64,000 nucleotides of DNA, taken from contig JAJDVX010000033.1 of NCBI GenBank assembly GCA_022825895.1, positions 1-64,000 of the forward strand. Reading direction: 5' to 3'. The notes below the pieces were generated by a model. It had not been told where the DNA came from. It searched no databases and was given only the letters and a program-made list of their open reading frames with translations. Below are positions 1-64,000 of this stretch, in pieces (positions within the stretch are counted from its first letter, which is position 1; the number at the start of each line of letters is the position of its first letter). Source of the stretch: Chloroflexota bacterium. GTDB taxonomy: Bacteria; Chloroflexota; UBA11872. A program made the position numbers and the translations under genes.

Positions 1-386
1 GCCCGATCTGGCCAGTTGGCAGACCGCCTTCGATGCCTGGCGCCAGGAGTACAACCAGGTGCGGCCCCACGAGGCGCTGGCCCTGGCCGTCCCGGCCAGT
101 CGCTATCACGTCAGCCCCCGGCCCTATCCGGCCCAGCTGCCCCCGCTGCCCTACGGGCCCGACGACCAGCGCCGCCGCGTGGGGCTGGGCGGCCGGGTGT
201 CCTTCCAGGGCCGCCGGCTGCGGGTCCCGAAGGGCCTGCGGGGTGAGACGGTCGCCATCCGCCCGACCGCCACCGACGGCTGCTGGACCGTGCACTTTAT
301 GACCGACCAGGTGGCCACCATCGATCTCCGCAACCCCGCCTGAATGTGTAAACCATGTGTCCGAACGTCTGTAAACCATGTGTCCG
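1..386 (+). mobile_element. Right end of an IS481-type insertion sequence (left part outside window)
   Basis: The transposase tail ends at 343 and is followed by two copies of TGTAAACCATGTGTCCG (347-363 and 370-386) spaced 23 bp apart, which I take as the terminal transposase-binding region. The sequence then changes to a dispersed intergenic repeat. The exact outer boundary and any target-site duplication cannot be determined because the left end is not in the window. Confidence 0.6.
2..343 (+). CDS. IS481-family transposase, C-terminal fragment (runs off the left edge)
   Basis: The frame is open from the first bases of the window to a TGA at 341-343 and encodes 113 residues. It begins within the end of the DDE integrase core: the motif WRQEYNQVRPHEAL is the usual sequence around the last catalytic region of IS481/IS3-type transposases. 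A downstream segment with VSFQGRRLRVPKGLRGETV resembles the small beta-rich C-terminal domain of IS481 proteins. The start codon and the first two catalytic acidic residues lie outside the window, so activity cannot be judged. Family membership is fairly secure; the exact IS name is not known. Confidence 0.75.
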   Translation, partial: PDLASWQTAFDAWRQEYNQVRPHEALALAVPASRYHVSPRPYPAQLPPLPYGPDDQRRRVGLGGRVSFQGRRLRVPKGLRGETVAIRPTATDGCWTVHFMTDQVATIDLRNPA

Positions 387-394
387 GTCTGGAC

Positions 395-455
395 AGTGGG
401 AGAGGGTTGGGGTGAGGGTCTTCCGGGCACCCAACCCTGGGGTACGCTAAGGCCT
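395..455 (+). repeat. Dispersed intergenic repeat (partial MITE-like right end)
   Basis: The stretch carries GGGAGAGGGTTGGGG, then CTTCCGGGCACCCAACC and GGGGTACGCTAAGG. The same blocks recur at about 7.77-7.80, 7.83-7.86, 8.01-8.07, 8.09-8.14 and 13.80-13.86 kb. It matches only the right half of the elements described at 7617 and 13645. Confidence 0.5.
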
Positions 456-546
456 CGCCCGCCGGGTTCGTCGACTGCTAAGGCAGGCCCTCGCAACTGC
501 CCCCGACCCGGCCATCAGCCAGCGGCCGCCGCACGGGGTGTATTGA

Positions 547-1374
547 CTAGCCCTGCGGCTTGCGGGCGATCACCTCGCCGTAGGCCACGGCGCCAAAGGC
601 GCCGGGGTGGTGCATCCACCGCTTCAGCGCCTGCTCCAGGTTGTCCAGGTGCTGCTGCGTCGCCACGCCGTACGCCGTCGCCGAGTCGCGAATATCGGCC
701 GACAGGAACCAGTTCTCGATGACGTGGGAGAAGTAGCCGATGTCTTCGGCTGTCGTGTACGACGTGAACGATGCCGTCGGCCGCACGTCGGTGAACCCGG
801 CCTCAAGCACATGCCGCTTCAGGTCCCGCCCGATATTGGGGTGCCCGTCATCCGCCGTAATCAGTTCCGCCAGCGTGACCCAGGCGTCGCCCGTGACCTC
901 GAAGTCTGGCGCGAGAAACGAGCCGTCGAGGACCCATTCCCGCATGGAAATCAGGCCGCCGGGCTTCAGAACCCGCATCGCCTCGGCAAGCACGGCTTGG
1001 GTATCGCGAACATGCACAAGGATGGCGTGGCCGTGCACGACGTCGAAGTAATCGTCATCGAATGAAAGCCCCGTCACGTCGGCAACCTGGAACGTCGCGT
1101 TGTCGTGTCCGCCCGCCTCGGCGATCGACCTCGCCAGGTCCACTTGCGTCGGCTCCATGTCGACGCCGTACAACGCCCCGGGGGCTATCGCTTCGGCCAG
1201 GCCAACCGACAGGGAGCCCGGTCCGCAGCCCAGGTCCAGCACCCGCAGGCCGGGCGTGAGATGGGGGAGCAGATGCGCGGCGTGCGTGGACGCCGTGTGC
1301 CGCCTGAGATGCTGGAGCATGCTCTCACTGAAGCCGATCGTGTAATACGGCGTTCCGGACGTCTCGTCGGTCAT
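547..1374 (-). CDS. Class I SAM-dependent methyltransferase
   Basis: The 275-residue protein begins MTDETSGTPYY and carries the class I Rossmann signature VLDLGCGPGSLSVGLAE at about residues 45-61 (motif I), GVDMEPTQVDLAR (motif II acidic loop) and VVHGHAILVHV followed by EAMRVLKPGG (motifs IV-V). This pattern is typical of the Methyltransf_11/UbiE-like group acting on small molecules; the substrate cannot be read from sequence. The frame is open 20 codons further upstream, but the ATG at 1374 gives the normal family N-terminus. It stands alone between an IS remnant and non-coding sequence and is transcribed toward the IS. Confidence 0.85.
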   Translation of the reverse strand: MTDETSGTPYYTIGFSESMLQHLRRHTASTHAAHLLPHLTPGLRVLDLGCGPGSLSVGLAEAIAPGALYGVDMEPTQVDLARSIAEAGGHDNATFQVADVTGLSFDDDYFDVVHGHAILVHVRDTQAVLAEAMRVLKPGGLISMREWVLDGSFLAPDFEVTGDAWVTLAELITADDGHPNIGRDLKRHVLEAGFTDVRPTASFTSYTTAEDIGYFSHVIENWFLSADIRDSATAYGVATQQHLDNLEQALKRWMHHPGAFGAVAYGEVIARKPQG

Positions 1375-1798
1375 CAGTGCCCTCAGACCCTGCGGGGTCG
1401 TTTCCCAACCCTCCGGGCAGCCCGCGATTGTCAAGCGGCTGCCGCCCAGGGGTCAAATCCACCGGTGCCCACCCGCTCATCCGGCCCCTCTGCCTCACCG
1501 TCAGCCGGCGCACCCCGGCCGCCTCCGCCGTCGAGTTCGAGCCCCGTGCCGCCACCGACCGCCAGTCCCTCCCCCGCGACCAGATCGTCAAGACGGTGCT
1601 CGAGGCCCGCGAGAGTGCCCTGGCCGCCTTGACTCCGGACGCACCGGTAACCATGCCGCCGGTCGGCGCGGCAGAAAACACCGGCTAGCGCGCCAGGTTC
1701 CGCAAGAACTCAACCGCGGTGCCTAGTCCAGGAGGGCTGAGCGCCGACTAGAATTTCGGTGACCCCGCCGCCTGACGGGGCCGCTTGCGGTGCGTCAT
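1375..1798. other. Intergenic stretch without a convincing gene
   Basis: A forward open frame covers 1377-1688 and includes a protein-like stretch ending near LPRDQIVKTVLEARESALAAL, but it has no recognisable family, no good ribosome site and a proline-rich start. I treat it as a possible remnant. An AT-richer patch CTAGAAT near 1749 could be a -10 element for the membrane-protein cluster that follows. Confidence 0.3.
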
Positions 1799-2869
1799 AT
1801 GCCGTGGCTGAGCGGTCCGCCACTCGACTCAAGCGAGAACGCGCTCGCTGCGCTGCACGCCCTCGAGCGTGACGGCTACCCGCGCACCCGGGCCAGGACC
1901 GAGCTTGCGCTCTACCTGCACCGAGTCCGCGCCGCTGGCACGTCCAGGGGTGAAACTGCCGTGGCCGGCGTCCTCACGGTCGGGGCCATGGCAGCCGCTG
2001 TCACATGCCTGCTGATCTTGTCGCTGGAAGTGCTTGTGCGTCGCCTGGGTGTCGGCGGGGCCCTCGCGTCCTTTTTTGACGACAGGACCGCATTTATTGT
2101 GCCCGCCATCATGCCGGCGGCGCTCCTGGTCCTGCTGGCGCTCGGACTGGCCGGGGCGCTCGCGGCGCTGATCATCCGGTATCGCTGGCGGCGGTCGGGC
2201 GTCTTGCAGAACTTCATTCGGCGGGACTCGCCGCGCGTCGACCTGTTGCTTTGGGTGGGCGGGTCGGGGCTGCTCGTGCTAGTCACCGGTCTCACACTGC
2301 TGACCGGTTGGTGGCTGGTCGTTCTTGGGATGTTCGAAGAAGCGGCGCAAGTACCAACGTTTGAGGCGATGATTCTGCGCCCGTTGATAAGCGACCACGC
2401 GCAGGCGTTCGTCCTTTGGGGAATCCCCCTGGGGGCCTTGGGTTTCGCCTCCTGGTTCCCCGCCATTCATGCGCGGATCTTGTCGTCGTTGAGCATCGTC
2501 GATGCCGCCTTCTACGCGCGGCCCATCATTGAGCGCGACCTGGCTGCTGGCGCGGCCCGATTGCCCGAGTCCTACCGTCACGGCCTGCCGTTGCGCAGGC
2601 GACTCTGGCGCTACGGCCTGCTTACCGGTGGGATCACGGCTGCCGCCTGGGGTGCGACCCAGGTTCTTTCCTGGGTCAGCGTATTCCGGGGACCGATGGA
2701 CTACTACTGGGACGGCTTCTGGAGCCGCAATTCCGACGAACTCACCTCCGCCGGGTTAGCAAGCAGCTACGAGCCCGGAGCCTCGGTGGGTGTGGTCGGA
2801 TTACTCGCTGGCTTGGCGCTCGGCGTTGGCTTTTCCTGGTTCTACGCCCGCTACCTGGAGGGCTGGTAG
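1799..2869 (+). CDS. Multipass membrane protein, paralogue 1 of a tandem modular family
   Basis: A 356-residue protein of no family I recognise. ATG 1799 is preferred over GTG 1790 because MPWL then aligns with MSWI/MSWF of the paralogues at 2957 and 5076. An N-terminal cytosolic helix (about residues 1-45) ends in LYLHRVRAAG, matching LHRVRAAL in the next gene. Hydrophobic segments follow at roughly 55-80, 100-125, 150-175 and 200-220, with the shared basic loop YRWRRSGVLQNF and a shared region SIVDAAFYARPIIERDLA. The last helix ends WFYARYLEGW. The protein lacks the PQRDSR sequence of its siblings. Role unknown; expression with the following genes is likely. Confidence 0.7.
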   Translation: MPWLSGPPLDSSENALAALHALERDGYPRTRARTELALYLHRVRAAGTSRGETAVAGVLTVGAMAAAVTCLLILSLEVLVRRLGVGGALASFFDDRTAFIVPAIMPAALLVLLALGLAGALAALIIRYRWRRSGVLQNFIRRDSPRVDLLLWVGGSGLLVLVTGLTLLTGWWLVVLGMFEEAAQVPTFEAMILRPLISDHAQAFVLWGIPLGALGFASWFPAIHARILSSLSIVDAAFYARPIIERDLAAGAARLPESYRHGLPLRRRLWRYGLLTGGITAAAWGATQVLSWVSVFRGPMDYYWDGFWSRNSDELTSAGLASSYEPGASVGVVGLLAGLALGVGFSWFYARYLEGW

Positions 2870-2956
2870 CCCTCCACAGTCGCTCCTCCGCTGAGCGGAC
2901 CGTCGCCTAAAATGTCCCGATCCGCCGCCTGTCGCCGCGGCCTGCAGAGCCTGAGC

Positions 2957-4078
2957 ATGTCGTGGATTAGAGATCCGCAACGCGATTCGCGCGAGCACAT
3001 CCGCGCGGCTCAGCAGGCCCTGGTGTACGCCGGCTATCCGCACGCCGATGCAGTCACTGCGGTCGCCGCCCATCTGCATCGTGTCCGCGCCGCCCTGGCC
3101 GCCCCGCGCCATGCCGCCATTGCCGGATTCCTGACCGGCGCGTCCATGGTTATTGGTGCGCTGCTGGTGCTGACCCTCGCGCTGGGCGGTCTTGGCCTGG
3201 TGATGGGCGCGACCGGAGACTCCGGGACTCCTGACGAATTCGTCCCCGCCGCACCCGCCGCACCCTCGGCCCCGCCGGCCGACCCGGACCCCGGATCGCC
3301 GCTTGGGGTCCTGCCGGCGGTTGCGGTGACCGCGCCCGTGCTGGGCTTGGCCGGGGCGGGCATGTCGCGCGTCACGCGCAATCGCTGGCGTCGCGCCGGC
3401 GTCCTGCAGACCTTCGGCAACCTGCGCCCGCGCCGTCGGTATCTCCTTGAGACCGCCGTCGTCTGGCTGGCTGTGGCCGGGCTCATCGTGCTCATCGTCT
3501 GGGCCATGGCCGGCCCGCGGTTGGGCGCCACCGTGGCCCAGATGCTGGCCTTCTTCGGAATCCCCGTCGGTGCGGCCGCCTTCGCGGCCTGGTTCCCCAA
3601 GCTCTACGCCTGGATCCTCCCGCGGATGAGTCCCGTGGACGCCGCCGCGGCCGCCCGGCCAGTCATCGAACGCGAGGCCGCCCAACAGATCAAGACCGAG
3701 CGTGACTTCTACGGCGCCAGCGGCTACGACCGCACCGCCTACGACCGCAGCCGCTGGGCCGACGAGATCCTGGGGGCCGACTCCCAGGGCTACTTCGCCG
3801 AGGCGCAGCGCCGCGGCGAACGGGCCCGCGACATCGCCCGACGGTCGGGGTCCTATTCACACGGCATGTCGGGCGGGCGCCGCCTCGCCCGCTACGCCCT
3901 GATCACGGGCGGGCTCACCGTGGCCGGCTGGCTCTTTATTCAACGCCTCGTCTGGATCATGCGGCCGTTCGACAATTCGGATTTAGGGGCGGAGGTAGGC
4001 GTCATCGCCCTGCTCCTGGGCCTGGTGTTCGGCCTCGGCCTCACCTGGCTCTACGCCCGCTACTTCGAGGGCCTATGA
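2957..4078 (+). CDS. Multipass membrane protein, paralogue 2 (full-length archetype)
   Basis: At 373 residues this is the most complete family member and defines the modules. The N-module MSWIRDPQRDSREHIRAA to LHRVRAAL spans about residues 1-48. A hydrophobic segment, an Ala/Pro-rich extracytoplasmic loop, and the basic loop NRWRRAGVLQTF follow. Next come two more helices and the conserved AFFGIPVGAAAF, AWFPKLYAWILPRMSPVDAA and ARPVIEREAA stretch. A hydrophilic insert rich in Tyr/Asp/Arg precedes the C-module, whose final helix ends TWLYARYFEGL. ATG 2957 is chosen because it starts exactly at the N-module; an upstream in-frame ATG at 2912 would add 15 atypical residues. It lies 87 bp after paralogue 1. 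Function unknown. Confidence 0.75.
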   Translation: MSWIRDPQRDSREHIRAAQQALVYAGYPHADAVTAVAAHLHRVRAALAAPRHAAIAGFLTGASMVIGALLVLTLALGGLGLVMGATGDSGTPDEFVPAAPAAPSAPPADPDPGSPLGVLPAVAVTAPVLGLAGAGMSRVTRNRWRRAGVLQTFGNLRPRRRYLLETAVVWLAVAGLIVLIVWAMAGPRLGATVAQMLAFFGIPVGAAAFAAWFPKLYAWILPRMSPVDAAAAARPVIEREAAQQIKTERDFYGASGYDRTAYDRSRWADEILGADSQGYFAEAQRRGERARDIARRSGSYSHGMSGGRRLARYALITGGLTVAGWLFIQRLVWIMRPFDNSDLGAEVGVIALLLGLVFGLGLTWLYARYFEGL

Positions 4079-4109
4079 TCGCCCGGTCGGCACCGCCACC
4101 CCGTTAACC

Positions 4110-4562
4110 ATGAGTTCCAGGCGCCGAGCGGACCGCGATCGCGTGCATCGCCCGTTTGCCGATCCGCTGGACACCTTCACCGAAAATCCACGCCGGCCGT
4201 CTCGAACCCAGCGTCACCGTGCGGAGGCGGAACGCCGCCGGCAGGCGGAGCGTGACGTCGACCGCCTCGCCGCCGGCCACGATGCGCCGCGCGGCCAACG
4301 GCTGCTGATCTACGGGCTGCTAATCGCCCTGATCACCATCATCGGCTGGCGCATGACGCACTGGTTGGTCTACTTCACTTCCGTTAGACCCCTCAGCGGC
4401 GGCGGCGCCATCATGGGCCGCAGCGGCCGCGACATCATCGCCTCCGGCTTCGAGACCCCGCCGCCGCCGGCCGCCTGGATCGATCCGGTCGGCCTGGCCG
4501 TTGGCCTGGCCCTGGGCCTCCTCATCACCTGGATCTACGCCCGCTACTTCCAGAACCTGTGA
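4110..4562 (+). CDS. Membrane protein carrying only the C-module of the tandem family
   Basis: This 150-residue protein lacks the N-module and central helices of its neighbours. An Arg/Glu-rich soluble segment (about residues 1-68) leads into two predicted helices, around 70-92 and 120-142, and the protein ends ITWIYARYFQNL, matching TWLYARYFEGL of the gene 31 bp upstream. It therefore looks like a free-standing copy of the C-terminal half, made either by internal deletion or as a deliberate partner subunit. The ORF is intact and codon use resembles its neighbours, so I treat it as a gene. Family and function are unrecognised. Confidence 0.65.
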   Translation: MSSRRRADRDRVHRPFADPLDTFTENPRRPSRTQRHRAEAERRRQAERDVDRLAAGHDAPRGQRLLIYGLLIALITIIGWRMTHWLVYFTSVRPLSGGGAIMGRSGRDIIASGFETPPPPAAWIDPVGLAVGLALGLLITWIYARYFQNL

Positions 4563-4654
4563 GCACGCGGTCACACCGTACGCCGCGTTGCTACGGCCGC
4601 GGGCTATCCGGACGCTGCCACCGTTCCCGTCCCGCGCACCGAAACAGCTAACCC

Positions 4655-5059
4655 GTGCAACTGGACTTCGCCTTCCTCTGCGACTACGCCGACAGCACCT
4701 CCAAGGTCGTGGCCATCGGCATCGGCTTCGACCAGATCCACGCCCCCAGCCTCCCCACCCGCCATCCCCGCCTCTGCGTCGTCGCCCGCTTCCGCGCCCA
4801 CAAGACCGAGATCGGCGCCAAAACGGCCCGCGTCGTCATCATGGACGCCGACGGCTCCCAGATCGCCGCCGTGCAGGGCGACGTCGAGTTCACCGACCCG
4901 ATCGACCGCCTCGAAACCACCGCCACCCTGGTCGTCAACTTCGACAACCTCACCTTCGACCGCTACGGCCCCCACTCCGCCCACATCCTCCTCGACGGCA
5001 ACGAAATGCACCGCATGACCTTCGAGGTTTCCGAGCCTCCGGCCGGGGGCGGCCCGTAG
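4655..5059 (+). CDS. DUF6941-like soluble protein
   Basis: The 134-residue product starts at GTG 4655 with MQLDFAFLCDYADSTSKVVAIGIGFDQI, the usual opening of small beta-sandwich proteins I associate with DUF6941. The pattern continues with LCVVARFR, a middle with alternating hydrophobics and ADGSQIAA, and a C-terminus with HILLDGNEMHRMTFEV. No signal peptide or membrane helix is visible. It sits inside the tandem membrane-protein cluster, 93 bp after one member and 17 bp before the next, all on the plus strand, so cotranscription is likely; whether it partners with them is inference. The molecular role of the family is unknown to me. Confidence 0.6.
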   Translation: MQLDFAFLCDYADSTSKVVAIGIGFDQIHAPSLPTRHPRLCVVARFRAHKTEIGAKTARVVIMDADGSQIAAVQGDVEFTDPIDRLETTATLVVNFDNLTFDRYGPHSAHILLDGNEMHRMTFEVSEPPAGGGP

Positions 5060-5075
5060 AAGTGGAGTAGCGATC

Positions 5076-5921
5076 ATGTCCTGGTTCACCAGCCCGCAGC
5101 GCGATTCGCGCGAGGACATTCGGGCCGCCCGCCAGGCGCTGGCGTTCGCCGGCTACCCGCTCTCCCAGGCCACGACCGAGTACGACAAGTACCTGTACCG
5201 CGTGCGGGCCGCCTTGGCCTCGCATCGCCACACGCTCAGGGCGGGCTTTCTGGCGGGCGTCGCCCTTGCCGTTGCCTTGATGCTCACGGCGGGCGTGTTG
5301 TCGTTCCTGCTGGTTGTGATCTTCGGTTCCGGGGTCCCCTCGCCAGGTCCAGCCGGACCGACGGTCGTGCCCGGGACCGAGGATGCCGGGACTTCCGACA
5401 GGTCGCCGCTCGACCTGGTGCTGCCGGCGGCAACATCCATGGTCATTCTCGGCGTGGCCGGCGCGGCCACCGCGCTCGTCACCCGCGGCCGCTGGCGGGG
5501 CGCCGGGGTGCTGGTGACATTCAGCGACGTCGCCCCGCGCCAAACCTATCTGCTGCAGACCGTGGCGGTCTGGGTGGGGATCGGCGCCCTCATGGTCCTG
5601 GCCGTCCGCTGGCGAGGCGACGAAGAGATGGTCACCGGCGCAATCGTGATGCTGGCCTTTGCCGGGATTCCACTGCTGGCCTTCTTCTTCTACGCCGTGT
5701 TTCCCAGCCTCTACCGCTGGCTGCTCCCCCGCGTCAGCCCGCTCGACGCCGCCGCCTTTGCACGTCCGATCATCGAGCTTGAGGTGGCCCTGCAGATTGA
5801 CTCAGAACGTGAGACGCACGGGCGCGGCACATTTCACCGCGCCTTCTACGACCGCAGCGCCTGGGCCGACGAAGTCCTGGCCCGACTGGACGTTTCCAGG
5901 AGCGGCCGGCGGCGGGGCTAG
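5076..5921 (+). CDS. Membrane protein paralogue lacking the C-module
   Basis: The 281-residue protein opens MSWFTSPQRDSREDIRAARQ, nearly identical to the N-module of the gene at 2957, and continues through LYRVRAAL, the loop RGRWRGAGVLVTF, helices, FAGIPLLAFFF and PLDAAAFARPIIELEVALQI. It ends shortly after FYDRSAWADEVLARLD, so the C-terminal helix ending YARY-x-EGL is missing. The downstream sequence to 6062 does not restore it in any frame I can read. It is therefore either a truncated paralogue or one half of a split architecture whose other half is supplied by a free C-module protein such as that at 4110. Confidence 0.7.
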   Translation: MSWFTSPQRDSREDIRAARQALAFAGYPLSQATTEYDKYLYRVRAALASHRHTLRAGFLAGVALAVALMLTAGVLSFLLVVIFGSGVPSPGPAGPTVVPGTEDAGTSDRSPLDLVLPAATSMVILGVAGAATALVTRGRWRGAGVLVTFSDVAPRQTYLLQTVAVWVGIGALMVLAVRWRGDEEMVTGAIVMLAFAGIPLLAFFFYAVFPSLYRWLLPRVSPLDAAAFARPIIELEVALQIDSERETHGRGTFHRAFYDRSAWADEVLARLDVSRSGRRRG

Positions 5922-6062
5922 GCCAAACACCGCGCCCCCGGGAGGTGGGGGGCCGATTGGATCGCTGCTCTATGGTTTCGGCGTCGTAAAGTAGCGAGGG
6001 CAAACTGGTTCGCCGCTCTTGAAAGCTAGGGCGCGGCGACCCGACCGGCGGGGACTGGCTGC

Positions 6063-7145
6063 ATGCCTGGGTTCTCCAACCCCCAACGCGACTCGCGCGA
6101 CGCCATCCACGCCGCGCCCAACCGGCGCTGGTCGCCCACGGCTGCGCGAACAGCCGTGGTCGTCATGGGCCTTGCCCTGCTTGCGGCCTCCTGGGTCCCT
6201 GCGTGCGCCCCCCAGACATCCACGCCCACCCCGACACCCGCCGCCGCGACCCCGACACCCACCGCCGCTGCCACCGCGACCCCGACACCCACCGCCAGCC
6301 CCACGCCAACTCCGCAAGAACGGCCCGACGACCGAGCCGTCCTGGTGGCCCTGTATGAGGCAACCGGCGGCCCGACATGGGTGAACCGCGCGGGCTGGCT
6401 CGGTGACGCGTCAATCGACACTTGGCACGGCGTAATAGTCGACGCACGCAACCGCGTGATTGAACTCGACCTGAGCCACAACGGGCTCCAAGGTCCGATT
6501 CCCGCAGAGCTGAGCCGTCTCACCCGCCTGGAGTGGCTCGATCTCAGCGACAATCGCCTCGAGGGGGCCATCCCGGTCGAACTGACCCACATCGCGAGCC
6601 TGGAATGGATCGATCTCAGCGTCAACCGCCTGCAAGGGCCGATTCCCCCGGAGTTCGCTCGCCTGACCAGGCTGAGTTCCCTGTACCTTGACCAAAACCA
6701 GTTGAGCGGCGGGATCCCACCGGAACTCGGCGAGCTCGACAGGCTGGAGACGTTGGTCTTGAGCGAAAACCTCCTGACGGGAGACCTCCCCATCGAGCTC
6801 ACCCGCCTTCGCAGGCTCGAGTTTCTGTCGCTGTGGAGCAACCGCTTGACCGGTCCAATCCCGCCCGAGTTCGGTCAACTTTCGAACCTGGAATACCTGG
6901 ACCTCGGCGGAAACTCGCTCCACGGTCCCATTCCCTCCACGTTGGGCCGCCTGACCAACCTCGAACTGCTGGACGTTAGCTGGAACCGGCTGTCGGGCGA
7001 GATACCAGCCGAATTGGCCGATCTCGCGTACCTGTCGGGTCTGTATGTCCTGGGGAATCGACTGAGTGGTTGCATTCCCCAGGGGCTCCAACACACCGAA
7101 GACAACGACTTTGCCGAGGTTGGTCTGCCGGTCTGCCAGTCCTGA
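6063..7145 (+). CDS. Leucine-rich-repeat lipoprotein fused to a remnant of the membrane-family N-module
   Basis: The 360-residue protein begins MPGFSNPQRDSRDAIHAA, the first 18 residues of the neighbouring membrane-family N-module. It then switches to a basic stretch and a hydrophobic segment ending in the lipobox-like VPAC (about residues 30-54). A TPTP/ATPT linker follows to about residue 85. Next is an LRR cap (LYEATGGPTWVNRAGW) and about nine plant-type 24-residue repeats of the form LxxLxxLxLxxNxLxGxIPxE from about 125 to 350. Such proteins are usually surface-exposed binding modules. ATG 6063 gives the PQRDSR start; a functional export signal may begin later, near the basic residues. 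The fusion probably arose by recombination within the cluster. Confidence 0.75.
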   Translation: MPGFSNPQRDSRDAIHAAPNRRWSPTAARTAVVVMGLALLAASWVPACAPQTSTPTPTPAAATPTPTAAATATPTPTASPTPTPQERPDDRAVLVALYEATGGPTWVNRAGWLGDASIDTWHGVIVDARNRVIELDLSHNGLQGPIPAELSRLTRLEWLDLSDNRLEGAIPVELTHIASLEWIDLSVNRLQGPIPPEFARLTRLSSLYLDQNQLSGGIPPELGELDRLETLVLSENLLTGDLPIELTRLRRLEFLSLWSNRLTGPIPPEFGQLSNLEYLDLGGNSLHGPIPSTLGRLTNLELLDVSWNRLSGEIPAELADLAYLSGLYVLGNRLSGCIPQGLQHTEDNDFAEVGLPVCQS

Positions 7146-7199
7146 CCGCGGAGCGGGCCCCGCGCTCGCAGGTCACCGTCAGCCGCGCGTACTGACCCC

Positions 7200-7313
7200 G
7201 ACTTGGCGCCGCTGTCGGCCGGGCTTGGAGCTGATCTGGCAGGCTTGGCGGTGGGCTTAGTTCTTGGCGTCGGCCTAACCTGGGTGTACACCCACGACCC
7301 GGAGGGCCTGTGA
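7200..7313 (+). pseudogene. Remnant of the membrane-family C-module
   Basis: In the frame ending at TGA 7311-7313 the sequence reads LAPLSAGLGADLAGLAVG through GVGLTWVYTHDPEGL, which aligns residue for residue with the tail of the next gene (LEPLAIGLGADLTGLALR to GVGLTWFYARNLEGL). No start codon or upstream domain belongs to it. It is best read as a decayed duplicate of the C-module; its stop codon overlaps the GTG start at 7310. Confidence 0.6.
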
Positions 7314-7555
7314 CTCGAACGCTCTCGCGTCACGCGCTACGAGTCGGCGGCAGCACACTCGCGGGCTGGTTCATTACCCGCTGGGTGCTCAGCGGTTCCG
7401 GCGGGGGCCCCAGTGGCCCGGGGCATCCTACGTCTCCCCTAAACTTGGAACCGCTAGCGATTGGTCTCGGGGCTGACTTGACAGGCTTGGCGTTGCGCCT
7501 CGCCCTCGGCGTAGGTCTGACGTGGTTCTACGCCCGCAACCTGGAAGGCCTGTGA
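7310..7555 (+). CDS. Small membrane protein consisting of the family C-module
   Basis: This 81-residue product begins at GTG 7310, which overlaps the stop of the preceding remnant as GTGA. It contains a short region with hydrophobic character (about residues 10-28), a Gly/Pro/Ser-rich loop and a final helix ending GVGLTWFYARNLEGL, the hallmark tail of the cluster. It resembles the gene at 4110 but is shorter. It may be a functional small subunit or another decaying fragment; the intact tail and tandem context leave both open. Its own stop overlaps a GTG that opens the first of three copies of the downstream binding-protein 5' end. Confidence 0.45.
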   Translation: MTRTLSRHALRVGGSTLAGWFITRWVLSGSGGGPSGPGHPTSPLNLEPLAIGLGADLTGLALRLALGVGLTWFYARNLEGL

Positions 7556-7616
7556 ACACCCCTCCGCGCCTCACCCCCCGCCAGCCCCTCGCCCTCAAAG
7601 GTGCGGCCGCCCTAGG

Positions 7617-7800
7617 GAGACCTTTGCATAACCCGAGGGGCGGGTGTGCGGAGTCAATCCCTTCGAGGAGCCGCCGTTCTTCCCCTCTCCAGGGGGAGAG
7701 GCAGAACCTGTCCTGAGCTTGCCGAAGGATTCGGGCGTCTTCGGCCGAAATCGGTGAGGGGTCTTCCGGGCACCCAAGCCCGGGGTACGCAGAGGTCTCC
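7617..7800. mobile_element. MITE-like non-autonomous element, copy A
   Basis: The 184-bp segment begins GAGACCTTTGCATAACCC and ends with GGGGTACGCAGAGGTCTCC, an imperfect inverted match. Internal blocks (AATCCCTTCGAGGAG, a GGGGAGAGGCAG hairpin half, TTCGGGCGTCTTCGGCCG) are shared with the copy at 13645-13859. It encodes no transposase. It also carries CCTGTCCTGAGCTTGCCGAAGG at 7707-7728, a motif related to 13349-13370. Confidence 0.55.
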
Positions 7801-8055
7801 TACGGGACACGCCGGCGGGTGAGGGGGCTTTCGGGCACCCACCCCGGAGTACGCAAGGATCTCCTGGAGGGCCTGTGAACACCCCGCCTCGCCTCACCCC
7901 CCGCCAGCCCCTCGCCCTCAAAGGTGCGGCCGCTCGTGCTCCCGCTCCTGGCAAACTGTTGCAGAATGCTCCCGCGCCCTCGAACGCGGGGCGGCTCTTG
8001 CTCCCTCTCCCCGTGGGAGAGGGTTGGGGAGAGGGTCTTCCGGGCTACCAACCAT

Positions 8056-8138
8056 GGGTTACGCAAAGGTCTCTCCAGGGGCGGACGGTTGGGCTGAGGG
8101 CTCTTCCCGGCAACCAACTCGGGCTACGCAAAGATCTC
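8056..8138 (+). repeat. Two further MITE-like right ends
   Basis: GGGTTACGCAAAGGTCTC (8056-8073) and GGGCTACGCAAAGATCTC (8121-8138) repeat the right terminus of the 7617 element without a matching left terminus. A weaker copy lies at about 7845-7862. They directly precede the real start of the binding-protein gene and may hold its promoter. Confidence 0.45.
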
Positions 8139-8149
8139 TTGGAGGGCCG

Positions 8150-9604
8150 GTGAACACCCCTCCGCGCCTCAACCGCCGCCAGGCCCTCGCCGCCGGCGCG
8201 GCCTCCCTCGGCGCGCTCGCCCTGGCCGCCTGCGGCGAGTCCCCGGCCGAAAGTGCCGCCGGATCCCTGCCGGAAGGTCTCCAGGCCGAGCTGCAACGCA
8301 ACCTGGAACGCGCCCGCGCCCAGGCCCGCAACGTCACCGCCGCCGCGCCCCGGTCCGCCGACAAACTGCCCACCCCCGGCGCCAAGCACGCGGTCACGGT
8401 CGCCATGTACCCCACCAATCGTATTGGCGGCAGCCTGTTCGGCCAGTTCGTCAATGGTCTGGCGGCGGCCCGCGAGCGCGGCGAGGACCGTTACACCTAC
8501 GAGGAGGCGTCGCTGGACTACGGGCGCAACGCCTCCACCTTCAGCATCAGTACCTCACTGGTCGCCCTGCAGAACCAAAAGCCGGATCTGGTCATCTTCT
8601 TTAGGGCCGACCAGGCCGACCTGCTGGCCAACGACCGCCTCGCGCCGCTGGACGACTTTGTCGTCTCGGACCCCGACTTCAACGCCGCCGACTTCTGGCC
8701 GGGGCTGCTGGAGACCGGGAAACACGAGGGCGTGCAGTTCGGGATGCCGGTGGCCGTCTCGCCCCATGTGCTCCTGTTCAGTCGCCGGTGGGCGATCGAG
8801 CAACAGGTCGAACCGCCGGCCCCCGATCCGCGGACCTTCGATGCCGAAGTCTTCCTCGACACCGTGCGCGCCCTCCACGTGGAGCCGCCGCCTTCGGGCG
8901 GCTTGGGCGGCATGGGCTACCTCTCGCGCTTCACCCCGGAACCGAACGGCGACGGCGACTACTCGGCGTCCCCGTCGCCGTACGAGTTGCTGCAGTCCGC
9001 CGTCGGCGACCTTCGCGGACCTGATAACGACTTCGCGCCCCTCACCTCGCCGCCCGCCGTTCAGGTCGCCGAATTCCTGCGCGCCTGGGTGCACGACCAC
9101 CGCCTGGCCATCACCGATGGCCGCTCCACCCGCTCGTTTCAACGCACCGGCCAATTCGGCTTCGCCGGCACCATCCTGGCCTTCATTCCGCCAAGCCGGC
9201 TCATCGGCAGCAACATTGACATCTATCCGCTGCCCAACATGGGCACTGGCCGCAGCCCCGTCTTCGTCCACGCCATGCTGGGCGTACTGGCCGATTCGCC
9301 GAACCCCGAAATCGCCTACGACGCCCTGCGTCACCTGGCGGCTGGCCTCCGCTCCAGCTCCATCCTCCCGGCAACCAAAATCTCAGCCCCGGGCGTCGCC
9401 GCCCGCGCCACCGAACTGCCCCACGAAGGCGCCAACCTCGTCGAGCTACTCATGCGGAACGCCGTCTACTCCACCCTCAGCCGCCGCCAGGCCGGCCTCA
9501 TCACCAACGCCATCGTCGGCAACATCATCTTCGGCGACCACCACCCCCAAGACGCCCTCCAAGCCCTCACCGACCAACTCCGCGCCGACGACGCCGACGC
9601 GTAG
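8150..9604 (+). CDS. Tat-exported lipoprotein solute-binding protein of an ABC transporter
   Basis: The 484-residue protein starts at GTG 8150. It opens with a twin-arginine signal (NRRQALAAGAASLGALALAAC) whose Cys at about residue 31 completes a lipobox, so it should be a Tat-exported lipoprotein. The body resembles family 1 extracellular solute-binding proteins, e.g. KPDLVIFFRADQADLLANDRLAPLDDFV and a late FGDHHPQDALQALTDQL helix typical of sugar-binding members. The longest open frame begins at 8024, but only from 8150 is there a sensible signal peptide. No permease or ATPase genes are adjacent, so it is an orphan here; substrate unknown, sugar likely by family. Confidence 0.75.
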   Translation: MNTPPRLNRRQALAAGAASLGALALAACGESPAESAAGSLPEGLQAELQRNLERARAQARNVTAAAPRSADKLPTPGAKHAVTVAMYPTNRIGGSLFGQFVNGLAAARERGEDRYTYEEASLDYGRNASTFSISTSLVALQNQKPDLVIFFRADQADLLANDRLAPLDDFVVSDPDFNAADFWPGLLETGKHEGVQFGMPVAVSPHVLLFSRRWAIEQQVEPPAPDPRTFDAEVFLDTVRALHVEPPPSGGLGGMGYLSRFTPEPNGDGDYSASPSPYELLQSAVGDLRGPDNDFAPLTSPPAVQVAEFLRAWVHDHRLAITDGRSTRSFQRTGQFGFAGTILAFIPPSRLIGSNIDIYPLPNMGTGRSPVFVHAMLGVLADSPNPEIAYDALRHLAAGLRSSSILPATKISAPGVAARATELPHEGANLVELLMRNAVYSTLSRRQAGLITNAIVGNIIFGDHHPQDALQALTDQLRADDADA

Positions 9605-9687
9605 GAATACGCTCTGGCTATGGTCTTATAGGCCGCCGGCCGAGCCGGACGACATAGCGAATGAGATCCTATTGAAAGGGCACCCCG

Positions 9688-9939
9688 GTGTCTGACACCC
9701 AGATCTGGCCGTTTCGGAACGACGATGATGAGTTTGTGGCTGTTGGGAAGCAGCGCGATGACATGCGGGTCTGGCGAATTGATGGGCCCTACTTGAAAGA
9801 GACCCCCTTGCGATTCCCGGGCTGCACGCGCTTCATGCCATATGCGGAACTTGGGGAGCCTCGAATTGAGGATTGGGACGCGTATACACAGCGATTTACC
9901 CTCATTCGTCTCAGACCGACGGACTTCCCCGCCCCCTGA
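9688..9939 (+). CDS. Small hypothetical protein
   Basis: An 83-residue acidic product starting at GTG 9688, preceded by AAAGGG at a workable spacing. The sequence (SDTQIWPFRNDDDEFVAVGKQRDD, then VWRIDGPYLKETPLRF) is protein-like with balanced composition and no membrane segment, but I recognise no family. It follows the binding-protein gene by 83 bp on the same strand. GC content is lower than its upstream neighbour, as in the rest of the 9.7-12.5 kb region, which suggests acquired DNA. Confidence 0.45.
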   Translation: MSDTQIWPFRNDDDEFVAVGKQRDDMRVWRIDGPYLKETPLRFPGCTRFMPYAELGEPRIEDWDAYTQRFTLIRLRPTDFPAP

Positions 9940-10164
9940 GTCGCGCAGCTGACCCAACTGGCCTGGTCAACGGGCGCGTCCTCTCGGCTCCCTCTAGGAC
10001 CAGGGGACGCGTGCACGAGGTTGATCAGTCCGCGCTGGTTGACGCTCCTGATATGACCGCGGACACTCGACATACGTCAACAGTTGGAGGGCGGGCAACC
10101 TCAACAACCGAGTAGGGAGATGAGCCGGCAGGAAGTCTTGGAGAACTTGGACGCCTAGGAGAGC

Positions 10165-10374
10165 ATGGGGGACGCGTTCGAAGCGAAGTATTTACAAAAG
10201 TGGGTCGTGTTTGCGGATAAGCAATTAGTCGGGATATACGACACGAACGTGGAGGCCACCTCAGCGGCCATTCAAAGGTTCGGCGAGAAACCGTTCCTGG
10301 TTCACGAAGTCCGCAAGACGCCTGTTCCGTTGCCATCGTCCCTGATATTCGGACAGCCTCGTGCCGGTCGTTGA
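10165..10374 (+). CDS. Small DUF5678-like protein
   Basis: The 69-residue protein reads FEAKYLQKWVVFADKQLVGIYDTNVEATSAAIQRFGEKPFLVHEV in its core (about residues 5-50). This matches the W-V pattern, central GxYD-EA and closing FG-x-PFLV of small DUF5678-type proteins, which often accompany retropepsin-like proteases. No protease gene is recognisable next to it here. ATG 10165 is the natural start. Function is unknown. Confidence 0.5.
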   Translation: MGDAFEAKYLQKWVVFADKQLVGIYDTNVEATSAAIQRFGEKPFLVHEVRKTPVPLPSSLIFGQPRAGR

Positions 10375-10517
10375 CTGTGGGTTCATCGGCCTTTCTGGCC
10401 GACTCATCGATACGAGAGCGAATCATTCAACGTGTCGTCGAGATCAAAAAAGAATGCCTGAGCGTCGCGCATCAGCTTGGCAGAGACGAAGGTGGGCGGA
10501 CCGGACGGGCAACCACG

Positions 10518-11033
10518 CTAGACATCAATCAACAGCACACTAATAGGCGCAATAGGAAAGTGTCGCGTCATCTGCTCAATGTCGTGTACGGACGGCGCGC
10601 CTTGTGACACCCCGTGCGACAACCGTTGGGACCGTCCGTTAGCCGGAGTGATTTCAACGGCAACATCTGCCTTGCCCGAATGATAGAAGTGCTGGAACTT
10701 TGCCAAGTCGTAAAGCATGCAAGAGTGAGCGCCAAGCTGAACCTCAACATAGACATTCTGCTTGAGATAAGCGATCTGCTTACGCTCACGAGCGATGGCT
10801 AATGGATCGCTTGCTTGCTCGAAGCCACGGTTGCGGAACTCCGTTAGGAACTGGTCTTTGACATCGTCGAGCGAGTAAGGGAACCGCCCGCGCACGGTCT
10901 CGTCGTCGGCTTTCCTGGATGGGGCTGGCGTGACTGTGGCTATGGCGGCAAGAATGTCAGCCATAATTTCAGGGTGACGAACCTGAAGTATTTCAGCACC
11001 GCCAAGGTGCGAGTACTCGTGAACGGTCCTCAT
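10518..11033 (-). CDS. BglII/BstYI-family restriction endonuclease-like protein, possibly inactive subunit
   Basis: The 171-residue protein starts at ATG 11033 (MRTVHEYSHLGGAEIL) with AGGAG about 11 nt upstream; two earlier in-frame starts give no family N-terminus. The core NVYVEVQLGAHSCMLYDLAKFQHFY matches the E-x-Q and AKF region of the BglII endonuclease family (PF09195 as I recall it). The sister nuclease at 11885 has KIDCFRNRIALEIEW, giving D-x8-E-x-E. The aligned position here is Ala (IAYLKQNVYVEVQ), so the first metal-binding Asp seems absent. It is last in the transcribed order nuclease, methyltransferase, this gene, 182 bp after the methyltransferase. It may be a DNA-binding partner or decayed paralogue. 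Confidence 0.65.
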   Translation of the reverse strand: MRTVHEYSHLGGAEILQVRHPEIMADILAAIATVTPAPSRKADDETVRGRFPYSLDDVKDQFLTEFRNRGFEQASDPLAIARERKQIAYLKQNVYVEVQLGAHSCMLYDLAKFQHFYHSGKADVAVEITPANGRSQRLSHGVSQGAPSVHDIEQMTRHFPIAPISVLLIDV

Positions 11034-11215
11034 TGCTCGGGCGCGCTCCTGGCTTTGGACCAAAGGTCGCAGCAGTGGGTGACCTGAAGCGCCGCCCCCG
11101 ACTCAGGACGCTCCATAGTATCAGAGCATGCCGCGGGTGGCGCGGACCACCAGCCGACGGACATCAACCGCTTCTGGTGTGTCCGGCGTCTAGGATTCCC
11201 AGTAACCGCGAGTCA

Positions 11216-11881
11216 TTAGCGTGCGCTTGTTGGCAAGGATGCCGGCCGTGGTGCTTCCCGCGACGGGATGACTTGTGAGTGGTTGGCGTACGTACTCCAA
11301 GTTGGTGTGTAGTCTTCACTCTGGTCGCCCCAGGTGAACCAGCCGGAGCGGGTTCCTCGGGCAAACAGCTCGATTCTCGGGGCGGGACTGCAGGCCTCGA
11401 TAATGGCGTACTGCTCGTCAGGTTTGCGGCTGTGCTCCCTTTTTCTTGCGCTGATGATGTTCTCTTGGCTTCGGCCTGGCGGCAGGGTCCGCGCATTCTT
11501 GCCACGGACACCGAAGAGGAGAATCTCCGTTACATTCCTGAAATAGAATCCTACCCCGCGCCGATCCGGTCCGCCGTCCTTTCGCACCTTGTACCAGACG
11601 AGATTTGTCTTGTACGTGAACCCCCAGGCCTGCATGACCTTAAGGCCCTCGGCCAATAGCGCGTTGGGCACCCATAAATACAGGTGTGCGGGATCAGCCG
11701 CTATGGACGCGACCGGAAGGTCACAGATCTCCTCCAGTGACAACGTTTGATAGCGGGAAAGCCGCCGATGCTCCGGGGCAACCTTGCCGGTACGATTCTG
11801 AAACTGCCACGGCGGGTCGGCGAGAATGGTTGAAAACCTCTGTTCCTCAAATCCGTCGAGCAGGCCCTGAGAAATGCTCAC
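11216..11881 (-). CDS. MT-A70-family DNA N6-adenine methyltransferase of the restriction-modification operon
   Basis: The 221-residue protein has the MT-A70 hallmark: TILADPPWQFQN with the catalytic DPPW at about residues 21-24, then LYLWVPNALLAEGLKVMQAWGFTYKTNLVW and the closing VTEILLFGVRGK. GTG 11881 is used as start; it lies 3 bp after the stop of the nuclease gene upstream, implying one transcript. MT-A70 enzymes in this context usually methylate adenine within the cognate restriction site and protect host DNA. BglII/BstYI-type nucleases recognise GATC-containing sites, so adenine methylation of such a site is plausible but not shown by the sequence. Confidence 0.8.
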   Translation of the reverse strand: MSISQGLLDGFEEQRFSTILADPPWQFQNRTGKVAPEHRRLSRYQTLSLEEICDLPVASIAADPAHLYLWVPNALLAEGLKVMQAWGFTYKTNLVWYKVRKDGGPDRRGVGFYFRNVTEILLFGVRGKNARTLPPGRSQENIISARKREHSRKPDEQYAIIEACSPAPRIELFARGTRSGWFTWGDQSEDYTPTWSTYANHSQVIPSREAPRPASLPTSAR

Positions 11882-11884
11882 GGC

Positions 11885-12475
11885 CTATTTCCCAGGCACA
11901 TATAGCTTTGACGTGATGCCAAGAGCCAGAACTGGGCAACCACCGCCGCCGCCACCGGCCAAACGCGGCAACAGCTTGGACATGTGGGTCGTTGACGATC
12001 CGTACGACTTGCCTCGGCCCAGCCGATTGAAGATCTCCTGGAGGTTGTCGGACCGTGTGATGATAATTCCAACACTCACCGCATGCAAGTCGAACAACAA
12101 CCTGAAGTTGTTGAGGTCGCGGTCATAGAACGTATCTTTGTTGTTCCACTCGATCTCCAGCGCGATGCGGTTACGGAAACAGTCAATCTTGTGCGTGGGC
12201 TGTTCGCTCGCCTGACCGTCCACAACAACTGCTGTTTCGAACTCTTTCTCAAACCATCCTCGATTGTAAAGATAAGAGTCGATAAACTCCGATATCTGTG
12301 ACTTTCTGCCTCCCGGCTTGGATACATAGCTTTCCAGGAGCCTGAATTCGGTCAGCATGTCGATCAGATCACGCCATTCCCCGGGAAAGTCCCCTTTGAG
12401 TATGGCGCAACTGTGCTTGGTTTCGTGGACTTCGTAGTTCGACCGGATGAAGTCCGGCAGAAGGTTGACGCTCAC
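11885..12475 (-). CDS. BglII/BstYI-family type II restriction endonuclease
   Basis: The 196-residue protein has the segment KIDCFRNRIALEIEWNNKDTF followed by DRDLNNFRLLFDLHAVSVGIIITR, the characteristic core of BglII-family endonucleases. The catalytic set is D-x8-E-x-E with Asn after it (about residues 95-108). The start is GTG 12475; no ATG precedes it in frame. It is the first gene of a minus-strand operon, with the methyltransferase beginning 3 bp downstream. A Gly-rich stretch (LAGGGGGGCPVL) precedes a short C-terminal tail. Recognition sequence unknown; a GATC-containing palindrome is a family-based guess. Confidence 0.75.
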   Translation of the reverse strand: MSVNLLPDFIRSNYEVHETKHSCAILKGDFPGEWRDLIDMLTEFRLLESYVSKPGGRKSQISEFIDSYLYNRGWFEKEFETAVVVDGQASEQPTHKIDCFRNRIALEIEWNNKDTFYDRDLNNFRLLFDLHAVSVGIIITRSDNLQEIFNRLGRGKSYGSSTTHMSKLLPRLAGGGGGGCPVLALGITSKLYVPGK

Positions 12476-12627
12476 GACGAGCTAACGGCTCCCTGGCGCC
12501 GCGATCGCTGGTGCGGCGAGTGTGGGGCTGTGCCGATACGAGCGGCGGACGTTCATGATGGCGGCCAGCGTATCGGGGGCGCGTCACGGGATCCACCTTG
12601 TAGGCGGGAGCAGTCGCTCGGGGCGAA

Positions 12628-12707
12628 TCAGGATTGCCGGTGACGCCAGGCGATGCCGCCGGCCTTCGGGATGCTGAGCCGGTCGTCGGTGACGGCGTTG
12701 GGGTGTG
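12628..12707 (-). pseudogene. 3'-end remnant of a LarA-like (DUF2088) gene
   Basis: Reading the minus strand into the stop at 12628-12630 gives HPNAVTDDRLSIPKAGGIAWRHRQS, which aligns with the C-terminus of the intact LarA-like protein at 15901-17220 (PPNAITDDRLIVRDAGGVLWRHRAG). Upstream of 12707 the similarity is lost and the repeat region begins. Only the last 25 or so codons remain, in opposite orientation to the intact gene. Confidence 0.65.
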
Positions 12708-12763
12708 ACGGCGATGCACTGTCTCGGGACGCGTGGCGGATGACCTTCGCCTGGAGAGATTCA

Positions 12764-13060
12764 GTGTTGCCCCACGCCAAAGCAATCCCCGACCGCCTCC
12801 GCACAGTGACCCCGCCTGATCTCCACGCCGAAACCGCCCCGACTGAACACATCGGCCTGGAAAGTGAACACATCCGGGGCGGAAAGCGGCGGAAACTGAA
12901 CACCTTGGCCCGAAGAGTGAACACATTCGGGCAAAAACTGAACACTTCGACGCCAACACGGTGAACACCCCTCGCTCTCGCGTCGCCGCCCGACGCCAAA
13001 GCCATCACCGACCGCCGGCGCGCGGAGACCCCGCCTGATCTCCACGCCAAAACCGCCCAG
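12764..13060. repeat. Two copies of a ~75-bp block 219 bp apart
   Basis: Two blocks share ACGCCAAAG (12774 and 12993), the CCGACCGCC / ACCGACCGCC region, and CCCGCCTGATCTCCACGCC (12811 and 13030), all offset by exactly 219 bp. Each block is followed by an array of 21-bp repeats. The structure is a tandem duplication of [block + array]. No gene is convincing on either strand here. Confidence 0.7.
12844..12970 (+). repeat. 21-bp repeat array 1 (TGAACACAT core)
   Basis: The core TGAACAC recurs at 12844, 12865, 12897, 12918, 12939 and 12962, giving spacings of 21, 32, 21, 21 and 23 bp. Units are joined by purine-rich GGAAA / CGAAG / CAAAAA segments. A 21-bp period is two turns of B-DNA, so all cores would face the same side of the helix. 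Confidence 0.75.
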
Positions 13061-13108
13061 GAACCTCCGCGCTGGGGCTGCCTGGACGGAGGCATCGTCA
13101 ACCTCGAC

Positions 13109-13224
13109 TGGACACATTCGAACGCAGACTGGACACATTTGCCCGAAAAGTGGACACATTCGGATGAAAACTGGACACATTCACGCCGAAACTGGACACA
13201 TCGGCGGCAAACAGTGGACACCTG
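13109..13224 (+). repeat. 21-bp repeat array 2 (TGGACACAT core)
   Basis: GGACACATT-like cores begin at 13110, 13131, 13152, 13173, 13194 and 13216, i.e. spacings of 21, 21, 21, 21 and 22 bp. The core differs from array 1 by one base (TGGACAC against TGAACAC). The units are direct repeats without unique spacers, so this is not a CRISPR. Confidence 0.8.
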
Positions 13225-13310
13225 TCCACCCCTCCCCCGTCCGGCCGCCCACAGAGGCCTCCCACCCATCCCGCTTCAATACGCCCGAGTTGGCGCCGCC
13301 TCCGCTCACG

Positions 13311-13378
13311 CTCAGCTTGTCGAAGTGCCGGCCTGCGTCCACCGAAAGCCTGTCCTGAGCCCGTCGAAGGGCCTGTCC
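13311..13378. repeat. Dispersed CTGTCCTGAGC-type repeat
   Basis: CCTGTCCTGAGCCCGTCGAAGG at 13349-13370 and the related TCAGCTTGTCGAAG at 13311-13326 resemble the motif at 7707-7728. CCTGTCC recurs at 13372. The rest of 13225-13644 shows no gene; several short open frames there are proline/arginine-rich artefacts of GC-rich DNA. Confidence 0.4.
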
Positions 13379-13644
13379 TAAACCTGTCTAAGGGGGCTCA
13401 CCACGACCACCACCCTCCCTGCCTCCCTCTTGCCCTTCGTAATCACACGGTGTACACTGGGCGAACACTCCTCTCGGCCTCTGTTCCCGGAGTTCCTCAT
13501 GCCCCCGCGCCTCCCTCGCCTGCGTTCCCTCGACCCGCTCTCCCTCAGCCCGCAATCCCGGAACCGCCATCGTCGCCCCGGCCCCAACCGCGCCCCCGCC
13601 GTACCTCGCCCGCCTGCCCGCGACCGATCCATGCGCCCCCCGGC

Positions 13645-13859
13645 GAGGCCTTTGCATAACCCTCGTGCTTCGGGGCTCGGCCTCTTGCCTCGCCTGGGGG
13701 GAGGCCGGCGCCGTCTTCGGCGGAGGGTGCGCGATGGCAATCCCTTCGAGGAGACGCCGTTCTTTCCCCTCTCCAAGGGGAGAGGCAGATTCGGGCGTCT
13801 TCGGCCGAAATCGGTGAGGGGTCTTCCGGGCAACCAACCTTGGGTTATGCAAAGGTCTC
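13645..13859. mobile_element. MITE-like non-autonomous element, copy B
   Basis: The 215-bp segment begins GAGGCCTTTGCATAACCC and ends GGGTTATGCAAAGGTCTC, an almost perfect 18-bp terminal inverted repeat (one mismatch). Its right two thirds match the copy at 7617-7800. It has no coding capacity. Flanking target duplication is not obvious. Confidence 0.65.
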
Positions 13860-13930
13860 TCGGTGTACCCGCGCGGCGCATCCACTCACGTTGCCGAAAC
13901 GCTTCGCCGTCCACCCCAAAATCCCGCCCA

Positions 13931-13983
13931 AACTGTCTCTGGCCAGCCCGACCCCTATGGGGTCGGGCTGGCCAGAGACAGTT
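13931..13983. repeat. 53-bp perfect palindrome (25-bp arms, TAT centre)
   Basis: The left arm runs 13931-13955, beginning AACTGTCTCTGGCCAGCC, and the right arm 13959-13983 is its exact reverse complement around the trinucleotide TAT. There is no T-run, so it is not a classical intrinsic terminator for either direction. It lies about 110 bp upstream of pepF. Confidence 0.8.
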
Positions 13984-14092
13984 CCCCCCTTCACCCCCAA
14001 CCCCATCACACCGTCGCGCCCGCCGCACGCGCCCGCCCTAAACCGCCGATAATGCAGGCAGACATCGCCTGCACGCCCACCAGGGAGCACGA

Positions 14093-15904
14093 ATGACTAC
14101 CACCGCCACGGCGCCGAGCAGCAGCGCGGACGGGGTGACCTGGGACCTCAGCATCCTCTACGACAGCCCCGACGACCCCAGGATCGTGGCGGACCTGGAC
14201 GCTGTGACCGAGCGCGCCGAAGCGTTCGAGAAGCGCTACCGCGGGCAGGTCGCCGGCCTGGACGCGGCGGGCCTGCGCGACGCCGTGACCGAGCTGCAGG
14301 ACATCCACGAGGCCATGGACCACCCGGCCATCTACGCCCACCTGCTGCACGCCGGCAAGACCGACGAGCCAACCCACGGCCGCCTGGTGGCCCTCACCCA
14401 GGAACGCGGCACCGCCATCAACCGCCACCTGATCTTCTTCGACCTGGAGTGGATCGAGGTGGACGACGACCGAGCCGAGGAACTGCTGGCCGATCCGGTC
14501 CTGGAGGACTTCGCCTACCTGCTGCGCCTCGAGCGCCGCTACAAGCCCCACCGGCTGTCCGAGGGCGAAGAGCAGCTGATGGACGAGAAGGCCAACACCG
14601 GCAGCCGCGCCTGGAGCCGCCTCTTCGGGGAAATCACCAGCCGCCTGACCTGCGAGGTCACGATGGAGGGCGAGACCCGCACGCTCACCGAGGCCGAAAC
14701 CCTGGCCCTCAGCTACCACCCCGACCGCGACACCCGGAAGTCCGCCGCCGACGGCATGACGCAGGCCCTCCGCGACAGCCTCCACCCCCTCACCTACGTC
14801 TTCAACGTGCGGTTGCAGGACCACGCCACCGACGACCGCCTGCGCAGCTACCCCACCGCCATGGCCTCCCGCAACCTGGCCAACCAGATCACCCAGGAGT
14901 CGGTGGACGCCCTGGTCGCCGCCTGCGTGCGCGGCTTCCCGATCGTTGGCCGCTACTACCGCCTCAAGCGCCGCCTGCTGGGCCTGGACGAGCTGTTCGA
15001 CTACGACCGCTACGCCCCGCTCAGTTCCGACCTGCCCTCCTATGACTGGGCCACCGGCAAAGAGGTCGTGCTGGAGAGCTACCACGCCTTTTCCGAGACC
15101 CTTGGCGGCATCGCCCAGCGGGCCTTCGACGAGCGCTGGATCGACGCCGAGCTACGGCCGGCCAAGCGCGGCGGCGCATTCAGCATGGGCGGCACCCCCA
15201 GCACCCACCCCTACATCCTGGCCAGCTACACCGACACCGTCCGCGACGTGATGACGATGGCCCACGAACTGGGTCACACCGTTCATCAGTACCTGTCCTA
15301 CGGCGTCGGCTACCTGCAGGCCCACACGCCGCTCACGACGGCTGAGACGGCCTCGGTCTTCGGCGAGATGATCGTCTTCCGCCGCCTGCTCGACGCCCAG
15401 CCCTCCGCCGGCGCAAGGTTGGGACTGCTGGCCAGCAAGATCGAGGACCACTTCGCCACCGTTTTCCGGCAGATCGCCATGCACAACTTCGAGTTCCGCG
15501 CCCACCAGGCCCGCCGCGACGAGGGCGAACTCTCGTCCGACCGCCTCAGCGAGCTCTGGTTCCAGGCCAACGGCGAGATGTTCGACGGTTCGGTCACCCT
15601 GCGCGACGACTACCGCATCTGGTGGAGCTACATCCCCCACTTCATCGGCTCGCCCTTCTACGTCCACGCCTACGCCTTCGGCGACCTGCTGGTGCTCGGC
15701 CTCTTGCAGCGCTACCAGGAACAAGGCGACGAGTTCGAGCCCCGCTACATCGAAATGCTCTCCAAGGGCGGCTCCGTCAGCCCGATTGCGCTGCTCGAGC
15801 CCTTCGGTATCGACCTGGCCGACCCGAAATTCTGGGACGGCGGCGTTCAGGTCCTGAGCGACCTGGTGACCGAAGCCGAGGCGATGGCCGAGGAGGCTTC
15901 ATGA
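14093..15904 (+). CDS. pepF: Oligoendopeptidase F-type M3 metallopeptidase
   Basis: The 603-residue protein contains the M3 zinc signature MAHELGHTVHQYLS (HExxH at about residues 387-391) and, some 25 residues later, TTAETASVFGEM, which supplies the third zinc ligand (Glu). The N-terminal helical region with EKRYRGQV and ELQDIHEAMDHPAIYAHLLH is typical of the PepF_N domain. It should be a cytosolic enzyme trimming short peptides released by proteases. ATG 14093 follows a purine-rich GGGAGCACGA site. Its stop overlaps the start of the next gene by 4 bp (ATGA), so the two are translationally coupled. Length is normal for the family. Confidence 0.92.
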   Translation: MTTTATAPSSSADGVTWDLSILYDSPDDPRIVADLDAVTERAEAFEKRYRGQVAGLDAAGLRDAVTELQDIHEAMDHPAIYAHLLHAGKTDEPTHGRLVALTQERGTAINRHLIFFDLEWIEVDDDRAEELLADPVLEDFAYLLRLERRYKPHRLSEGEEQLMDEKANTGSRAWSRLFGEITSRLTCEVTMEGETRTLTEAETLALSYHPDRDTRKSAADGMTQALRDSLHPLTYVFNVRLQDHATDDRLRSYPTAMASRNLANQITQESVDALVAACVRGFPIVGRYYRLKRRLLGLDELFDYDRYAPLSSDLPSYDWATGKEVVLESYHAFSETLGGIAQRAFDERWIDAELRPAKRGGAFSMGGTPSTHPYILASYTDTVRDVMTMAHELGHTVHQYLSYGVGYLQAHTPLTTAETASVFGEMIVFRRLLDAQPSAGARLGLLASKIEDHFATVFRQIAMHNFEFRAHQARRDEGELSSDRLSELWFQANGEMFDGSVTLRDDYRIWWSYIPHFIGSPFYVHAYAFGDLLVLGLLQRYQEQGDEFEPRYIEMLSKGGSVSPIALLEPFGIDLADPKFWDGGVQVLSDLVTEAEAMAEEAS

Positions 15905-17220
15905 TGCTCTCGGCCAGGGTTCTAAAGGCCGTCGGCGCCCCCGCCATCAGCATGGACGAGGCCTGCGCCGTGGTCGGCGAGGCGATGCGCGGCTCGCCAG
16001 CCGGCGAGCGCCGCTTCCTGGTGCTGGTGCCGGATTCGACCCGCAAGGCCCCGGTGGCCGACGTCTTCCGCGCCATCCACGACGCCGTCGAAGGACGCGC
16101 TGACCGCATCGACGCCATGATCGCCCAGGGCACCCACGGCCCCATGTCCGAAGCCGAGAAATCCGCCTGGGTCTTCGGCAGCCACAGCTATCCCCACAGC
16201 ACCGTCTTCGATCACGACTGGGACGACCCCAACGCGCTCACGCCGCTGGGCGTGGTCCCGCTGGACGACCAGCTGGACCGTTTCGGCGAAAACCGACAGT
16301 ACGCCGCGCTGCTGGGCTTCGACAGCGACATGCGCATCCGCGTCAACGCCAGGCTGCTGGAGTACGACCGCCTGGTGCTGCTCACCCGCGTGCAGCCGCA
16401 CGAGGTCGCGGGGTTCGCGGGCGGGGCCAAGCAGATCTTCCCCGGCGTCTCCGGCCCCGAGATGATCAGCCTGCTCCACGCCATCGGCAGCCTGCGCACC
16501 AACCGCGGCATCCACGGCGTCATGCCCAATCCCGTGCGCGACCTGATCGACGACATGGCCCTGAACCTGCCCGTGCCCATCACCACCATCGGGCTGGTCA
16601 TCGACGACGACAGCGACGCCATCAACGGCGCGTTCGTTCAGCCGGACGGCTGGCGCGAGTGCGTGGAGCAAGCGGCCGAGCTCAGCGCCGCCGTCAACAT
16701 CCGCTACGTCCCCCACCGGGTCCGCCGCGTGGTCGCGGCCCTGCCCCGGCGCAAGGACGGCAGCTGGCTCTACCCCGACTTCTGGACCGGCGCCAAGGGT
16801 GTGCTCAAAACCGAGGACGCCGTCGCCGACGGCGGCGAACTGGTGGTCTGGGCGCCCAACATCGATTCAATCTCCGACGCCCACGGCGAGCTGATCAGCG
16901 CCATCGGCTACCACACCTACGCCTACTTCCTGTCGCGGCCCGAGTCCTGGCAGCGCGCCGGCGCGACCCCGCTGGCCCTCAACGGCAGCGCCCTGGTGAA
17001 AGGCGAGGGCCGCATGGATGGCGACCGCGAAGTGCCGCGCATCGACGTCCGCATCGCCACCGCCATCCCGCCCGAGGCCTGCGCCCGCATGAACATCGGC
17101 TACGAGGACCCCGACGCCGTCGCCGCCGAAATCGCCGCCACGCCTCCCAACGCCATCACCGACGACCGCCTCATCGTCCGCGACGCCGGCGGCGTCCTCT
17201 GGCGCCACCGGGCCGGCTAG
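15901..17220 (+). CDS. LarA-like (DUF2088) lactate racemase-family protein
   Basis: The 439-residue protein matches the nickel-pincer racemase superfamily: LVLVPDSTRKAPVADVFRAI near residue 40, a DAMIAQGTHGPMSEAE segment near 72, and HEVAGFAGGAKQIFPGVSGPEM near 172, which corresponds to the H-x4-G-GGAK-PG signature. Family enzymes racemise or epimerise 2-hydroxy acids using a pyridinium-derived nickel cofactor; the exact substrate is not readable, so no symbol is given. The accessory genes larB/C/E are not nearby. ATG 15901 overlaps the pepF stop. The C-terminus (PNAITDDRLIVRDAGG) is duplicated as a remnant at 12628-12707. Confidence 0.8.
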   Translation: MMLSARVLKAVGAPAISMDEACAVVGEAMRGSPAGERRFLVLVPDSTRKAPVADVFRAIHDAVEGRADRIDAMIAQGTHGPMSEAEKSAWVFGSHSYPHSTVFDHDWDDPNALTPLGVVPLDDQLDRFGENRQYAALLGFDSDMRIRVNARLLEYDRLVLLTRVQPHEVAGFAGGAKQIFPGVSGPEMISLLHAIGSLRTNRGIHGVMPNPVRDLIDDMALNLPVPITTIGLVIDDDSDAINGAFVQPDGWRECVEQAAELSAAVNIRYVPHRVRRVVAALPRRKDGSWLYPDFWTGAKGVLKTEDAVADGGELVVWAPNIDSISDAHGELISAIGYHTYAYFLSRPESWQRAGATPLALNGSALVKGEGRMDGDREVPRIDVRIATAIPPEACARMNIGYEDPDAVAAEIAATPPNAITDDRLIVRDAGGVLWRHRAG

Positions 17221-17246
17221 GCGACGCGGGCTTTCTGGAGACTTTT

Positions 17247-17960
17247 ATGCTGGACGCTCAGGCCTTCTTCTTTGACCTCGACGACACCCTGGTCGACTTC
17301 GGCAAGGCCCGCCGCAAGGGCCTCATCGCCCTCGCCGGCCAGCTGGCCTCCCGCATTCCTGACCAGACACCCGACCAGCTACGCGAACTCCAGTCGCGCA
17401 TCGTCGAGGACCGCACGCGGCGCGGGCTCGGCATGCCCCAGGACGGCGACCTGCGAGGCACCCGCATCCAGGTATGGACCGAGGTGCTCGACTTCATCGG
17501 CGCCCCGGACCTGGCCGACCCCGCGCAACTGGTAGACGATCACGACCTGCTCACCCGCCAGAACCTTGAGTTGTACCCCGACGCTGACGCCTCCATCCGC
17601 TGGGCGGCAGAGCGTTTCCAGGTCACCGGCATCATCACCAACGGCCCCAGCGACGTTCAGTGGGGCGAGGTCTACGCCGTCGGGCTGGACGACCGGGTCG
17701 ACCGCGTGATCGTCGCCGGCGACATCGACGCCTTCAAACCCGACCCGCGCATCTTCGAAGCCGCCCTGGCAGGGCTTGGAATTCCGCCCGAGGCCGCCGT
17801 CTTCATCGGCAACTCCGCCGCCCACGATGCCGCCGGCGCCCTCCAGGCCGGCTGGTCCGCCATCTGGCTCAACCGCGACCGCGACACCTATCCGCCGTCG
17901 CTTCCCCCGCCAACCGCCACCGTAACCACCCTCGACGAACTGCCAGCCCTCTTCGGCTGA
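17247..17960 (+). CDS. HAD-superfamily hydrolase, subfamily IA
   Basis: The 237-residue protein has motif I FFFDLDDTLVDFGKAR (nucleophile Asp and acid/base Asp two residues on), motif II GIITNGPSD, the motif III lysine in DAFKPDPRIFEAAL, and motif IV FIGNSAAHDAAGALQAGW. A cap domain between motifs I and II fits subfamily IA. Typical activities are phosphatase or phosphoglycolate-phosphatase-like; the substrate is unknown. ATG 17247 is 26 bp after the LarA-like gene, suggesting an operon with pepF and the LarA-like enzyme. Confidence 0.85.
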   Translation: MLDAQAFFFDLDDTLVDFGKARRKGLIALAGQLASRIPDQTPDQLRELQSRIVEDRTRRGLGMPQDGDLRGTRIQVWTEVLDFIGAPDLADPAQLVDDHDLLTRQNLELYPDADASIRWAAERFQVTGIITNGPSDVQWGEVYAVGLDDRVDRVIVAGDIDAFKPDPRIFEAALAGLGIPPEAAVFIGNSAAHDAAGALQAGWSAIWLNRDRDTYPPSLPPPTATVTTLDELPALFG

Positions 17961-17963
17961 CGC

Positions 17964-18446
17964 ATGAAGCTCTTCCTCAAGGTCGCGCTGTTCACGCTGG
18001 TGGTGCCGGGCTCGATCGCCGTGCTCGTTCCGCTCCTGATCAAGTGGGACCGGCCGGTCGCCGGCGGCGCAACGCTCTGGCTGGGCGTGTGCCTCCTCGC
18101 CCTTGCAACGGTTCTCTATCTCCGCTGCGTCTGGGACTTCGCAGTGTCCGGCGGCGGTACCCCGGCGCCCATCGACGCCCCCAAGCGCCTGGTCACGACC
18201 GGCGTCTACCGCTACTCGCGGAACCCCATCTACGTCGCCGTCCTCATCGCCATCGCCGGCTGGGCCAGCCTCTTCCAGGCCGTGGCCTTGGTGGTCTACG
18301 GCGTCGTGCTCTTCGTCCTCTACTCGTTTTTCGTCCAGCGCCACGAAGAGCCCCACCTGGCCCGCGAATTCGGCGACGAATACGCCGCCTACGTCGCCAC
18401 AACCGGCCGCTGGCTCCCCCGCCTCCGCCGCAAAGACCGCCCCTAA
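17964..18446 (+). CDS. Isoprenylcysteine carboxyl methyltransferase/PEMT-like membrane protein
   Basis: A 160-residue integral membrane protein with about four helices. The conserved C-terminal half reads TTGVYRYSRNPIYVAVLI and later QRHEEPHLAREFGDEYAAYVATTGRW, the SAM-binding hallmark of the ICMT/phospholipid methyltransferase superfamily (RNP-Y and E-F-G-x-Y-x-Y). The methyl acceptor is unknown; bacterial members often act on lipids or are uncharacterised. It begins 4 bp after the HAD gene stop and probably ends the pepF operon. Confidence 0.8.
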   Translation: MKLFLKVALFTLVVPGSIAVLVPLLIKWDRPVAGGATLWLGVCLLALATVLYLRCVWDFAVSGGGTPAPIDAPKRLVTTGVYRYSRNPIYVAVLIAIAGWASLFQAVALVVYGVVLFVLYSFFVQRHEEPHLAREFGDEYAAYVATTGRWLPRLRRKDRP

Positions 18447-18448
18447 CC

Positions 18449-18490
18449 GGCCCCCGCCGTCGTCTCCGCGATCAGCCAGTCCACCACGGC
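18449..18490 (-). pseudogene. Remnant of the 3' end of a ybdK-like gene
   Basis: On the minus strand the segment reads AVVDWLIAETTAGA, matching the C-terminus AVVDWLIEETTAGTE of the intact ligase at 19660-20847. At DNA level about 33 of 40 positions agree with 19668-19707, with several differences at codon third positions, so the copy is diverged rather than freshly duplicated. It forms a direct repeat flanking the GIY-YIG gene. Confidence 0.6.
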
Positions 18491-18664
18491 ACTTGCCACT
18501 CACTCGTTGCACCGGCCTGCGGCAGCCACCGAAAGAAACCTAAGAGACCATCTCTCCTGTCCGCGTAGACCGCGCCAGCGGTCTGGCCTGCCAGCCTAAG
18601 GGTGCCGACCGGGATTGCCTGTGGGCCATAATCTTCGAGATTACTGGCCGGGAGACAGGTGCGG

Positions 18665-19642
18665 ATGCCGCGAGGGGATGCACGACGAATCCGCAATTAC
18701 CTCTGCCAGCAGGTTGAGGCCGCCCGACTCGAGGGAGCCAGATCGGTCACCTTTCGTGCAGGTGACGTACACCACGACCTTGGCCTCACGAATTCTTACG
18801 CCAACGTCTGCCAAGTGCTTGAAGGCTGGCTGTTTCACGAACGCGCCGGAATAGAAATCGCTTCGTATCGCTCTCGGCCCCCATCAGGACGTGGAGCAAG
18901 TCTGGAAATACAGTTCTGGATATTGACGCCGGGCAGTGCGTCTCGGGAAGAGAGTGTCCTTACAGCCCCGACATCAAGCGACCACGCGGAGAGCGGCCAC
19001 GGCAGTAGTCCTTCAACTGACGCTTATGACGTCATGACCTTGCTCCGCTACGACTTCGCCCACGCTGCCGCTATCGAGCCACTGCAACAACCCGAAGGTA
19101 CAGTCCGGGAATTCATGCCTCAGGATCACTTTGCTTACGCCGAAACCAAGACGCTGAACCGCTTCGGGAAGGGCCCATTTTGCCGCTTCAGCATCCGGGG
19201 ACTACCGTTCGCTCCCGGCTTGTACGCGGTCACTGTCGACGACGGATTGGCTTACGTCGGCGCCACCAGCAACCTTGCAAGACGCTGGGGGCCTTCCGGG
19301 TACGCAAACATCTCGCCCGAGGCCTGTTTCGTGATCGGTCAAGCGACGTACTGCAAGGTAAACAACCTCGTCCTGGAAGCAGCCCGCACCGGTCACCGAA
19401 CTGACCTCTGGACTTACGAGACTCCGAAGCCTGCACCTATTGAATCGAGTCTGCTTCGCCACCTCGACCCGCCGTGGAATCGCCGATCACCAACACCTGA
19501 GACTTCCCGGCTGCATGTGTGTCCAATGACCCGGAACAGGCCCGCCGCAGCAATCCCAGAGTCAAAGTCTTCAGGATGCATGATTGCCGTGCTCTCACTC
19601 GTCATTGCCGGCATTTCCAGGCTGCTTCGGCGGTCCGGCTAA
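18665..19642 (+). CDS. GIY-YIG nuclease-domain protein with N-terminal DNA-binding-like domain and C-terminal membrane anchor
   Basis: The 325-residue protein has three parts. Residues ~1-85 (DARRIRNYLCQQVEAARLEGARSVTFRAGDVHHDLGL, then PPSGRGASLEIQFWI) resemble a small winged-helix-like domain I associate with restriction-type proteins. Residues ~175-275 form a GIY-YIG-like domain: GLYAVTVDDGLAYVGATSNLARRWG, a conserved N in CKVNNLVLEA, and IESSLLRHLDPPWNRR. The end is a hydrophobic segment plus basic tail (IAVLSLVIAGISRLLRRSG). ATG 18665 has GGGAG about 11 nt upstream; GTG 18659 is an alternative. It lies between two copies of the ybdK 3' end, which suggests an inserted cassette. Confidence 0.65.
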   Translation: MPRGDARRIRNYLCQQVEAARLEGARSVTFRAGDVHHDLGLTNSYANVCQVLEGWLFHERAGIEIASYRSRPPSGRGASLEIQFWILTPGSASREESVLTAPTSSDHAESGHGSSPSTDAYDVMTLLRYDFAHAAAIEPLQQPEGTVREFMPQDHFAYAETKTLNRFGKGPFCRFSIRGLPFAPGLYAVTVDDGLAYVGATSNLARRWGPSGYANISPEACFVIGQATYCKVNNLVLEAARTGHRTDLWTYETPKPAPIESSLLRHLDPPWNRRSPTPETSRLHVCPMTRNRPAAAIPESKSSGCMIAVLSLVIAGISRLLRRSG

Positions 19643-19659
19643 GAAGGTAGGCCGCGCCT

Positions 19660-20847
19660 CTACTCGGTTCCCGCCGTCGTTTCTTCGATCAGCCAGTCGA
19701 CGACGGCGTCCAGCGCCTCCTGCTCGGTGGCGCCGGTGCGGCGTTGGGATTCGTAGACGGCTAGCTGGCGGTGGGCGCTGGTGCCGCGGGACAGGACGGT
19801 GCGGACGTGTTCCACCTCGGCCACGCAGTCCAGCCGTTCGGCGTCCTCGCGGATCAGGTTCAGCAACTCCTCCATCAGCACGTCCAGCGGCTTGATCCGG
19901 TTCTGGCCGAAATCAACCAGCCCGTTGTCGATCCCGTAGCGCTGCGCGCGCCACGAGTTCTCGGCCAGCAGCGCCAGCGGGTACATGCGCCAGCGCTGGT
20001 TGGCGCGGCGCATCCGCGCCAGCAGCGAAACCGTGCACACGTACAGCGCCGCGATGCAGACCGCGTCGTCCAGGCTGGTGCAGGCGTCGGTGATCCGCAT
20101 CTCCAGGGTCGGCAGCCGCGCGTGCGGCCGGGCGTCCCACCAGACCTTGGTCGGATCGTCGATCAGTCCGGCGTCCAGCAGGCTCTGGATCATGCGCTGG
20201 TACTCGCCGTCGCTCTCGAACCGCTCCGGCAGCCCGGTGCGCGGCAGCTCGTGCAGGATCGTCAGGCGATAGCTGCGCAGACCGGTGTTTCGGCCCTGCC
20301 AGAAGGGTGACGAGGTGCTCAGCGCCAGCAGGTGCGGCAGGAAGTAGGTCACCTGGTTCAGCACGTCGATCCGGTCCTGCGGATCCGGGATGCCCACGTG
20401 CACGTGCATCCCGCCGATCACCATCCGTTGCGCCAGCGTCTGCATGTCCTCCGTCAACGCCTTGTAGCGCTCCCGGTCCGTGGGCAGCTGCCGCGACCAG
20501 AGCGCGAACGGATGGGTGGAGGCCGACATGATTCGCAGTTCGTGCGCCGCCAGCGTCTCCGCCAGGGTGCGCCGCAGCGTCGCCAGCCGTTCACGTACCT
20601 CCGCGATCGAGCCGCACACGCTGGTGCCGACCTCGATCTGCGAGCGCAGCAGCTCCGGACTGACGCTGCCGACTTCCGCCGGCACGGCCGCCTCGCACTC
20701 GTGCAGCAGCGCTCGCGGCGGGTTGGCCACCAGGTCCCGCGTGTCGGGGTCGACGATCAGGTATTCCTCTTCCACCCCGATCGTGAACTCCGGCAACCCG
20801 TCGATAAAGGCCGTCACGCGCGCACCCCTCGTAACTTGCCGGGCCAT
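19660..20847 (-). CDS. ybdK: Carboxylate-amine ligase, YbdK/GCS2 family
   Basis: The 395-residue protein has the GCS2 family features: FTIGVEEEYLIVDPDT at the N-terminus, MSASTHPFALW, GGMHVHVGIPD and the RITDACTSLDDAV stretch, covering ATP/metal and substrate-binding regions of glutamate-cysteine-ligase type 2 enzymes. Members have weak glutamate-cysteine ligase activity; the true substrate is often unknown. The start at ATG 20847 adds a basic N-terminus; GTG 20817 would begin just before FIDGLPEFTIG and is possible. A perfect parS site lies 24 bp upstream of the chosen start, within the promoter region. Confidence 0.85.
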   Translation of the reverse strand: MARQVTRGARVTAFIDGLPEFTIGVEEEYLIVDPDTRDLVANPPRALLHECEAAVPAEVGSVSPELLRSQIEVGTSVCGSIAEVRERLATLRRTLAETLAAHELRIMSASTHPFALWSRQLPTDRERYKALTEDMQTLAQRMVIGGMHVHVGIPDPQDRIDVLNQVTYFLPHLLALSTSSPFWQGRNTGLRSYRLTILHELPRTGLPERFESDGEYQRMIQSLLDAGLIDDPTKVWWDARPHARLPTLEMRITDACTSLDDAVCIAALYVCTVSLLARMRRANQRWRMYPLALLAENSWRAQRYGIDNGLVDFGQNRIKPLDVLMEELLNLIREDAERLDCVAEVEHVRTVLSRGTSAHRQLAVYESQRRTGATEQEALDAVVDWLIEETTAGTE

Positions 20848-20871
20848 GCTACGCGGCCCTCATCAACCAGA

Positions 20872-20887
20872 TGTTTCACGTGAAACA
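20872..20887. other. parS centromere site
   Basis: TGTTTCACGTGAAACA is a perfect match to the 16-bp consensus bound by chromosomal ParB/Spo0J. It lies in the divergent intergenic region between the ybdK-like gene and uxuA, about 10 kb from the DnaA-box region and parB, as expected for origin-proximal parS. I saw no second perfect copy in the window. Confidence 0.93.
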
Positions 20888-20938
20888 TTGCAGCCGGCCA
20901 GGTAGCCGCCTCAGGGTCCCCGCGGGTACCCTGCGCGC

Positions 20939-21940
20939 ATGATCAAGATTGGCTTGCGTCTCGTCGACCTCTCGAACGACCACCTGCAATACGCCGCGCA
21001 GATCGGCGTGGACGGCGGCACCCTGCGCACCGACGAACTGCCGGGCGTGGCGGAAACCGGCCAGGTCGATGCCGCCGGGCTGCGCGACCTGCTACAGCGG
21101 CTCGACGCCCTGGACCTCGAACTGGCCGGCATGGAACTGCGCCGCGCTCGCATCGCCGGCGTCCTGCGCGGCGACCCGGAGGGCGCACGGGAGATCGACG
21201 ACCTCTGCGAGACGATCCGCGTCCTCGGCGGCGAGGGCGCTCCGCTGGTCACCTGCGGCTTTTCCGTGGCCCACGCCGACGAGCACATCCAGGCCTGGCG
21301 GGGCTACAAAGACCTGCCCGGCGGCCGCGCCGGCACCGAGCTGCGCACCTTCGACGCCGCCTGGGTCGAGGAGTCCGACCTGGTCACCTGGGGCATCGAC
21401 ACCGGCGATCCGGCCGTGCGCGTGCCCGAGGCCGAGGTCTGGCGTCGCATGGACGGCTTCATGGAGCGCGTCCTGCCCGCCGCCGAGTCCGCCGGCGTGC
21501 GCCTGGCCTTTCACCCCAACGACCCGCCCCTCCCGCTCTACCGCGGCGTCGAGCAGCCGTTCATCGATCCCGACGGCCTGGGACGCCTGCTGGACCGCTA
21601 CGACAGCCCCAACGTCGGCCTGCTGTTCTGCCTGGGCACCATGCAGGAAACCGGCAAGGACATGCCCGCCGCGCTGCGCCGCTTCGGCGAGCGCGGCAAG
21701 CTCTTCAACATCCACTTCCGCAATGTTCGCGGCATCATTCCGCGCTTCGAAGAGGTCTTCCAGGACGAGGGCGATTACAACGCCGCCGACCAGATGCGCA
21801 CCCTGCACGAAGTCGGGTTCGACGGCTTCGTGATGCCCGACCACTACCCGGGCCTGCTGGGCGACAACGAAGCCCGCGAACGCGCCCGCGCCTGGTGCGT
21901 CGGCTACCTCCGCGCCCTCATCCAGGCAACTGCGCCCTAA
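20939..21940 (+). CDS. uxuA: Mannonate dehydratase
   Basis: The 333-residue TIM-barrel protein carries the UxuA signatures RLAFHPNDPPLPLYRGVEQPF (around residue 195), GLLFCLGTMQETGKD, and FNIHFRNVRGIIPRFEEVFQDEGDY, followed by VMPDHYPGLLGD. It should convert D-mannonate to 2-keto-3-deoxygluconate in hexuronate catabolism; the metal ligands are the His, Cys, His and Asp in those motifs. ATG 20939 is the natural start. No uxuB or kdgK gene is adjacent, but sugar-acid enzymes are scattered through the window. Length is slightly shorter than the E. coli enzyme, as in many UxuA-like proteins, so a related activity is possible. Confidence 0.82.
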   Translation: MIKIGLRLVDLSNDHLQYAAQIGVDGGTLRTDELPGVAETGQVDAAGLRDLLQRLDALDLELAGMELRRARIAGVLRGDPEGAREIDDLCETIRVLGGEGAPLVTCGFSVAHADEHIQAWRGYKDLPGGRAGTELRTFDAAWVEESDLVTWGIDTGDPAVRVPEAEVWRRMDGFMERVLPAAESAGVRLAFHPNDPPLPLYRGVEQPFIDPDGLGRLLDRYDSPNVGLLFCLGTMQETGKDMPAALRRFGERGKLFNIHFRNVRGIIPRFEEVFQDEGDYNAADQMRTLHEVGFDGFVMPDHYPGLLGDNEARERARAWCVGYLRALIQATAP

Positions 21941-22046
21941 CCCGCGGTCGGCTAGCCCGTCCGGGGCGTCACCTATTGGCACTCTGGGCCTGCCTACGGT
22001 CTGAGCCCAGCCACGACCACTAGGTAGGCCGCTACTAGTCGACTCC

Positions 22047-23984
22047 CTAAAGCCGGTCGTTGACCGCAAGCACCGTTCTGTAGCACTTGGGGTCCAACTC
22101 TTCCAGCAATGGCGAGCCGGCGTCGGTGCAGCAGACGATGCACACGGAGCGGCTGGCGCGGGTCATGGCCACATAGAACCTCGCACGCCGACTGTCAGGT
22201 GATCCAAAGCTCAGGCCAGGATCCAACAGATAGACGGAAGTGAAGTCCAGTCCCTTGGCTGCATTCACCGTCGATACCGAGACCGACGAGCTGTCCGGCG
22301 CGCAGTCGCGCTCCAATGCTATCGCCGGGATTCCCGCGTCACCGAGAGCAACAACCGTCTCGTCGCGACGCGGATTCTTTGGTGAATTGCTTCCAGTCAG
22401 CACGGCGATCTGCCCGGCTGGGCGCCCCCGAGCCAATTCTTCTCGGACCGATGTGATCACGAACTCAAGGCCCTCTCTCTCTGTGGCGAACTTGGCCAGC
22501 CTCGGCGGCGGACCTTCGCGTCGCGACTCGCTCATATCCTCTAGCTCGCGCCGTGACTCTCTAATCTTGGCGTAGAGCGAAGCGGCCAGAGCGTGAATCT
22601 GGCGAGTTGAGCGATACGGCCGCAGCAAGTACTTGGCCTGCCGACCGCGAGGACCGAATTCGCTCTTTGCCCAGACGAAGCGGCCGGGATACATATCTTG
22701 TACGGGATCTGCCAGAACTAGCAGCCGCCGTTCCTCTCCCGCCACTAGCGCCTTAGCAAGCCTGACCATCGCCCGCGAGCAGTCCTGGCCCTCATCCACT
22801 ATCACACCTCGATAGCGTGGTAGGCTTGGGTCGTTCATACGGGCGCTGCGCGCCTGCTCAACCAGATCGTCCCATGTGTATTGCAGGTCGTTGCGCTGGC
22901 GGATGCGCCGGTGCAGCGCCCAGATCGCCTGACGCTGACTTTTTTTCAGGGGTTTCAGTCCCTGTCCCACGGGCCGCGTCACTTGCCCGTAGGGCTCAAA
23001 TTCCTTGAACTGGTTTGGGCTAATGACGTGCAAGATTTCCGTAGCGAGTACCTCGTTCGATTGCCGGGTATCGCTGCGAGAATCTCCGCCCAACAGCGGC
23101 TGAAGCGTCCTATGCATCTCTGCCGGCAAGTGTTTGAGTTCCGCGTCAATTGCCCAACGCAGCCAGCCAGCGTTGTCGTCGACCTCGATGGGTTGCCCGC
23201 GCTTGCGCAAGTACCAACCCGCCCACTGGTGAAACGTGCGTACGTCAATCTGCCCGACCGTCTCTGGGGAGCCGAGCTCCTTAATTGCGCTTTCGACAGT
23301 CGCCCTGAGCACTCTGTTGTAGCAGAGGTACAGCACGCGCCCGCCTTCGAGTTCGGGCCGTCCGGCCAGGTGCAGTGCACGCCGAATTGCAATTGAGGTC
23401 TTGCCGGTTCCGGCGCCCGCGGTGACAAAGGACAGGCCCTTGCGGTTGCTCATGTCGTAGTAGACAAGAGAGCGCTGATCCTCATCGAGCGCCGCAAAAT
23501 ACTCCTCGAAGCTGGCTGACTGCAGTTCCCTCAGCCGGTCAGGGTCTGGTAGTCGAATCTCTTCGTCGGGCGTAGTGCGTGGTACCGGCGGGGGTGTTCC
23601 CCCGATGCTCAAAGGTGCCGCCCCATCGACGTGATCAGGTATCCGGGCGCGGTTGCGCCGCTCCCAGGCAGTGGCGTCGTCGTGATAATCGACCCAAAGC
23701 ACCACGATTCGGGAATAGTCCCGGGTGAAGATCAGCCGGGGCGCTCCCTGGCCCTGGGTAACACGCGCGTAGCGTGACTCCAGACCGCCGACACCATCGA
23801 CCCAGGAGAGGTGTCTGTCGTTCATTCCGGGGGTGATGACTCCCTGGCAGAGGTTCTGGATTAAGGAGAGCGTCTGCTTCTCCAGGCGACCGTCGCCAAG
23901 CCGCCCAAGTGCCCTGTTAAACCCCTGTCCCGCATAGGCCTGCAAGTCGCTCGTCTGACTTGAACTCGAAGCCGCTTCTGCCAT
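22047..23984 (-). CDS. UvrD/Rep-type superfamily 1 helicase with RelE-like N-terminal domain
   Basis: The 645-residue protein has Walker A GAGTGKTSIAIRRALHL (about residue 190), Walker B VDEGQDCSRAMV, the motif YRSTRQIHALA, and the late motif VNAAKGLDFTSVYLLDPG plus FYVAMTRAS, all diagnostic of UvrD-like SF1 helicases. The first ~110 residues, with RLIFTRDYSRIVVLWVDYHDDATAWERR, resemble a RelE/ParE-toxin-like fold fused to the N-terminus of some UvrD-like proteins. ATG 23984 (MAEAASSSSQ) is chosen; an upstream extension of 36 residues has no family support. It is a lone minus-strand gene with lower GC than its neighbours, suggesting acquisition. It may act in repair or defence. Confidence 0.8.
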   Translation of the reverse strand: MAEAASSSSQTSDLQAYAGQGFNRALGRLGDGRLEKQTLSLIQNLCQGVITPGMNDRHLSWVDGVGGLESRYARVTQGQGAPRLIFTRDYSRIVVLWVDYHDDATAWERRNRARIPDHVDGAAPLSIGGTPPPVPRTTPDEEIRLPDPDRLRELQSASFEEYFAALDEDQRSLVYYDMSNRKGLSFVTAGAGTGKTSIAIRRALHLAGRPELEGGRVLYLCYNRVLRATVESAIKELGSPETVGQIDVRTFHQWAGWYLRKRGQPIEVDDNAGWLRWAIDAELKHLPAEMHRTLQPLLGGDSRSDTRQSNEVLATEILHVISPNQFKEFEPYGQVTRPVGQGLKPLKKSQRQAIWALHRRIRQRNDLQYTWDDLVEQARSARMNDPSLPRYRGVIVDEGQDCSRAMVRLAKALVAGEERRLLVLADPVQDMYPGRFVWAKSEFGPRGRQAKYLLRPYRSTRQIHALAASLYAKIRESRRELEDMSESRREGPPPRLAKFATEREGLEFVITSVREELARGRPAGQIAVLTGSNSPKNPRRDETVVALGDAGIPAIALERDCAPDSSSVSVSTVNAAKGLDFTSVYLLDPGLSFGSPDSRRARFYVAMTRASRSVCIVCCTDAGSPLLEELDPKCYRTVLAVNDRL

Positions 23985-24162
23985 TCTCCCGGTCCGCCCT
24001 TGTGGGATCGCCTGAGTCCCGAAGTGACCCCATCGAAGTCTATCGAAGGTCGCGCAGGTCCGAGGACCGGCGGATTTGCGGCCGGTAGACACGTAGGCTC
24101 GGCCTATTGCACGAGTTGCTGATCAGTGGGATAAACGGCGACACGCAACCGGGGGGTTACGC

Positions 24163-25131
24163 ATGAGTGATCCGGTGAGGGTTGGATTTGTTGGGGCGGG
24201 GCACCTGGCGAGCCTGGTGCATTACCCGTCGCTGGACGAGATCGAGGCGACGGATCTGCGGGCGATTTCGGAGCTGGACGAGGACAAGCTGACCGCCATC
24301 GCCGACCAGTACGACGTGCCCCGCCGCTACACCGACTACCGCCGGATGCTGGAGCGCGAGGACCTGGACGCCGTCTACGTGGTAATGCCGCCCCACCTGT
24401 TGCACGACATCGTGATCGACTGCCTGCAGGCCGGGAAGCACGTCTTCATCGAGAAGCCGCCCGGCGTCTCAACCTACGAGACAGAGGCTTTCGCCTGGTA
24501 CGCCGAGCAGCACGGCTGCCTGACCATGACCGGCTTCAATCGCCGCTTTATTCCCCTGCTGCGCCACTGCAAATCAGTCGTGGAGGCGGCCGGCCCCATC
24601 CACATGGTCGCCGCGCGGTTCCACAAGTTCGACACCTGGCCCGACCAGTACGGCTTCTACCGGGGCTCCGTCAGTCACCTGACGTCCGACATCATTCACG
24701 CCGTCGACTCGCTGCGGTTTCTGGCCGGCGGCGAAGTGGTGGAGGTGAACGCCCACACCCGCGCGCTTGGCCGCCCCTTCATAAACGTGCATGCCGCGCT
24801 GATCGAATTCTCGACAGGCTGCTCAGGCGTGCTGCTGGCCAGCCGCCGCGCCGGCGCCCGCCGCCACACCTTCGAAATCCACGGCGGCGACGTCTCCGCC
24901 TACTGGGAGGACGGCATCGAGGGCATGATCTACCGCGACGACTCGACCACACCCGAGGTCGTACGCGGGGCGGACCTGGTTGGCGATGTCCGGCACCGCG
25001 TCTCGGGCTTCCATGCGGAGAGCCGACACTTCATGGAGAGCATCCAGGCCGGCACGCAACCCCTCACCAACTTCGCCGAAGCCGCCAAAACCATGCGCCT
25101 GGTCGACCAGATCGCGGCGGAGGTGCGCTAG
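24163..25131 (+). CDS. Gfo/Idh/MocA-family NAD(P)-dependent oxidoreductase
   Basis: The 322-residue protein starts VRVGFVGAGHLASLVHYPSL with the Rossmann G-x-G-x-x-A motif, then RYTDYRRMLEREDLDAVYVVMPPHLLHDIVIDCLQAGKHVFIEKPPGV, where EKP is the catalytic Lys signature of the family. The C-terminal alpha/beta domain contains SHLTSDIIHAVDSLRFL with the catalytic-type Asp/His region. Such enzymes oxidise sugars, inositols or related polyols; the substrate is not readable. ATG 24163 follows a GGGGGG purine run. It stands divergently from the helicase gene. Confidence 0.88.
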   Translation: MSDPVRVGFVGAGHLASLVHYPSLDEIEATDLRAISELDEDKLTAIADQYDVPRRYTDYRRMLEREDLDAVYVVMPPHLLHDIVIDCLQAGKHVFIEKPPGVSTYETEAFAWYAEQHGCLTMTGFNRRFIPLLRHCKSVVEAAGPIHMVAARFHKFDTWPDQYGFYRGSVSHLTSDIIHAVDSLRFLAGGEVVEVNAHTRALGRPFINVHAALIEFSTGCSGVLLASRRAGARRHTFEIHGGDVSAYWEDGIEGMIYRDDSTTPEVVRGADLVGDVRHRVSGFHAESRHFMESIQAGTQPLTNFAEAAKTMRLVDQIAAEVR

Positions 25132-25210
25132 CTGCGGCGGCTCTGTCGGGGGAAGGCACCGTCCAACCAGCGGTCAGCGGGCCGACTACGGCGCCGTCTC
25201 GCGACGGTAG

Positions 25211-25447
25211 TCAGCCGCCGGTCGCGGGACCGGTCAGCTTGTCGACCGCGATCAGGACGCCGGTGGCAACGCTCACCAGGAACAGCGTCCACATCATCAG
25301 CCGGATCTGGACCGTGCCAATCGCCGACGTCAACCTGATCTCAAGGTCCTTCAGGTCGGCCTTCGTTGCGTAGTGGGCAAGGCTTCGGTCCAATTCCTCA
25401 CGCAGCTCGGCGCGGGTCAGGGCTTCAACGGGCGCTTCGGCGGTCAT
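25211..25447 (-). CDS. Small coiled-coil membrane-anchored protein
   Basis: The 78-residue product has an amphipathic, charged N-terminal half (LTRAELREELDRSLAHYATKADLKDLEIRLTS) typical of DUF1640-like coiled coils, and a single transmembrane helix (IRLMMWTLFLVSVATGVLIAV) near the C-terminus. The KADLKDLEIRL pattern is widespread in small bacterial proteins of unknown role. ATG 25447 is used. It is convergent with the oxidoreductase gene and shows no operon partner; 25448-25665 holds nothing I can identify. Confidence 0.6.
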   Translation of the reverse strand: MTAEAPVEALTRAELREELDRSLAHYATKADLKDLEIRLTSAIGTVQIRLMMWTLFLVSVATGVLIAVDKLTGPATGG

Positions 25448-25665
25448 GCGTTTCCCCGATCAGAGAGCTTGCGTGGAGGACCGCCCGTCTCAACTCAAGC
25501 ATGCGACAACGTGCGCACGGGTCGTCCATTCAGCCGAGCCCGCCGTCTGTTCTACTCACCGTGCCCGGGCTTGTCAATTGCCCGTCAATCCCGCACCGAT
25601 CGGCCGAATGGCGCTGCCGTTCGTCGCTTGTGCGCTTCCCGCCCCGCTGCTCGCCGTACGGAGCC

Positions 25666-25878
25666 TCAGCCCTGCTGCAGGTATTCCAGGGCCTTGAGGT
25701 AGCTGCGGCGTTGGAGGAAGTGGCGGAGCTGGGGTGGGGTGTCGGGGCCCAGCGATTGGGTCAGGCCGTCCACGCGGCGCAGCGCGGCCTGGAGTTCGGC
25801 GGCCGGGGCCGGCGGCGGGCCGATGGCCCGCAGGAGCGCCTCCAGCGCCTGTGCCAGGTCGGCCCGGCCGTCGCTCAC
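25666..25878 (-). CDS. Small helical protein downstream of the OsmC-like gene
   Basis: A 70-residue product starting at GTG 25878, 5 bp after the OsmC-like stop codon. It contains two amphipathic helices, RADLAQALEALLRAIG and LQAALRRVDGLTQSL, and a C-terminal LRHFLQRRSYLKALEYLQQG. The close spacing argues for cotranscription. The C-terminal YxKAL-xYLQ pattern is seen in small hypothetical proteins of related bacteria in my recollection, but no function is known. Confidence 0.55.
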   Translation of the reverse strand: MSDGRADLAQALEALLRAIGPPPAPAAELQAALRRVDGLTQSLGPDTPPQLRHFLQRRSYLKALEYLQQG

Positions 25879-25883
25879 GCGAG

Positions 25884-26330
25884 TCAACCCGCCAGCGTGG
25901 CCTCGACGGAGATGTCCACGTTGCCGCGGATGGCGTTGGAGATCGGGCAGCCGGCCTCGCCTTGCGCGGCCAGGTCGGCGAATCCCGCCTGGTCCAACCC
26001 GGGCACCACGCCCTCCACGCTGAGCGAACTGCTGCCCACCTTGAACCCGCCGGCGGGCAACGGCTCGAAGGTCACGGACGCCGACACGCGCAGCTCCTCG
26101 GGCGGATGTCCGGCCTCGGCGAGCGTGTGCGAGAAGGCCATGGCGTAGCAACTGGCGTGCGAGGCGGCCAGCAGTTCCTCCGGGCTGGTCTTCCCGCCCG
26201 GCGCCTCGGTGCGGGCAGGCCAACTGACCGGCTGCGCCGTGAGGGCCCCGCTTCCCGCGTCGAACGTCCCCGTTCCTTTAAGCAAGTCTCCGCGCCAGAT
26301 GACGTCGGCACGTCGGACGATGTCGGCCAT
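25884..26330 (-). CDS. OsmC/Ohr-family peroxiredoxin-like protein
   Basis: The 148-residue protein has the two redox cysteines of the family: ASHASCYAMAFSHTLAEAG (about residue 60) and QGEAGCPISNAIRGNVDI (about residue 125). The opening GTGTFDAGSGAL and KTSPEELLAASHA are typical of the OsmC branch. It should reduce organic hydroperoxides in the cytosol using a Cys-based mechanism with dihydrolipoyl or thiol reductants. ATG 26330 is the start. It is divergent from the HTH gene at 26519 and probably cotranscribed with the small gene at 25666. Confidence 0.88.
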   Translation of the reverse strand: MADIVRRADVIWRGDLLKGTGTFDAGSGALTAQPVSWPARTEAPGGKTSPEELLAASHASCYAMAFSHTLAEAGHPPEELRVSASVTFEPLPAGGFKVGSSSLSVEGVVPGLDQAGFADLAAQGEAGCPISNAIRGNVDISVEATLAG

Positions 26331-26475
26331 GTCAAGCCCTTTCCGTCAGGTGATCCGGTTGCCCGTGCCGCGGATTGTCGCCTCTTCCGGCCCTGCGTGC
26401 CACACGTCCGTGCGCCGCAGCGGTCGCGGGCGACGCGGCCGGTACAGGTTTGGCGGCCCAAACGCCCGTTCTGGT

Positions 26476-26504
26476 TTGGACCTCGATGGCTCGCTCGCTA
26501 TAGT
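26476..26504 (+). promoter_or_regulatory. Sigma-70-type promoter of the double-HTH regulator
   Basis: TTGGAC (26476-26481), a 17-bp spacer, and TATAGT (26499-26504) form a near-consensus promoter. The ATG at 26519 is only 14 bp after the -10 box, so the transcript would have a leader of about 8 nt and probably no Shine-Dalgarno. Confidence 0.6.
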
Positions 26505-26518
26505 GCCTGTCCCCTGTC

Positions 26519-27214
26519 ATGGGTTTCGCCAACGCCGTCCGACAGCTCCGCGAACAGCGTCGCCTGACCAAGGCGGCGCTCGCTGCGCGTTGTGGGCTCG
26601 CGCCTTCCTATCTGTCGCGGCTTGAGAGTGGCGACTACAAGAGTCCAACCGTGGCCACTCTGGTAACGCTGGCCCAGGGCCTGGAGGTGGACCCGCGGGA
26701 ACTGCTGGCGCTGGCCGGCTACGTTCCGGACGACATGGCCAGCACGCGCCGGCGCTTTGCGGAAGAGACGATCGCCAGCGTTGCGGAATCGGCCATCCGC
26801 TCGATCTCGCGCACGGTCAGCACCACGCTCAATCCCGACCACGACGACTCCGATGACGAGCAGCTCCATGTGGACCGTGGTCTGCTGGCGGAGCGGCTGC
26901 GCACACGTCGTCGTTCCGACCGTCTGACAACCCGGCAGGTGGCGCGCAAGGCGGGGGTTCGCGTGAGCGTGATTACCGACCTCGAGGCGGGCCGTGAGCC
27001 GTCCGTCGCGATTGACCTCGCGCGGCTGGTCGCCCGAGGGTATGCGCTGGGCACTTCCGAAGTTGACGACCTGCTGTTTGAGGTTGGCCTGAGCCAGTTC
27101 CTGGCCGACGACATTGTGCTGTCGACCGAGTCGCGCCGCATGACGCTCGAATTCGCGCGCCTCGCGCGGATCCGCGACCGTCACAGCCGCCAGGGCACGG
27201 GTCTGACCGACTAG
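26519..27214 (+). CDS. XRE-family transcriptional regulator with two helix-turn-helix domains
   Basis: The 231-residue protein has a classical Cro/C1 HTH at residues ~4-65 (VRQLREQRRLTKAALAARCG then SYLSRLESGDYKSPTVATL). A second, more diverged HTH spans ~125-185 (LRTRRRSDRLTTRQVARKAG then SVITDLEAG). An acidic linker (DHDDSDDEQLHVD) separates them. Two HTHs in one chain would allow binding to two half-sites without dimerisation, or to two operators. A near-consensus promoter lies immediately upstream with almost no leader. It is divergent from the OsmC-like gene, which it may regulate (inference). Confidence 0.82.
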   Translation: MGFANAVRQLREQRRLTKAALAARCGLAPSYLSRLESGDYKSPTVATLVTLAQGLEVDPRELLALAGYVPDDMASTRRRFAEETIASVAESAIRSISRTVSTTLNPDHDDSDDEQLHVDRGLLAERLRTRRRSDRLTTRQVARKAGVRVSVITDLEAGREPSVAIDLARLVARGYALGTSEVDDLLFEVGLSQFLADDIVLSTESRRMTLEFARLARIRDRHSRQGTGLTD

Positions 27215-27291
27215 CGCGTCGGTTTTGGGGGATTTCCGGTTTGCCGGGGTCTCCGCCTGTTGGATTCGAACGGGCCGGGCGTCGCCGCGGG

Positions 27292-29166
27292 TTAGCTGCT
27301 CACCACGACGCCCACGGCTATTGAGGTCGCGTTGTCCGTGGGCAGGCCGTCGGCCGTTGTAAACGCCGTCCAGGTTGACCCGTCAAACCGGCCCACGCCG
27401 TCGTCGGTCGCAATCCAAATGTTCCCAAGGCTGTCCTCCGCCAGGCCCCGAACGCTGTTGGACGGCAAGCCGGCGTTTACGACGTTCTCCGTTGAGAAAG
27501 CACCGTTCTGGAACCGGCTCACGCCTCCGCTGGTCGCGATCCAGACGGTTCCGTCGCTGGCCACCAGGATGTCGCGGATGTTGCCGCTGCCGAGCCCATG
27601 GTTGACCCCGTAGTGCTGCCACTGCAATGGGTTGAGGGTCCGCGACAGGCCGGCGTTGGCGGTGCCGAACCACAAGCCCCCGTCCGCGCCCACCGCGACC
27701 GCCGTGACGTTGTTGCTGGCGATTCCCGAACCTTCCACGTTGTAGATGTACCAGTTCTCGTGGGCCGCGTGGTAAAGCACGGCGCCGCCGTCGGTCGCAA
27801 ACAGCAGGCCATCCGCGGTGCCCGGGATCACGTGAACCCGGTTCACGTCCGAGGTTGGCAGTTCGGAGTTGTCGGACCGGAGCCGATCCCAACTCCCGCC
27901 ATCGAACCAGCTGACGCCCTGCCGCGGGTGGGCCATCCAAATGACGTCCGATACCTGACCGCCGGCCAGCGACGTGACGTTGTTGGCACCGATCCCGTTG
28001 CTTGTGGTTGATCGGTCGAATATGACGCCGTCCCCGTTCCGGTTCATTCGGACCAGACCCGTGTCCGTGCCGGCCCAAATGCGGCCGTTCCGGTCCACGA
28101 GCACGGACTGCACCCGGTTGGCGCCGAGCGCCGAGCCGTCTCTGTCCAACTGTTGCCACGAGGCGCCGTCATAGAGCAGCACGCCACCGTCGCTGGTTCC
28201 CACCACGACGAGTTCGCCCGCCGCGCGCGGCGGCGCCGGCGAGGCCGTGGGCGCGGGGCTGGCGCCCGGGGTGGCCGCCGGCGTGGGCGAGGCGCCCGGC
28301 GTTGCGGTGGCCGCGGGTGTGGTGAACTCGATGATCGACGGCGTGTACGCCTGCCCCGTCGCCAGTGGCACGGCGGCGCTAAAGGCGTCGAACGCCTGCC
28401 AGGCATTCGCCGGGTACTTCTGGTTCCGCAGGTCGTCGCCAAGCAGCCGGAGCTTGACCGGGGCCTGCGGGTCCTGCGGATGGTGTTCCATGACCGCCGC
28501 CTGGAAGTACTGCCGAACGAACCCGGTCGTGGCCGCCGCGATGTGCACGGTGCCGGCCGCGTTGGTGTCGAGCCTGGCTTCGGTCTTCGGGAAGCCGAAG
28601 GCCTGGACGCCGCCGAAGGCGTTGAAGAAGTCAAGGAAGCCGGTGTGGACGCCGCCAACCGAGAAGTTGGAGACCTTGTGGTTCCAGGGCCCGAGTTGCT
28701 CGCCGGTGTTGTTGTTGACGGTTCCCGGTTCCACGCCCAGGTCGGGGCTGCCCCCCTGGCCGCCGCCGAAGTAGTCCCAGGTGAGGCGGCGCTCGAGCAC
28801 ATAGATGTCGCCAAGGTCGGGGCGTCGGTGGAAGTCAACGACGCCGCGTTGGAAGTACTGGGTGAGCGTGCCGGGCTCCTCGACGTGGACCTCCGACGTC
28901 GGAAATCCCCAGCGCTGCAGGCCGCCGGTGCGGTCGAAGAATTCCTGGAAGTCGGCCGTGAGCGTCTCGGCGCCCACGGTCACGCTCAGCCGCGGGATGT
29001 TGTGCTGAAGCTCCGTGTTTCCCGGCGCGCTGAGGAAGGTGCTGTCGAGGACCGTGATCGGCCCGAAGCCGGAGGTGACCTGCGCGGTGAGGGCTGCGGG
29101 GCCAAGGGCCAGGGCCAGCAACAGCGTGATGGCCGCAATTCCGAGCGTGACTCGTACGCGGGTCAG
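27292..29166 (-). CDS. Secreted protein: LGFP-like repeats, AP-rich linker and two-component-type beta-propeller
   Basis: From CTG 29166 the protein is 624 residues and opens with a good signal peptide, LTRVRVTLGIAAITLLLALA ending ALTAQ. AAGGAAGG lies about 9 nt before that CTG; no ATG or GTG occurs in frame after the upstream stop at 29236-29238, and the first TTG (29121) would remove the n-region. Residues ~60-250 hold two copies of a region with LQRWGFPTSEV / VQAFGFPKTEA, LTQYFQRGVVDFH / VRQYFQAAVMEHH and a closing LERRL/LRLLG, common in Chloroflexota secreted proteins. An AP/TP-rich linker leads to a Reg_prop-type propeller with repeats such as IWIATDDGVGRFDGSTWTAF. Likely extracytoplasmic ligand binding. 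Confidence 0.75.
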   Translation of the reverse strand: MTRVRVTLGIAAITLLLALALGPAALTAQVTSGFGPITVLDSTFLSAPGNTELQHNIPRLSVTVGAETLTADFQEFFDRTGGLQRWGFPTSEVHVEEPGTLTQYFQRGVVDFHRRPDLGDIYVLERRLTWDYFGGGQGGSPDLGVEPGTVNNNTGEQLGPWNHKVSNFSVGGVHTGFLDFFNAFGGVQAFGFPKTEARLDTNAAGTVHIAAATTGFVRQYFQAAVMEHHPQDPQAPVKLRLLGDDLRNQKYPANAWQAFDAFSAAVPLATGQAYTPSIIEFTTPAATATPGASPTPAATPGASPAPTASPAPPRAAGELVVVGTSDGGVLLYDGASWQQLDRDGSALGANRVQSVLVDRNGRIWAGTDTGLVRMNRNGDGVIFDRSTTSNGIGANNVTSLAGGQVSDVIWMAHPRQGVSWFDGGSWDRLRSDNSELPTSDVNRVHVIPGTADGLLFATDGGAVLYHAAHENWYIYNVEGSGIASNNVTAVAVGADGGLWFGTANAGLSRTLNPLQWQHYGVNHGLGSGNIRDILVASDGTVWIATSGGVSRFQNGAFSTENVVNAGLPSNSVRGLAEDSLGNIWIATDDGVGRFDGSTWTAFTTADGLPTDNATSIAVGVVVSS

Positions 29167-29248
29167 GTCCGCGAACCTTCCTTCGTCGCCTGGGACGGTG
29201 GCGCCTTTGCCGTACCGGACCGTCGGTACGCCGCCTCAACCAGTCCGG

Positions 29249-29254
29249 ATTATA
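29249..29254 (-). promoter_or_regulatory. Possible -10 element for the propeller gene
   Basis: The minus strand reads CATATAAT with a perfect TATAAT at 29254-29249, 83 bp upstream of the CTG start. No acceptable -35 hexamer is present at the usual distance, so this is tentative. Confidence 0.35.
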
Positions 29255-29283
29255 TGTATTGCCTCGCGCCGCGCCAGCCCGAC

Positions 29284-29541
29284 CTAGCCAACCGCCAGCC
29301 CAACAGCGACCACGACCAGCGTCAGCCCGAGTCCCAGACCCACGCTAATGGTCAGGTCCCGACGCAGATGCGGCAGGGTGGGCAGGCGCACGGCGGTACG
29401 GGCCGACGAGGCGTCCGGACGCGGCGCCTCCGGCGCGGCCGGCGGCTGACCCTCGAGTTGAACCGCGGGCCTGGGCCGACGGGCCACGCGGCGGATCGGT
29501 GCGCGGCGTCGACGCCGGGTGGACCGCCGACGGTTAGCCAT
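29284..29541 (-). CDS. Small basic protein with one membrane helix
   Basis: The 85-residue product begins MANRRRSTRRRRRAPIRR, extremely arginine-rich, continues through a Pro/Ala linker and ends in a single transmembrane segment LTISVGLGLGLTLVVVAVGLAVG. ATG 29541 overlaps the 3' end of the rhomboid gene by 8 bp, so it is probably translated by coupling at the end of the parB operon. No family recognised. An N-in, nucleic-acid-attracting membrane tail is suggested by charge only. Confidence 0.6.
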   Translation of the reverse strand: MANRRRSTRRRRRAPIRRVARRPRPAVQLEGQPPAAPEAPRPDASSARTAVRLPTLPHLRRDLTISVGLGLGLTLVVVAVGLAVG

Positions 29542-30238
29542 TCATTCCTCCCAGCGGGTCCCTATCGACGTGCCGTCCCGCGGTCAGGCGGGATTCGATT
29601 GCCGCGTCCGCGCCCCGGCGGCGCCGTCGACGAAGTTCCCAGCGCACGAGCAGCCCGCCCATGATGCCCGTTGCGAAGCCGGCCAGGTGAGCTTGCCACG
29701 CAATGTTCGAGCCAAGAAGCGCCGTCGGCTGGGTCAGCGCACCGATCAGTTGGACCGAAAGCCAGAGTCCGCCGGCCAGCAAACCGGCCCATCCGCCGAC
29801 CGTTACGACGCCGATCAACCCGGCCACGCCAGCGCTGGCGCCGATGGTGGGGATGAGGGATGCGCTGTTCAGCACGGCGTGGAAGGTTCCGCCAACCGCG
29901 ACCGCCGCCGCCCAGACGACGCCGAAGCGCCACGAGCCAATTGCCCGCTCGACCATCGTGCCGAGCACGGCGATGAAGGCCAGATTGACCGCGAGGTGTC
30001 CCAGGTCGCCATGCAGAAACGAGGACGTGACGAGCGTCAGCGCGTAGGGGGTTGGCGATCCGTGGATCGCGTAGCCTCGGCCGTCAAGGAGCACCGCGGG
30101 CAGCAGCCCATAGCGCCAGACCCACTCCTGCCCGGCCGGTCCCTGCGCGGCCTGGAGCACGTAGGTCGCCAGGTTGGCCACCACCAAGGCACCGGCGACC
30201 ACGCTCGGTCGCCAGAGGCTACGGCGCCAGCGCTTCAC
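29534..30238 (-). CDS. Rhomboid-family intramembrane serine protease
   Basis: The 234-residue membrane protein has the rhomboid active-site pair: IGASAGVAGLIG (GASAG, catalytic Ser) and, two helices later, AWQAHLAGFATGIMGG (catalytic His with the GxxxG-like follow-up). The HGDLGHLAVNLAFIAVLG segment corresponds to the conserved HxxxN-type helix 2. Six helices are visible. It would cleave membrane-spanning substrates; none can be named. It follows parB by 9 bp on the same strand and overlaps the next small gene, so all three are probably one transcript with parB. Confidence 0.88.
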   Translation of the reverse strand: MKRWRRSLWRPSVVAGALVVANLATYVLQAAQGPAGQEWVWRYGLLPAVLLDGRGYAIHGSPTPYALTLVTSSFLHGDLGHLAVNLAFIAVLGTMVERAIGSWRFGVVWAAAVAVGGTFHAVLNSASLIPTIGASAGVAGLIGVVTVGGWAGLLAGGLWLSVQLIGALTQPTALLGSNIAWQAHLAGFATGIMGGLLVRWELRRRRRRGADAAIESRLTAGRHVDRDPLGGMNG

Positions 30239-30247
30239 GGGACCAAC

Positions 30248-31075
30248 TCATTCCGGCAGCAGAATCCCGAGGAGGGCGTCGAGGTCCTCCGGATCGCGAT
30301 ATTCAATCTGGATGCGCCCGCGCTTTCGGCTGCCCACGAAGCGCACGCGCGTGCCCAGCCGCCACTGCAGGCGCTCGGCGACGTGATCTAACTCCACATC
30401 GGGCGGCCGCGGCGGTTTCAGCTGGCGGCGGGCCGCGCGCTCCGCCCGCCGCACACTGAGGCGGCCGGTCAGCATCCGCAAGAAAAGCCGCCGCCGCGTC
30501 GCGTCATCGCTAATCCCGACCAACGTGCGCCCGTGGCTTCCCGAGATCCGCCCCTCGGCCAGCGCCCGCCGCATGTCGCTGCCCAGCTGCTGAAGGCGCA
30601 GCGTGTTGGTTACCGTCGAACGGCTGGTACCCACCACCGCCGCCACCTGGGCCTGGGTCATCCCGTAGTCGTCGATCAGCGCCTGGTAGGCGCGCGCTTT
30701 CTCCAGCGGGCCGAGGTCGCGGCGTTGGAGGTTCTCGACCAGCGCCAACTCCACCCGGCGCCTGGCATCGGCCGCGATGACGGTCACCGGGACCCTTACC
30801 AGGCCAGCGTTGCGCGCCGCGCGCCAGCGGCGTTCGCCGGCTACCAGCAGAAACTGTCCGGGTCGATCCGGTGACGGGGTAACCAGTAGCGGCTGCAGGA
30901 CACCGTGCCGGCGGACCGATTCCGCCAGGCTTTCCTCATCCTCGGCCTGAAACCTGCGACGCGGCTGCTGCGGGTTGGGTTCAATGCGCTCCGGGGGGAG
31001 GGTGCGCCAATTGCCGGGCACAGGTTCCTCAGGCCCGTTCGACTGGCTGTGCGCGCCTTTCCGCAATTGCTTCAC
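30248..31075 (-). CDS. parB: Chromosome-partitioning protein ParB
   Basis: The protein (275 residues from GTG 31075) carries the N-terminal CTPase signature: IEPNPQQPRRRF, ESVRRHGVLQPLLV, LVAGERRWRAARNAG and VELALVENLQRRDLGPLEKARAY. An HTH (MTQAQVAAVVGTSRSTVTNTLRL) and SGSHGRTLVG follow. The final segment GTRVRFVGSRKRGRIQIEYRDPEDLDALLGILL is the dimerisation domain. The frame is open to 31198, but that extension is atypical. ParB binds parS and spreads using CTP to organise the origin; a perfect parS is at 20872. It lies next to the DnaA-box region and dnaA. No parA gene is adjacent in this window. Confidence 0.92.
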   Translation of the reverse strand: MKQLRKGAHSQSNGPEEPVPGNWRTLPPERIEPNPQQPRRRFQAEDEESLAESVRRHGVLQPLLVTPSPDRPGQFLLVAGERRWRAARNAGLVRVPVTVIAADARRRVELALVENLQRRDLGPLEKARAYQALIDDYGMTQAQVAAVVGTSRSTVTNTLRLQQLGSDMRRALAEGRISGSHGRTLVGISDDATRRRLFLRMLTGRLSVRRAERAARRQLKPPRPPDVELDHVAERLQWRLGTRVRFVGSRKRGRIQIEYRDPEDLDALLGILLPE

Positions 31076-31198
31076 CGTCCACTGCCCGTGCAAGAAGCGT
31101 CGGGGACATCCCAGGGGTCTGCTTAACGAAAAAGAATAGTGGAAGTCCTCGTCGGACGGTGAGTCATGGGGAAAACAAGCTGTCGCGGGCGGCGGCAC

Positions 31199-31391
31199 TC
31201 CGAGGCGCGTGATTTGCGGGGCTCGGATCGGGAACCTGAACTGTCTGTGGATGGCGAACGCACGACCTCAATCGGGGTCGTCGACCGCTGGCCGGTAGGC
31301 CCGGATTGGCGGCAGTGGACCGCGTATATCCACAACGCCCGTGGGTTATCCACACAATCGAGCCGGTTATCCACAAACCTGTCGTTAGCGG
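31199..31391. other. oriC: Putative replication origin (DnaA-box cluster)
   Basis: Between the dnaA stop and parB lie two perfect DnaA boxes TTATCCACA (31346-31354 and 31367-31375, 21 bp apart). A near box ATATCCACA is at 31326-31334, and a reverse-type TGTGGATGG at 31246-31254. The AT-richer CTTAACGAAAAAGAATAGTG near 31123-31142 could be the unwinding element. Its position beside dnaA and parB is the classic origin arrangement. This partly overlaps the longest version of the parB frame. Confidence 0.7.
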
Positions 31392-32762
31392 TCAGTCGGA
31401 CAAGTGGACCCGGATGGCCTCGATATCCGCCTTCAGTTGATCCTCGAGCTTCAGTCGGCGCTCGATTTTGTTGCAGCCGTGCAACACCGTGGTGTGGTCG
31501 CGGCCTCCAAGCACCCGGCCGATTTCGGGCAAGGTTTCCCGGCCGTCGTTGCGCATCAGGTACATGGCGACCTGGCGCACGCCAGCGGTTCGCGCGTCGC
31601 GACGCTTGCCGAGCAGAGCATCTTGCGACACGTCGAAGTGCCGCGAGGTGGCGGCCAGGATGGCGGCCGTGGCGGGCGGGCGACTGGCGGCTGCCCGCCC
31701 CAGGCCGGAGAGCGCCTGCTCCGCGGCGGCGGGCTGCAACTCCAGCCCGTGAAGCTCGGCGTAGATCAACGTGCGGGTCAACGCGCCTTCCAGTTCCCGG
31801 ACGTTGCGGGTAATGCGGTCGGCCAGAAAGTCCACGACCTCATCGGAAACGCTGGCGCCGGAAGCGGCGGCGTGCTGGTGCAGAATCATCCGCCGCAGGT
31901 CCAGGTCGGGCGCCTGGATGTCGGCCACGAGCCCAACCTCAAAGCGACTGCGGAGGCGGGCTTCAAGGCGGGCAATCTCACGCGGCGGGCGATCACTGGT
32001 CAGCACGATCTGGCCGCCGGCCTCGTAGATCGCGTTGAAGGTGTGGAACATTTCTTCCTGCGAGGCTTCGGTTCGGGAGAGGAACTCGACGTCGTCCACC
32101 ATCAGCAGGTCGACGCTGCGGTAGCGCTCGCGGAAGCGGCGGCGGCGGTCGCCGCGGCCCTCGGTGCGGATCGCGTGTAACAGCTCGTTGACGAAGGTCT
32201 CGCAGGGCACGTACCGCATGCGAGTCTCAGGGCGCTGCGCCAGCACCGCACGCCCGATGGCATGCAGCAGGTGCGTCTTGCCCAGGCCCACCCCGCTATA
32301 GAGAAAGAGCGGGTTATACACGTCGCCCGGTCGCTCGCTGACTCGGAGCGCGGCGGCGTGGGCGAGTCGGTTGGAGGAGCCGACTACGAAGCGCTCGAAG
32401 GTGTAGCGGGGATTGAGGCGTACGCCGGGCGCGGTGCCGGCGGGCGGCGCCGCCGCCGGGACGGGGGCGGGGGCCGGGGCTGGATCGGCTAGCCAGGCCG
32501 GCGGACCGGCGGGCTGCTCGGCCTGCACGACAAACGTAACGTCTACATCACCACCGTGCGCCTTTGAGACCGCGCGCGCGACCATTTCACGGTAGCGTCG
32601 CGTCACGATCTCCTTGGCAAAGACGGTTGGAACCGCTACGACAATCTCGCGCCCGCCAGCGCGGACGAATCGTGCATCTCGAAACCATGCTGCGAAATCC
32701 GCTTTGGGAACCTCGACTTGCAGCGCGCCGAGAGCCGCCTCCCACGTGCGTTGGCTTAGCAT
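31392..32762 (-). CDS. dnaA: Chromosomal replication initiator DnaA
   Basis: The 456-residue protein has domain I (TWEAALGALQVEVPKADFAAWF), a Pro/Ala-rich domain II, the AAA+ domain III with Walker A SGVGLGKTHLLHAIG (about residue 155) and Walker B LLMVDDVEFLS, and domain IV with the DnaA signature GRDHTTVLHGCNKIE near residue 425. NPRYTFERFVVGSSNRLAHAAAL marks the start of domain III. ATG 32762 is the start. DnaA binds the TTATCCACA boxes just downstream of its own 3' end and also typically regulates its own promoter. Length and domain layout are normal. Confidence 0.97.
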   Translation of the reverse strand: MLSQRTWEAALGALQVEVPKADFAAWFRDARFVRAGGREIVVAVPTVFAKEIVTRRYREMVARAVSKAHGGDVDVTFVVQAEQPAGPPAWLADPAPAPAPVPAAAPPAGTAPGVRLNPRYTFERFVVGSSNRLAHAAALRVSERPGDVYNPLFLYSGVGLGKTHLLHAIGRAVLAQRPETRMRYVPCETFVNELLHAIRTEGRGDRRRRFRERYRSVDLLMVDDVEFLSRTEASQEEMFHTFNAIYEAGGQIVLTSDRPPREIARLEARLRSRFEVGLVADIQAPDLDLRRMILHQHAAASGASVSDEVVDFLADRITRNVRELEGALTRTLIYAELHGLELQPAAAEQALSGLGRAAASRPPATAAILAATSRHFDVSQDALLGKRRDARTAGVRQVAMYLMRNDGRETLPEIGRVLGGRDHTTVLHGCNKIERRLKLEDQLKADIEAIRVHLSD

Positions 32763-33216
32763 CCCATCCCCGGTCCCCGCACCGCGTCTTTGATGCGGGA
32801 CGAGAAGACTAGCAAAAGGCCGAATCCGGAGTGATCGGCGGCAAACCTGTTAACCGCAACCAATCGGGATGATTGGGTTGACTCTTGTGAAGTGAATTGC
32901 ATACAGCCGCGATTGCCGGCGCGCCAGCCGGAGGCGTCCGCCTGGGCCACTTCAAGACCTGGCACGGCGGCGTGGAGCGGCAGCGTTACGCGCGACAAGC
33001 GAGAGCGCGCCATAATGATCCTAAGTTAATGAACTACAGAGCCCGCGAGCCTGTCTTGGGCGTGGACGTGGTGGTTCCGAACCTGTAGCGACAACACTAT
33101 TGCCAATTGGGAGTTACCAGAGTGCGCGGGCAAGTGGCCAGACCGCCGCGGTTGCGGGCGTAGAATCGGAAGACAAACGTCACGTGTGCGCGGTTTGCGC
33201 CGAGGGATGGAAGGCC
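32763..33216. other. Intergenic region upstream of dnaA
   Basis: No gene is convincing. A short inverted repeat CCAATC (32860-32865) / GATTGG (32871-32876) lies about 100 bp upstream of dnaA. In the forward direction TTGACT (32877) followed by ATACAG could be a promoter, but no forward gene starts before 33217. No perfect DnaA box is present on this side. Confidence 0.35.
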
Positions 33217-33372
33217 ATGCGGTTTATCAGCGGTGCGCTGGCGGCGGTCGGCCTGATCGTCGTGCTGATTGTTCTGCTGGCGGTGGGCGTGTTTGCCTAC
33301 GACGAAGCCAGGCGTCGACTGGTCGGCGACGAATTCGCGCCCGAACGACCAGGCGAAGACGCGGGGAACTGA
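33217..33372 (+). CDS. Small single-pass membrane protein
   Basis: A 51-residue product from ATG 33217, preceded by GGATGGAAGG. A hydrophobic segment, FISGALAAVGLIVVLIVLLAVGVFAY, is followed by a charged cytoplasmic tail with DEARRRLVGDEFAPERPGED. The upstream part of the same frame (from 33100) contains poor protein-like sequence and is excluded. No family recognised; such short anchors often accompany envelope proteins, but no partner gene is adjacent. Confidence 0.5.
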   Translation: MRFISGALAAVGLIVVLIVLLAVGVFAYDEARRRLVGDEFAPERPGEDAGN

Positions 33373-34091
33373 AGGGAGCGCCGGAGGCGCGCTTGAGCCG
33401 ACGGTGATCGAGAAGAGCGCCGCTCTCCGACCCAGGAGCGGAGCCTGGCCGGCCGGCCGGGTGTCGGCCAGCGGCGACAACGGCTCATAGCGTCGGCTCG
33501 GCTCCTGCCCTCCGAGTGGGCTGGACGGTGGGCCGGCGCAAGCTGGCAGCGCTTTTCGGACCACGGCCTCCCGCAGCAGCTGCTCCGCCAGAGTCACGAC
33601 CAATGGCCGGCCGCGTTCAGCACGACCCCTGAAGACCCTGGCCGCGGGAGCGCTCGTTATGGGACGAGCGTGCGATGACCGACCAGCTCGCCAACCGGTG
33701 GCGCAAAGCGCCGGCCAATCCATGGACGGACTTTATCTTGGAAAGACTTGAGACCCGGGAGAATTGATAATGCAAATGTTAGACCCCGCGATTTCTGCAG
33801 ACGGCGTAAGGCATTGAACAGGAAGTACCGGGACGGGTCGACGGTTTCGGAGGAAGCTCTTGCCCCTTTCGACGAGCGAGGAAAAACGGGCCTCCTGCAA
33901 TTGGGATCAACTATCAGCAAGTGTTTCTCTACGGTCACATGGCAGGCTCGTTGCCGAGGCCCGCAAGCAGGCGGCTGCCGCTCGAGCGCACCGGGAAGGT
34001 GGCGCCTGGCGCCATGAGCGCGCCGAGGCCGGAGTCGCGGCGACCACGCCGGTCGACAGCCGCGACTGGCGGCGCCGAACGGCGCCCAGGG
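33373..34091. other. About 720 bp without a recognisable gene
   Basis: Open frames on both strands are short and of biased composition. A hairpin CGCTCGT/ACGAGCG lies at 33651-33670 without a T-run. The segment 33721-33960 has lower GC and may be a gene remnant, but no family similarity is visible in any frame. Confidence 0.3.
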
Positions 34092-34676
34092 CTAGTGCGT
34101 CAGCCAGCCCAGCAGCTGGAGGCCGGCCACGCCGGCCCAGGCGAAGGCGAGGTTCTTGATAACCAGCCCGGGCCAGGAGGCGAGAACGAAGCGCAGCAGC
34201 CCAATGCGGGTGGCGCCGGCGATCATGCCCGCGACGTCAAAGAAGGGGTTGGGGATCGCGGCCATGACGAACAGGGTCAGCACGCCGTAGCGGGACATCC
34301 AGCCACTGAGACGCGCGTAGCCTTTCACGTGGCTCAGGGCGCCCTTGCCGCTCCAGCCGACGTAGTAGCCGCCGAGTTCGCCGACCATCTGGCCGGTCGC
34401 GCCCACCAGGCCGACCGCCCAGATGTTGTCCAGCGCCGCGGCAAAGGCGCCCACGCTCACGGCGGCCGGCGCGGGCAGGATCAAGGTGGCGGCGCCCACG
34501 GCGGTGAGCACGAAGACGGCCGCATACCCGGCGCCCGCCAGCCGGTCTCGCAATACCTCGGCATAGACCACCGCCAGGATCGCGATGGCGAAGACGCCAA
34601 CCAGGGCCACGATCTGCGCCGCAAGCCGCCACCGCGAGCGAGGAGTAGACGGCGCGGCCTCTTGAGTCGCCGCCAT
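34092..34676 (-). CDS. VTT-domain (DedA-like) membrane protein
   Basis: The 194-residue protein has about five helices and the VTT/DedA pattern: a hydrophobic segment ending in ILPAPAAVSVGAFAAAL, a G-rich reentrant-like GATGQMVGELGGYYVGW, and the C-terminal NPFFDVAGMIAGATRI followed by FVLASWPGLVIKNLAFAW. Members translocate lipids or act as transporters in the inner membrane. ATG 34676 is used. It is divergent from the penicillin-binding protein gene, with 117 bp between them. Confidence 0.78.
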   Translation of the reverse strand: MAATQEAAPSTPRSRWRLAAQIVALVGVFAIAILAVVYAEVLRDRLAGAGYAAVFVLTAVGAATLILPAPAAVSVGAFAAALDNIWAVGLVGATGQMVGELGGYYVGWSGKGALSHVKGYARLSGWMSRYGVLTLFVMAAIPNPFFDVAGMIAGATRIGLLRFVLASWPGLVIKNLAFAWAGVAGLQLLGWLTH

Positions 34677-34793
34677 TACGCAGCCTGCCGGATCTGAGTT
34701 GTCATGGGGGAAGCCGCGAGCGCAGGTCCGCGCAGCGCGTAGCCTTGCGTGGATACGACGTCAAGGACGCCGAGCCCGTGACGGATCGAGGGT

Positions 34794-37658
34794 ATGGCCA
34801 AGCGTAGACGGCTGATCGCAAAGCCGCGCCAGCGTAGCAACCGCCTCTGGCTGTGGCTGGCGCTGGCAGCCAGCGCGCTGGCCGGCCTCGGCGCGGCGCT
34901 GGTTGCCGTTGTGGTGGCCACCGGCATCGGCATAGCCATAGCCGTCAGCGTGGCCTCCACGTTCCTGACGGAATTGCCGCCGGTTGACGAGATCGCCACC
35001 GTCGGCGGCCAGCTCTTTCAGACCACCACCATTCATGATCGTCGCGGCCGGCCGCTCGGCGAACTGTTGGGCGAGGGCCGCCGCCGCGTGGTGCCCCCGG
35101 AGGACATCCCCCAGGTCGTCAAGACCGCGGTGGTCGCCGCCGAAGACGCCACCTTCTACGAGAATCCAGGTGTCGAGATTCGTGCCATCGCGCGCGCGCT
35201 CTGGAACAACTGGCGCGGCGGCGAGGTCGTGTCCGGCGCCAGCACCATCACGCAGCAACTGGTCAAGAACGCGCTGCTGACGCCCGAGGAGACCTACGAG
35301 CGCAAGATTCGCGAAGCGGTGCTGGCCTGGCAGATCAGCCAGCGGTTTTCCAAGGACGAGATCCTGGGGCTGTATCTCAACCAGAATCACTACGGCGGCC
35401 TCACCTACGGGATTGCCGCCGCGGCCGAAACCTACTTCGACAAGGACCTGGCCGACGTGACGCTGGCCGAGGCCGCCATGCTGGTGGGCCTGCTGCCCGC
35501 GCCGTCGCTGAACAATCCGCATGTGGATCCGCAGGCAGCCAGGCGCGAGCAACTGCGCGTGCTGGCGGCCATTGGGCGGCACGGCCTGGCGCCGGCCGGC
35601 GCGGTGGCGGCGGCCCGCGACGAAGACGTGCAAATTGCGCCGCCGCGCGAGACGACGTCGCCGGCCCCGCACTTCCTGGATTTCGTGGTGCGCGACCTGC
35701 AGGAGCGCTACGGCCCCGAGATCAGTCGCCAAGGCTGGGAGATCACGACAACGCTCGACCTGGACCTGCAGGCCGCGGCCGACACCGCCGTCCGGGAACA
35801 TGTGGCCACCCTGGCCGACCGCGAGGTCACGAACGGGGCGCTGGTCGCCATCCGGCCGGCCACCGGCGAAATCCTGGCCATGGTCGGCAGTCTGAACTTC
35901 AACGACGAAGCCATTGACGGGCAGGTGAATGTCACGACGTCGCTCCGACAGCCGGGCTCGTCGTTCAAGCTCTTCACCTACGCCAGCGCCCTGGAACAGG
36001 GCTACAACCCGGCCACCATGCTGCTGGACATCCCGACCACGGTGCCGATCGCGGGACAGGAGCCGTACCGGCCGCGCAACTACGACCGCAAGTTCCGCGG
36101 CCCCGTGAGCCTGCGGACGGCGCTGGGCAGTTCGCTGAACATCCCGGCCGTGCGCGCACAGCTATTCGCGGGGCTCGACGCCACGCTGGACGTGGCGGAT
36201 CGGCTTGGCATCACCTCGCTGACCGACCGCTCGCGCATCGGCCCGGCGCTGGCCCTGGGGTCCAACGAGGTGCAGCTGCTCGAGCTGACCGGGGCCTACG
36301 CCACCGTGGCTAACGAAGGTCGGCGGGTGACGCCGTCGGCCGTGCTCTGCATTCGCGACGCGCGCGGGCTGGTCGTGGAGCAACTCGGGGACGGGTGCTC
36401 GCTTGCCGACGATACGTCGCCGCTGGCGCTGGGACGGGTCCCGTCCACGGATCGCGTGCTGGATCCGGAGATCGCCTACCTGATGACTTCGATCCTCGCG
36501 GACCGGGCGGCCCGCGAACTCGGCTTCGGGCAGGTCCGCGAACTGCTGGATCTCGCCGACCGCCCGGCCGCCGTCAAGACCGGGACCACCGAGAATACGC
36601 GCGACGCCCTGACCGTCGGCTTCACCCCGCAACTGGCGACCGGCGTGTGGGTCGGGAATGCCGACGGCACGCCCATGGACGACGTGACCGGCGCCCGCGG
36701 CGCCGGGCCGATCTGGCAGCGCTTCATGGACCATGCGCACGCGAGCCTGGACATCGTGGACTGGACGCGCCCGCCAACCGTGATCGAGCAGGAGGTCGAC
36801 ATCGTGTCGGGCCTCCTGCCCTCGGAGTTCACGCCGGAGACGCGCATGGAGGAGTTCGCGTCCGGCACCGCGCCAACCCAGCGCGACGTCGTGCACCAGC
36901 CCTTCCGCGTTCACGTCCCTACCGGGCTGCTGGCGACGCCGGACACGCCGCCCACTGAGGTGGAAGAGCAGGTGTTCATCGTCCTTCCCACCGAAGCGGA
37001 AGCGTGGCAACGCGGCGTGGACGAGGACTCGCCGTATCGACTGCCGCCGGACGCCTTCGCGGGCGGCAGCGTGACGGCCGTGGCAACGGCCGCGGGGCTC
37101 GATGCGCAGATCACGGCGCCGGCTGAAGGCCAGGCGGTGCGCACGATCCTGGAAATCTTCGGCACGGCCTCGCTGGAGGGGTTCGTCGCATCCGAACTTC
37201 ACTACGGCGTCGGTCCGGCGCCCGGCGCCTGGACGCGAATCGGCTCGCCGTTGGAGGCGCCGCGGGTGGATGAACAGCTCGGGGCGGTCGACACCATCCA
37301 GTTGCCGGATGGCGCCTACACCTTGCGGCTGACGGTTCGGGCGGCCGACGGGGGCGCGGAGATCGCCTTTCGGCGATTCCTCGTGGATAACACGCCGCCG
37401 GTGGTTGAGGTCGTGGGCGTGGGCGCCGAGGCCGGCGCGGCCGCCGGAAGCGTGCCCCTGGGCGCCAATGTTGCGGATGCCGGCGGCGTGGCCAGCGTGG
37501 AGTTCCGGGTCGACGGAGCGTTCGTTGGAACGGCCCGATTCGCGCCCTACCAGGTCACCTGGCCGAGCGAACCGGGCGAGCACGAGGTGGTGGCGATCGC
37601 GACCGACCGGGCCGGAAACTCCGCGACGTCAGAGCCGGTGACGTTTCGGGCTGGTTAA
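34794..37658 (+). CDS. Class A penicillin-binding protein (transglycosylase-transpeptidase) with C-terminal Ig-like domain
   Basis: The 954-residue protein has an N-terminal anchor (about residues 15-50). The GT51 glycosyltransferase follows with EDATFYENPG (catalytic Glu near 115), STITQQLVKNALLTPEETYERKIREA and LYLNQNHYGGLTYGI. The transpeptidase has PGSSFKLFTYASALEQG (SxxK near 388), GSSLNIP (SxN) and VKTGTTENTRDAL (KTG near 595). The last ~230 residues hold beta-sandwich domains, ending with one containing VASVEFRVDGAFVGTARFAPY and VVAIATDRAGNSAT, typical of Big/Ig-like modules. It polymerises and crosslinks peptidoglycan at the outer face of the membrane. The C-terminal extension is longer than in classical PBP1A. 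Confidence 0.93.
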   Translation: MAKRRRLIAKPRQRSNRLWLWLALAASALAGLGAALVAVVVATGIGIAIAVSVASTFLTELPPVDEIATVGGQLFQTTTIHDRRGRPLGELLGEGRRRVVPPEDIPQVVKTAVVAAEDATFYENPGVEIRAIARALWNNWRGGEVVSGASTITQQLVKNALLTPEETYERKIREAVLAWQISQRFSKDEILGLYLNQNHYGGLTYGIAAAAETYFDKDLADVTLAEAAMLVGLLPAPSLNNPHVDPQAARREQLRVLAAIGRHGLAPAGAVAAARDEDVQIAPPRETTSPAPHFLDFVVRDLQERYGPEISRQGWEITTTLDLDLQAAADTAVREHVATLADREVTNGALVAIRPATGEILAMVGSLNFNDEAIDGQVNVTTSLRQPGSSFKLFTYASALEQGYNPATMLLDIPTTVPIAGQEPYRPRNYDRKFRGPVSLRTALGSSLNIPAVRAQLFAGLDATLDVADRLGITSLTDRSRIGPALALGSNEVQLLELTGAYATVANEGRRVTPSAVLCIRDARGLVVEQLGDGCSLADDTSPLALGRVPSTDRVLDPEIAYLMTSILADRAARELGFGQVRELLDLADRPAAVKTGTTENTRDALTVGFTPQLATGVWVGNADGTPMDDVTGARGAGPIWQRFMDHAHASLDIVDWTRPPTVIEQEVDIVSGLLPSEFTPETRMEEFASGTAPTQRDVVHQPFRVHVPTGLLATPDTPPTEVEEQVFIVLPTEAEAWQRGVDEDSPYRLPPDAFAGGSVTAVATAAGLDAQITAPAEGQAVRTILEIFGTASLEGFVASELHYGVGPAPGAWTRIGSPLEAPRVDEQLGAVDTIQLPDGAYTLRLTVRAADGGAEIAFRRFLVDNTPPVVEVVGVGAEAGAAAGSVPLGANVADAGGVASVEFRVDGAFVGTARFAPYQVTWPSEPGEHEVVAIATDRAGNSATSEPVTFRAG

Positions 37659-37717
37659 CGACCGGCCGGACCTGGGCGCACGTTCCCGCTGGCCCCGGGT
37701 CACGCCCGTGGCCGTAA

Positions 37718-39331
37718 TCACAGGCTTCTGGCAGGTCCGACGCCGGGCGGCGCCGGCCGCGCGCGGTCCCGGCTCGCCCGCAACGGGCGCGGCTCCGGGA
37801 TGTCCAGGTCGCGAATGACCGTCTGCGCGGCGTTGTGCCCGGGCACCCCGCTCACGCCTCCGCCCGGGTGACAGCCCGACCCGCAGAGGTACAGCCCGTC
37901 CACCGGCGTGCGGTAGGCCGCGCAGCCGGGCAGCGGCCGGGCGGCCAGCATCTGATCGATCGTCATGTCCACGTGGTGCATGTTGCCCCGCGTCATCCCG
38001 GCCCGCGCCTCGATCTCCGGCGGTCCGTGCAGGTAGGCGGCGCTCACGATGTCCGGGAAATTGGGGGCGTAGCGCGCGACCTGGGCGATCAGCGCATCGG
38101 TCGTCGCATCCCGCTGGGATTCCCAGTCCGCGGGCGCCAGGCCCACGGGCGCGTATTCCGCCCAAATCGAGATGGTGTGATGGCCGGCGGGCGCGACGGA
38201 GTTGTCGTAAACCGATGGGCAGACAAGCCCAAGCACGGGGGACTCGGGCATCCGGCCGGCGCGCGCCTGGCTCCAGGCCCGGTCGATGTCGTCCAGCGAC
38301 TCGCAGATGCGCACGTTGGCGCCATGCTGCGGACCGCCCCCCGGCAGGGCCCGCCAGTCCGGTAGGCCGGTGGTGGCGCAATGCAGCTTCAGGTAGCCGG
38401 CGTTCATGCGCAGGCGACGGACCGATTGCCGGAACGCCGCCGGCAGGTGCTCCGCCGCAACCAGCCGGGTGAACGTGAACTGCGGGTCGGCGCTGGAGAG
38501 CACGGCTCGCGCGCTGATGACGGTCCCGTCGGCGAGCGCCACGCCTCGGGCACGGCCGTCGGCCACCTGAATGCCCGCCACCGGCGTGCGGACGCGTACC
38601 TCGGCCCCGGCACTCTCGGCCGCTTGCCGAAGCAGCTGAGTCACGGCGCCCATGCCGCCCCTGGGGAAACCGGCCAGCCCCCGGTCGCCCAGGCGGGCCG
38701 AGAGGGCCGCGGCGAACGCGAAGTAGAGCAGGCTGCCGGCGTTGTCGGTATAGCCGGCGTCGAAGGTCGTGCCCAGGGATGCCTTGACGCGCGGCGACTC
38801 GAAGTATTCGTCGAGCAGCTGGCGCCGGGTGCCCGTTATCAGCGTATGCGCGATGGCGGCGTTGGGCGTGCCCTCGGCGGCCCGCAAAAGCTCACCGAGG
38901 GTGGGCGGGGCCTTAAGCAGGTAGGGATCAAACAGTTGCGCCGCCCGCCGCCAGAACGCTATGTACCGGGGGTACGCGTCGGCGTCGCGACGTGAGAATC
39001 GCGCAATGGCTTCCCGTGTCCGCTCCGCGTCGCCCCACAGCAGCAGGTATTGGTCGTCGGCGAACGGATGAAACTGGGGCGGATCGCGGCGAAACACGCG
39101 CAGGCCGCGCTCCACAAGGTGCAAGTCGTCCAGGATCTGCGGATGGAACAGCACGAAACTATGGGCGCACGTTGAGAAGTGATAGCCGGGAAAAAGCTCA
39201 TCGGTGGTGGCCGCGCCGCCAACCTTGGGGCCTTGCTCGAGCGCGAGCACCCGCACCCCGGCCCGAGCGAGATAAGACGCCGCGACCAGGCCGTTGTGGC
39301 CGCAACCGATGATGATCGCGTCGTAGTCCAG
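37718..39331 (-). CDS. CrtI/phytoene desaturase-like FAD-dependent oxidoreductase
   Basis: The protein is 537 residues if initiation is at CTG 39331, giving DYDAIIIGCGHNGLVAASYLARAG, the complete FAD dinucleotide-binding fold (G-x-G-x-x-G/A). The next possible standard start, GTG 39256, would delete this essential motif. No ATG, GTG or TTG exists between CTG 39331 and the upstream in-frame stop. The rest is typical: VGGAATTDELFPGYHFSTCAHSFVLF near residue 35, and the C-terminal VDGLYLCGSGCHPGGGVSGVPGHNAAQ for flavin binding. Such enzymes desaturate or isomerise carotenoids or related isoprenoids. A frameshift near the start is the alternative explanation. Confidence 0.82.
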   Translation of the reverse strand: MDYDAIIIGCGHNGLVAASYLARAGVRVLALEQGPKVGGAATTDELFPGYHFSTCAHSFVLFHPQILDDLHLVERGLRVFRRDPPQFHPFADDQYLLLWGDAERTREAIARFSRRDADAYPRYIAFWRRAAQLFDPYLLKAPPTLGELLRAAEGTPNAAIAHTLITGTRRQLLDEYFESPRVKASLGTTFDAGYTDNAGSLLYFAFAAALSARLGDRGLAGFPRGGMGAVTQLLRQAAESAGAEVRVRTPVAGIQVADGRARGVALADGTVISARAVLSSADPQFTFTRLVAAEHLPAAFRQSVRRLRMNAGYLKLHCATTGLPDWRALPGGGPQHGANVRICESLDDIDRAWSQARAGRMPESPVLGLVCPSVYDNSVAPAGHHTISIWAEYAPVGLAPADWESQRDATTDALIAQVARYAPNFPDIVSAAYLHGPPEIEARAGMTRGNMHHVDMTIDQMLAARPLPGCAAYRTPVDGLYLCGSGCHPGGGVSGVPGHNAAQTVIRDLDIPEPRPLRASRDRARPAPPGVGPARSL

Positions 39332-39527
39332 CGCGGTCGCCCGTCGTCAAAGCCGATCGTCGGGGCAGCGTACTCCGCGACGCACGACGACGGTGGTCGG
39401 GCCCCGCGGTTTCTCGCTTCACCCATGGCGGCCGGCGCGGCCGAGCGTCAGGTGGCGCGTGTACAATGCGGCCACGTTTTGTCTGCAGCGCGCGTTCTTG
39501 GGCCCCAGGCGTAACAGGGGAGGCTCC

Positions 39528-39605
39528 GTGGCGCGAGACCGCCAGCAGTTGTTGATCCGGGAGCGACCAGAAACCGGTGCCCCCGGGGATAGGGGGCTGC
39601 GGTGA
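39528..39605 (+). CDS. Possible 25-codon leader ORF coupled to the LysM gene
   Basis: A strong Shine-Dalgarno (GGGGAGG) stands 5 nt before GTG 39528, and the 25-codon frame ends with a TGA at 39603-39605 that overlaps the next GTG (39602) as GTGA. The peptide is basic/acidic and not recognised. The arrangement suggests translational coupling; it could be fortuitous. Confidence 0.35.
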   Translation: MARDRQQLLIRERPETGAPGDRGLR

Positions 39606-40615
39606 GGAGCTTGCGACAGTACCGACTGTTCGTGACGCTTCTGGTTCTGCCGGTACTTGCCATTATCTTGATCGTGATCCTGGTCATGGCCTTGACCGGC
39701 GGGGACGAGGAGCAGCCAGCCGAGGCTGCGCCAACCGCCGCGGCGCCGACCGCCGTCGTCGGCGGGCTGTCGCCGACGCCTTCGATCGGACAGCCGCCGC
39801 CGGCGCCAACGCTCACGGTCGCGCCCACCGCGCCTCCGGTTCCTGAGCCGACCCCCACGCCGCCGCCACCGACGCCCACGCCCACCGAGCCGCCGGTGCC
39901 GACGCCGACGCCCACGCCGGAAGGTCCGATCGAGTACGCGGTCCAGGAGGGCGACACGCTCTTCTCCATCGCCTCGGCCTACGGGGTGAGCGTGGACGAC
40001 CTGGTCGACTTCAACGACCTTCCCGACGAGAACTTCATCTTTGTCGGCCAGGTACTCGAGGTGCCCACGGACCCGGCCCAGGTCACCGAGCGGCGTGAGT
40101 CGCGGCCGGTGGCGACGACCGCGGTGGTGGTGCCCAGCGACGGGCTGAACGTACGCGCCGCGCCGAGCACCGTGACCGGCGAAATTCAATACGTGGCGCC
40201 CGGCGGCACCGAACTGGCGCTCTCCGGCGTAATCGAGGTCATCGACGGCATCGAGTGGCGCGAGGTCAACGATGGCAACTGGGTGCAGGCCCAGTACCTG
40301 GAGATTGGCGTGCGGGCCGCCCCGGCGCCGGCCCCGGTCGAAACGGCGGCTCCCGCGGTCACCGCGGCGCCCGCGGCCACGGCCGCTCCCGCGGCAACCC
40401 AGCCGCCCGCGGGCGAAACGGTGCGCGCCACCGTGGTTCCGCAAGCGGGCCTGAACGTGCGCGTGGCCGCCGACCCCAACTCCTCGGTCGCCTACGTCGC
40501 GCCGGGTGCCTCGGAAGTGGAACTCACCGGAGAAACCCAGGTCGTCAACGGCGTTACCTGGTGGCAGATGACCGACGGCAACTGGGTCCAGGGGCAGTTC
40601 CTGAAGTTCGGCTAG
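39602..40615 (+). CDS. Membrane-anchored LysM and SH3-like domain protein
   Basis: The 337-residue protein has an N-terminal anchor (LFVTLLVLPVLAIILIVILVMAL, about residues 8-32) and a Pro/Thr-rich linker to ~118. A LysM domain follows (IEYAVQEGDTLFSIASAYGVSVDDLVDFNDL to VGQVLEVP, about 118-162). Two bacterial SH3-like repeats come next, each with a GLNVRAAPS/GLNVRVAAD opening and NDGNWVQAQYL / TDGNWVQGQFL closing, joined by an Ala/Pro linker. It should bind peptidoglycan or other glycans outside the membrane. GTG 39602 is the start. A strong hairpin terminator follows. Confidence 0.85.
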   Translation: MRSLRQYRLFVTLLVLPVLAIILIVILVMALTGGDEEQPAEAAPTAAAPTAVVGGLSPTPSIGQPPPAPTLTVAPTAPPVPEPTPTPPPPTPTPTEPPVPTPTPTPEGPIEYAVQEGDTLFSIASAYGVSVDDLVDFNDLPDENFIFVGQVLEVPTDPAQVTERRESRPVATTAVVVPSDGLNVRAAPSTVTGEIQYVAPGGTELALSGVIEVIDGIEWREVNDGNWVQAQYLEIGVRAAPAPAPVETAAPAVTAAPAATAAPAATQPPAGETVRATVVPQAGLNVRVAADPNSSVAYVAPGASEVELTGETQVVNGVTWWQMTDGNWVQGQFLKFG

Positions 40616-40631
40616 CCGGACAGCCGCTGAT

Positions 40632-40665
40632 CACGAAGGGCGCTCCCACGGGAGCGCCCTTCGTG
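40632..40665. terminator. Bidirectional hairpin terminator
   Basis: CACGAAGGGCGCTCCC (40632-40647) and its exact complement (40650-40665) form a 16-bp stem with a two-base loop, between the convergent LysM gene (ends 40615) and the hydrolase gene (ends 40674). No long T-run is present, but the stem strength and placement support termination in both directions. Confidence 0.75.
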
Positions 40666-40673
40666 CGAACTCT

Positions 40674-41711
40674 TCAGGAAACGGTCGGGCTGCCGGCCGC
40701 CAGCCAGCGGTCCATGAAGTCGAGCGAGGCTTCCGCGCGGTATTCGTGGCCGCCGTCGAACTCGTCGCGTTCCAGCCGCTCGGGCACGCCGGCCGCCGCA
40801 TAAATCGCGGCCACGCGCGCGTGCGCTTTGCGGGAGGCCTCGATGGGGAATCCGCGGTCCGCGCGACCGGCCTCGATCAGCAACGGGCGCGGCGCGATCA
40901 GTCCGTGCAGGTCCGGCACGTCCGCGTAGGCGTAGATGCCCGGCAAGAACTGCGAGCCGCAGAAGTTGCCGGTGTCGAGGGCGTAGGCGCGGAAGGTCGT
41001 GAGATAGCCGCTCACCACCGCCGCGCGGATCCTCGTGTCCAGGGCGCCCAGGTACATGGTGCGGGTGCCGCCAAAGGACAGCCCGGCGCAGCCCAGCCGA
41101 CCGGCGTCCACCTCGGGCCGTCCGGCCAGGATGTCCAGGCCGCGCCGGTCGTCCTGGATGTTCAAGGCCATCAGGTTGATGCCGAACAGCAGGGCGCGCA
41201 TGAAGTTGACGTTGCAGCCGTCGCGCTGCCCGTAGCGGCGGAAACCCTCGGCCCGTTCGCCAAAGCCGATGGCGTCCGGCGCCAGCACCACGTGGCCGCG
41301 TTCGGCGTAGCGGCGGGCGAAGCTGCGGTAGATGTTGGGACTGTCGTCACGCGCCACGAGTTGGTCCTTGCCGTCCCCATGGCCGTGCAGCGCCAGGATT
41401 CCGGCCGCGGGCCGATCGGCCGACGCCGTGGAAGGTACTAGCAACCAGGCCGGGACCCACACGTCGGGGATCGTCTCGTACACCAGTTTGTGCTGGACGT
41501 AGGCGCCGCGGTCCGTGGACTCCAGGATCTTGGGCTCGGCTCCGGTCAACGCCGGCAGATCGCCCAACAGCGACTCCACCCGCTCCAGCAGCGCGGCATG
41601 CCAGGCGCTGAAGTCCATGCCCGGATGAAAGGCCAGCGAAGGTTCCCGGGCGTCGTCAAGGCTGTTGATGAAGCCGTCGAAGGCGTACGCGGGCGGGTCC
41701 GCCGCCGTCAT
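40674..41711 (-). CDS. Alpha/beta-hydrolase (acetylxylan esterase/dienelactone-hydrolase type)
   Basis: The 345-residue protein has GILALHGHGDGKDQLV (oxyanion region), the nucleophile elbow LGCAGLSFGGTRTMYLG (Ser near residue 205), an acid in LLIEAGRADRGFP and the catalytic His in DEFDGGHEYRAEA near the C-terminus. The extended N-terminus and PDVWVPAWLLVP match large esterase-type hydrolases, often in carbohydrate-ester catabolism. ATG 41711 overlaps the stop of the sugar-isomerase-like gene upstream in transcription order by 4 bp (ATGA), so the two are coupled; together they suggest a sugar-derivative pathway. Confidence 0.82.
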   Translation of the reverse strand: MTAADPPAYAFDGFINSLDDAREPSLAFHPGMDFSAWHAALLERVESLLGDLPALTGAEPKILESTDRGAYVQHKLVYETIPDVWVPAWLLVPSTASADRPAAGILALHGHGDGKDQLVARDDSPNIYRSFARRYAERGHVVLAPDAIGFGERAEGFRRYGQRDGCNVNFMRALLFGINLMALNIQDDRRGLDILAGRPEVDAGRLGCAGLSFGGTRTMYLGALDTRIRAAVVSGYLTTFRAYALDTGNFCGSQFLPGIYAYADVPDLHGLIAPRPLLIEAGRADRGFPIEASRKAHARVAAIYAAAGVPERLERDEFDGGHEYRAEASLDFMDRWLAAGSPTVS

Positions 41712-42508
41712 GACGCTGGAACTCGCGCCCGCAGGTACTCCAGCGCCGGCCCGGCCTGCGAGGCAAAGTCGGTGAAGCGCTTGCCGTTGTCCTCCACGCT
41801 CATGCGCAGGTCATAGCCTGTGGCCAGCAGGGCGTCCAGGAAGGCGTCGAACCCCGGATCGGTCGGCTGCTCCGGCGCGCCGGGAATGGGAGGCACGGGC
41901 ACGTGAATGTGACGCAGGCGCGGGGCGACTTCGGCCAGCGTTCCCAGCGGCTCGTCGTTGTGGAAGACGTGGAACCAGTCGGCCAGCGTCCACACGCGCG
42001 GGTGCCCGCTCTGGCGGGCGGCCACGAAGCCCTCCACGATGGTGTTGATGGTGTCGCACACCTCGCGCCAGAGGGGTTCAATGACCAGGTCCATGTCGTG
42101 ATCGGCCGCAATCCCGCCCGCCAGCAGGAGGAAGTCCTGCAATTGCCCGGGCACCAGGTGATGGTCGAACCCGGGCGGCGTGGAGCGGGCGCCGCCGCTG
42201 CCGAATACCACCAGCCGCGACCCCAGGTCGCGCATGCGGCCCATCGCCGTGGTCACGTAGGCGCGCAGGCCCGCCAGGTCGCGATCGGGTCCCACCACGG
42301 GATGGTGCGGTGGGATGAACACGTTCAGGGCTTCCGGCGGCAGGCCGGCATCCTCGATCTGTCGCTTGATCGGGGCGTAGACGGTCTCGTCGTCGTCGGG
42401 CCGCAGGTCGACCACGCGCAGTTCGGCGTAGTCGTAGCCGGCGGCGCGCATGGCCGGCATGTTCTCGATAGGTCCGCAGCAGCCGAATCGCATAGGGCGC
42501 GTATCCAT
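41708..42508 (-). CDS. Sugar phosphate isomerase/epimerase-like TIM-barrel protein
   Basis: The 266-residue protein reads MRFGCCGPIENMPAMRAAGYDYAELRVVDL, then VVFGSGGARSTPPGFDH, DLVIEPLWREVCDTINTIVEG, WTLADWFHVF and IHVPVPPIPG, ending MSVEDNGKRFTDF. This is the xylose-isomerase-like TIM-barrel (AP endonuclease 2 fold) arrangement with conserved E, D, H and E metal ligands. The substrate is not identifiable. ATG 42508 is preferred over an earlier in-frame GTG at 42553, which would overlap the divergent gene's promoter region. It is coupled to the esterase-like gene. Confidence 0.8.
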   Translation of the reverse strand: MDTRPMRFGCCGPIENMPAMRAAGYDYAELRVVDLRPDDDETVYAPIKRQIEDAGLPPEALNVFIPPHHPVVGPDRDLAGLRAYVTTAMGRMRDLGSRLVVFGSGGARSTPPGFDHHLVPGQLQDFLLLAGGIAADHDMDLVIEPLWREVCDTINTIVEGFVAARQSGHPRVWTLADWFHVFHNDEPLGTLAEVAPRLRHIHVPVPPIPGAPEQPTDPGFDAFLDALLATGYDLRMSVEDNGKRFTDFASQAGPALEYLRARVPAS

Positions 42509-42570
42509 CAATTGGCCAGGCTGCCGGGCATGGTACGCGAGCGCTCTCACCAACCCGAGAGGACCGCCGC

Positions 42571-43245
42571 GTGACCTACGACGACCAGAACGAACTGCTG
42601 GAGGTCGTCACCCCCGACGGTCGCTCAACCGGGCGCCTACTGCCGCGCATCCGGATTCACCGGGAGGGCCACTGGCATCGCACCCGAACGGTCTGGGTGG
42701 TGCTGGCCGGCGAAGCTGACGGCCCGGGCCTGGTGCTCCAGCAACGCGGCTTTACGAAGGACACGTGGGGCGGCTTGCTGGACGTCAGCAGCGCGGGCCA
42801 TTTGGCGCCCGACGATCCGGACCCGTGGCGTGAACTGGAAGAAGAGCTTGGCGTACGGCCCACCGACGGACCGCTCATCCAGCTTGGCACCCGGCGCGTC
42901 GAGGGCGCCCATCCACGCGAAGGACTGGTGGATCGGGAGTTGCAGGACCTGTGGCTCTGGCTGGCGCCGCTCTCGCTCGAGGACTTGCGCCCGCAGCCGG
43001 GCGAACTCGAGGCCCTGCTCAGCCTCGATCTGGCCGTCGTGCCCGATCTGCAGCTACCCGCGACACGCACCCCGGCCCGGCGCCTTGACGCTACGACCCG
43101 AACCGTGTCGTCGGCCGTCATCACGCACGCCGGGATGACCCCGGGCCTCGGTCCCTTCGCCACACACCTGGCGCAACTGGCCGGGCGCGCCCTGGCGGGC
43201 GAACGCGACCTGCGCTACGACCCCAGCTTCGACCTCCGGGCTTAA
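42571..43245 (+). CDS. NUDIX hydrolase, isopentenyl-diphosphate-isomerase-like
   Basis: The 224-residue protein contains a Nudix box SAGHLAPDDPDPWRELEEELGVR (about residues 72-94) with the conserved RE-x2-EE-x-G core. The usual Glu at GX5E is replaced by Asp. The preceding WGGLLDVSSAGH and RGFTKDTW match the IPP-isomerase-like Nudix branch that also includes YfcD-type proteins. Function in isoprenoid metabolism is possible but unproven. GTG 42571 is the start. A hairpin terminator separates it from the convergent LiaF-like gene. Confidence 0.8.
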   Translation: MTYDDQNELLEVVTPDGRSTGRLLPRIRIHREGHWHRTRTVWVVLAGEADGPGLVLQQRGFTKDTWGGLLDVSSAGHLAPDDPDPWRELEEELGVRPTDGPLIQLGTRRVEGAHPREGLVDRELQDLWLWLAPLSLEDLRPQPGELEALLSLDLAVVPDLQLPATRTPARRLDATTRTVSSAVITHAGMTPGLGPFATHLAQLAGRALAGERDLRYDPSFDLRA

Positions 43246-43251
43246 ACCTGA

Positions 43252-43282
43252 CGGGCCGGGCCGCTGTTGGCGACCCGGCCCG
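43252..43282. terminator. Hairpin between convergent genes
   Basis: CGGGCCGGG (43252-43260) pairs with CCCGGCCCG (43274-43282) across a 13-nt loop, between the NUDIX gene (ends 43245) and the LiaF-like gene (ends 43307). Confidence 0.6.
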
Positions 43283-43306
43283 CTGGGGGAGGGAGGGGGA
43301 TGTGGA

Positions 43307-44245
43307 TTAGCTGATGGTGATGTCGCTCACACCGGCCTCGATCTTGATCGTGACCCGGTTGGCGGCGCTCTCGAAGTCGGGCGAGACGTAGCGGTCGCCC
43401 TGCTTCGGGAACCGCGACTCGTCGATGTTGAGACTCGAGATCCCGCCGTCAAAGTCGATTTGCGCCGCGACGCCGGCCGGAACGGTGATGTCCAGGTCGG
43501 CCGCGCCGATGCTGAACTCGGCGGTCGTGCGCCCGGCATTTGCCGGCAGCACCACGTCAATATCCGCGGCGCCTCCGTCGACGTTCAGGCGCTGCACATT
43601 CAACTCCCGCAGGTCCAGATCAAGGTCCGATGCTCCCGTCTCTATACGGATATCGGTTGGAATGCCCTCGGCGTGACGCAAGACCCAGCGTGGCGAAGAC
43701 GGACCGCCCCGACGCGGCGGGAACTGGAAGTTCCAGTCGGTGTTGAGGCGCACGTCCATCGTGCTCCGGCCTCCCGATCGGCTCACGCTGACGCGCTGTT
43801 CCGACGCTTCGGCGACGGCCCCCTGGGATCCGCCGGAGAGCAGCAGGCCCGAGGGCGCGCCGCTCGTCAGCGTGAGGTCGCCGGCCGCCAGGATCAGGTT
43901 CAGGCGGGCCGACTGCGCGCCTTCGCTCTTCACCGAGATCGATTCGCTGGTGATGGACAAGCTATGCGAGGTCGAGGGGTTGGCCACCGCCAGCACCCAC
44001 GCCGCGGCCAGCGAGCCCGTGACCACGGCCAGCGCGGCCAGCGAGCCAATCCAGGCGCGCTGGCGGGACAAGATCAGGTTCGCGCCGATTGCCACCAGCA
44101 GCAGCGGCCAGAGGGTCCAGAACTCGCCCCAGAAGCCGTCGGGCAGCACGTTGAAGTTCCAGAGCAGCCCGAACACGCCGAGCAGGATCAGCGCGCCCGC
44201 GAATCCAAAGCCGGACTGCCTGGCCAGGGATCGTGAACCGTTCAT
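43307..44245 (-). CDS. LiaF-like envelope-stress membrane protein B
   Basis: The 312-residue protein has a DUF5668-like membrane part (GFGFAGALILLGVFGLLWNFNVLPDGFWGEFWTLWPLLLV, then two more helices to about residue 85). A beta-rich DUF4097/toastrack-like extracytoplasmic domain follows, with regularly repeated L-x-L strands such as SDLDLDLRELNVQRLNVDGGAADIDV and AGRTTAEFSIGAADLDITV. ATG 44245 has an ideal AGGAGGT site and overlaps the stop of the preceding small gene by one base (TGATG). Such proteins occur with Lia/Psp cell-envelope stress responses. Its paralogue lies at 45266. Confidence 0.78.
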   Translation of the reverse strand: MNGSRSLARQSGFGFAGALILLGVFGLLWNFNVLPDGFWGEFWTLWPLLLVAIGANLILSRQRAWIGSLAALAVVTGSLAAAWVLAVANPSTSHSLSITSESISVKSEGAQSARLNLILAAGDLTLTSGAPSGLLLSGGSQGAVAEASEQRVSVSRSGGRSTMDVRLNTDWNFQFPPRRGGPSSPRWVLRHAEGIPTDIRIETGASDLDLDLRELNVQRLNVDGGAADIDVVLPANAGRTTAEFSIGAADLDITVPAGVAAQIDFDGGISSLNIDESRFPKQGDRYVSPDFESAANRVTIKIEAGVSDITIS

Positions 44246-44466
44246 CACGACCTCCTGGCGTCGGCGAGGTACCTGACGATCATGACCAGGCCGATCCCGA
44301 TCAGAATCAGGGGCCAAAGCTCGCCAAAGTCGGCCCAGCCGAATTGGTCCACGAGGAAGATGGAACCGATCAGGATGAGGATGGTTCCCGCCACCAGGCC
44401 TCCGTCATCCCGCCGCCGGCGCTTGCGGGCCGGGGCTGAATCGCGATTGGTGTCGTTTCCAGCCAT
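44245..44466 (-). CDS. Small DUF5668-type membrane protein
   Basis: A 73-residue protein with a basic N-terminus (APARKRRRRDDGG) and two helices: GTILILIGSIFLVDQFGWADFGELWPLILIGIGLVMIV. The FG-ELWPLILIGIG motif is the hallmark of DUF5668 and is repeated in the C-terminus of the PspC gene upstream and the N-terminus of the LiaF-like genes. It follows the PspC gene by 9 bp and overlaps the LiaF-like gene, so all three form one operon. Confidence 0.75.
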   Translation of the reverse strand: MAGNDTNRDSAPARKRRRRDDGGLVAGTILILIGSIFLVDQFGWADFGELWPLILIGIGLVMIVRYLADARRS

Positions 44467-44475
44467 CTCGACCTC

Positions 44476-45111
44476 CTATCGAAGGCGGCCAAGGATCAGC
44501 GCGCCGCCGATCCCGATGAGAATGAGGGGCCAGAATTGCCAGAAACTGAGCCAGCTGAACTGGTCCAGCAGGGCCAGCCCGCCGATGACGATCAGGATGG
44601 CCCCGATGACGAATGCGCCCTGGCCGCGCCGCCGCCGGGCGCGTCGCCGCGAGTTCCGGCGCTCCCGACGAGCCTCGCGCCTCCGCTCACGCGGGGCTTC
44701 AGCTAAGGGCGCGTCGGTAGTGGCCGCGCTCGTTGCGGGGGCCGCCGCGGTGGCGCCGCCGTCGGTCTTGGGCTCGGCCTCTTCGTCCGCCGCGGCCTCG
44801 TCCTTGTCGCTGGCCTCGCCGGCCTCCTGGCCGTCAGGCGCGGCTTCGGCGGACCTGGCTTCGTCCTCCTCGTCGAGGTCTTCGTCCTCGTACTCCTCCT
44901 CGTCGTCGTACTCCTCCTCGCCGTCCGGCGGCGAGGGCATGATGATCGCCATCACGAAGTAGACGACGAGCAGCACCCCGCCCGTGAAGACGGCGCCCAG
45001 CACCCAGAGCAGGCGCATGATGACCGGGTCGATGTCGAAGTACTCCGCCATCCCGCCGGCCACGCCCGTGAGCATGCGGTCCGAGTGGCTGCGGGTCAGC
45101 CGGTTGTCCAT
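44476..45111 (-). CDS. PspC-domain protein fused to a DUF5668 module through a charged linker
   Basis: The 211-residue protein opens NRLTRSHSDRMLTGVAGGMAEYFDIDPVIMRLLWVL, the diagnostic PspC domain (residues ~1-60). A very acidic linker (EEEYDDEEEYEDEDLDEEDE) and Ala-rich stretch follow, then a basic cluster (RRRARRRRG), and finally the two-helix DUF5668 module ending FWPLILIGIGGALILGRLR. PspC proteins sense or transmit envelope stress at the inner membrane. ATG 45111 starts the three-gene set PspC, DUF5668, LiaF-like B. The adjacent acidic and basic blocks are unusual and could fold against each other. Confidence 0.82.
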   Translation of the reverse strand: MDNRLTRSHSDRMLTGVAGGMAEYFDIDPVIMRLLWVLGAVFTGGVLLVVYFVMAIIMPSPPDGEEEYDDEEEYEDEDLDEEDEARSAEAAPDGQEAGEASDKDEAAADEEAEPKTDGGATAAAPATSAATTDAPLAEAPRERRREARRERRNSRRRARRRRGQGAFVIGAILIVIGGLALLDQFSWLSFWQFWPLILIGIGGALILGRLR

Positions 45112-45227
45112 GAAGGGCCTTTCCGCGGTTGTGTGTGACGTGCATGGTCACGGTAAGCCGCCAGCGGCGCCCCGCCATCGCCCCAAGGCCGTAATTTTCT
45201 GCCCGCCGCATCGGCCAAAAGGACTAG

Positions 45228-45253
45228 GCCCGTCGGACTTGACGGCGACGGGC
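45228..45253 (-). terminator. Hairpin downstream of LiaF-like A
   Basis: GCCCGTCG (45228-45235) pairs with CGACGGGC (45246-45253). On the minus strand the stem is followed shortly by CCTTTT, consistent with an intrinsic terminator for the gene ending at 45266; the PspC promoter must then lie between it and 45111. Confidence 0.5.
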
Positions 45254-45265
45254 GGTAATTCGGGA

Positions 45266-46192
45266 CTAGCGGACGGTAACGTCGCCCGCGCCCGCGTGGA
45301 TGGTGACCATCACGCGGTTGGCGGCAGTGTCGAAATCGGGCGAGACGTAGCTGCCGTCGCCCTGTTCCGGGAAGCGCGACGTGTCGATGTCGGCGCTCAA
45401 GGCGCCGCCCTCGAAGTCAATCCGGGCCGCGACTCCTGCCGGAACCGTGATGTGCAGGCTGGCCGCGGCGCTCGCGAACTCGACGCTGGTGCGTCCGGCA
45501 TCGGACGGCAGCGTGACCTCGATATCGGCTGCGCCCAGCGCGACCTGCAGGGCTCGCACATTCAACGCCCGCAGGTCGAGATCGAGGGTGGTCGCGCCGC
45601 CGGCCACCCGCAGGTCGGTCGACACCCCGTTGGCGAGGCGTAGATTCCAATGTCCCGACGAGATGGGGCGACGCGGTGGGAATGGAATCTCCCAGGAGCC
45701 CAGCAAACTGACATCCAGCGTGCGCCGGCTGCCCGCGGTACGCAGGCCCGCCGAGAACTGGGCCGCCGGGATGGCCATGCCCTGGAAGTCGCCGGCCACC
45801 AACTGCCCGTCCGGGGCATGGCCGCCAAGCGCGAGAACGCCGCCGGATGTGGTCAGGTTCAGCTCCACAGTCTCGACGCCGTCCAGCGGCACCGAGATCG
45901 ACTCGTAGGTTCTCGGCAGGAGCGGTGGCCGGTTCTCGTCGGCCGCTTGCCACCAGGCCGCGCCCAGGGTGACCGCCACGATGGCCATCGCCGCCAGCGA
46001 GCCCGCCCAGGGGTGCCAGCGCGACAGGAGCATGTTGACCACGGCGGCTGCCAGCCACAGGGGCCACAGGAGGAAGAACTCCTCCCAGAAGCCGTCGGGC
46101 AGGACGTCGAAGTTCCAGAGCAGTACGAAGACGCCAACAAGAAGCAGGCTGCCGACCAGAGCAAAGCCGTTGCGCCGTGCTCGCTCCTTCAT
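45266..46192 (-). CDS. LiaF-like envelope-stress membrane protein A
   Basis: The 308-residue paralogue of the gene at 43307 shares the opening GFALVGSLLLVGVFVLLWNFDVLPDGFWEEFFLLWPLWL, helices to about residue 80, and the same beta domain with TTLDLDLRALNVRALQVALGAADIEV, AGRTSVEFASAAASLHITV and the ending VSPDFDTAANRVMVTIHAGAGDVTV. ATG 46192 follows a GGAGG-type site. It is separated from the PspC operon by a hairpin, so it may be transcribed independently. The presence of two paralogues flanking PspC suggests duplication within a stress module. Confidence 0.78.
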   Translation of the reverse strand: MKERARRNGFALVGSLLLVGVFVLLWNFDVLPDGFWEEFFLLWPLWLAAAVVNMLLSRWHPWAGSLAAMAIVAVTLGAAWWQAADENRPPLLPRTYESISVPLDGVETVELNLTTSGGVLALGGHAPDGQLVAGDFQGMAIPAAQFSAGLRTAGSRRTLDVSLLGSWEIPFPPRRPISSGHWNLRLANGVSTDLRVAGGATTLDLDLRALNVRALQVALGAADIEVTLPSDAGRTSVEFASAAASLHITVPAGVAARIDFEGGALSADIDTSRFPEQGDGSYVSPDFDTAANRVMVTIHAGAGDVTVR

Positions 46193-46622
46193 CCGGCCCT
46201 CCTGAATCGCCCGCCCGGGTTGAGGGTCAGTGTGACGCCCACCGCTCCAGAGTCACGCCCGTGAAGTCGCGTACCTTAGCCAAGTGCGCTGGCCTGGCAG
46301 GGTTGGAGCGCCGATCAGGATACGGTCCTGCCGACCGGGCGGCCGCCGAGAATCCAGGCAGGAGGTGGACAATGCGGAACCGGATGTCCACGAACGCCCC
46401 GATTCTCTCCGCTGCACCGGTGGCCATCGCTCGGTATGGCGCCTCGACGGCGGCCGGATTGTGGCGCGGCCACTCCCTGGCTGAGGCCCCACCGCGAGAC
46501 TGCGTGTCGCCGTGAAACGGCGGTCGCCATCGCCCCAAGGCCGAGATCAGCAGGCCGTCGAACCGGGCGCCGGGGCTGGACCCGGCGGGCCCAATGGCCA
46601 ATCGGCGCAGCGATCCGAGTCG
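46193..46622. other. Divergent intergenic region, no gene recognised
   Basis: Only low-complexity, Arg/Pro-rich open frames are present on both strands. The region should hold promoters for LiaF-like A (minus) and the pseudouridine synthase (plus). If the synthase begins at GTG 46512 rather than 46623, it would carry an unusual 37-residue Gly/Pro-rich N-terminus. Confidence 0.35.
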
Positions 46623-47378
46623 GTGCGCCTGCACGTGTTCCTGGCCCGCACCGGCGCCGGATCGCGCCGCGCGATGGAAGCGGCCATCAGCGCGGGACGC
46701 GTCCAGGTTGACGGCCGGGTGGTGACGACGCTCGGCACGCGGATCGATCCTGCGCGCGCCGAGGTGCGGCTGGATGGTCAGCCCGTCGGCTCTTCGACAG
46801 AATGCCGCCTGGTGGTTGCCGTCCATAAGCCATCCGGCGTCATTTCAACCGCGCGCGATCCGGAGGGACGCCCCACCGTGCTGGACCTGCTGCCGGCGGA
46901 CCTGCGGGAGGTGCGGCTCTACCCGGTAGGGCGCCTGGACGCGCCCTCCACGGGCCTGGTGCTGCTTACGAATGACGGCGACCTGGCCGAGCGCCTGATG
47001 CACCCGCGCTACGGCCACGAGCGCGAATACGCGGTGGAGGTGCGCGGCAACCCGCCCCGCGACCTGGCGAAGCGCTTCGCCGACGGTGTTTCCATCGGCG
47101 ATCCGCGTCCGGCCCGCGCGGAGGTCCGGAATCTACGCCAGCTCCGCGGCGGCGCCACGCTCCGCCTGATTCTGCGCGAAGGCCGCAACCGCCAGATTCG
47201 CCGCATGCTCAGCGCCGTTGGCGCAAAGGTCGTGACCTTGCGACGACTGCGCATCGCCACCGTCCGCCTCGGCGGGCTGGCGCCCGGCGCGGCGCGGGTG
47301 CTCACCGCAGGCCAGTGCGCCGAGCTGCAAGCCGCGGTCGCTAGTCGCCCGTCAGCTTCCGCCGCTGATCCGCGGTAA
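46623..47378 (+). CDS. Large-subunit rRNA pseudouridine synthase (RluB/RsuA family)
   Basis: From GTG 46623 the 251-residue protein begins VRLHVFLARTGAGSRRAMEAAI, the usual S4 RNA-binding domain start (residues ~1-60). The catalytic domain has YPVGRLDAPSTGLVLLTNDGDLAERLMHP with the catalytic Asp in GRLD (about residue 107), then KRFADGVSIGD and LREGRNRQIRRMLSAVGAKVVTLRRLRI. It isomerises a specific uridine in rRNA. The start is chosen by alignment to family N-termini. Its last 38 bp overlap the end of the convergent aldo/keto reductase gene. Confidence 0.88.
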   Translation: MRLHVFLARTGAGSRRAMEAAISAGRVQVDGRVVTTLGTRIDPARAEVRLDGQPVGSSTECRLVVAVHKPSGVISTARDPEGRPTVLDLLPADLREVRLYPVGRLDAPSTGLVLLTNDGDLAERLMHPRYGHEREYAVEVRGNPPRDLAKRFADGVSIGDPRPARAEVRNLRQLRGGATLRLILREGRNRQIRRMLSAVGAKVVTLRRLRIATVRLGGLAPGAARVLTAGQCAELQAAVASRPSASAADPR

Positions 47379-48117
47379 GCGACCAGCCCACCGCGCCCAC
47401 GGCTTCGTCCACCCGCTCCACCCGGTCGGTCTTGGGAATCGCCATCACGCCCGGCCGGTCGATCACCCAATTCAGCAGCACCTGGGCCGGCGTCTTGCCG
47501 ACCTCAGCCGCCACCTCGTCCAGCCGCTTGAGGGCCGGGTCTCCGAACATCCCCTTCACCAGCGGGCTGAAGCCGATCACGGTCACGCCGTGCTCCTGGC
47601 AGTACGGCAACACCGCGTCCTCGATCTGGCGGGCGGCCACGCTGTAGCGCACCTGGTTGGCCACCAGCGGCACGTCGCCCAGTGCGTCCTGCGCCTCCTG
47701 CATGTCATCCACCGAGTAGTTGCTCACGCCCACAAAGCGCACCTTGCCGTCGGCGACAAGCCGGCGCATGGCGCGCATCGTCTCCGGGATTGGGATGTCG
47801 GGGTTGGGATGGTGCACCTGGTACAGGTCGATCCGGTCCGTCTCCAGGCGCTTCAGGCTGGCGTCGGCGTGGGAAAGCACGTCGTCATAGGCCAGGTTCG
47901 CCGGCGAGACCTTGGTGGCGATGAAGTACTCGTCGCGCAGGTCGCCGATGTCTTGCGCCACCTGCGCTTCCGTGCCGTAGGCCTCGGCCGTGTCCACAAA
48001 GGCCGCGCCCAGTTCGTGCGCCCGGCGCAGTACGCCCGCGCCGCCCCGGTACTGCCAGGCGCCAAACCCAATTCTGGGAATCTGTGTCGTCGTTCGTCCG
48101 AGTGGCAGGTATTCCAT
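47341..48117 (-). CDS. Aldo/keto reductase
   Basis: The 258-residue protein shows the AKR barrel features: IPRIGFGAWQYRGG, VDTAEAYGTEAQVAQDI (catalytic D and Y), FIATKVSPANLAY (catalytic Lys), DRIDLYQVHHPNP (catalytic His) and the C-terminal VMAIPKTDRVERVDEAVGAVG for NADP binding. It should reduce aldehydes or ketones with NADPH; the substrate is unknown. ATG 48117 (MEYLPLGRTT) is the natural start rather than an upstream in-frame ATG at 48138. It overlaps the pseudouridine synthase gene tail to tail. Confidence 0.9.
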   Translation of the reverse strand: MEYLPLGRTTTQIPRIGFGAWQYRGGAGVLRRAHELGAAFVDTAEAYGTEAQVAQDIGDLRDEYFIATKVSPANLAYDDVLSHADASLKRLETDRIDLYQVHHPNPDIPIPETMRAMRRLVADGKVRFVGVSNYSVDDMQEAQDALGDVPLVANQVRYSVAARQIEDAVLPYCQEHGVTVIGFSPLVKGMFGDPALKRLDEVAAEVGKTPAQVLLNWVIDRPGVMAIPKTDRVERVDEAVGAVGWSLTADQRRKLTGD

Positions 48118-48223
48118 GGCGCGCTCGCGTGGCTGCAATCCCCTGGACTATGGCTGCGGTCGCCGGCCCTGTCGAGTGCTTGGCTGACCTGTGGGAGACT
48201 GCCCGCCCACGCCTCCCGCTGAA

Positions 48224-49198
48224 ATGCCCATGCCGCCGCGCGCGCCGATTGGCGGGGTGCCGCTGTTCGACTCGGCCGACGGCGTCACGCTTCTGAGCCC
48301 GGAAGTCGACGCCCCCGGCTACTGGGTCGGCGCACCAGCGCTCTGGCTGGACGAGGACGCGCTTTACCTGAGCGTCCGCTGGCGGCGGCCGCTGGACGGC
48401 GGCCGCGGTTGGAAGTCCGAGATCTACCGGCTGCGCGACATCGCCACGCTGGAGCCCGTTTGGGCCTGCACCGCGGATCAGTTCGACACAGAGTCCATTG
48501 AGCGCTCGGCCCTCGTCCGCATTCCCGGTGGCGCCTGGCGCTACTACGTCAGTTACCTCGACCCTTCCGACCGCCGCTGGCGCATCGACCTGCTGGAAGC
48601 CGACGAACTCACGGATCTCGATCCCGCCCGGCGCATTCCCGTGCTGGACGCCGCCAACACGTTTTCGGAAGGCGTCAAGGACCCCGTGGTGCTGCTGCTG
48701 GACGGCCTGTTCTACCTGTTTGCCGGCTACGGCCCGCGCGACCGCGTGGCGGACGGCGCGACGGCCGAGCAGTTGCACGGCACCGGCAACGTCTTCACCA
48801 CCGGGCTGGTGGAGCACCCCACCGGCCTCTGGGTCTCGGCCGACGGCCGCCGCTTCGGCTTCGAGCGCGACATCGTCACACCCGGTGATGGCTGGGACGC
48901 CAACGTCACCCGCGTCAGCACCGTCATGCCAACCGACGCCGGCTTCCTGATCTATTACGACGGCCGTACCACCGAAGGCGACGTGTACGAAGACCGCACC
49001 GGCATGGTCTTCTCACAGGACCTCGGCACCACCGTGCGCCACTCCAACGACGGCCCCCTGCTGCAAGGACACGCCGGCACCCGCTGCCTGCGCTATCTGG
49101 ACTACGCTGTCCTGGGCGACAGCCTCTTCTACGTCTACGAGACCTCCACCGCCAACGGCGCCCACGAACTCCGCGCCAGCCGCGCCCGGCTCCAATAG
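48224..49198 (+). CDS. Five-bladed-propeller glycosidase-like protein
   Basis: The 324-residue protein has repeated propeller-type motifs: VGAPALWLDEDALYLSVRWRRP, YYVSYLDPSDRRWRIDLL, FSEGVKDPVVLLLDGLFYLFAGYG, TRVSTVMPTDAGFLIYYDGRT and LRYLDYAVLGDSLFYVYET. The KDPVV-x7-FYLFAGYG segment resembles the active-site region of GH43/GH130-type beta-propellers. No signal peptide is present, suggesting an intracellular enzyme or binding protein. ATG 48224 is used; ATG 48230 is equally possible. Substrate unknown. Confidence 0.6.
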   Translation: MPMPPRAPIGGVPLFDSADGVTLLSPEVDAPGYWVGAPALWLDEDALYLSVRWRRPLDGGRGWKSEIYRLRDIATLEPVWACTADQFDTESIERSALVRIPGGAWRYYVSYLDPSDRRWRIDLLEADELTDLDPARRIPVLDAANTFSEGVKDPVVLLLDGLFYLFAGYGPRDRVADGATAEQLHGTGNVFTTGLVEHPTGLWVSADGRRFGFERDIVTPGDGWDANVTRVSTVMPTDAGFLIYYDGRTTEGDVYEDRTGMVFSQDLGTTVRHSNDGPLLQGHAGTRCLRYLDYAVLGDSLFYVYETSTANGAHELRASRARLQ

Positions 49199-49339
49199 CA
49201 GGCTTCAAGTGAGCGGCGCCGGGCGTCCGCTTCGAACGAGGCACGTAAACTGGCCGCGGTTTCCGCCGGCCGCCGGTTGCGGCCCGGCTCCCAGACCGCG
49301 TGAGGCTCTGTTGCAGCACAAGCAGACGAGGCCGGCCTG

Positions 49340-50062
49340 ATGGACCTTGGGCAGATCGTCCAGGACATCGTGAAAGACCCGGCCGCGCTCGGCCAGATCA
49401 TCCTCTTCGACCTGATTCTCAGCGGCGACAACGCCGTGGTCATCGGGGTCGTCGCCAGCCGGTTGCAGGGTCGCCAACGGCGCTGGGCCATCATCATTGG
49501 AGCCGGCGGCGCCGTGGTGCTGCGCATCGCGCTGGCCTCCATCGCCACCTTGCTCCTGCAGGCGCCGGCCATTTCGTTGATCGGGGGCCTGGCCCTGTTC
49601 TGGGTCGCCTGGCGGCTGCTGAAGCCCGAGGGCGACGAGGAGCATGAGGCCGCCACCTCCTTTCCGGAAGCACTTCGCCTGATCATCCTGGCCGACGTGG
49701 TCATGAGCCTGGACAACGTGCTGACCGTCGCGGGCACGGCCCACGGCAACATTCCGCTGCTGGTCTTCGGCCTGGCGCTGTCCATCCCGCTGCTGTTCGT
49801 CGGCGCCGGCCTGATCGCGCTGGCCACCGAAAAGGCGCCGATCATCATCTACATCGGCAGCGCGCTGATCTTCCGCATCGCCGTCGTGCTGATCGTGGAC
49901 GACAAGCTGCTGCACGACTTTCTGACGCCCAGCCTCTGGTTCGAGCACGTAATCCCGTGGGCGGTGGCGTTTGGCGGCCCCGCCCTCTACGTCGCGCTGG
50001 CCCGCCGCGCCGGCCGTTCCATCGTTCCGTTCTGGACCAACCCGTTCGCTAAAGAGACCTGA
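49340..50062 (+). CDS. TerC-family integral membrane protein
   Basis: The 240-residue protein has about seven helices and the TerC signatures: LFDLILSGDNAVVIGVVAS (Asp/Asn pair near residues 28-31) and IILADVVMSLDNVLTVAGTA (near 113-125), with VGAGLIALATEKAPIIIYIGSALI toward the C-terminus. The conserved acidic residues within the helices are thought to bind metal, and many members export manganese. ATG 49340 starts after a GC-rich 140-bp leader in which I cannot recognise a Mn riboswitch. Confidence 0.88.
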   Translation: MDLGQIVQDIVKDPAALGQIILFDLILSGDNAVVIGVVASRLQGRQRRWAIIIGAGGAVVLRIALASIATLLLQAPAISLIGGLALFWVAWRLLKPEGDEEHEAATSFPEALRLIILADVVMSLDNVLTVAGTAHGNIPLLVFGLALSIPLLFVGAGLIALATEKAPIIIYIGSALIFRIAVVLIVDDKLLHDFLTPSLWFEHVIPWAVAFGGPALYVALARRAGRSIVPFWTNPFAKET

Positions 50063-50155
50063 GCCAGCCGCTCCGCACTCTCGGCGCGGGCTCCGCGGTC
50101 ACGTTGTGCCCTGGACGTGCGACGATGTCGCGCCGACAGCACCCCGGAGATCCCC

Positions 50156-50533
50156 ATGTACAAGCTCCTGCACACCCGCATCCGCGTCAGCGACCTGGAT
50201 CAGTCGATCCGCTTCTACGAGGACCACCTCGGCTTCAAGCTCATCAGCCGCTCCGACCGCTCGCCTGCCGGTAACCAGATCGTCCACCTGGAACTGCCGG
50301 GCAACGACCACACCATCGAGCTCACCTGGTCGGCCGACTACGAGCTCAACGTGCCCGAAGACCTCATGCACTTCGCCATCGGCGTGCCCGACCTGATCGC
50401 CTTCTGCGATGAGCTGGAAGGCAAGGGCCTGGAAATCTGGCCCGACGACTGGCGCGAGACCTTCCCCACCGGCCGCAAGATGGCCTTCATCGACGACCCC
50501 GACGGCTACGAAATCGAATTGCTGGAGCGCTAG
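50156..50533 (+). CDS. VOC/glyoxalase I-like protein
   Basis: The 125-residue protein has two beta-alpha-beta-beta-beta halves of the vicinal oxygen chelate fold. The likely metal ligands are His in LLHTRIRVSDLDQSIRFYEDHLGF, Glu in HTIELTWS, His in LMHFAIGVPD and Glu in DPDGYEIELLE. The sequence is close to lactoylglutathione lyases (glyoxalase I), which convert methylglyoxal hemithioacetal. ATG 50156 gives the family start; an upstream extension to 50117 is unsupported. Confidence 0.88.
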   Translation: MYKLLHTRIRVSDLDQSIRFYEDHLGFKLISRSDRSPAGNQIVHLELPGNDHTIELTWSADYELNVPEDLMHFAIGVPDLIAFCDELEGKGLEIWPDDWRETFPTGRKMAFIDDPDGYEIELLER

Positions 50534-50584
50534 GGCGCACGGAAGGCCATCGGCCGTCTCGCACTGAAGGCGCCGCGGCGCGGA

Positions 50585-50977
50585 CTACTCGAAAACGTCG
50601 AACCCTTCGGATTCAAAGTCCGCGTCGTAGGCCAGGGCGGAGGTTGACCGGTATTTGCGCATCACCACGAAGCTCATGCAGTCCACCAGGCTCAGGCCGC
50701 GCAGGTTGCGCTGCTCGAAGAGGGCCGTGGCTTCGGCGTGATCGTCGGGTGTGACCCAGTGCAGCGTGAAGTTCGGCGCGTCGGATAGAAACGCGCGGGC
50801 GCTGGGCATGCCCAGGCGTCGCTGCAGGAGCGCGGCGGTCTCGATCAGCACATAGTTATGCGTCAGCAGCGGCTGGCCGCCGGCCACGACGCGCTGCATG
50901 GCGCGCACGGCGCGTTCGTGGTGCAGGTCGTTGACGTCCGCCAGGGCCAGCGCGGCGGACGTGTCAAAGAAGATCAG
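50585..50977 (-). CDS. PIN-domain toxin of a VapBC pair, probable CTG start
   Basis: From CTG 50977 the product is LIFFDTSAALALADVNDLHHERAV and onward (130 residues), giving the first catalytic Asp of the PIN domain. The other acidic residues are in NYVLIETAALL, LSLVDCMSFVV and AYDADFESEGF. The first standard start codon in frame, GTG 50908, would remove the first Asp. GAGGA lies about 9 nt before CTG 50977, and the CTG overlaps the antitoxin stop as CTGA, the usual overlapping arrangement of such pairs. The toxin should be an Mg-dependent RNase neutralised by the upstream antitoxin. Confidence 0.8.
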   Translation of the reverse strand: MIFFDTSAALALADVNDLHHERAVRAMQRVVAGGQPLLTHNYVLIETAALLQRRLGMPSARAFLSDAPNFTLHWVTPDDHAEATALFEQRNLRGLSLVDCMSFVVMRKYRSTSALAYDADFESEGFDVFE

Positions 50978-51222
50978 CCGCCAAAGTCCTCGGCCAGCGC
51001 CTCGTCGTGACGCTCCGATAGCGGCTGCGGACCGTCAGGCTGCGATCGGCCCGAGCCGATGAAGCTGAAGCTCTCCAGCGAGTCCGGCCGCCTGGTGGGC
51101 GAGGCGACGTACTGCGCCACCGCTTCGCGGACGACCGCGGACATGGACTTGCCCTCCGCAAAGGCGCGCTGCTTCGCTAGTTCGTACAGCGGCTCATCCA
51201 GTTGGATTTGCGTGCGCCGCAT
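50974..51222 (-). CDS. Ribbon-helix-helix antitoxin (VapB-type)
   Basis: The 82-residue protein starts MRRTQIQLDEPLYELAKQRAFAEGKSMSAVVREAVAQYV, a canonical ribbon-helix-helix DNA-binding domain. A C-terminal tail (SFIGSGRSQPDGPQPLSERHDEALAEDFGG) matches the toxin-binding tail of VapB antitoxins. ATG 51222 is the start; an upstream open frame to 51303 is not family-like. Its TGA overlaps the toxin's CTG codon. It should autoregulate the operon with the toxin bound. Confidence 0.85.
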   Translation of the reverse strand: MRRTQIQLDEPLYELAKQRAFAEGKSMSAVVREAVAQYVASPTRRPDSLESFSFIGSGRSQPDGPQPLSERHDEALAEDFGG

Positions 51223-51299
51223 GCCTCCGGCTCCGTGCAACCAATCATGTAAGCATGCCACCATGCTGTCATGGTGGCAAACCGCCCGTCGACGCCGGC

Positions 51300-52400
51300 T
51301 CAACCCCCGGGGATGTACAGACTCCGGTCCGCCACCGGCACGTCCACCCGCGCACCGCCGGCCAGGTGGGAGTGGGCCACGGCGAATTGGACTTCCACGG
51401 ACTGCATGGTCACGTCGATGTTGCCCCGCGTCGGCTCGCCGGTTTCCAGTGAGTTGATCAGGTCGCGAATCGTGTTGACGGTGGGCGGTTCGCCCTGCGC
51501 GTAGATCTTGCGCGTGGTGACGTCGTCGGGGTTGGAGCCGAGGCTGTGGCGGATCTCGAACGTCAGGCCGTTATCCAGCGCGTAGGCCCGGCCTTCGCTG
51601 CCCAGCACGTGCACGTCCAGAAACCCGCGGTGCGGGATGAAATAGCCCACCGCCCCGTTGGCGTAGCCGACCTGGAAATGGCCCACATACGGGTCCGCGA
51701 CCTCCCAGCCCGGCGAAGGCAGGTAGCGATGGTTCTCGGCGTCGTATTCCGGGTGCGCGCGTCGCGGCTCGGGGTCGAAGGGGTCGCCGGCCTCGATCAG
51801 CCGGCCGCTCACCCACCGCGGCTGCGGGTCGCCCAGCAGCATCGAGACCAGGTCCAGCGTGTGCGGGTGGTGCTTGATCAGGTCGGTGTAGGTCAGCATC
51901 AGCACGGCCTCGGGTTCGCCGATCTCGCCGGCGGCGATGGCGTCCGCCAGCAACCGAAAGCCCACGTTGTGGCGGCGCATGGCGCCCCAATTGAAGGCCA
52001 CGCCGTTGCGCGTCATGGCATCCCGGATCCGGTCGGCCTCGGCCAATGAGGCGCACAGGCCCTTCTCGCTGTAGATCGCCCGCACGCCGTTCTCCGCGCA
52101 ATAGATCAGCGGCTCGGCCCGCGCGAACGAGGGCGTGGTGACGCTGACGATGTCGGGCTGCTCCTTGTCGATCATCTCGCGGTAGTCGAGATAGGTGTTG
52201 GTAACCCCGAACCGCTCGCTGAATCGCTGCAGGCGCTCGGCCCCGCGGTTGGCCACGGCCACGACCTCGGTCTCCTCGATGTACTGATAGCCCGAGAAGT
52301 GCCCGTACGGAAGATTCGGGTCCCCGAGCGGGATCTCGTCCTCGATCAACCCGCCCATGCGGCCCGTTCCGATAATCGCGACCCGGTACCTGGCTGCCAT
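51300..52400 (-). CDS. Gfo/Idh/MocA-family oxidoreductase
   Basis: The 366-residue protein begins MAARYRVAIIGTGRMGGLIEDE (Rossmann G-x-G-x-x-G), then TYLDYREMIDKEQPDIVSVTTPSFARAEPLIYCAENGVRAIYSEKGLCASLAEADRI, in which EKG replaces the usual EKP. The C-terminal domain has KHHPHTLDLVSMLLGDPQP with the catalytic-type His/Asp. It is related to, but longer than, the enzyme at 24163. The open frame extends upstream to 53033 only as antisense to the PEP-mutase-like gene; ATG 52400 is the true start. Substrate unknown. Confidence 0.87.
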   Translation of the reverse strand: MAARYRVAIIGTGRMGGLIEDEIPLGDPNLPYGHFSGYQYIEETEVVAVANRGAERLQRFSERFGVTNTYLDYREMIDKEQPDIVSVTTPSFARAEPLIYCAENGVRAIYSEKGLCASLAEADRIRDAMTRNGVAFNWGAMRRHNVGFRLLADAIAAGEIGEPEAVLMLTYTDLIKHHPHTLDLVSMLLGDPQPRWVSGRLIEAGDPFDPEPRRAHPEYDAENHRYLPSPGWEVADPYVGHFQVGYANGAVGYFIPHRGFLDVHVLGSEGRAYALDNGLTFEIRHSLGSNPDDVTTRKIYAQGEPPTVNTIRDLINSLETGEPTRGNIDVTMQSVEVQFAVAHSHLAGGARVDVPVADRSLYIPGG

Positions 52401-52520
52401 CAACCCACCTCCCTGCCCACCAACCGCGCCATGCTCACCCAGCCGTTCCGTGGCGGCAACCTGCCGGGCGACGGTCCATTGGGCACAATCGCGGCGACTC
52501 TGACCTCCTGGACCAAACGC

Positions 52521-53393
52521 ATGACGAAATCCACCATCCTCCGCGGCCGCTTGGCGGGCGGCGAGATCATCGTGCTGCCGGGCGCCTACGACGCGCTGTC
52601 GGCCAAGCTGATCGAGCAGGCCGGCTTCGCGCAGTTCTTCACCACCGGCTTCGGCCTGGCCGCCAGCACGCTGGGCGAGCCGGATATCGGCCTGCTGACC
52701 CAGACCGAGACGCTGGACCGCGCCCGCCGCATCGCCCACACCGTGGACATTCCGCTGGTGGCCGACATGGACACCGGCTACGGCAACCCCATCAACGTCA
52801 TCCGAACCGTCCGCGAGTGCGTGCAGGCCGGCATCGCCGGAATCATCCTGGAGGACCAGGAGTGGCCCAAGCGTTGCGGCCACCTGGAAGGCAAGCGCGT
52901 CGTGCCGGCCGCCGACCACGTGCAGAAGCTGCGCGCGGCCGTGCATGCCCGCGGCGACGACGACCTGGTCATCATCGCCCGCACCGACGCCCGCGCGGTC
53001 AACGGGCTGGACGACGCCATCGCCCGCAGCCACGCCAACGTGGAGGCCGGGGCCGACGTGGTCTTTATCGAAGCCCCGCGATCTCTGGATGAACTACGCG
53101 CCGTCCGAGAGGCCTTCGACCCCGAGATTCCCCTCTTCGCCAACATGATCGAGGACGGCGTCACCCCCTTCCTCTCGGCCTCGGAGCTTCAGGACCTGGG
53201 TTACATGATGGTCGTCTACCCGCTCTCCGGCTTGTTCGCCGCCACGGCCGCCCTGCAACGCACCTATGCGGCGCTGGTGGCCGACGGCACCACCGTCGGC
53301 GCCGGGCCGATGGCTGGATTGGAAGAGTTCAAGGACATCATCGGCGTACCCGCGTACGGCGATCTGGAGCGCGAATTCGTCAGCGCGCCGTAG
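52521..53393 (+). CDS. Isocitrate lyase/PEP mutase-family protein
   Basis: The 290-residue TIM barrel has IIVLPGAYDALSAKLIEQAG, GLLTQTETLDRARRI, VADMDTGYGNPINVIRTV (metal-binding DxDTGYG), IAGIILEDQEWPKRCGHLEGKRVVPA (K-x-CGH catalytic loop; the common KKCGH is KRCGH here), IIARTDARAV and FIEAPRS. Family members cleave or rearrange 2-hydroxy/2-methyl acids (methylisocitrate lyase, oxaloacetate decarboxylase, carboxyPEP mutase). The exact reaction cannot be fixed from sequence. ATG 52521 is the start; it is divergent from the oxidoreductase at 51300. Confidence 0.87.
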   Translation: MTKSTILRGRLAGGEIIVLPGAYDALSAKLIEQAGFAQFFTTGFGLAASTLGEPDIGLLTQTETLDRARRIAHTVDIPLVADMDTGYGNPINVIRTVRECVQAGIAGIILEDQEWPKRCGHLEGKRVVPAADHVQKLRAAVHARGDDDLVIIARTDARAVNGLDDAIARSHANVEAGADVVFIEAPRSLDELRAVREAFDPEIPLFANMIEDGVTPFLSASELQDLGYMMVVYPLSGLFAATAALQRTYAALVADGTTVGAGPMAGLEEFKDIIGVPAYGDLEREFVSAP

Positions 53394-53600
53394 ATTGCGT
53401 CGAGCCTCGGCGTTCGCGCGCTCGGTTGGACATTTCACGAACGTGCGGCTCAGGCCGAACTACGCTGGCTTAGGGTGACCGGTGCGGTCGAGATGGCGAC
53501 GCCATGAATTGCGTCGCGAATACCGAGGATTGACTAAGCGACCTGCTCCGGCGACACGGCCAACGGCGTCTCCGTCTCGGGCGGAACGGAAGGAATCACT

Positions 53601-55334
53601 TTGAAAACTGCCGGTCGAACACTTCGGCGAACGGCCGCCGTCGGCATTCTGACGCTGGTGGCCATTCTTGGACCGGCCTGCGGTGAATCCGCGTCCGCGC
53701 CGGCCGCTACTCCTACGCCGGTCGCCGAAACGACCGGCTCAGCACCGCCGCCGCCCGGCACGCCAACGCCAACCGAGCAACCGACGCCGCGGCCAACGTC
53801 CACACCAGAGCCCACGCCCACGGCAACGCCGCCCGCCACCCCCACGCCATCCGCCACACCGACGCCGGAGCCCACGCCCACCCCGACGCCAGCTCCGGAG
53901 GTGGTCCAGGCGGATGGCGACATCGACTGGAGCCCGTGCCGACCGGGCGGCAGGTTTGAGTGCGCCGTCGTTGAAGTCCCGGCGGACTACCGGGATCCCG
54001 AGGCCGGCAGCCTGAGCATCGCGGTCAACGTGCACCGGGCCACGCAGCCCAGCGAACGGGTCGGCTACCTGCTCGTCAATCCCGGCGGGCCCGGCGGCAG
54101 CGGTCTTGATCTGGTCGAATCCATCAGGTCCGGATTCCCCGCGTTCGCCAGGGATCTCGTCGAACGCTTCGACATCGTCGGCTTCGACCCCCGCGGCGTT
54201 GGGGCCTCGGACCCGCACTTCGCGTGCGGCGCCCCTGGCGAACAGCTGGACCTGCGCCGCTCTATCGACGCGCCCGTCGACACGCCCGAGGAGATCGCGG
54301 CCGGCGAAGCCGCCGCAAACCTCTGCATCGAATCCATGGGACCGGTTGGCGGCCTGCTGCACACGGCCTACGTCGCCAGGGACATGGACGAAATCCGCAA
54401 GGCCCTGGGCGTCGATCAGGTCTCGTACCTGGGCTTCTCCTACGGCTCGGCCGTGGGCGTCTGGTTTGCCACGCTCTTTCCCGACTCGGTGCGCGCCATG
54501 GTTATCGACGGCGCGGACAACCCCGTCGATGCGGCGACCGGCCAGGCGGAACGCATCGCCGACGCCCTGGAGGAGACGGCCCCGATTGCCATTCTTCTCG
54601 AAAGGGCCCTGACGGCCTGCGACAGTCCCGAGTGCCCGATCTACAACGACGGCGACCCGATCGGCTACTACCGTGAGGCGGCCGACAAACTGCACCTGGT
54701 CAACGAAGCGGCCAGCAACCATCCCGACGCCGCCGCCTACGCGGTGATCTCGCCCCTGTACGCCGAGTTCCTGTGGCCGATCCTCTGGGAGGCCCTGTTC
54801 CAGCTCAACGAGCTCGACGACCCGACCGTTTTCCTGCAGATCGCCGAGTTCCAGTGGGAAGCCGGCGGCCCCAGGGTGGCGCGGATGCCCGAGCACATTG
54901 GTTGCCTGGACGACTGGGTCCTGCATCCCGATCAGGATCGGGCGACCCGGCTGGCCGACGGGGAGGTATACCAGGCCGCCCAGGACGCGGAGTTTCCGCT
55001 GCTCGCGCTGCTGGGCCCCCCGCTGGCCTCCGCCTGTCCGTTCTACGACCAGTTCGCGCCGGAACCGCTGGACAGGCCGCTCGACGGCGGTGGGGCGCCA
55101 ATCCTGGTGATCGGCAACCACGGCGACCCGTTTACCCCGTTCATCGAATCGGAGGAGTTGATCACCGAGCAGCTCACCAACGGATACCTGGTCGAGGTCT
55201 ACCACGCCACGCACGGCGTCTACCCCAGCAACTCGTGCGTGAACGACATCGTGCATCGCGTGCTGATTGACGCCAAGTACCCCGACGAGCGGCGGGTGAC
55301 CTGCGAGCGCGAGGAACCGCGGCTCCCGTTCTAG
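53601..55334 (+). CDS. Lipoprotein alpha/beta-hydrolase, tripeptidyl-aminopeptidase-like
   Basis: The 577-residue protein starts at TTG 53601 with GGAAGGA about 7 nt upstream. A signal peptide ends in the lipobox GPAC (about residue 27), followed by a TP-rich linker to ~100. The catalytic domain has LLVNPGGPGGSGLDLVES (oxyanion), DIVGFDPRGVGASDPHF, VSYLGFSYGSAVGVWFA (nucleophile Ser near 280), the acid in IGNHGDPFTP and the His in VYHATHGVYPSNSCVND, with the C-terminal TAP-like domain. Such S33 enzymes release N-terminal peptides or hydrolyse esters at the cell surface. Paired Cys residues (CDSPEC, SC) fit an extracytoplasmic location. Confidence 0.88.
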   Translation: MKTAGRTLRRTAAVGILTLVAILGPACGESASAPAATPTPVAETTGSAPPPPGTPTPTEQPTPRPTSTPEPTPTATPPATPTPSATPTPEPTPTPTPAPEVVQADGDIDWSPCRPGGRFECAVVEVPADYRDPEAGSLSIAVNVHRATQPSERVGYLLVNPGGPGGSGLDLVESIRSGFPAFARDLVERFDIVGFDPRGVGASDPHFACGAPGEQLDLRRSIDAPVDTPEEIAAGEAAANLCIESMGPVGGLLHTAYVARDMDEIRKALGVDQVSYLGFSYGSAVGVWFATLFPDSVRAMVIDGADNPVDAATGQAERIADALEETAPIAILLERALTACDSPECPIYNDGDPIGYYREAADKLHLVNEAASNHPDAAAYAVISPLYAEFLWPILWEALFQLNELDDPTVFLQIAEFQWEAGGPRVARMPEHIGCLDDWVLHPDQDRATRLADGEVYQAAQDAEFPLLALLGPPLASACPFYDQFAPEPLDRPLDGGGAPILVIGNHGDPFTPFIESEELITEQLTNGYLVEVYHATHGVYPSNSCVNDIVHRVLIDAKYPDERRVTCEREEPRLPF

Positions 55335-55374
55335 GCGCCGGCCAACAGCGTGAGCATCGGACGGCGAGTCCCGG

Positions 55375-56157
55375 TCAGGGGCGTTGACAAGCGGCGATGA
55401 ATTCTTGCGAGCCGGCCGTGAAGACCCACCGCTCCAGGTCGTGCAGCACGGCGCTGGTGATCTGCAGGCCGTCGTAGGTCTCCCGCGTCTCGATTCCGCT
55501 GGTGCAGTCGCGCAGCAGGATGGGCGCGTAGCCGCGGTCGCGCATCGCGTGCATCCCGTAGTCGCGGAAGCGCACGCAAATGTTGGCCGCGAAGCCGACA
55601 TAAACCAGGTGCACCAGCCGGAGATCGCGCAGCGCTCGCTGCAACTGGTCGCCGGTGGCGATCACAATGTCGTCAGGCTCGGGCGCGACCGCCTGGTGAA
55701 TGGTGCGGAAGCGGTGCCAGCGCTCGGGCGGCTTGCCCGCGCTGCCCGGCGGCAGTTCGCCCGGCGCGCGTTGCAGCGAGGCGTACGGCCCGGCCAGCGC
55801 GCGATAGGCCGGCGGCGGCCAGCCGTCGTCGGGTTCGGGCGACGGGTGCAAGTCCTCCACGCTGGCCCAGCGCGTCCACTGCGGATAGGTGGCCGCAATG
55901 GCCGGCGACGGGGCATAAATCGGCGTCACGCCGGCCGCCCGCGCGGCGTCCAGCACCGGCCGGATACGCTGCACCGTGATGTCGCTGGTACGCGCGCGGT
56001 GGGTCGCGATCGGATGCTCGCCCCAGGTATCCACCAGGATCAGGGCCGTCTCCGCCGGGTCCAGGTCGGCCTGCAGTTCCGTCGGGACGATGTTGGCCTC
56101 CACGTTGTCGGCGGGGCCGGTGCTGTGCATCGCCTGGTAGCGCAGCGTCAGTTGCAT
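55375..56157 (-). CDS. Isochorismatase-family cysteine hydrolase
   Basis: The 260-residue protein has ALILVDTWGEHPIATH (catalytic Asp), a middle insert rich in Pro, and LVYVGFAANICVRFRDYGMHAMRDRGYAPILLRDCTSG, with the catalytic Cys in AANIC preceded by the usual G-F-A pattern. The catalytic Lys probably lies in the HRFRTIH/DDIVIATGDQ region but is not obvious. Family members hydrolyse amides or vinyl ethers. ATG 56157 is the start. The insert of about 50 residues between motifs is larger than in typical small members. Confidence 0.82.
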   Translation of the reverse strand: MQLTLRYQAMHSTGPADNVEANIVPTELQADLDPAETALILVDTWGEHPIATHRARTSDITVQRIRPVLDAARAAGVTPIYAPSPAIAATYPQWTRWASVEDLHPSPEPDDGWPPPAYRALAGPYASLQRAPGELPPGSAGKPPERWHRFRTIHQAVAPEPDDIVIATGDQLQRALRDLRLVHLVYVGFAANICVRFRDYGMHAMRDRGYAPILLRDCTSGIETRETYDGLQITSAVLHDLERWVFTAGSQEFIAACQRP

Positions 56158-56195
56158 GGGACGGATCCTCGAACTCGATTCAGCCGAGCATACGC

Positions 56196-56223
56196 TTGCA
56201 AAGCTGTTCGCTTTTTGTATGGT
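56196..56223 (+). promoter_or_regulatory. Probable sbcDC promoter
   Basis: TTGCAA (56196-56201), a 16-bp spacer containing a T-run, and TATGGT (56218-56223) precede the sbcD start by about 40 bp; an overlapping TATAAC at 56223-56228 is a second possible -10. The region is markedly AT-richer than its surroundings. Confidence 0.5.
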
Positions 56224-56261
56224 ATAACCAAAGCCCGAGCCACACGGACTGCACCCGGACT

Positions 56262-57557
56262 ATGAGCGACGCCGCGATCCGCTTCGTCCACTTCGCGGAT
56301 GTCCACCTGGGCTTCCGCCAGTACGGGCTGTCCGAGCGCGCCGCCGACTTCGTCCGCGCCTTCGACGACGCGGTGGACTACTGCCTGCGGGCCGCGCCGG
56401 ACTTCGTGGTGATCGCCGGCGACCTCTTCGACTCCAAGTCCATCGAGCCGTCCACCTACGCCGCCGCCGACATCGCGTTGGAGCGCCTGGCCCGCGCCGG
56501 GATCCCGGTGGTGGCCAACGAGGGCAACCACGAGCGCTGGTTCCGTCGCGGCGAGCGCTCCTGGCTCTGGCAGCTGAGCCGCCACGGCCGCCTGCGCCTG
56601 CTGCGGCAGTTCGATCCGCTCACCGGCGAGTTGCAGGCCGAGCCCTGGACCAGCGAACGCGGCTTCGGCGCCTACACCGACATCGGCGCCGCCCGCGTCT
56701 TCGGCGTGGAGTACCTGGGCGCTCGACTTGCAGCGCACATCCCCGAAATCGGCGCCTCGCTCTCCGCGGTGCCCGCCGGTGGCCAGCGCGCCGTCGTGGG
56801 CCTGCTCCACACTGGCGTGGATGAGGCCGTGCACCTGGGCGTCGGCGGAGTGACGCTGGACGATCTGGCGCCGATCCGCGCATTCACCGACTACCTGGCG
56901 CTGGGCCACGTGCACTACGAATACCACCTGCCCCAGCGCAGCCCCTGGATCTTCAACCCCGGCGCGCTGGAAGCCCACAACATCCTGGAAGGCCTGATCG
57001 GCGAGCCCAGCGAGGGCGAAGGCCGGGCCAGGGGCCTTTACGACGTGACCATTCGCCCCGGCCGGCCGGCCGAAATTGACTCTCGGTTCAGGGATGACGT
57101 CATCTCCCGTCGCCCCTTCCGGCGCTGGAGCGTCGACGCCAGCGAGGCCGCCGACTTCGAACAGCTCTGCTCGCAGGTCCAACAAGACGTGTCGGGCAGC
57201 CTCGAACTGTTCACCGAACCGCCGGTGGCCGAACTCCGGCTCACCGGCCGCCTGCGCTTCGAGCGCATCCACCTGGACTCGGAGCGCCTGGCCGAGATCG
57301 TGCACGAGGCCTTCCAGCCCTTGCACGTGCGCGTAACTCTCCAACTGGCCGGCGACCGGCGCCGAAGCGCCGCCGCCCGCTACGGAACCAACGTGCGCGC
57401 CATCGAGCGCGACGTACTCGCGCAACTGATCAGGGAGTCGCCCCACGCCGACGAGGCCGAGGCGCTCACCGCCGCCGCCCTGGACCTGAAGGCCGCCGCC
57501 CTGGAAGGCCAATCGCCCGAGGCGCTGGCCCAACACCTGGAACGGCGGCTGGGCTGA
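56262..57557 (+). CDS. sbcD: SbcD/Mre11-like exonuclease subunit
   Basis: The 431-residue protein has all metallophosphoesterase motifs: RFVHFADVHLGFRQ (D-x-H), FVVIAGDLFDSKS (GD), VVANEGNHERWF (GNHE), VGLLHTGVDE and ALGHVHYEYHLP (GHxH). The C-terminal ~110 residues form the capping and SbcC-binding region. With SbcC it forms the ATP-dependent nuclease that processes DNA ends and hairpins. ATG 56262 is preferred over the in-frame TTG at 56196, since that extension overlaps the promoter. The stop is 1 bp before the sbcC start. The palindrome-rich window makes this complex relevant. Confidence 0.93.
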   Translation: MSDAAIRFVHFADVHLGFRQYGLSERAADFVRAFDDAVDYCLRAAPDFVVIAGDLFDSKSIEPSTYAAADIALERLARAGIPVVANEGNHERWFRRGERSWLWQLSRHGRLRLLRQFDPLTGELQAEPWTSERGFGAYTDIGAARVFGVEYLGARLAAHIPEIGASLSAVPAGGQRAVVGLLHTGVDEAVHLGVGGVTLDDLAPIRAFTDYLALGHVHYEYHLPQRSPWIFNPGALEAHNILEGLIGEPSEGEGRARGLYDVTIRPGRPAEIDSRFRDDVISRRPFRRWSVDASEAADFEQLCSQVQQDVSGSLELFTEPPVAELRLTGRLRFERIHLDSERLAEIVHEAFQPLHVRVTLQLAGDRRRSAAARYGTNVRAIERDVLAQLIRESPHADEAEALTAAALDLKAAALEGQSPEALAQHLERRLG

Positions 57558-57558
57558 C

Positions 57559-60360
57559 GTGTTTGTCCACGAGGTCTCGCTGCGCAACGTCAAGAGCTTC
57601 GTCGAGGCCACGGTGCGCTTTCAGCCCGGCCTCACCGCCGTCGTCGGCCCCAACGGCGCCGGCAAGACCACCCTGCTGGAGGCCATCGGCTACGGCCTCT
57701 TCGGCTTCATGCCGCACCGGCCGCAGGTGCGCTTCATGCGCCACGGCACCACGGAGGCCGCGGTCCGGGTGGAGTTCACGTCGCCGCGCGACGGCCGCAC
57801 CTACCGCGTGGAACGCACCATGCGGCGCCCCCGCTCGCGCGCCACCGGCAAGCTGGCCGACAACGCCGCCACCACCGTCTCGCTCTTTGACGTCGAACTG
57901 AACCGCGCCATCGACCAGCCGGCCGCCGAACTCGAGGCCTGGCTGGCCGGCCAACTCGGCGTTGAGGGCCTCAGCAGTCCGGCCGACGTTTTCGAGCACG
58001 TCGTCGGCGTGCCCCAGGGGCGCCTCACCGCCGACTTCCTGGACTCGCCCCGCCTGCGCAAGGCCCGCTTCGACCCCATCCTGCGCACCGCCGAGTACCA
58101 ACAGGCCGCTGATCTGCTGCGCCGACTCACCCAGCACTATTCGGAGGCGCGGCACGAACTACAGGTCACGGCATCCAACCTGGAAGGCCGGCTCGCCGCC
58201 GAACCGGAGTTGCTGGCCCGCCGTTCCGCGGCGCGGCATGCGCTTGAGCAGACGCGCGCCGCGGCGCGGCAAGCGGCCGCCGACCTGGAAGCGGCGAGCG
58301 CTCACCTGTCGTCGCAAGACGCCGGTCGCGAGGCCTTTGAAGCGGCTGAACGTACCCTGGCGGCCACCATCGAGCGGCGCCGGCAGGCGGCCGCGCAGGT
58401 CGGACGCGCCAAGGCCGCGGTGCACGAGGCGCGACGCGCGGCGGATGTACTGGACGAGACTCGCGCGGCGCACACGGCCTACCGGGCGGCGCACGCGCGG
58501 GCCGCGGAACTCCAGCCCATCGAGTCCCGGGCGCGCGACCTGGACCTGGCACGCGCTCGTCGGGCCGCCCGCCTGGACCGGGCCCGGGACGACCTGGCCG
58601 AAACCCGCCGGGAGGTCGGAACGCATGTGGCCGTGATCGAGGTCGAGCCTGACGGCGATCCGGAAACGCGATTTCGCCAGGTGCGGATCGCCTTTCGGCA
58701 AGCGGTCGAGAAGGCACGCGAGCTAAAAGCCGGCGCCGAAACCTCCATCCGCCAGGCCCGGGAAGACACGCGCACGCTGCACACCCGCTGGATGCGCGAA
58801 CGCGAAACCGTCGTTCAGGCCTACGATCAGGGACGCCGGAGACTCAAGCAATTGGAGGCTCGCGCCGAGGTCGCCGCCGAACTGCCCAACCGCCGAACGC
58901 TGCTGGATCAGCGGCGCCAGGAGCGCGCCACCATCGAAGCCCTTTTGGAAGCCGACCGCCACGCCCAGCGACTGCTCACGGACACACGGATCTGTCCCTT
59001 CTTCACGGACGTCTGCCGCAACCTGGAAACCATCCCCGACGTGGCCGGCGTCTTCCGCCGGCAGGCGACCGAGCGCGAACGCACGCTTGCGGATCTTCAG
59101 ACAGCCATCGCGGATGCGGAGCGTGCGGTCGCCGCGGCGGAGCAGGCCGAAACCGAGGCCCGCCAGGCCGCCGTCGCCCGCGAACGCCAGGCCGTGCTGC
59201 ACCGCAACCTGGATTCGGCCGACGTCGACATCGCCGCCGCGATCGCGCTGCTGGACGCGCTGGACACTCGGAATGCCAGCGAACTCGCGGCGTTGGCGGA
59301 CGGTCAACTGCCCGCATCGAGTGCGCGCGAGGTGCTGGCGCAGTCCGCTCGGCGCGCCGCGACTGCGCTGGCTGAACTGGCGTCCACCAGGGAGCCGGCC
59401 TCAAGCGCCGCCGGCGCCGGGCTCTTGGCCGTCGCCCACCACCGCGCGGCCGCGGCCGCGAATGCGCTACAAGAGACCGAGGCCGAACGAGAGGCCCTCC
59501 GCGACGACCTGAAAGCCCTGGCTGACGCGCGATCGGCCCTGGACGACAACGCCGAGGGGCATACCCGCTTCCTTCAGCACGAAGTCGTGGCCGGACAGCT
59601 TCAGGCCCGAGCGGCCGAGCTTGAATCGGCCGGGGAGGCTGCCGCGCAGGCTGAAACCGCCCTGACGACCGCGCAAGCGGACGCGGCGTCAGCGCAAGCC
59701 GAGTTCAATCCGAAGGCGCTGCGGAAAGCCCGCCAGGCCCGCGACGCCGCCCTGGGCACGGCCCGCCAGCTGGCCGAGCGAGTCGAGCGCATGCAGGCCG
59801 ACGAGCAGCGCCTGACCTCCGACGTGGAGGCCCTGCGCCAGGTGCGCGCGGACCTGGAATCCACGCGGGCCGGCGTCGCCCGCGTTACTTTCCTTGAAGA
59901 CCGCACCGAATTCATCCGTCGCCTGCTGCGCGACGCCGGGCCCCAGGTCACCGAAGTCCTGCTGGCCAGCGTCTCCGACAGCGCCGACGAGATCTACAGC
60001 GACATCATGGGCGCGCCCGGCGGGCGGCTGCGCTGGGCGGCCGACTACGACATCGTGCTCGGCCGCGGCGGCCTGGAACGCCGCTTCGGCCAGCTCTCCG
60101 GCGGCGAGCAGATGGCCGCCGCCCTGGCCGTTCGCCTGGCCCTGCTCCGCGACCTGCTGAACCTGGATATCGCCTTCTTCGACGAACCCACCCAGCACCT
60201 GGACGCCGAACGCCGCGAAAACCTGGCCCAGCAAATCCTCGCCGTCCGCGGCTTCAGCCAGCTCGTCGTCATCTCCCACGACGACACCTTCGAACGCCAC
60301 ATCGACAACATCATCCGAGTCACCCACACCACCCAGGCCAGCACAGTCGAAGTGGCTTAG
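57559..60360 (+). CDS. sbcC: SbcC/Rad50-like ATPase subunit
   Basis: The 933-residue protein has an N-terminal Walker A in LTAVVGPNGAGKTTLLEAIGYGLFGF (about residue 33). Two long coiled-coil arms occupy ~180-480 and ~500-800. A C-terminal signature motif FGQLSGGEQMAAALAVRLAL and Walker B LDIAFFDEPTQHLDAERR follow, then an H-loop VISHDDTF. Between the arms, near residue 477, is TRICPFFTDVCRNL, a C-x6-C in place of the classical C-x2-C zinc hook. GTG 57559 is the start, 1 bp after sbcD. It holds DNA ends and controls the SbcD nuclease. Confidence 0.93.
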   Translation: MFVHEVSLRNVKSFVEATVRFQPGLTAVVGPNGAGKTTLLEAIGYGLFGFMPHRPQVRFMRHGTTEAAVRVEFTSPRDGRTYRVERTMRRPRSRATGKLADNAATTVSLFDVELNRAIDQPAAELEAWLAGQLGVEGLSSPADVFEHVVGVPQGRLTADFLDSPRLRKARFDPILRTAEYQQAADLLRRLTQHYSEARHELQVTASNLEGRLAAEPELLARRSAARHALEQTRAAARQAAADLEAASAHLSSQDAGREAFEAAERTLAATIERRRQAAAQVGRAKAAVHEARRAADVLDETRAAHTAYRAAHARAAELQPIESRARDLDLARARRAARLDRARDDLAETRREVGTHVAVIEVEPDGDPETRFRQVRIAFRQAVEKARELKAGAETSIRQAREDTRTLHTRWMRERETVVQAYDQGRRRLKQLEARAEVAAELPNRRTLLDQRRQERATIEALLEADRHAQRLLTDTRICPFFTDVCRNLETIPDVAGVFRRQATERERTLADLQTAIADAERAVAAAEQAETEARQAAVARERQAVLHRNLDSADVDIAAAIALLDALDTRNASELAALADGQLPASSAREVLAQSARRAATALAELASTREPASSAAGAGLLAVAHHRAAAAANALQETEAEREALRDDLKALADARSALDDNAEGHTRFLQHEVVAGQLQARAAELESAGEAAAQAETALTTAQADAASAQAEFNPKALRKARQARDAALGTARQLAERVERMQADEQRLTSDVEALRQVRADLESTRAGVARVTFLEDRTEFIRRLLRDAGPQVTEVLLASVSDSADEIYSDIMGAPGGRLRWAADYDIVLGRGGLERRFGQLSGGEQMAAALAVRLALLRDLLNLDIAFFDEPTQHLDAERRENLAQQILAVRGFSQLVVISHDDTFERHIDNIIRVTHTTQASTVEVA

Positions 60361-60499
60361 CGGTCAGTCGCTGCGCGAGAAGGTTCGTGTAGGGGCGTCT
60401 CTTTTGGACGCCCAAAGCGCACGGTCTGGGACAGGTGCCGAGATGTACCTAGACTGAGATTCACCGCCACGCCTGCTCACGACGAAACTGCCATCCGCC

Positions 60500-60733
60500 A
60501 TGAAGCGCAAGATCACGATTTGCCTGGACGATGCCTTGGTTGCCAGGGCCGAACGCCATGCGCGCTCACGCGGGCTGTCGCTCTCAACACTGATCGAATC
60601 TGTCCTTCGCGAATCCCTTGCTGCGGACGTCCCTTCCTTCGCTGACCGCTGGCGCGGCCGTTTCCGCCCCGCCAACCGCGACGACCCACGCTATGAGGCG
60701 CTTGCCCGCAAATACCTCTTGCGTTCGTCCTGA
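60500..60733 (+). CDS. Orphan ribbon-helix-helix/DUF6364-like antitoxin
   Basis: The 77-residue protein reads KRKITICLDDALVARAERHARSRGLSLSTLIESVLRESLA, an RHH-type DNA-binding domain as in CopG/DUF6364 antitoxins, with a tail FADRWRGRFRPANRDDPRYEALARKYLL that fits a toxin-binding segment. ATG 60500 is used. No PIN or RelE toxin gene is recognisable downstream up to 60860, so it appears to be a solitary antitoxin. Confidence 0.65.
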   Translation: MKRKITICLDDALVARAERHARSRGLSLSTLIESVLRESLAADVPSFADRWRGRFRPANRDDPRYEALARKYLLRSS

Positions 60734-60860
60734 GTCTGCCGAGGCGTAGGGATAGATGGCATACAGAGACCTATGAGACACGTTATGCTTGCTAGCGTTT
60801 AGCCACCCCTTTGTAACGGTCTATAGGCTGCGTTCAGATTGCAGTATATAGCTGCGGTAG

Positions 60861-62045
60861 CTAGGGCATATAAACTATACCGACTTGCGGCTTTTCGTTG
60901 AGTGACCCGCCACGCCAGACTAGTGCTCGACCAGTCTCGGAGTCAACAATACCTTCTAACTGAGGTGGGTCGCTAGGCTCAGCTAGAGCCTCATCCAACT
61001 GAGACTGGGTCAAGCCGACCGCTGCTCCGTCTCCTTTCCCACCGAAGTCAGCACCGGACAGATTTGCACTCTTGATCATCGCATTGGACAGGTTGGCCAG
61101 CGCGAGATTCGCGCCTGAGAGATTCGCGCCCTGCAGAAACGCGCGTGTCAAATCTGCTTTTTGGAGGAAGGCTTGTGAGAAGTCAGCCTCCCATGGCATA
61201 GTTCTAGAGAGGTTTGTCTCTAAGAGATTGGCATGTGACATGTTCACGTTAACCAGCGTCGCGCCTTCGAGACTTGATTGTGCAAGGTTGGCTCCTGATA
61301 GATCCGCATCATGAAAATCTAGATTTGACAGGTTCGACATGTGAAGTGTTATTCCAGGTAATCTAACGTAGCGCAGATTCAGCTTTCTTTGTTCGAGAAG
61401 GATTCGAGCCTCGTTACGGTTGCCAATAGCCGTGATCACTGCCTTTACATCTTCGGAAACCAGCGTTGTCGGGTCTAGAACTCTTCCTCCAGGCTTGTCG
61501 TCGGACGGAACCGCTTCAGCATTACTTGATCTGGCCGCAGTGACGTGGCGAGCAAATGCACAGAAGACTTGCATAATCTGAGCGTGATACTGCTCGGCAT
61601 GTTCTTCTGCCAGACGTTCTAGTGCGTAGATGCCACCTAAGCGAACCGCGAGCGCGTCGCTACCCAGCATCTCGGCGCCTTGTTGGTAGCGCTCGTTTAG
61701 CAGACTCTGCTGCGCCGTGTCGGCTTGCCGCTGCGCCACCCAACTACGCCAGAAGGCGAATGGAAGGGCGATCAAGCCAGCGACGACGAATCCAATGTTG
61801 CGAACTGTTGTTGAGCCGGACTCTTTGCCGACGACTCCGTTGACCTGATCGGCCTGTAACCAGTCCCAGAAGTGGGTCAGGCTCCAGACACCGGCCCCGA
61901 CTGCGGCAACGAGAATGACGAGCACGGTAAGCGGAACTCGATTTGCACCGATAAATCTGGGCGCATCGCGGCCCCAGGCGCGCAAGTGCTTCCAAGCTCC
62001 GCCGATGGTGTCGCGGGGATGAAGCAGCCATAGGAGTCGGCTCAC
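60861..62045 (-). CDS. Membrane-anchored pentapeptide-repeat protein
   Basis: The 394-residue protein has two N-terminal helices (PLTVLVILVAAVGAGVWSL near 38-56 and IGFVVAGLIALPFAFWRSW near 84-102). A conserved segment follows with LNERYQQGAEMLGSDALAVRLGGIYALERLAEEHAEQYHAQIMQVFCAF. About 15 pentapeptide repeats of the A(D/N)LxX type (SGANL, LQKADL, TRAFLQGANL) lie at ~245-345. This architecture is common in bacterial membrane proteins whose function is unclear; some pentapeptide proteins mimic DNA or act in defence. Its lower GC than the genes before 60 kb marks the start of an accessory segment. ATG 62045 is the start. Confidence 0.85.
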   Translation of the reverse strand: MSRLLWLLHPRDTIGGAWKHLRAWGRDAPRFIGANRVPLTVLVILVAAVGAGVWSLTHFWDWLQADQVNGVVGKESGSTTVRNIGFVVAGLIALPFAFWRSWVAQRQADTAQQSLLNERYQQGAEMLGSDALAVRLGGIYALERLAEEHAEQYHAQIMQVFCAFARHVTAARSSNAEAVPSDDKPGGRVLDPTTLVSEDVKAVITAIGNRNEARILLEQRKLNLRYVRLPGITLHMSNLSNLDFHDADLSGANLAQSSLEGATLVNVNMSHANLLETNLSRTMPWEADFSQAFLQKADLTRAFLQGANLSGANLALANLSNAMIKSANLSGADFGGKGDGAAVGLTQSQLDEALAEPSDPPQLEGIVDSETGRALVWRGGSLNEKPQVGIVYMP

Positions 62046-62058
62046 TCTGCCAGCCTCA

Positions 62059-62355
62059 CTAGAGTGCCTTCTCGGCCGACACTCGTAGCCCCAATCCCAA
62101 CGCCTGTATAACCTTGAGCACAGTGGCGAATTCCGGGTTGCCGTTGGGTGAAAGGGCCTTGTAGAGGCTCTCCCGCCCCAGGCCGGCGTCCGTGGCGACC
62201 TTCGTCATGCCTCGGGCCCGGGCAATGTCGCCCAGGGCCGCTGCGATCACCGCCGGATCGCCGTCCTCAAAGGCCGCCTCAAGGTAGGCAACGATGTCCT
62301 CGTTGCTTTCCAGGTGATCCGCCGCATCCCATCGACGAGTTCGCGTCGTGGCCAT
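62059..62355 (-). CDS. Addiction-module antidote protein, HigA-like (orphan)
   Basis: The 98-residue protein matches the antidote family with AYLEAAFEDGDPAVIAAALGDIARARGMTKVATDAGLGRESLYKALSPNGNPEFATVLKVIQALGLGLRV, an HTH domain of the TIGR02684 type. Its usual partner, a Gp49-like killer gene, would lie just upstream in transcription (62360-62700), but no such frame is present; only a nested inverted repeat is found. It ends 14 bp before the pentapeptide gene begins, so the two may be cotranscribed. Confidence 0.75.
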   Translation of the reverse strand: MATTRTRRWDAADHLESNEDIVAYLEAAFEDGDPAVIAAALGDIARARGMTKVATDAGLGRESLYKALSPNGNPEFATVLKVIQALGLGLRVSAEKAL

Positions 62356-62479
62356 GCCTAAGACCTCGTGAAGCCCTTGCGCCGGGTCCCGAGCGCTGGC
62401 GAAGTCCCGCGCCTGCCGGTCCCAAAGCCATTCAAATTAGCGCGCATGCACATCAGTCTGCCGTACCTCGACCTACGCA

Positions 62480-62506
62480 CCCGTATTGTATCCCACGGGA
62501 TACGGG
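62480..62506. promoter_or_regulatory. Nested inverted repeat, probable operator upstream of the orphan antidote
   Basis: GTATCCCACGGGATAC (62488-62503) is a palindrome with a two-base centre. It is nested in an outer CCCGTAT (62480-62486) / ATACGGG (62500-62506) pair. It lies about 130 bp upstream of the antidote start at 62355. Such operators are typical for autoregulated antitoxins, but binding is inferred. The rest of 62356-62654 shows no gene. Confidence 0.45.
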
Positions 62507-62654
62507 CTCAGGCATCTTGGCTGGTCGCGTGCAGAGAACTCATTGAGGTTCAGGCGGGAGGTGCTCGCCCCAGCTAAACGGCCCGGTCGGTAGGAGCGAT
62601 TCAGCCCTCGCCCCTGGCAGTCTCTCGCGAACGCAGTGCCCACAGTCTCGGTGA

Positions 62655-62954
62655 CTAGGCGGCTCCAACCAGTTCAACCTTGACCCGCTTACCCAGCGCG
62701 GTGGCCGCCTTCTGCAGCGTGAGCAGGGTGACCGACGGGTTGTCGGGATCGAGCAGACGATCCAGCGCGGCCCGGCTGGTGTGCATGCGCCGCGCCATCT
62801 CGGCCTTGCTCAGCTCCGCGTCGGCCATCGTCTGGCTGATCTGCCAGGCCAGGACGCGCTTCACCGCCGCCGCCTCGGCCTCGGCTAGAGTGCCGTCCGC
62901 TTCCAGCAGGCCGTCGAGCGTCGAGCCCGAACGAGGATTCAATGTGGTCGTCAT
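62655..62954 (-). CDS. XRE-type antitoxin of a HigBA-like pair
   Basis: The 99-residue protein starts at ATG 62954, which overlaps the toxin stop as ATGA. It has an HTH with ISQTMADAELSKAEMARRMHTSRAALDRLLDPDNPSVTLLTLQKAATALGKRVKVEL, close to the HigA/antitoxin-XRE proteins encoded downstream of Gp49-like toxins. The toxin-first order supports this assignment. A longer upstream frame runs through the toxin gene in another phase and is ignored. Confidence 0.85.
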   Translation of the reverse strand: MTTTLNPRSGSTLDGLLEADGTLAEAEAAAVKRVLAWQISQTMADAELSKAEMARRMHTSRAALDRLLDPDNPSVTLLTLQKAATALGKRVKVELVGAA

Positions 62955-63289
62955 GCTGCGGCCTCCCAAGCGCGCTTGCGCATTCGCGCGACTTCCAAGT
63001 CGACTCTCGGGGTCTTCTTGATGGAACCGTGCAACAGAATCATGCGTCCGTCCCCAATGCAGAACAGAACCCGGGCAATCCGGTTGTCCAGGCTGGTCCG
63101 AACTTCGTACAGGCCGTGTCCGAGCGGTCGGCACGTAGGCATCCCGACGGGCCACCCGAACTCCACCGTCTTGATGTCCGTCCCAGTCCTGAACCGGTTC
63201 TGCTTCTCCAGGGACTTCAGCCAATCTCGAACCGGCTCTGCGCCGGTCTCGGAATGGTAATAGACCGCTGGGAGGCGCTTCAGGTCCAC
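62951..63289 (-). CDS. RelE/Gp49-like toxin (HigB-type)
   Basis: The 112-residue protein reads RLPAVYYHSETGAEPVRDWLKSLEKQNRFRTGTDIKTVEFGWPVGMPTCRPLGHGLYEVRTSLDNRIARVLFCIGDGRMILLHGSIKKTPRVDLEVARMRKRAWEAA, the standard pattern of phage-derived Gp49/HigB toxins, with the conserved GLYEVR, ARVLFC, LLHG-x-IKKT and final K/R-rich helix. It should be a ribosome-dependent mRNA interferase. GTG 63289 is the start, with an extended -10 promoter just upstream, so the leader is very short. Confidence 0.88.
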   Translation of the reverse strand: MDLKRLPAVYYHSETGAEPVRDWLKSLEKQNRFRTGTDIKTVEFGWPVGMPTCRPLGHGLYEVRTSLDNRIARVLFCIGDGRMILLHGSIKKTPRVDLEVARMRKRAWEAAA

Positions 63290-63300
63290 GAATACCCATC

Positions 63301-63309
63301 AGTATATCA
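63301..63309 (-). promoter_or_regulatory. Extended -10 promoter of the HigBA-like pair
   Basis: On the minus strand TGATATACT combines a TGn extension with the -10 hexamer TATACT, 12 bp before the GTG start of the toxin. No good -35 is present, as is usual for extended -10 promoters. The rest of 63310-63609 contains no recognisable gene. Confidence 0.5.
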
Positions 63310-63609
63310 AAATTGGTACACCTTGACATGGGTCGCGAGCCGTCGGGGCGACCACTACAGCAGGTCATGCGCACCATTTCCAGGAGTTGCGTCAAGCTGC
63401 TAAGCGAGGCAATGTGGCCAGTCGATCAGGGCTAGTTGCTCTACAACGGGTAGGGGTTGCCAAAACAGCCGGCCGTATGTCGGTACGGCGAGGCTTCGGC
63501 GTCCGCCTCGTTTATGCGCTGGCGGAGCTCTCTCGAAGGAAGCTCGGAGGGGACTAACCTAAGGTACTCGCGACCTCTGTGGCCTTGGAGCTAATCTAGG
63601 AGAACGCCT

Positions 63610-64000
63610 ATGGCCCTCAGGATTCTGATCCTTGGTGCTGGATTCTCACGACCAGCGGGCCTCCCGCTGGGAGCAGAACTGTTCCGGGAGATACGCCGGA
63701 CAGCACACCTCAAGTATGGTGCAGGAAACCATCTGGAGTCAGACCTTGGTCGATACCTCGAATACATGTCCGCCTGTGAGGGTAAGTCGCTCAGCGCAGA
63801 CGCAGTAGACTACGAGGAGTTTCTCGCATTCTTGGATGTCGAGCACTTCCTCGGCCTAAAGGGGGCTGACACTTGGAGCGAAGACGGAAATGAGACTCAG
63901 CTCATTGTTAAACATGCTATTGTTGATGTCCTACATCAGAGAACACCGTCTAGCCCACCACAACTGTACCGCAAATTTGCAAGTAAACTCGACACCCTTG
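63610..64000 (+). CDS. SIR2-like domain protein, N-terminal part (runs off the right edge)
   Basis: The frame opens at ATG 63610 with AGGAG about 7 nt upstream and stays open to the window end (130 residues). It begins ALRILILGAGFSRPAGLPLGAELFREI, matching the NAD-binding GAGxSxxxG-P opening of SIR2-like proteins, and continues with VDYEEFLAFLDVEHF. Stand-alone SIR2-like proteins of this type are frequent in anti-phage systems that deplete NAD. The catalytic region lies beyond the edge. Codon use is less GC-biased than in housekeeping genes of the window, suggesting acquisition. Confidence is in the fold, not in a specific system. Confidence 0.65.
   Translation, partial: MALRILILGAGFSRPAGLPLGAELFREIRRTAHLKYGAGNHLESDLGRYLEYMSACEGKSLSADAVDYEEFLAFLDVEHFLGLKGADTWSEDGNETQLIVKHAIVDVLHQRTPSSPPQLYRKFASKLDTL

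Follow-up and report, generated by a model that had tools for sequence, protein, structure and literature searches.

PadR-coupled sensors have been proposed as alternatives to two-component systems, and the HTH-associated alpha-helical signalling domain (HAAS; PF22564, DUF1700) is described as having three helices, the third kinked at a GxP motif (PMC11237479). The proteins analysed here likewise have a predicted cytosolic helical hairpin before multiple transmembrane (TM) helices, the arrangement given for HAAS-PadR systems. A second comparison is with SBP-dependent ABC importers, whose SBP genes stand together with recognisable genes for a permease and an ATPase: an SBP-like gene is present at the locus, and no importer permease or ATPase was recognised in the cluster. 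The window, that is the whole 64,000-nucleotide stretch of Chloroflexota DNA that was analysed, contains the following features.

547..1434, minus strand: SAM methyltransferase, neighbour on the opposite strand (Pfam Methyltransf_31, E=4.5e-26)
1799..2869, plus strand: full-length member A, 356 aa from ATG 1799
2957..4078, plus strand: full-length member B, 373 aa, six predicted TM segments
4110..4562, plus strand: C-only member, 150 aa, basic N-terminus followed by a two-TM C-module with GxxxGxxxG
4655..5059, plus strand: DUF6941 protein (Pfam PF22091, E=5.9e-29), between C-only and N-only
5076..5921, plus strand: N-only member, 281 aa, N-module, TM1-4 and SPxDAA block, C-module absent
6063..7145, plus strand: LRR lipoprotein-like gene (Pfam LRR_1, E=7.8e-34)
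7197..7313, plus strand: C-module remnant (profile match E=4.2e-7, profile positions 332-369)
7310..7555, plus strand: small C-only member, 81 aa (profile match E=1.5e-12)
8168..9604, plus strand: SBP-like protein, next gene downstream of the cluster, start chosen within ORF 8024-9604

It can be seen that five homologous membrane-protein genes lie within 1799-7555, two full-length, one N-only and two C-only, as the sequence-only reading had proposed. A search of the same genome with B as query recovered N-only with E=2.5e-67 (46% identity) and A with E=9.1e-21 (41% identity), and the family likeness is therefore not due to chance. That reading had also spoken of remnants, and one is present at 7197-7313, but it had overlooked both this C-module remnant and the LRR gene at 6063, which begins MPGFSNPQRDSRDAIHAA, the leader of the family N-module (the first ~18 codons match). 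The remnant, which ends in GLTWVYTHDPEGL and a stop at 7313 and so runs into the first codons of the 7310 ORF, probably derives from a D-type gene; an intact D-type gene occupies the matching place in genome G001 (L040:11293-12426). The motifs given for the modules hold generally, but A has PPLDSSENALAA where PQRDSRE is expected. The same applies to the YARY-x-EGL tail: a YAR-like end is found in 34/44 C-module rows, but C-only ends YARYFQNL and A ends EGW. For A, a start at GTG 1790 is also possible and would give 359 aa.

No named family had been recognised, and this stood up to searching. Family members, relatives included, had no Pfam match at the curated cut-off, and the window proteins had none above cut-off in NCBIfam; the best PDB sequence matches had E=1.5 and 0.42, and Foldseek searches with structure models of moderate confidence returned none at E<=0.001. 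On the strength of these database searches the family is apparently undescribed, and it has no name under which the literature could be searched. Sub-threshold matches of B to YccF (E=0.01, 16 bits against a cut-off of 213), of N-only to SPOR (E=0.027) and of one member each to DUF3185 (E=0.0087) and Yip1 (PF04893; E=0.0091) were judged accidental; the other 24 of the 25 cluster members had no Yip1 match at E<=1, and the single match probably reflects common TM composition.

The hydropathy profile of B has six peaks, and by charge both ends are inside: the predicted inner segments carry 7, 9 and 18 Arg/Lys, the outer loops 0-1. Structure models of B (AlphaFold, pLDDT 69) and of N-only (pLDDT 64) are both of moderate confidence. 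Homology, conservation and distribution establish a family of membrane proteins made from two separable modules, with a predicted topology. The N-terminal part is predicted to comprise four TM helices and, on the cytosolic side, a short helical hairpin and the basic SPxDAAxxARPxIE block, and the C-terminal part a two-TM hairpin, its last helix often bearing a glycine zipper, with a cytosolic YARYxEGL-like stub. GxxxG occurs in 39/44 C-modules (shuffle expectation 18.4) and GxxxGxxxG in 26/44 (expectation 1.9), counts over related and not independent rows that take in five F-type and three g485 rows of those known and leave out the 7197-7313 remnant. The full zipper is present in 11/11 C-only rows and 0/10 B rows, which do have GxxxG; the shorter motif is found in 0/3 g485 rows and 1/3 small C-only rows. 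Since the tail is predicted to lie in the cytosol as the end of the last TM helix, which is rich in glycine, a part in helix packing seems likelier than the sorting signal that had also been suggested for it.

A profile scan of 400 genomes of the phylum, which scored up to five candidates per genome, matched 14, namely 13/13 of the window's genus and one sister-genus genome with a remnant; the family was not found in the other 386. All candidates were scored in a scan of 61 genomes, and a GTDB contig scan with six short patterns from B, which reaches close relatives only, gave four loci. The first 90 residues of g485, a dispersed paralog type, gave 4 matches in 251 phylum genomes, all in the window's genus. 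The family is restricted essentially to one genus of uncultured Chloroflexota, for which it marks a lineage-specific trait.

Gene content differs between species of the genus. Close orthologs of B (80-96% identity) are present in nine other genomes, and C-only, whose own N-terminus is conserved in an alignment of the cluster copies, lies immediately 3' of B in 10/10 clusters. N-only and the DUF6941 gene are each present in 7/10 clusters; all N-only copies end ADEVLARLDxSRxx[RK]RR[RGH], and none of the papers searched mentions the name DUF6941. In genome G004 a relative of A (L042:12981-14225, 47% identical) and a leader-bearing LRR homolog (L042:10252-11724) both lie at other cluster positions, and in G006 a full-length copy is interrupted by a stop. 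G001 and G004 have counterparts of the small C-only gene ahead of the SBP gene. The methyltransferase ortholog adjoins the cluster in 6/9 relative loci, and two of the remaining three (L041, L047) stop a short way upstream. Apart from the cluster, a lone N-only type, H277, occurs in 12/13 genus genomes, and G002 has in the cluster's place a lone C-only gene, either ancestral or a leftover (p-AU 0.177 for placement with the C-only clade), the cluster N-only gene being absent. Because these two genes stand alone, the modules can exist apart. F-type and H277 genes have unrelated neighbourhoods.

An SBP-like ortholog lies downstream of the cluster in 10/10 loci. The window protein has a twin-arginine and lipobox-like N-terminus (by eye) and matches most of the SBP_bac_1 and SBP_bac_8 profiles (PF01547, PF13416) weakly, with 19.2 bits (E=0.0013) and 16.7 bits against cut-offs of 26 and 27; no importer permease was recognised beside its gene. 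A related SBP-like gene, 38% identical to that of the cluster, directly follows g485 in 6/6 genomes. In all six, g485 also adjoins a gene for a PadR regulator (PF03551, 38 bits, cut-off 27), which abuts or overlaps it in the three loci read. In G000, G001, G004 and G006 the PhyH-SBP site is the same and lacks both padR and g485. A 19-bp element, TATAnTnnTTTACGGAATA (the TTTACGGAATA element), occurs once per genome 5' of padR in the six g485 genomes and in 0/7 other genus genomes. The PadR palindrome, ATGT-N8-ACAT, was found in neither L049 nor the window. Neighbour genes at the dispersed and SBP loci were called with a homemade GC3-based caller, whose calls may be wrong, and in most loci the names PhyH and proS come from phmmer or from likeness to a single tested copy.

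Family genes do not accompany every SBP gene. None was found at nine loci around more distant SBP paralogs (L148-L155, L157) or at five loci with SBP2 and without g485 (L142, L143, L146, L147, L156), and in G003 SBP1 is present with no family gene adjoining.

We tentatively propose, as a possibility and no firmer, that the family serves SBP-like lipoproteins as a relay or scaffold in the membrane, its assembly driven by the C-terminal glycine-zipper hairpin. We infer that the family proteins could be membrane partners of the lipoproteins encoded directly downstream. Adjacency of the genes does not of itself show interaction. The lipoprotein would sense a solute or the state of the envelope outside the cell, the multi-TM protein would pass its signal across the membrane, and contact with a regulator inside would be made by the hairpin and the SPxDAA block, both cytosolic. 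For g485 this regulator might be the PadR protein encoded next to it, which would control its own operon. No PadR gene was found in the window cluster or at the F-type and H277 loci read, and no protein of G000 matches PadR above cut-off, so a relay in the window would have no known output.

A more specific form of this proposal is three-part signalling like that of HAAS-PadR: the SBP-like lipoprotein would lie outside the cell, the six-TM protein with its cytosolic hairpin of two helices would be the relay, and for one paralog there would be a PadR repressor of its own operon only; the tandem cluster would then be an expanded sensor array and the free glycine-zipper hairpins its assembly subunits. 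We regard this version as doubtful. As in HAAS-PadR systems, a stand-alone PadR gene lies directly upstream of g485, the two being both present or both absent, and GxPxxxA occurs at the hairpin in 17/25 family N-modules, compared with 16/20 HAAS rows. However, a PadR neighbour was found for this one paralog type alone (6/6 genomes), an SBP-like lipoprotein gene is a neighbour, and models of moderate confidence give family N-modules two helices before TM1 as against three. The family GxPxxxA sits between two predicted helices, and profile alignments do not unite it with that of HAAS. No HAAS or DUF1700 match at E<=1 was obtained for 25 + 6 family members or for two g485 proteins, and 46/151 phylum genomes matched PF22564, none of the 46 belonging to the window's genus; the listed genomes without a match include five of this genus, and 85 more without a match are outside the list. 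Alignment of the N-terminal hairpin with HAAS by hhalign was insignificant (probability 14% over 16 columns). With hmmsearch, whose E-values are valid for these tiny sets only, the HAAS model reached at best 8.4 bits on 25 N-modules, with helix 2 of the hairpin set on helix 2 of HAAS, and the N-module model at best 11.3 bits on 20 HAAS rows, in another register. HAAS membership failed the test with the HAAS model and is not claimed; HAAS is kept as an analogy. If the proposal is true, the family would be a new type of membrane partner for the proposed PadR-coupled sensors (PMC11237479).

It is rather unlikely that the six-TM proteins are instead the missing membrane subunits of an unconventional transporter, moving SBP-bound solute with no classical ABC permease. 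In favour of this reading, an SBP-like gene adjoins 10/10 clusters and 6/6 g485 loci, and no importer permease gene was recognised in the window cluster or, by heuristic gene calls read by eye, beside the other SBPs. However, no ATPase was recognised in the cluster, no transporter match above cut-off was obtained in Pfam or PDB (the weak AA_permease match, E=0.0054, concerns 1/6 F-type members), and the SPxDAA block is by eye unlike the ABC EAA loop.

Under the relay proposal the stand-alone C-modules would pack on full-length members through the common glycine zipper and tune assembly; they would not complete the N-only proteins. The sequence-only reading had instead offered complementary half-proteins, N-only (TM1-4) and C-only (TM5-6) assembling into one full-length-like protein, and this is now weakened to the point of being quite unlikely. 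The two sum to six TM helices, every cluster that has N-only (7/7) carries it downstream of C-only, so that they may still pair functionally, and median dN/dS is well below 1 for both. However, N-only falls with the D-type gene (SH-aLRT 90) and C-only on the A/B side (80-84) in trees of moderate support, that of the C-module being short (98 columns), and on these different parents we rejected the two genes as split halves of one. Moreover, C-only occurs without N-only in 3/10 clusters (G005, G008, G009), H277 lies away from the cluster in 12/13 genomes, and G002 has its C-only gene at the cluster site without the cluster N-only gene.

Median dN/dS, obtained by simple counting and with no test of significance, is 0.21-0.44 across B, C-only, N-only, D and E, with 0.22 for B (45 pairs), 0.37 for C-only (45 pairs) and 0.44 for N-only (21 pairs). 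The intact subfamilies appear to be of old date, to have been inherited vertically and to be held by purifying selection. The paralogs, whether full-length, N-only or C-only, are old and conserved separately (B, C-only, N-only, D, E; A and small C rest on little data). If the relay proposal is right, they offer a natural experiment on the division of multi-TM proteins into half-length paralogs that are stable. Repeated internal recombination, the other origin suggested from the sequence, found no support among intact genes. Same-genome and cross-genome paralogs differ in nucleotide identity by <=0.02 in 23/24 comparisons, made as six type pairs by four segments of residues 1-272 of B, the C-module lying outside; the exception is a single same-genome D-E pair (0.520 versus 0.473 cross-genome), and differences at fourfold sites are noisier (-0.11 to +0.04). 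Because paralogs from one genome are thus no more alike than paralogs from different genomes, ongoing module swapping or gene conversion is unsupported in these N-terminal three quarters.

Local birth-and-death, in which the half-length copies are tolerated, roleless by-products of duplication, is likewise improbable. The D-type gene is a remnant in G000 and G004, where an LRR gene bears the family leader, and deletion and capture did happen around it; such decay, the stop-interrupted copy in G006 and the varying gene content of the clusters fit this account. So does the small C-only gene, with dN/dS of 0.45 and 0.39 for the window copy against the others and 0.72 between the other two (three pairs), weak evidence of constraint. 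Against it, C-only is in 10/10 clusters with its own conserved N-terminus and a dN/dS of 0.37, and N-only is in 7/10 with the same end and a dN/dS of 0.44 (without a significance test).

A mobile origin was rejected, since B had no tblastn match in 72,556 plasmids or 50,697 phages and 45 pattern stretches in viral contigs yielded no confirmed relative; PHROGs gave one uninformative match (1/23 members, E=0.0018).

The record of one relative carries the isolate series name jk18x7bins, a series name given to MAGs of the sponge Ircinia cf. reteplana (PMC9531527), and the window's own genome may also be sponge-associated.

The window covers the opening 64 kb of contig C5 in a draft genome of 3.54 Mb and 44 contigs. 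Its cluster of family genes is laid out as follows.

Genes of the window cluster and at its borders
Methyltransferase gene, minus strand, bordering the cluster on one side
1799-2869, full-length gene A
2957-4078, full-length gene B
4110-4562, C-only gene
4655-5059, DUF6941 gene, between the C-only and N-only genes
5076-5921, N-only gene
6063-7145, LRR lipoprotein-like gene, with the family leader as its 5' start
7197-7313, C-module remnant
7310-7555, small C-only gene
Solute-binding-protein-like (SBP-like) lipoprotein gene, bordering the cluster on the far side from the methyltransferase

Homology among the family genes of the cluster is beyond chance, and the sequence-only reading was right to describe a tandem family of modular membrane proteins; it had also called the family apparently undescribed, and it is indeed new to the databases searched. 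A 25-member profile run against 400 genomes of the phylum matched 14, comprising all 13 genomes of the genus and one of a sister genus (G017) in which the search found a remnant only, and B as query against 61 genomes returned the identical set. No family match was found in the plasmids, phages and viral contigs searched. With B as query, a scan of GTDB contigs yielded four relatives, every one titled 'MAG: Chloroflexi bacterium'. The isolate series name of one of these is jk18x7bins, the name given in PMC9531527 to a series of MAGs from the sponge Ircinia cf. reteplana.

Three further types lie outside the cluster. All 13 genus genomes have a divergent F-type member, whose profile had no match among the 28 further genomes of the class that were searched; in three loci read, AAA and VWA genes precede it (two of them judged by eye), and not so in G002. 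H277, a second N-only type, occurs in 12 of the 13 genomes, beside a gene that reads as aspartate-semialdehyde dehydrogenase; g485 occurs in six. The H277 copy of the window's own genome (C5:145121-145888, locus L004) adjoins genes resembling those of amino-acid biosynthesis.

Hydropathy predicts six TM segments for B and the F-type, four for N-only and H277, and two for C-only; A and the small C-only protein fall one segment below expectation at the threshold used, and g485 has seven, its first segment having been split. Arg and Lys residues of B number 7, 9 and 18 in the predicted inner segments and 0-1 in the outer loops, and AlphaFold models place a two-helix hairpin ahead of TM1 (pLDDT 69 for B, 64 for N-only). 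The last TM helix of the C-modules is glycine-rich. Among 44 related C-modules, for which motif counts are non-independent events, GxxxG is found in 39 (18.4 expected from shuffled tails) and GxxxGxxxG in 26 (1.9 expected), and 34 have a YAR-like end. The full zipper is present in 11/11 C-only proteins; the ten B proteins have GxxxG without the full zipper, and the three g485 proteins have neither motif.

The cluster is present in ten genomes (G000, the window's own, and relatives G001, G004-G006 and G008-G012), G007 being left out of the site comparison for its short contigs. C-only lies immediately 3' of B and an SBP-like gene follows the cluster in all ten. N-only is found in seven, being missing from G005, G008 and G009; where present it is always downstream of C-only, with a DUF6941 gene between the two in 5/7. 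In the complete genome G002, the proS-to-SBP site contains a 76-residue C-only protein alone; in G003, a genome 76% complete, gene calling gave no family member at this site. The cluster position is thus fixed between proS and SBP-pepF, and among the half-length parts C-only is the most constant. In the window, positions 1501-1657, between the methyltransferase and A, match the proS 3' end of G001 and G004 at 83-88% identity, which hints at a rearrangement here. At the opposite border (7494-8191) a segment around the SBP start (GTGAACACCCC...) occurs in three copies and a 41-bp unit in four (7759-8138); the 5' end of the SBP gene seems duplicated, with small repeats in between. The LRR gene has acquired its 5' end, ~18 codons, from the start of a family gene, and LRR genes with this leader occur in two species (G000 and G004), placed differently within the cluster in each.

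Median pairwise dN/dS values, obtained by a counting method, were 0.22 for B and 0.37 for C-only (45 pairs each), 0.44 for N-only and 0.35 for DUF6941 (21 each), 0.28 for D (10), and 0.21 for E and 0.45 for small C (3 each; range for small C 0.39-0.72). Repeated internal recombination, proposed from the window, is unsupported: when six type pairs were compared in four segments spanning residues 1-272 of B, nucleotide identity of same-genome and cross-genome paralogs differed by at most 0.02 in 23/24 comparisons, the exception resting on one pair. Intact genes have therefore not exchanged N-terminal modules of late. The suggestion that the half-length proteins are complementary halves is weakened. 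When the parts were placed in trees of their own, N-only clustered with the D-type (SH-aLRT 90), whereas C-only fell on the A/B side (SH-aLRT 80-84). This argues against a single gene having split into both, with support moderate and C-module columns few. C-only also occurs without N-only in three clusters; the consistent downstream placement of N-only is compatible with functional pairing. Decay of family genes is real, since G000 and G004 retain the D-type gene as a remnant and a full-length copy in G006 is interrupted by a stop. Separately, G006 (L056:2943-6440) and G017 (L057:1-3744) have in common ~3.5 kb of DNA at 97% identity across two genera, in which a broken family fragment adjoins CRISPR-array-like 28-30-bp repeats at ~60-bp spacing; this suggests recent transfer of a CRISPR-like locus.

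All six genomes with g485 have a PadR gene beside it (38 bits against a cut-off of 27 in the one locus tested), and in three loci read the g485 start coincides with the PadR end. G000, G001, G004 and G006 have the PhyH-SBP site without PadR and g485; both genes are also missing from G005, in which PhyH was not called by the gene caller. Directly before padR lies the element TATAnTnnTTTACGGAATA, one copy in each g485 genome and none in the seven others; since part of it resembles a -10 box, it may be a promoter, an operator or both. An SBP-like lipoprotein gene follows g485 in 6/6, its product 38% identical to that after the window cluster. Against a functional link, no family gene was seen around more distant SBP paralogs (9/9 loci read) or at SBP2 loci lacking g485 (5/5), and the window cluster lacks PadR.

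We regard this as an orphan family of restricted lineage, for which the regulatory link is suggestive and the function putative. Beyond the conservation, distribution and gene neighbourhood observed and the topology predicted, we infer sensing, relay, zipper contacts and a role for the half-length genes: the proteins would be membrane partners of SBP-like lipoproteins and would relay a signal inward, with output through PadR in the case of g485, and the C-module would act as an assembly hairpin. This mode of action would resemble that of HAAS-PadR sensor/regulator systems, as described in PMC11237479, but the family fails the HAAS model test; the family hairpin and HAAS helices have a GxPxxxA pattern in common, with insignificant profile likeness.

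Elsewhere in the window, an ORF at the contig start (59-343) resembles by eye the end of an integrase-type transposase, with no Pfam match at E<=0.1. Two ORFs matching the restriction endonuclease BglII (10518-11063, E=3.8e-11, and 11885-12475, E=2.4e-45; minus strand) flank an MT-A70 methyltransferase (11216-11881), and together are likely to form a restriction-modification locus.
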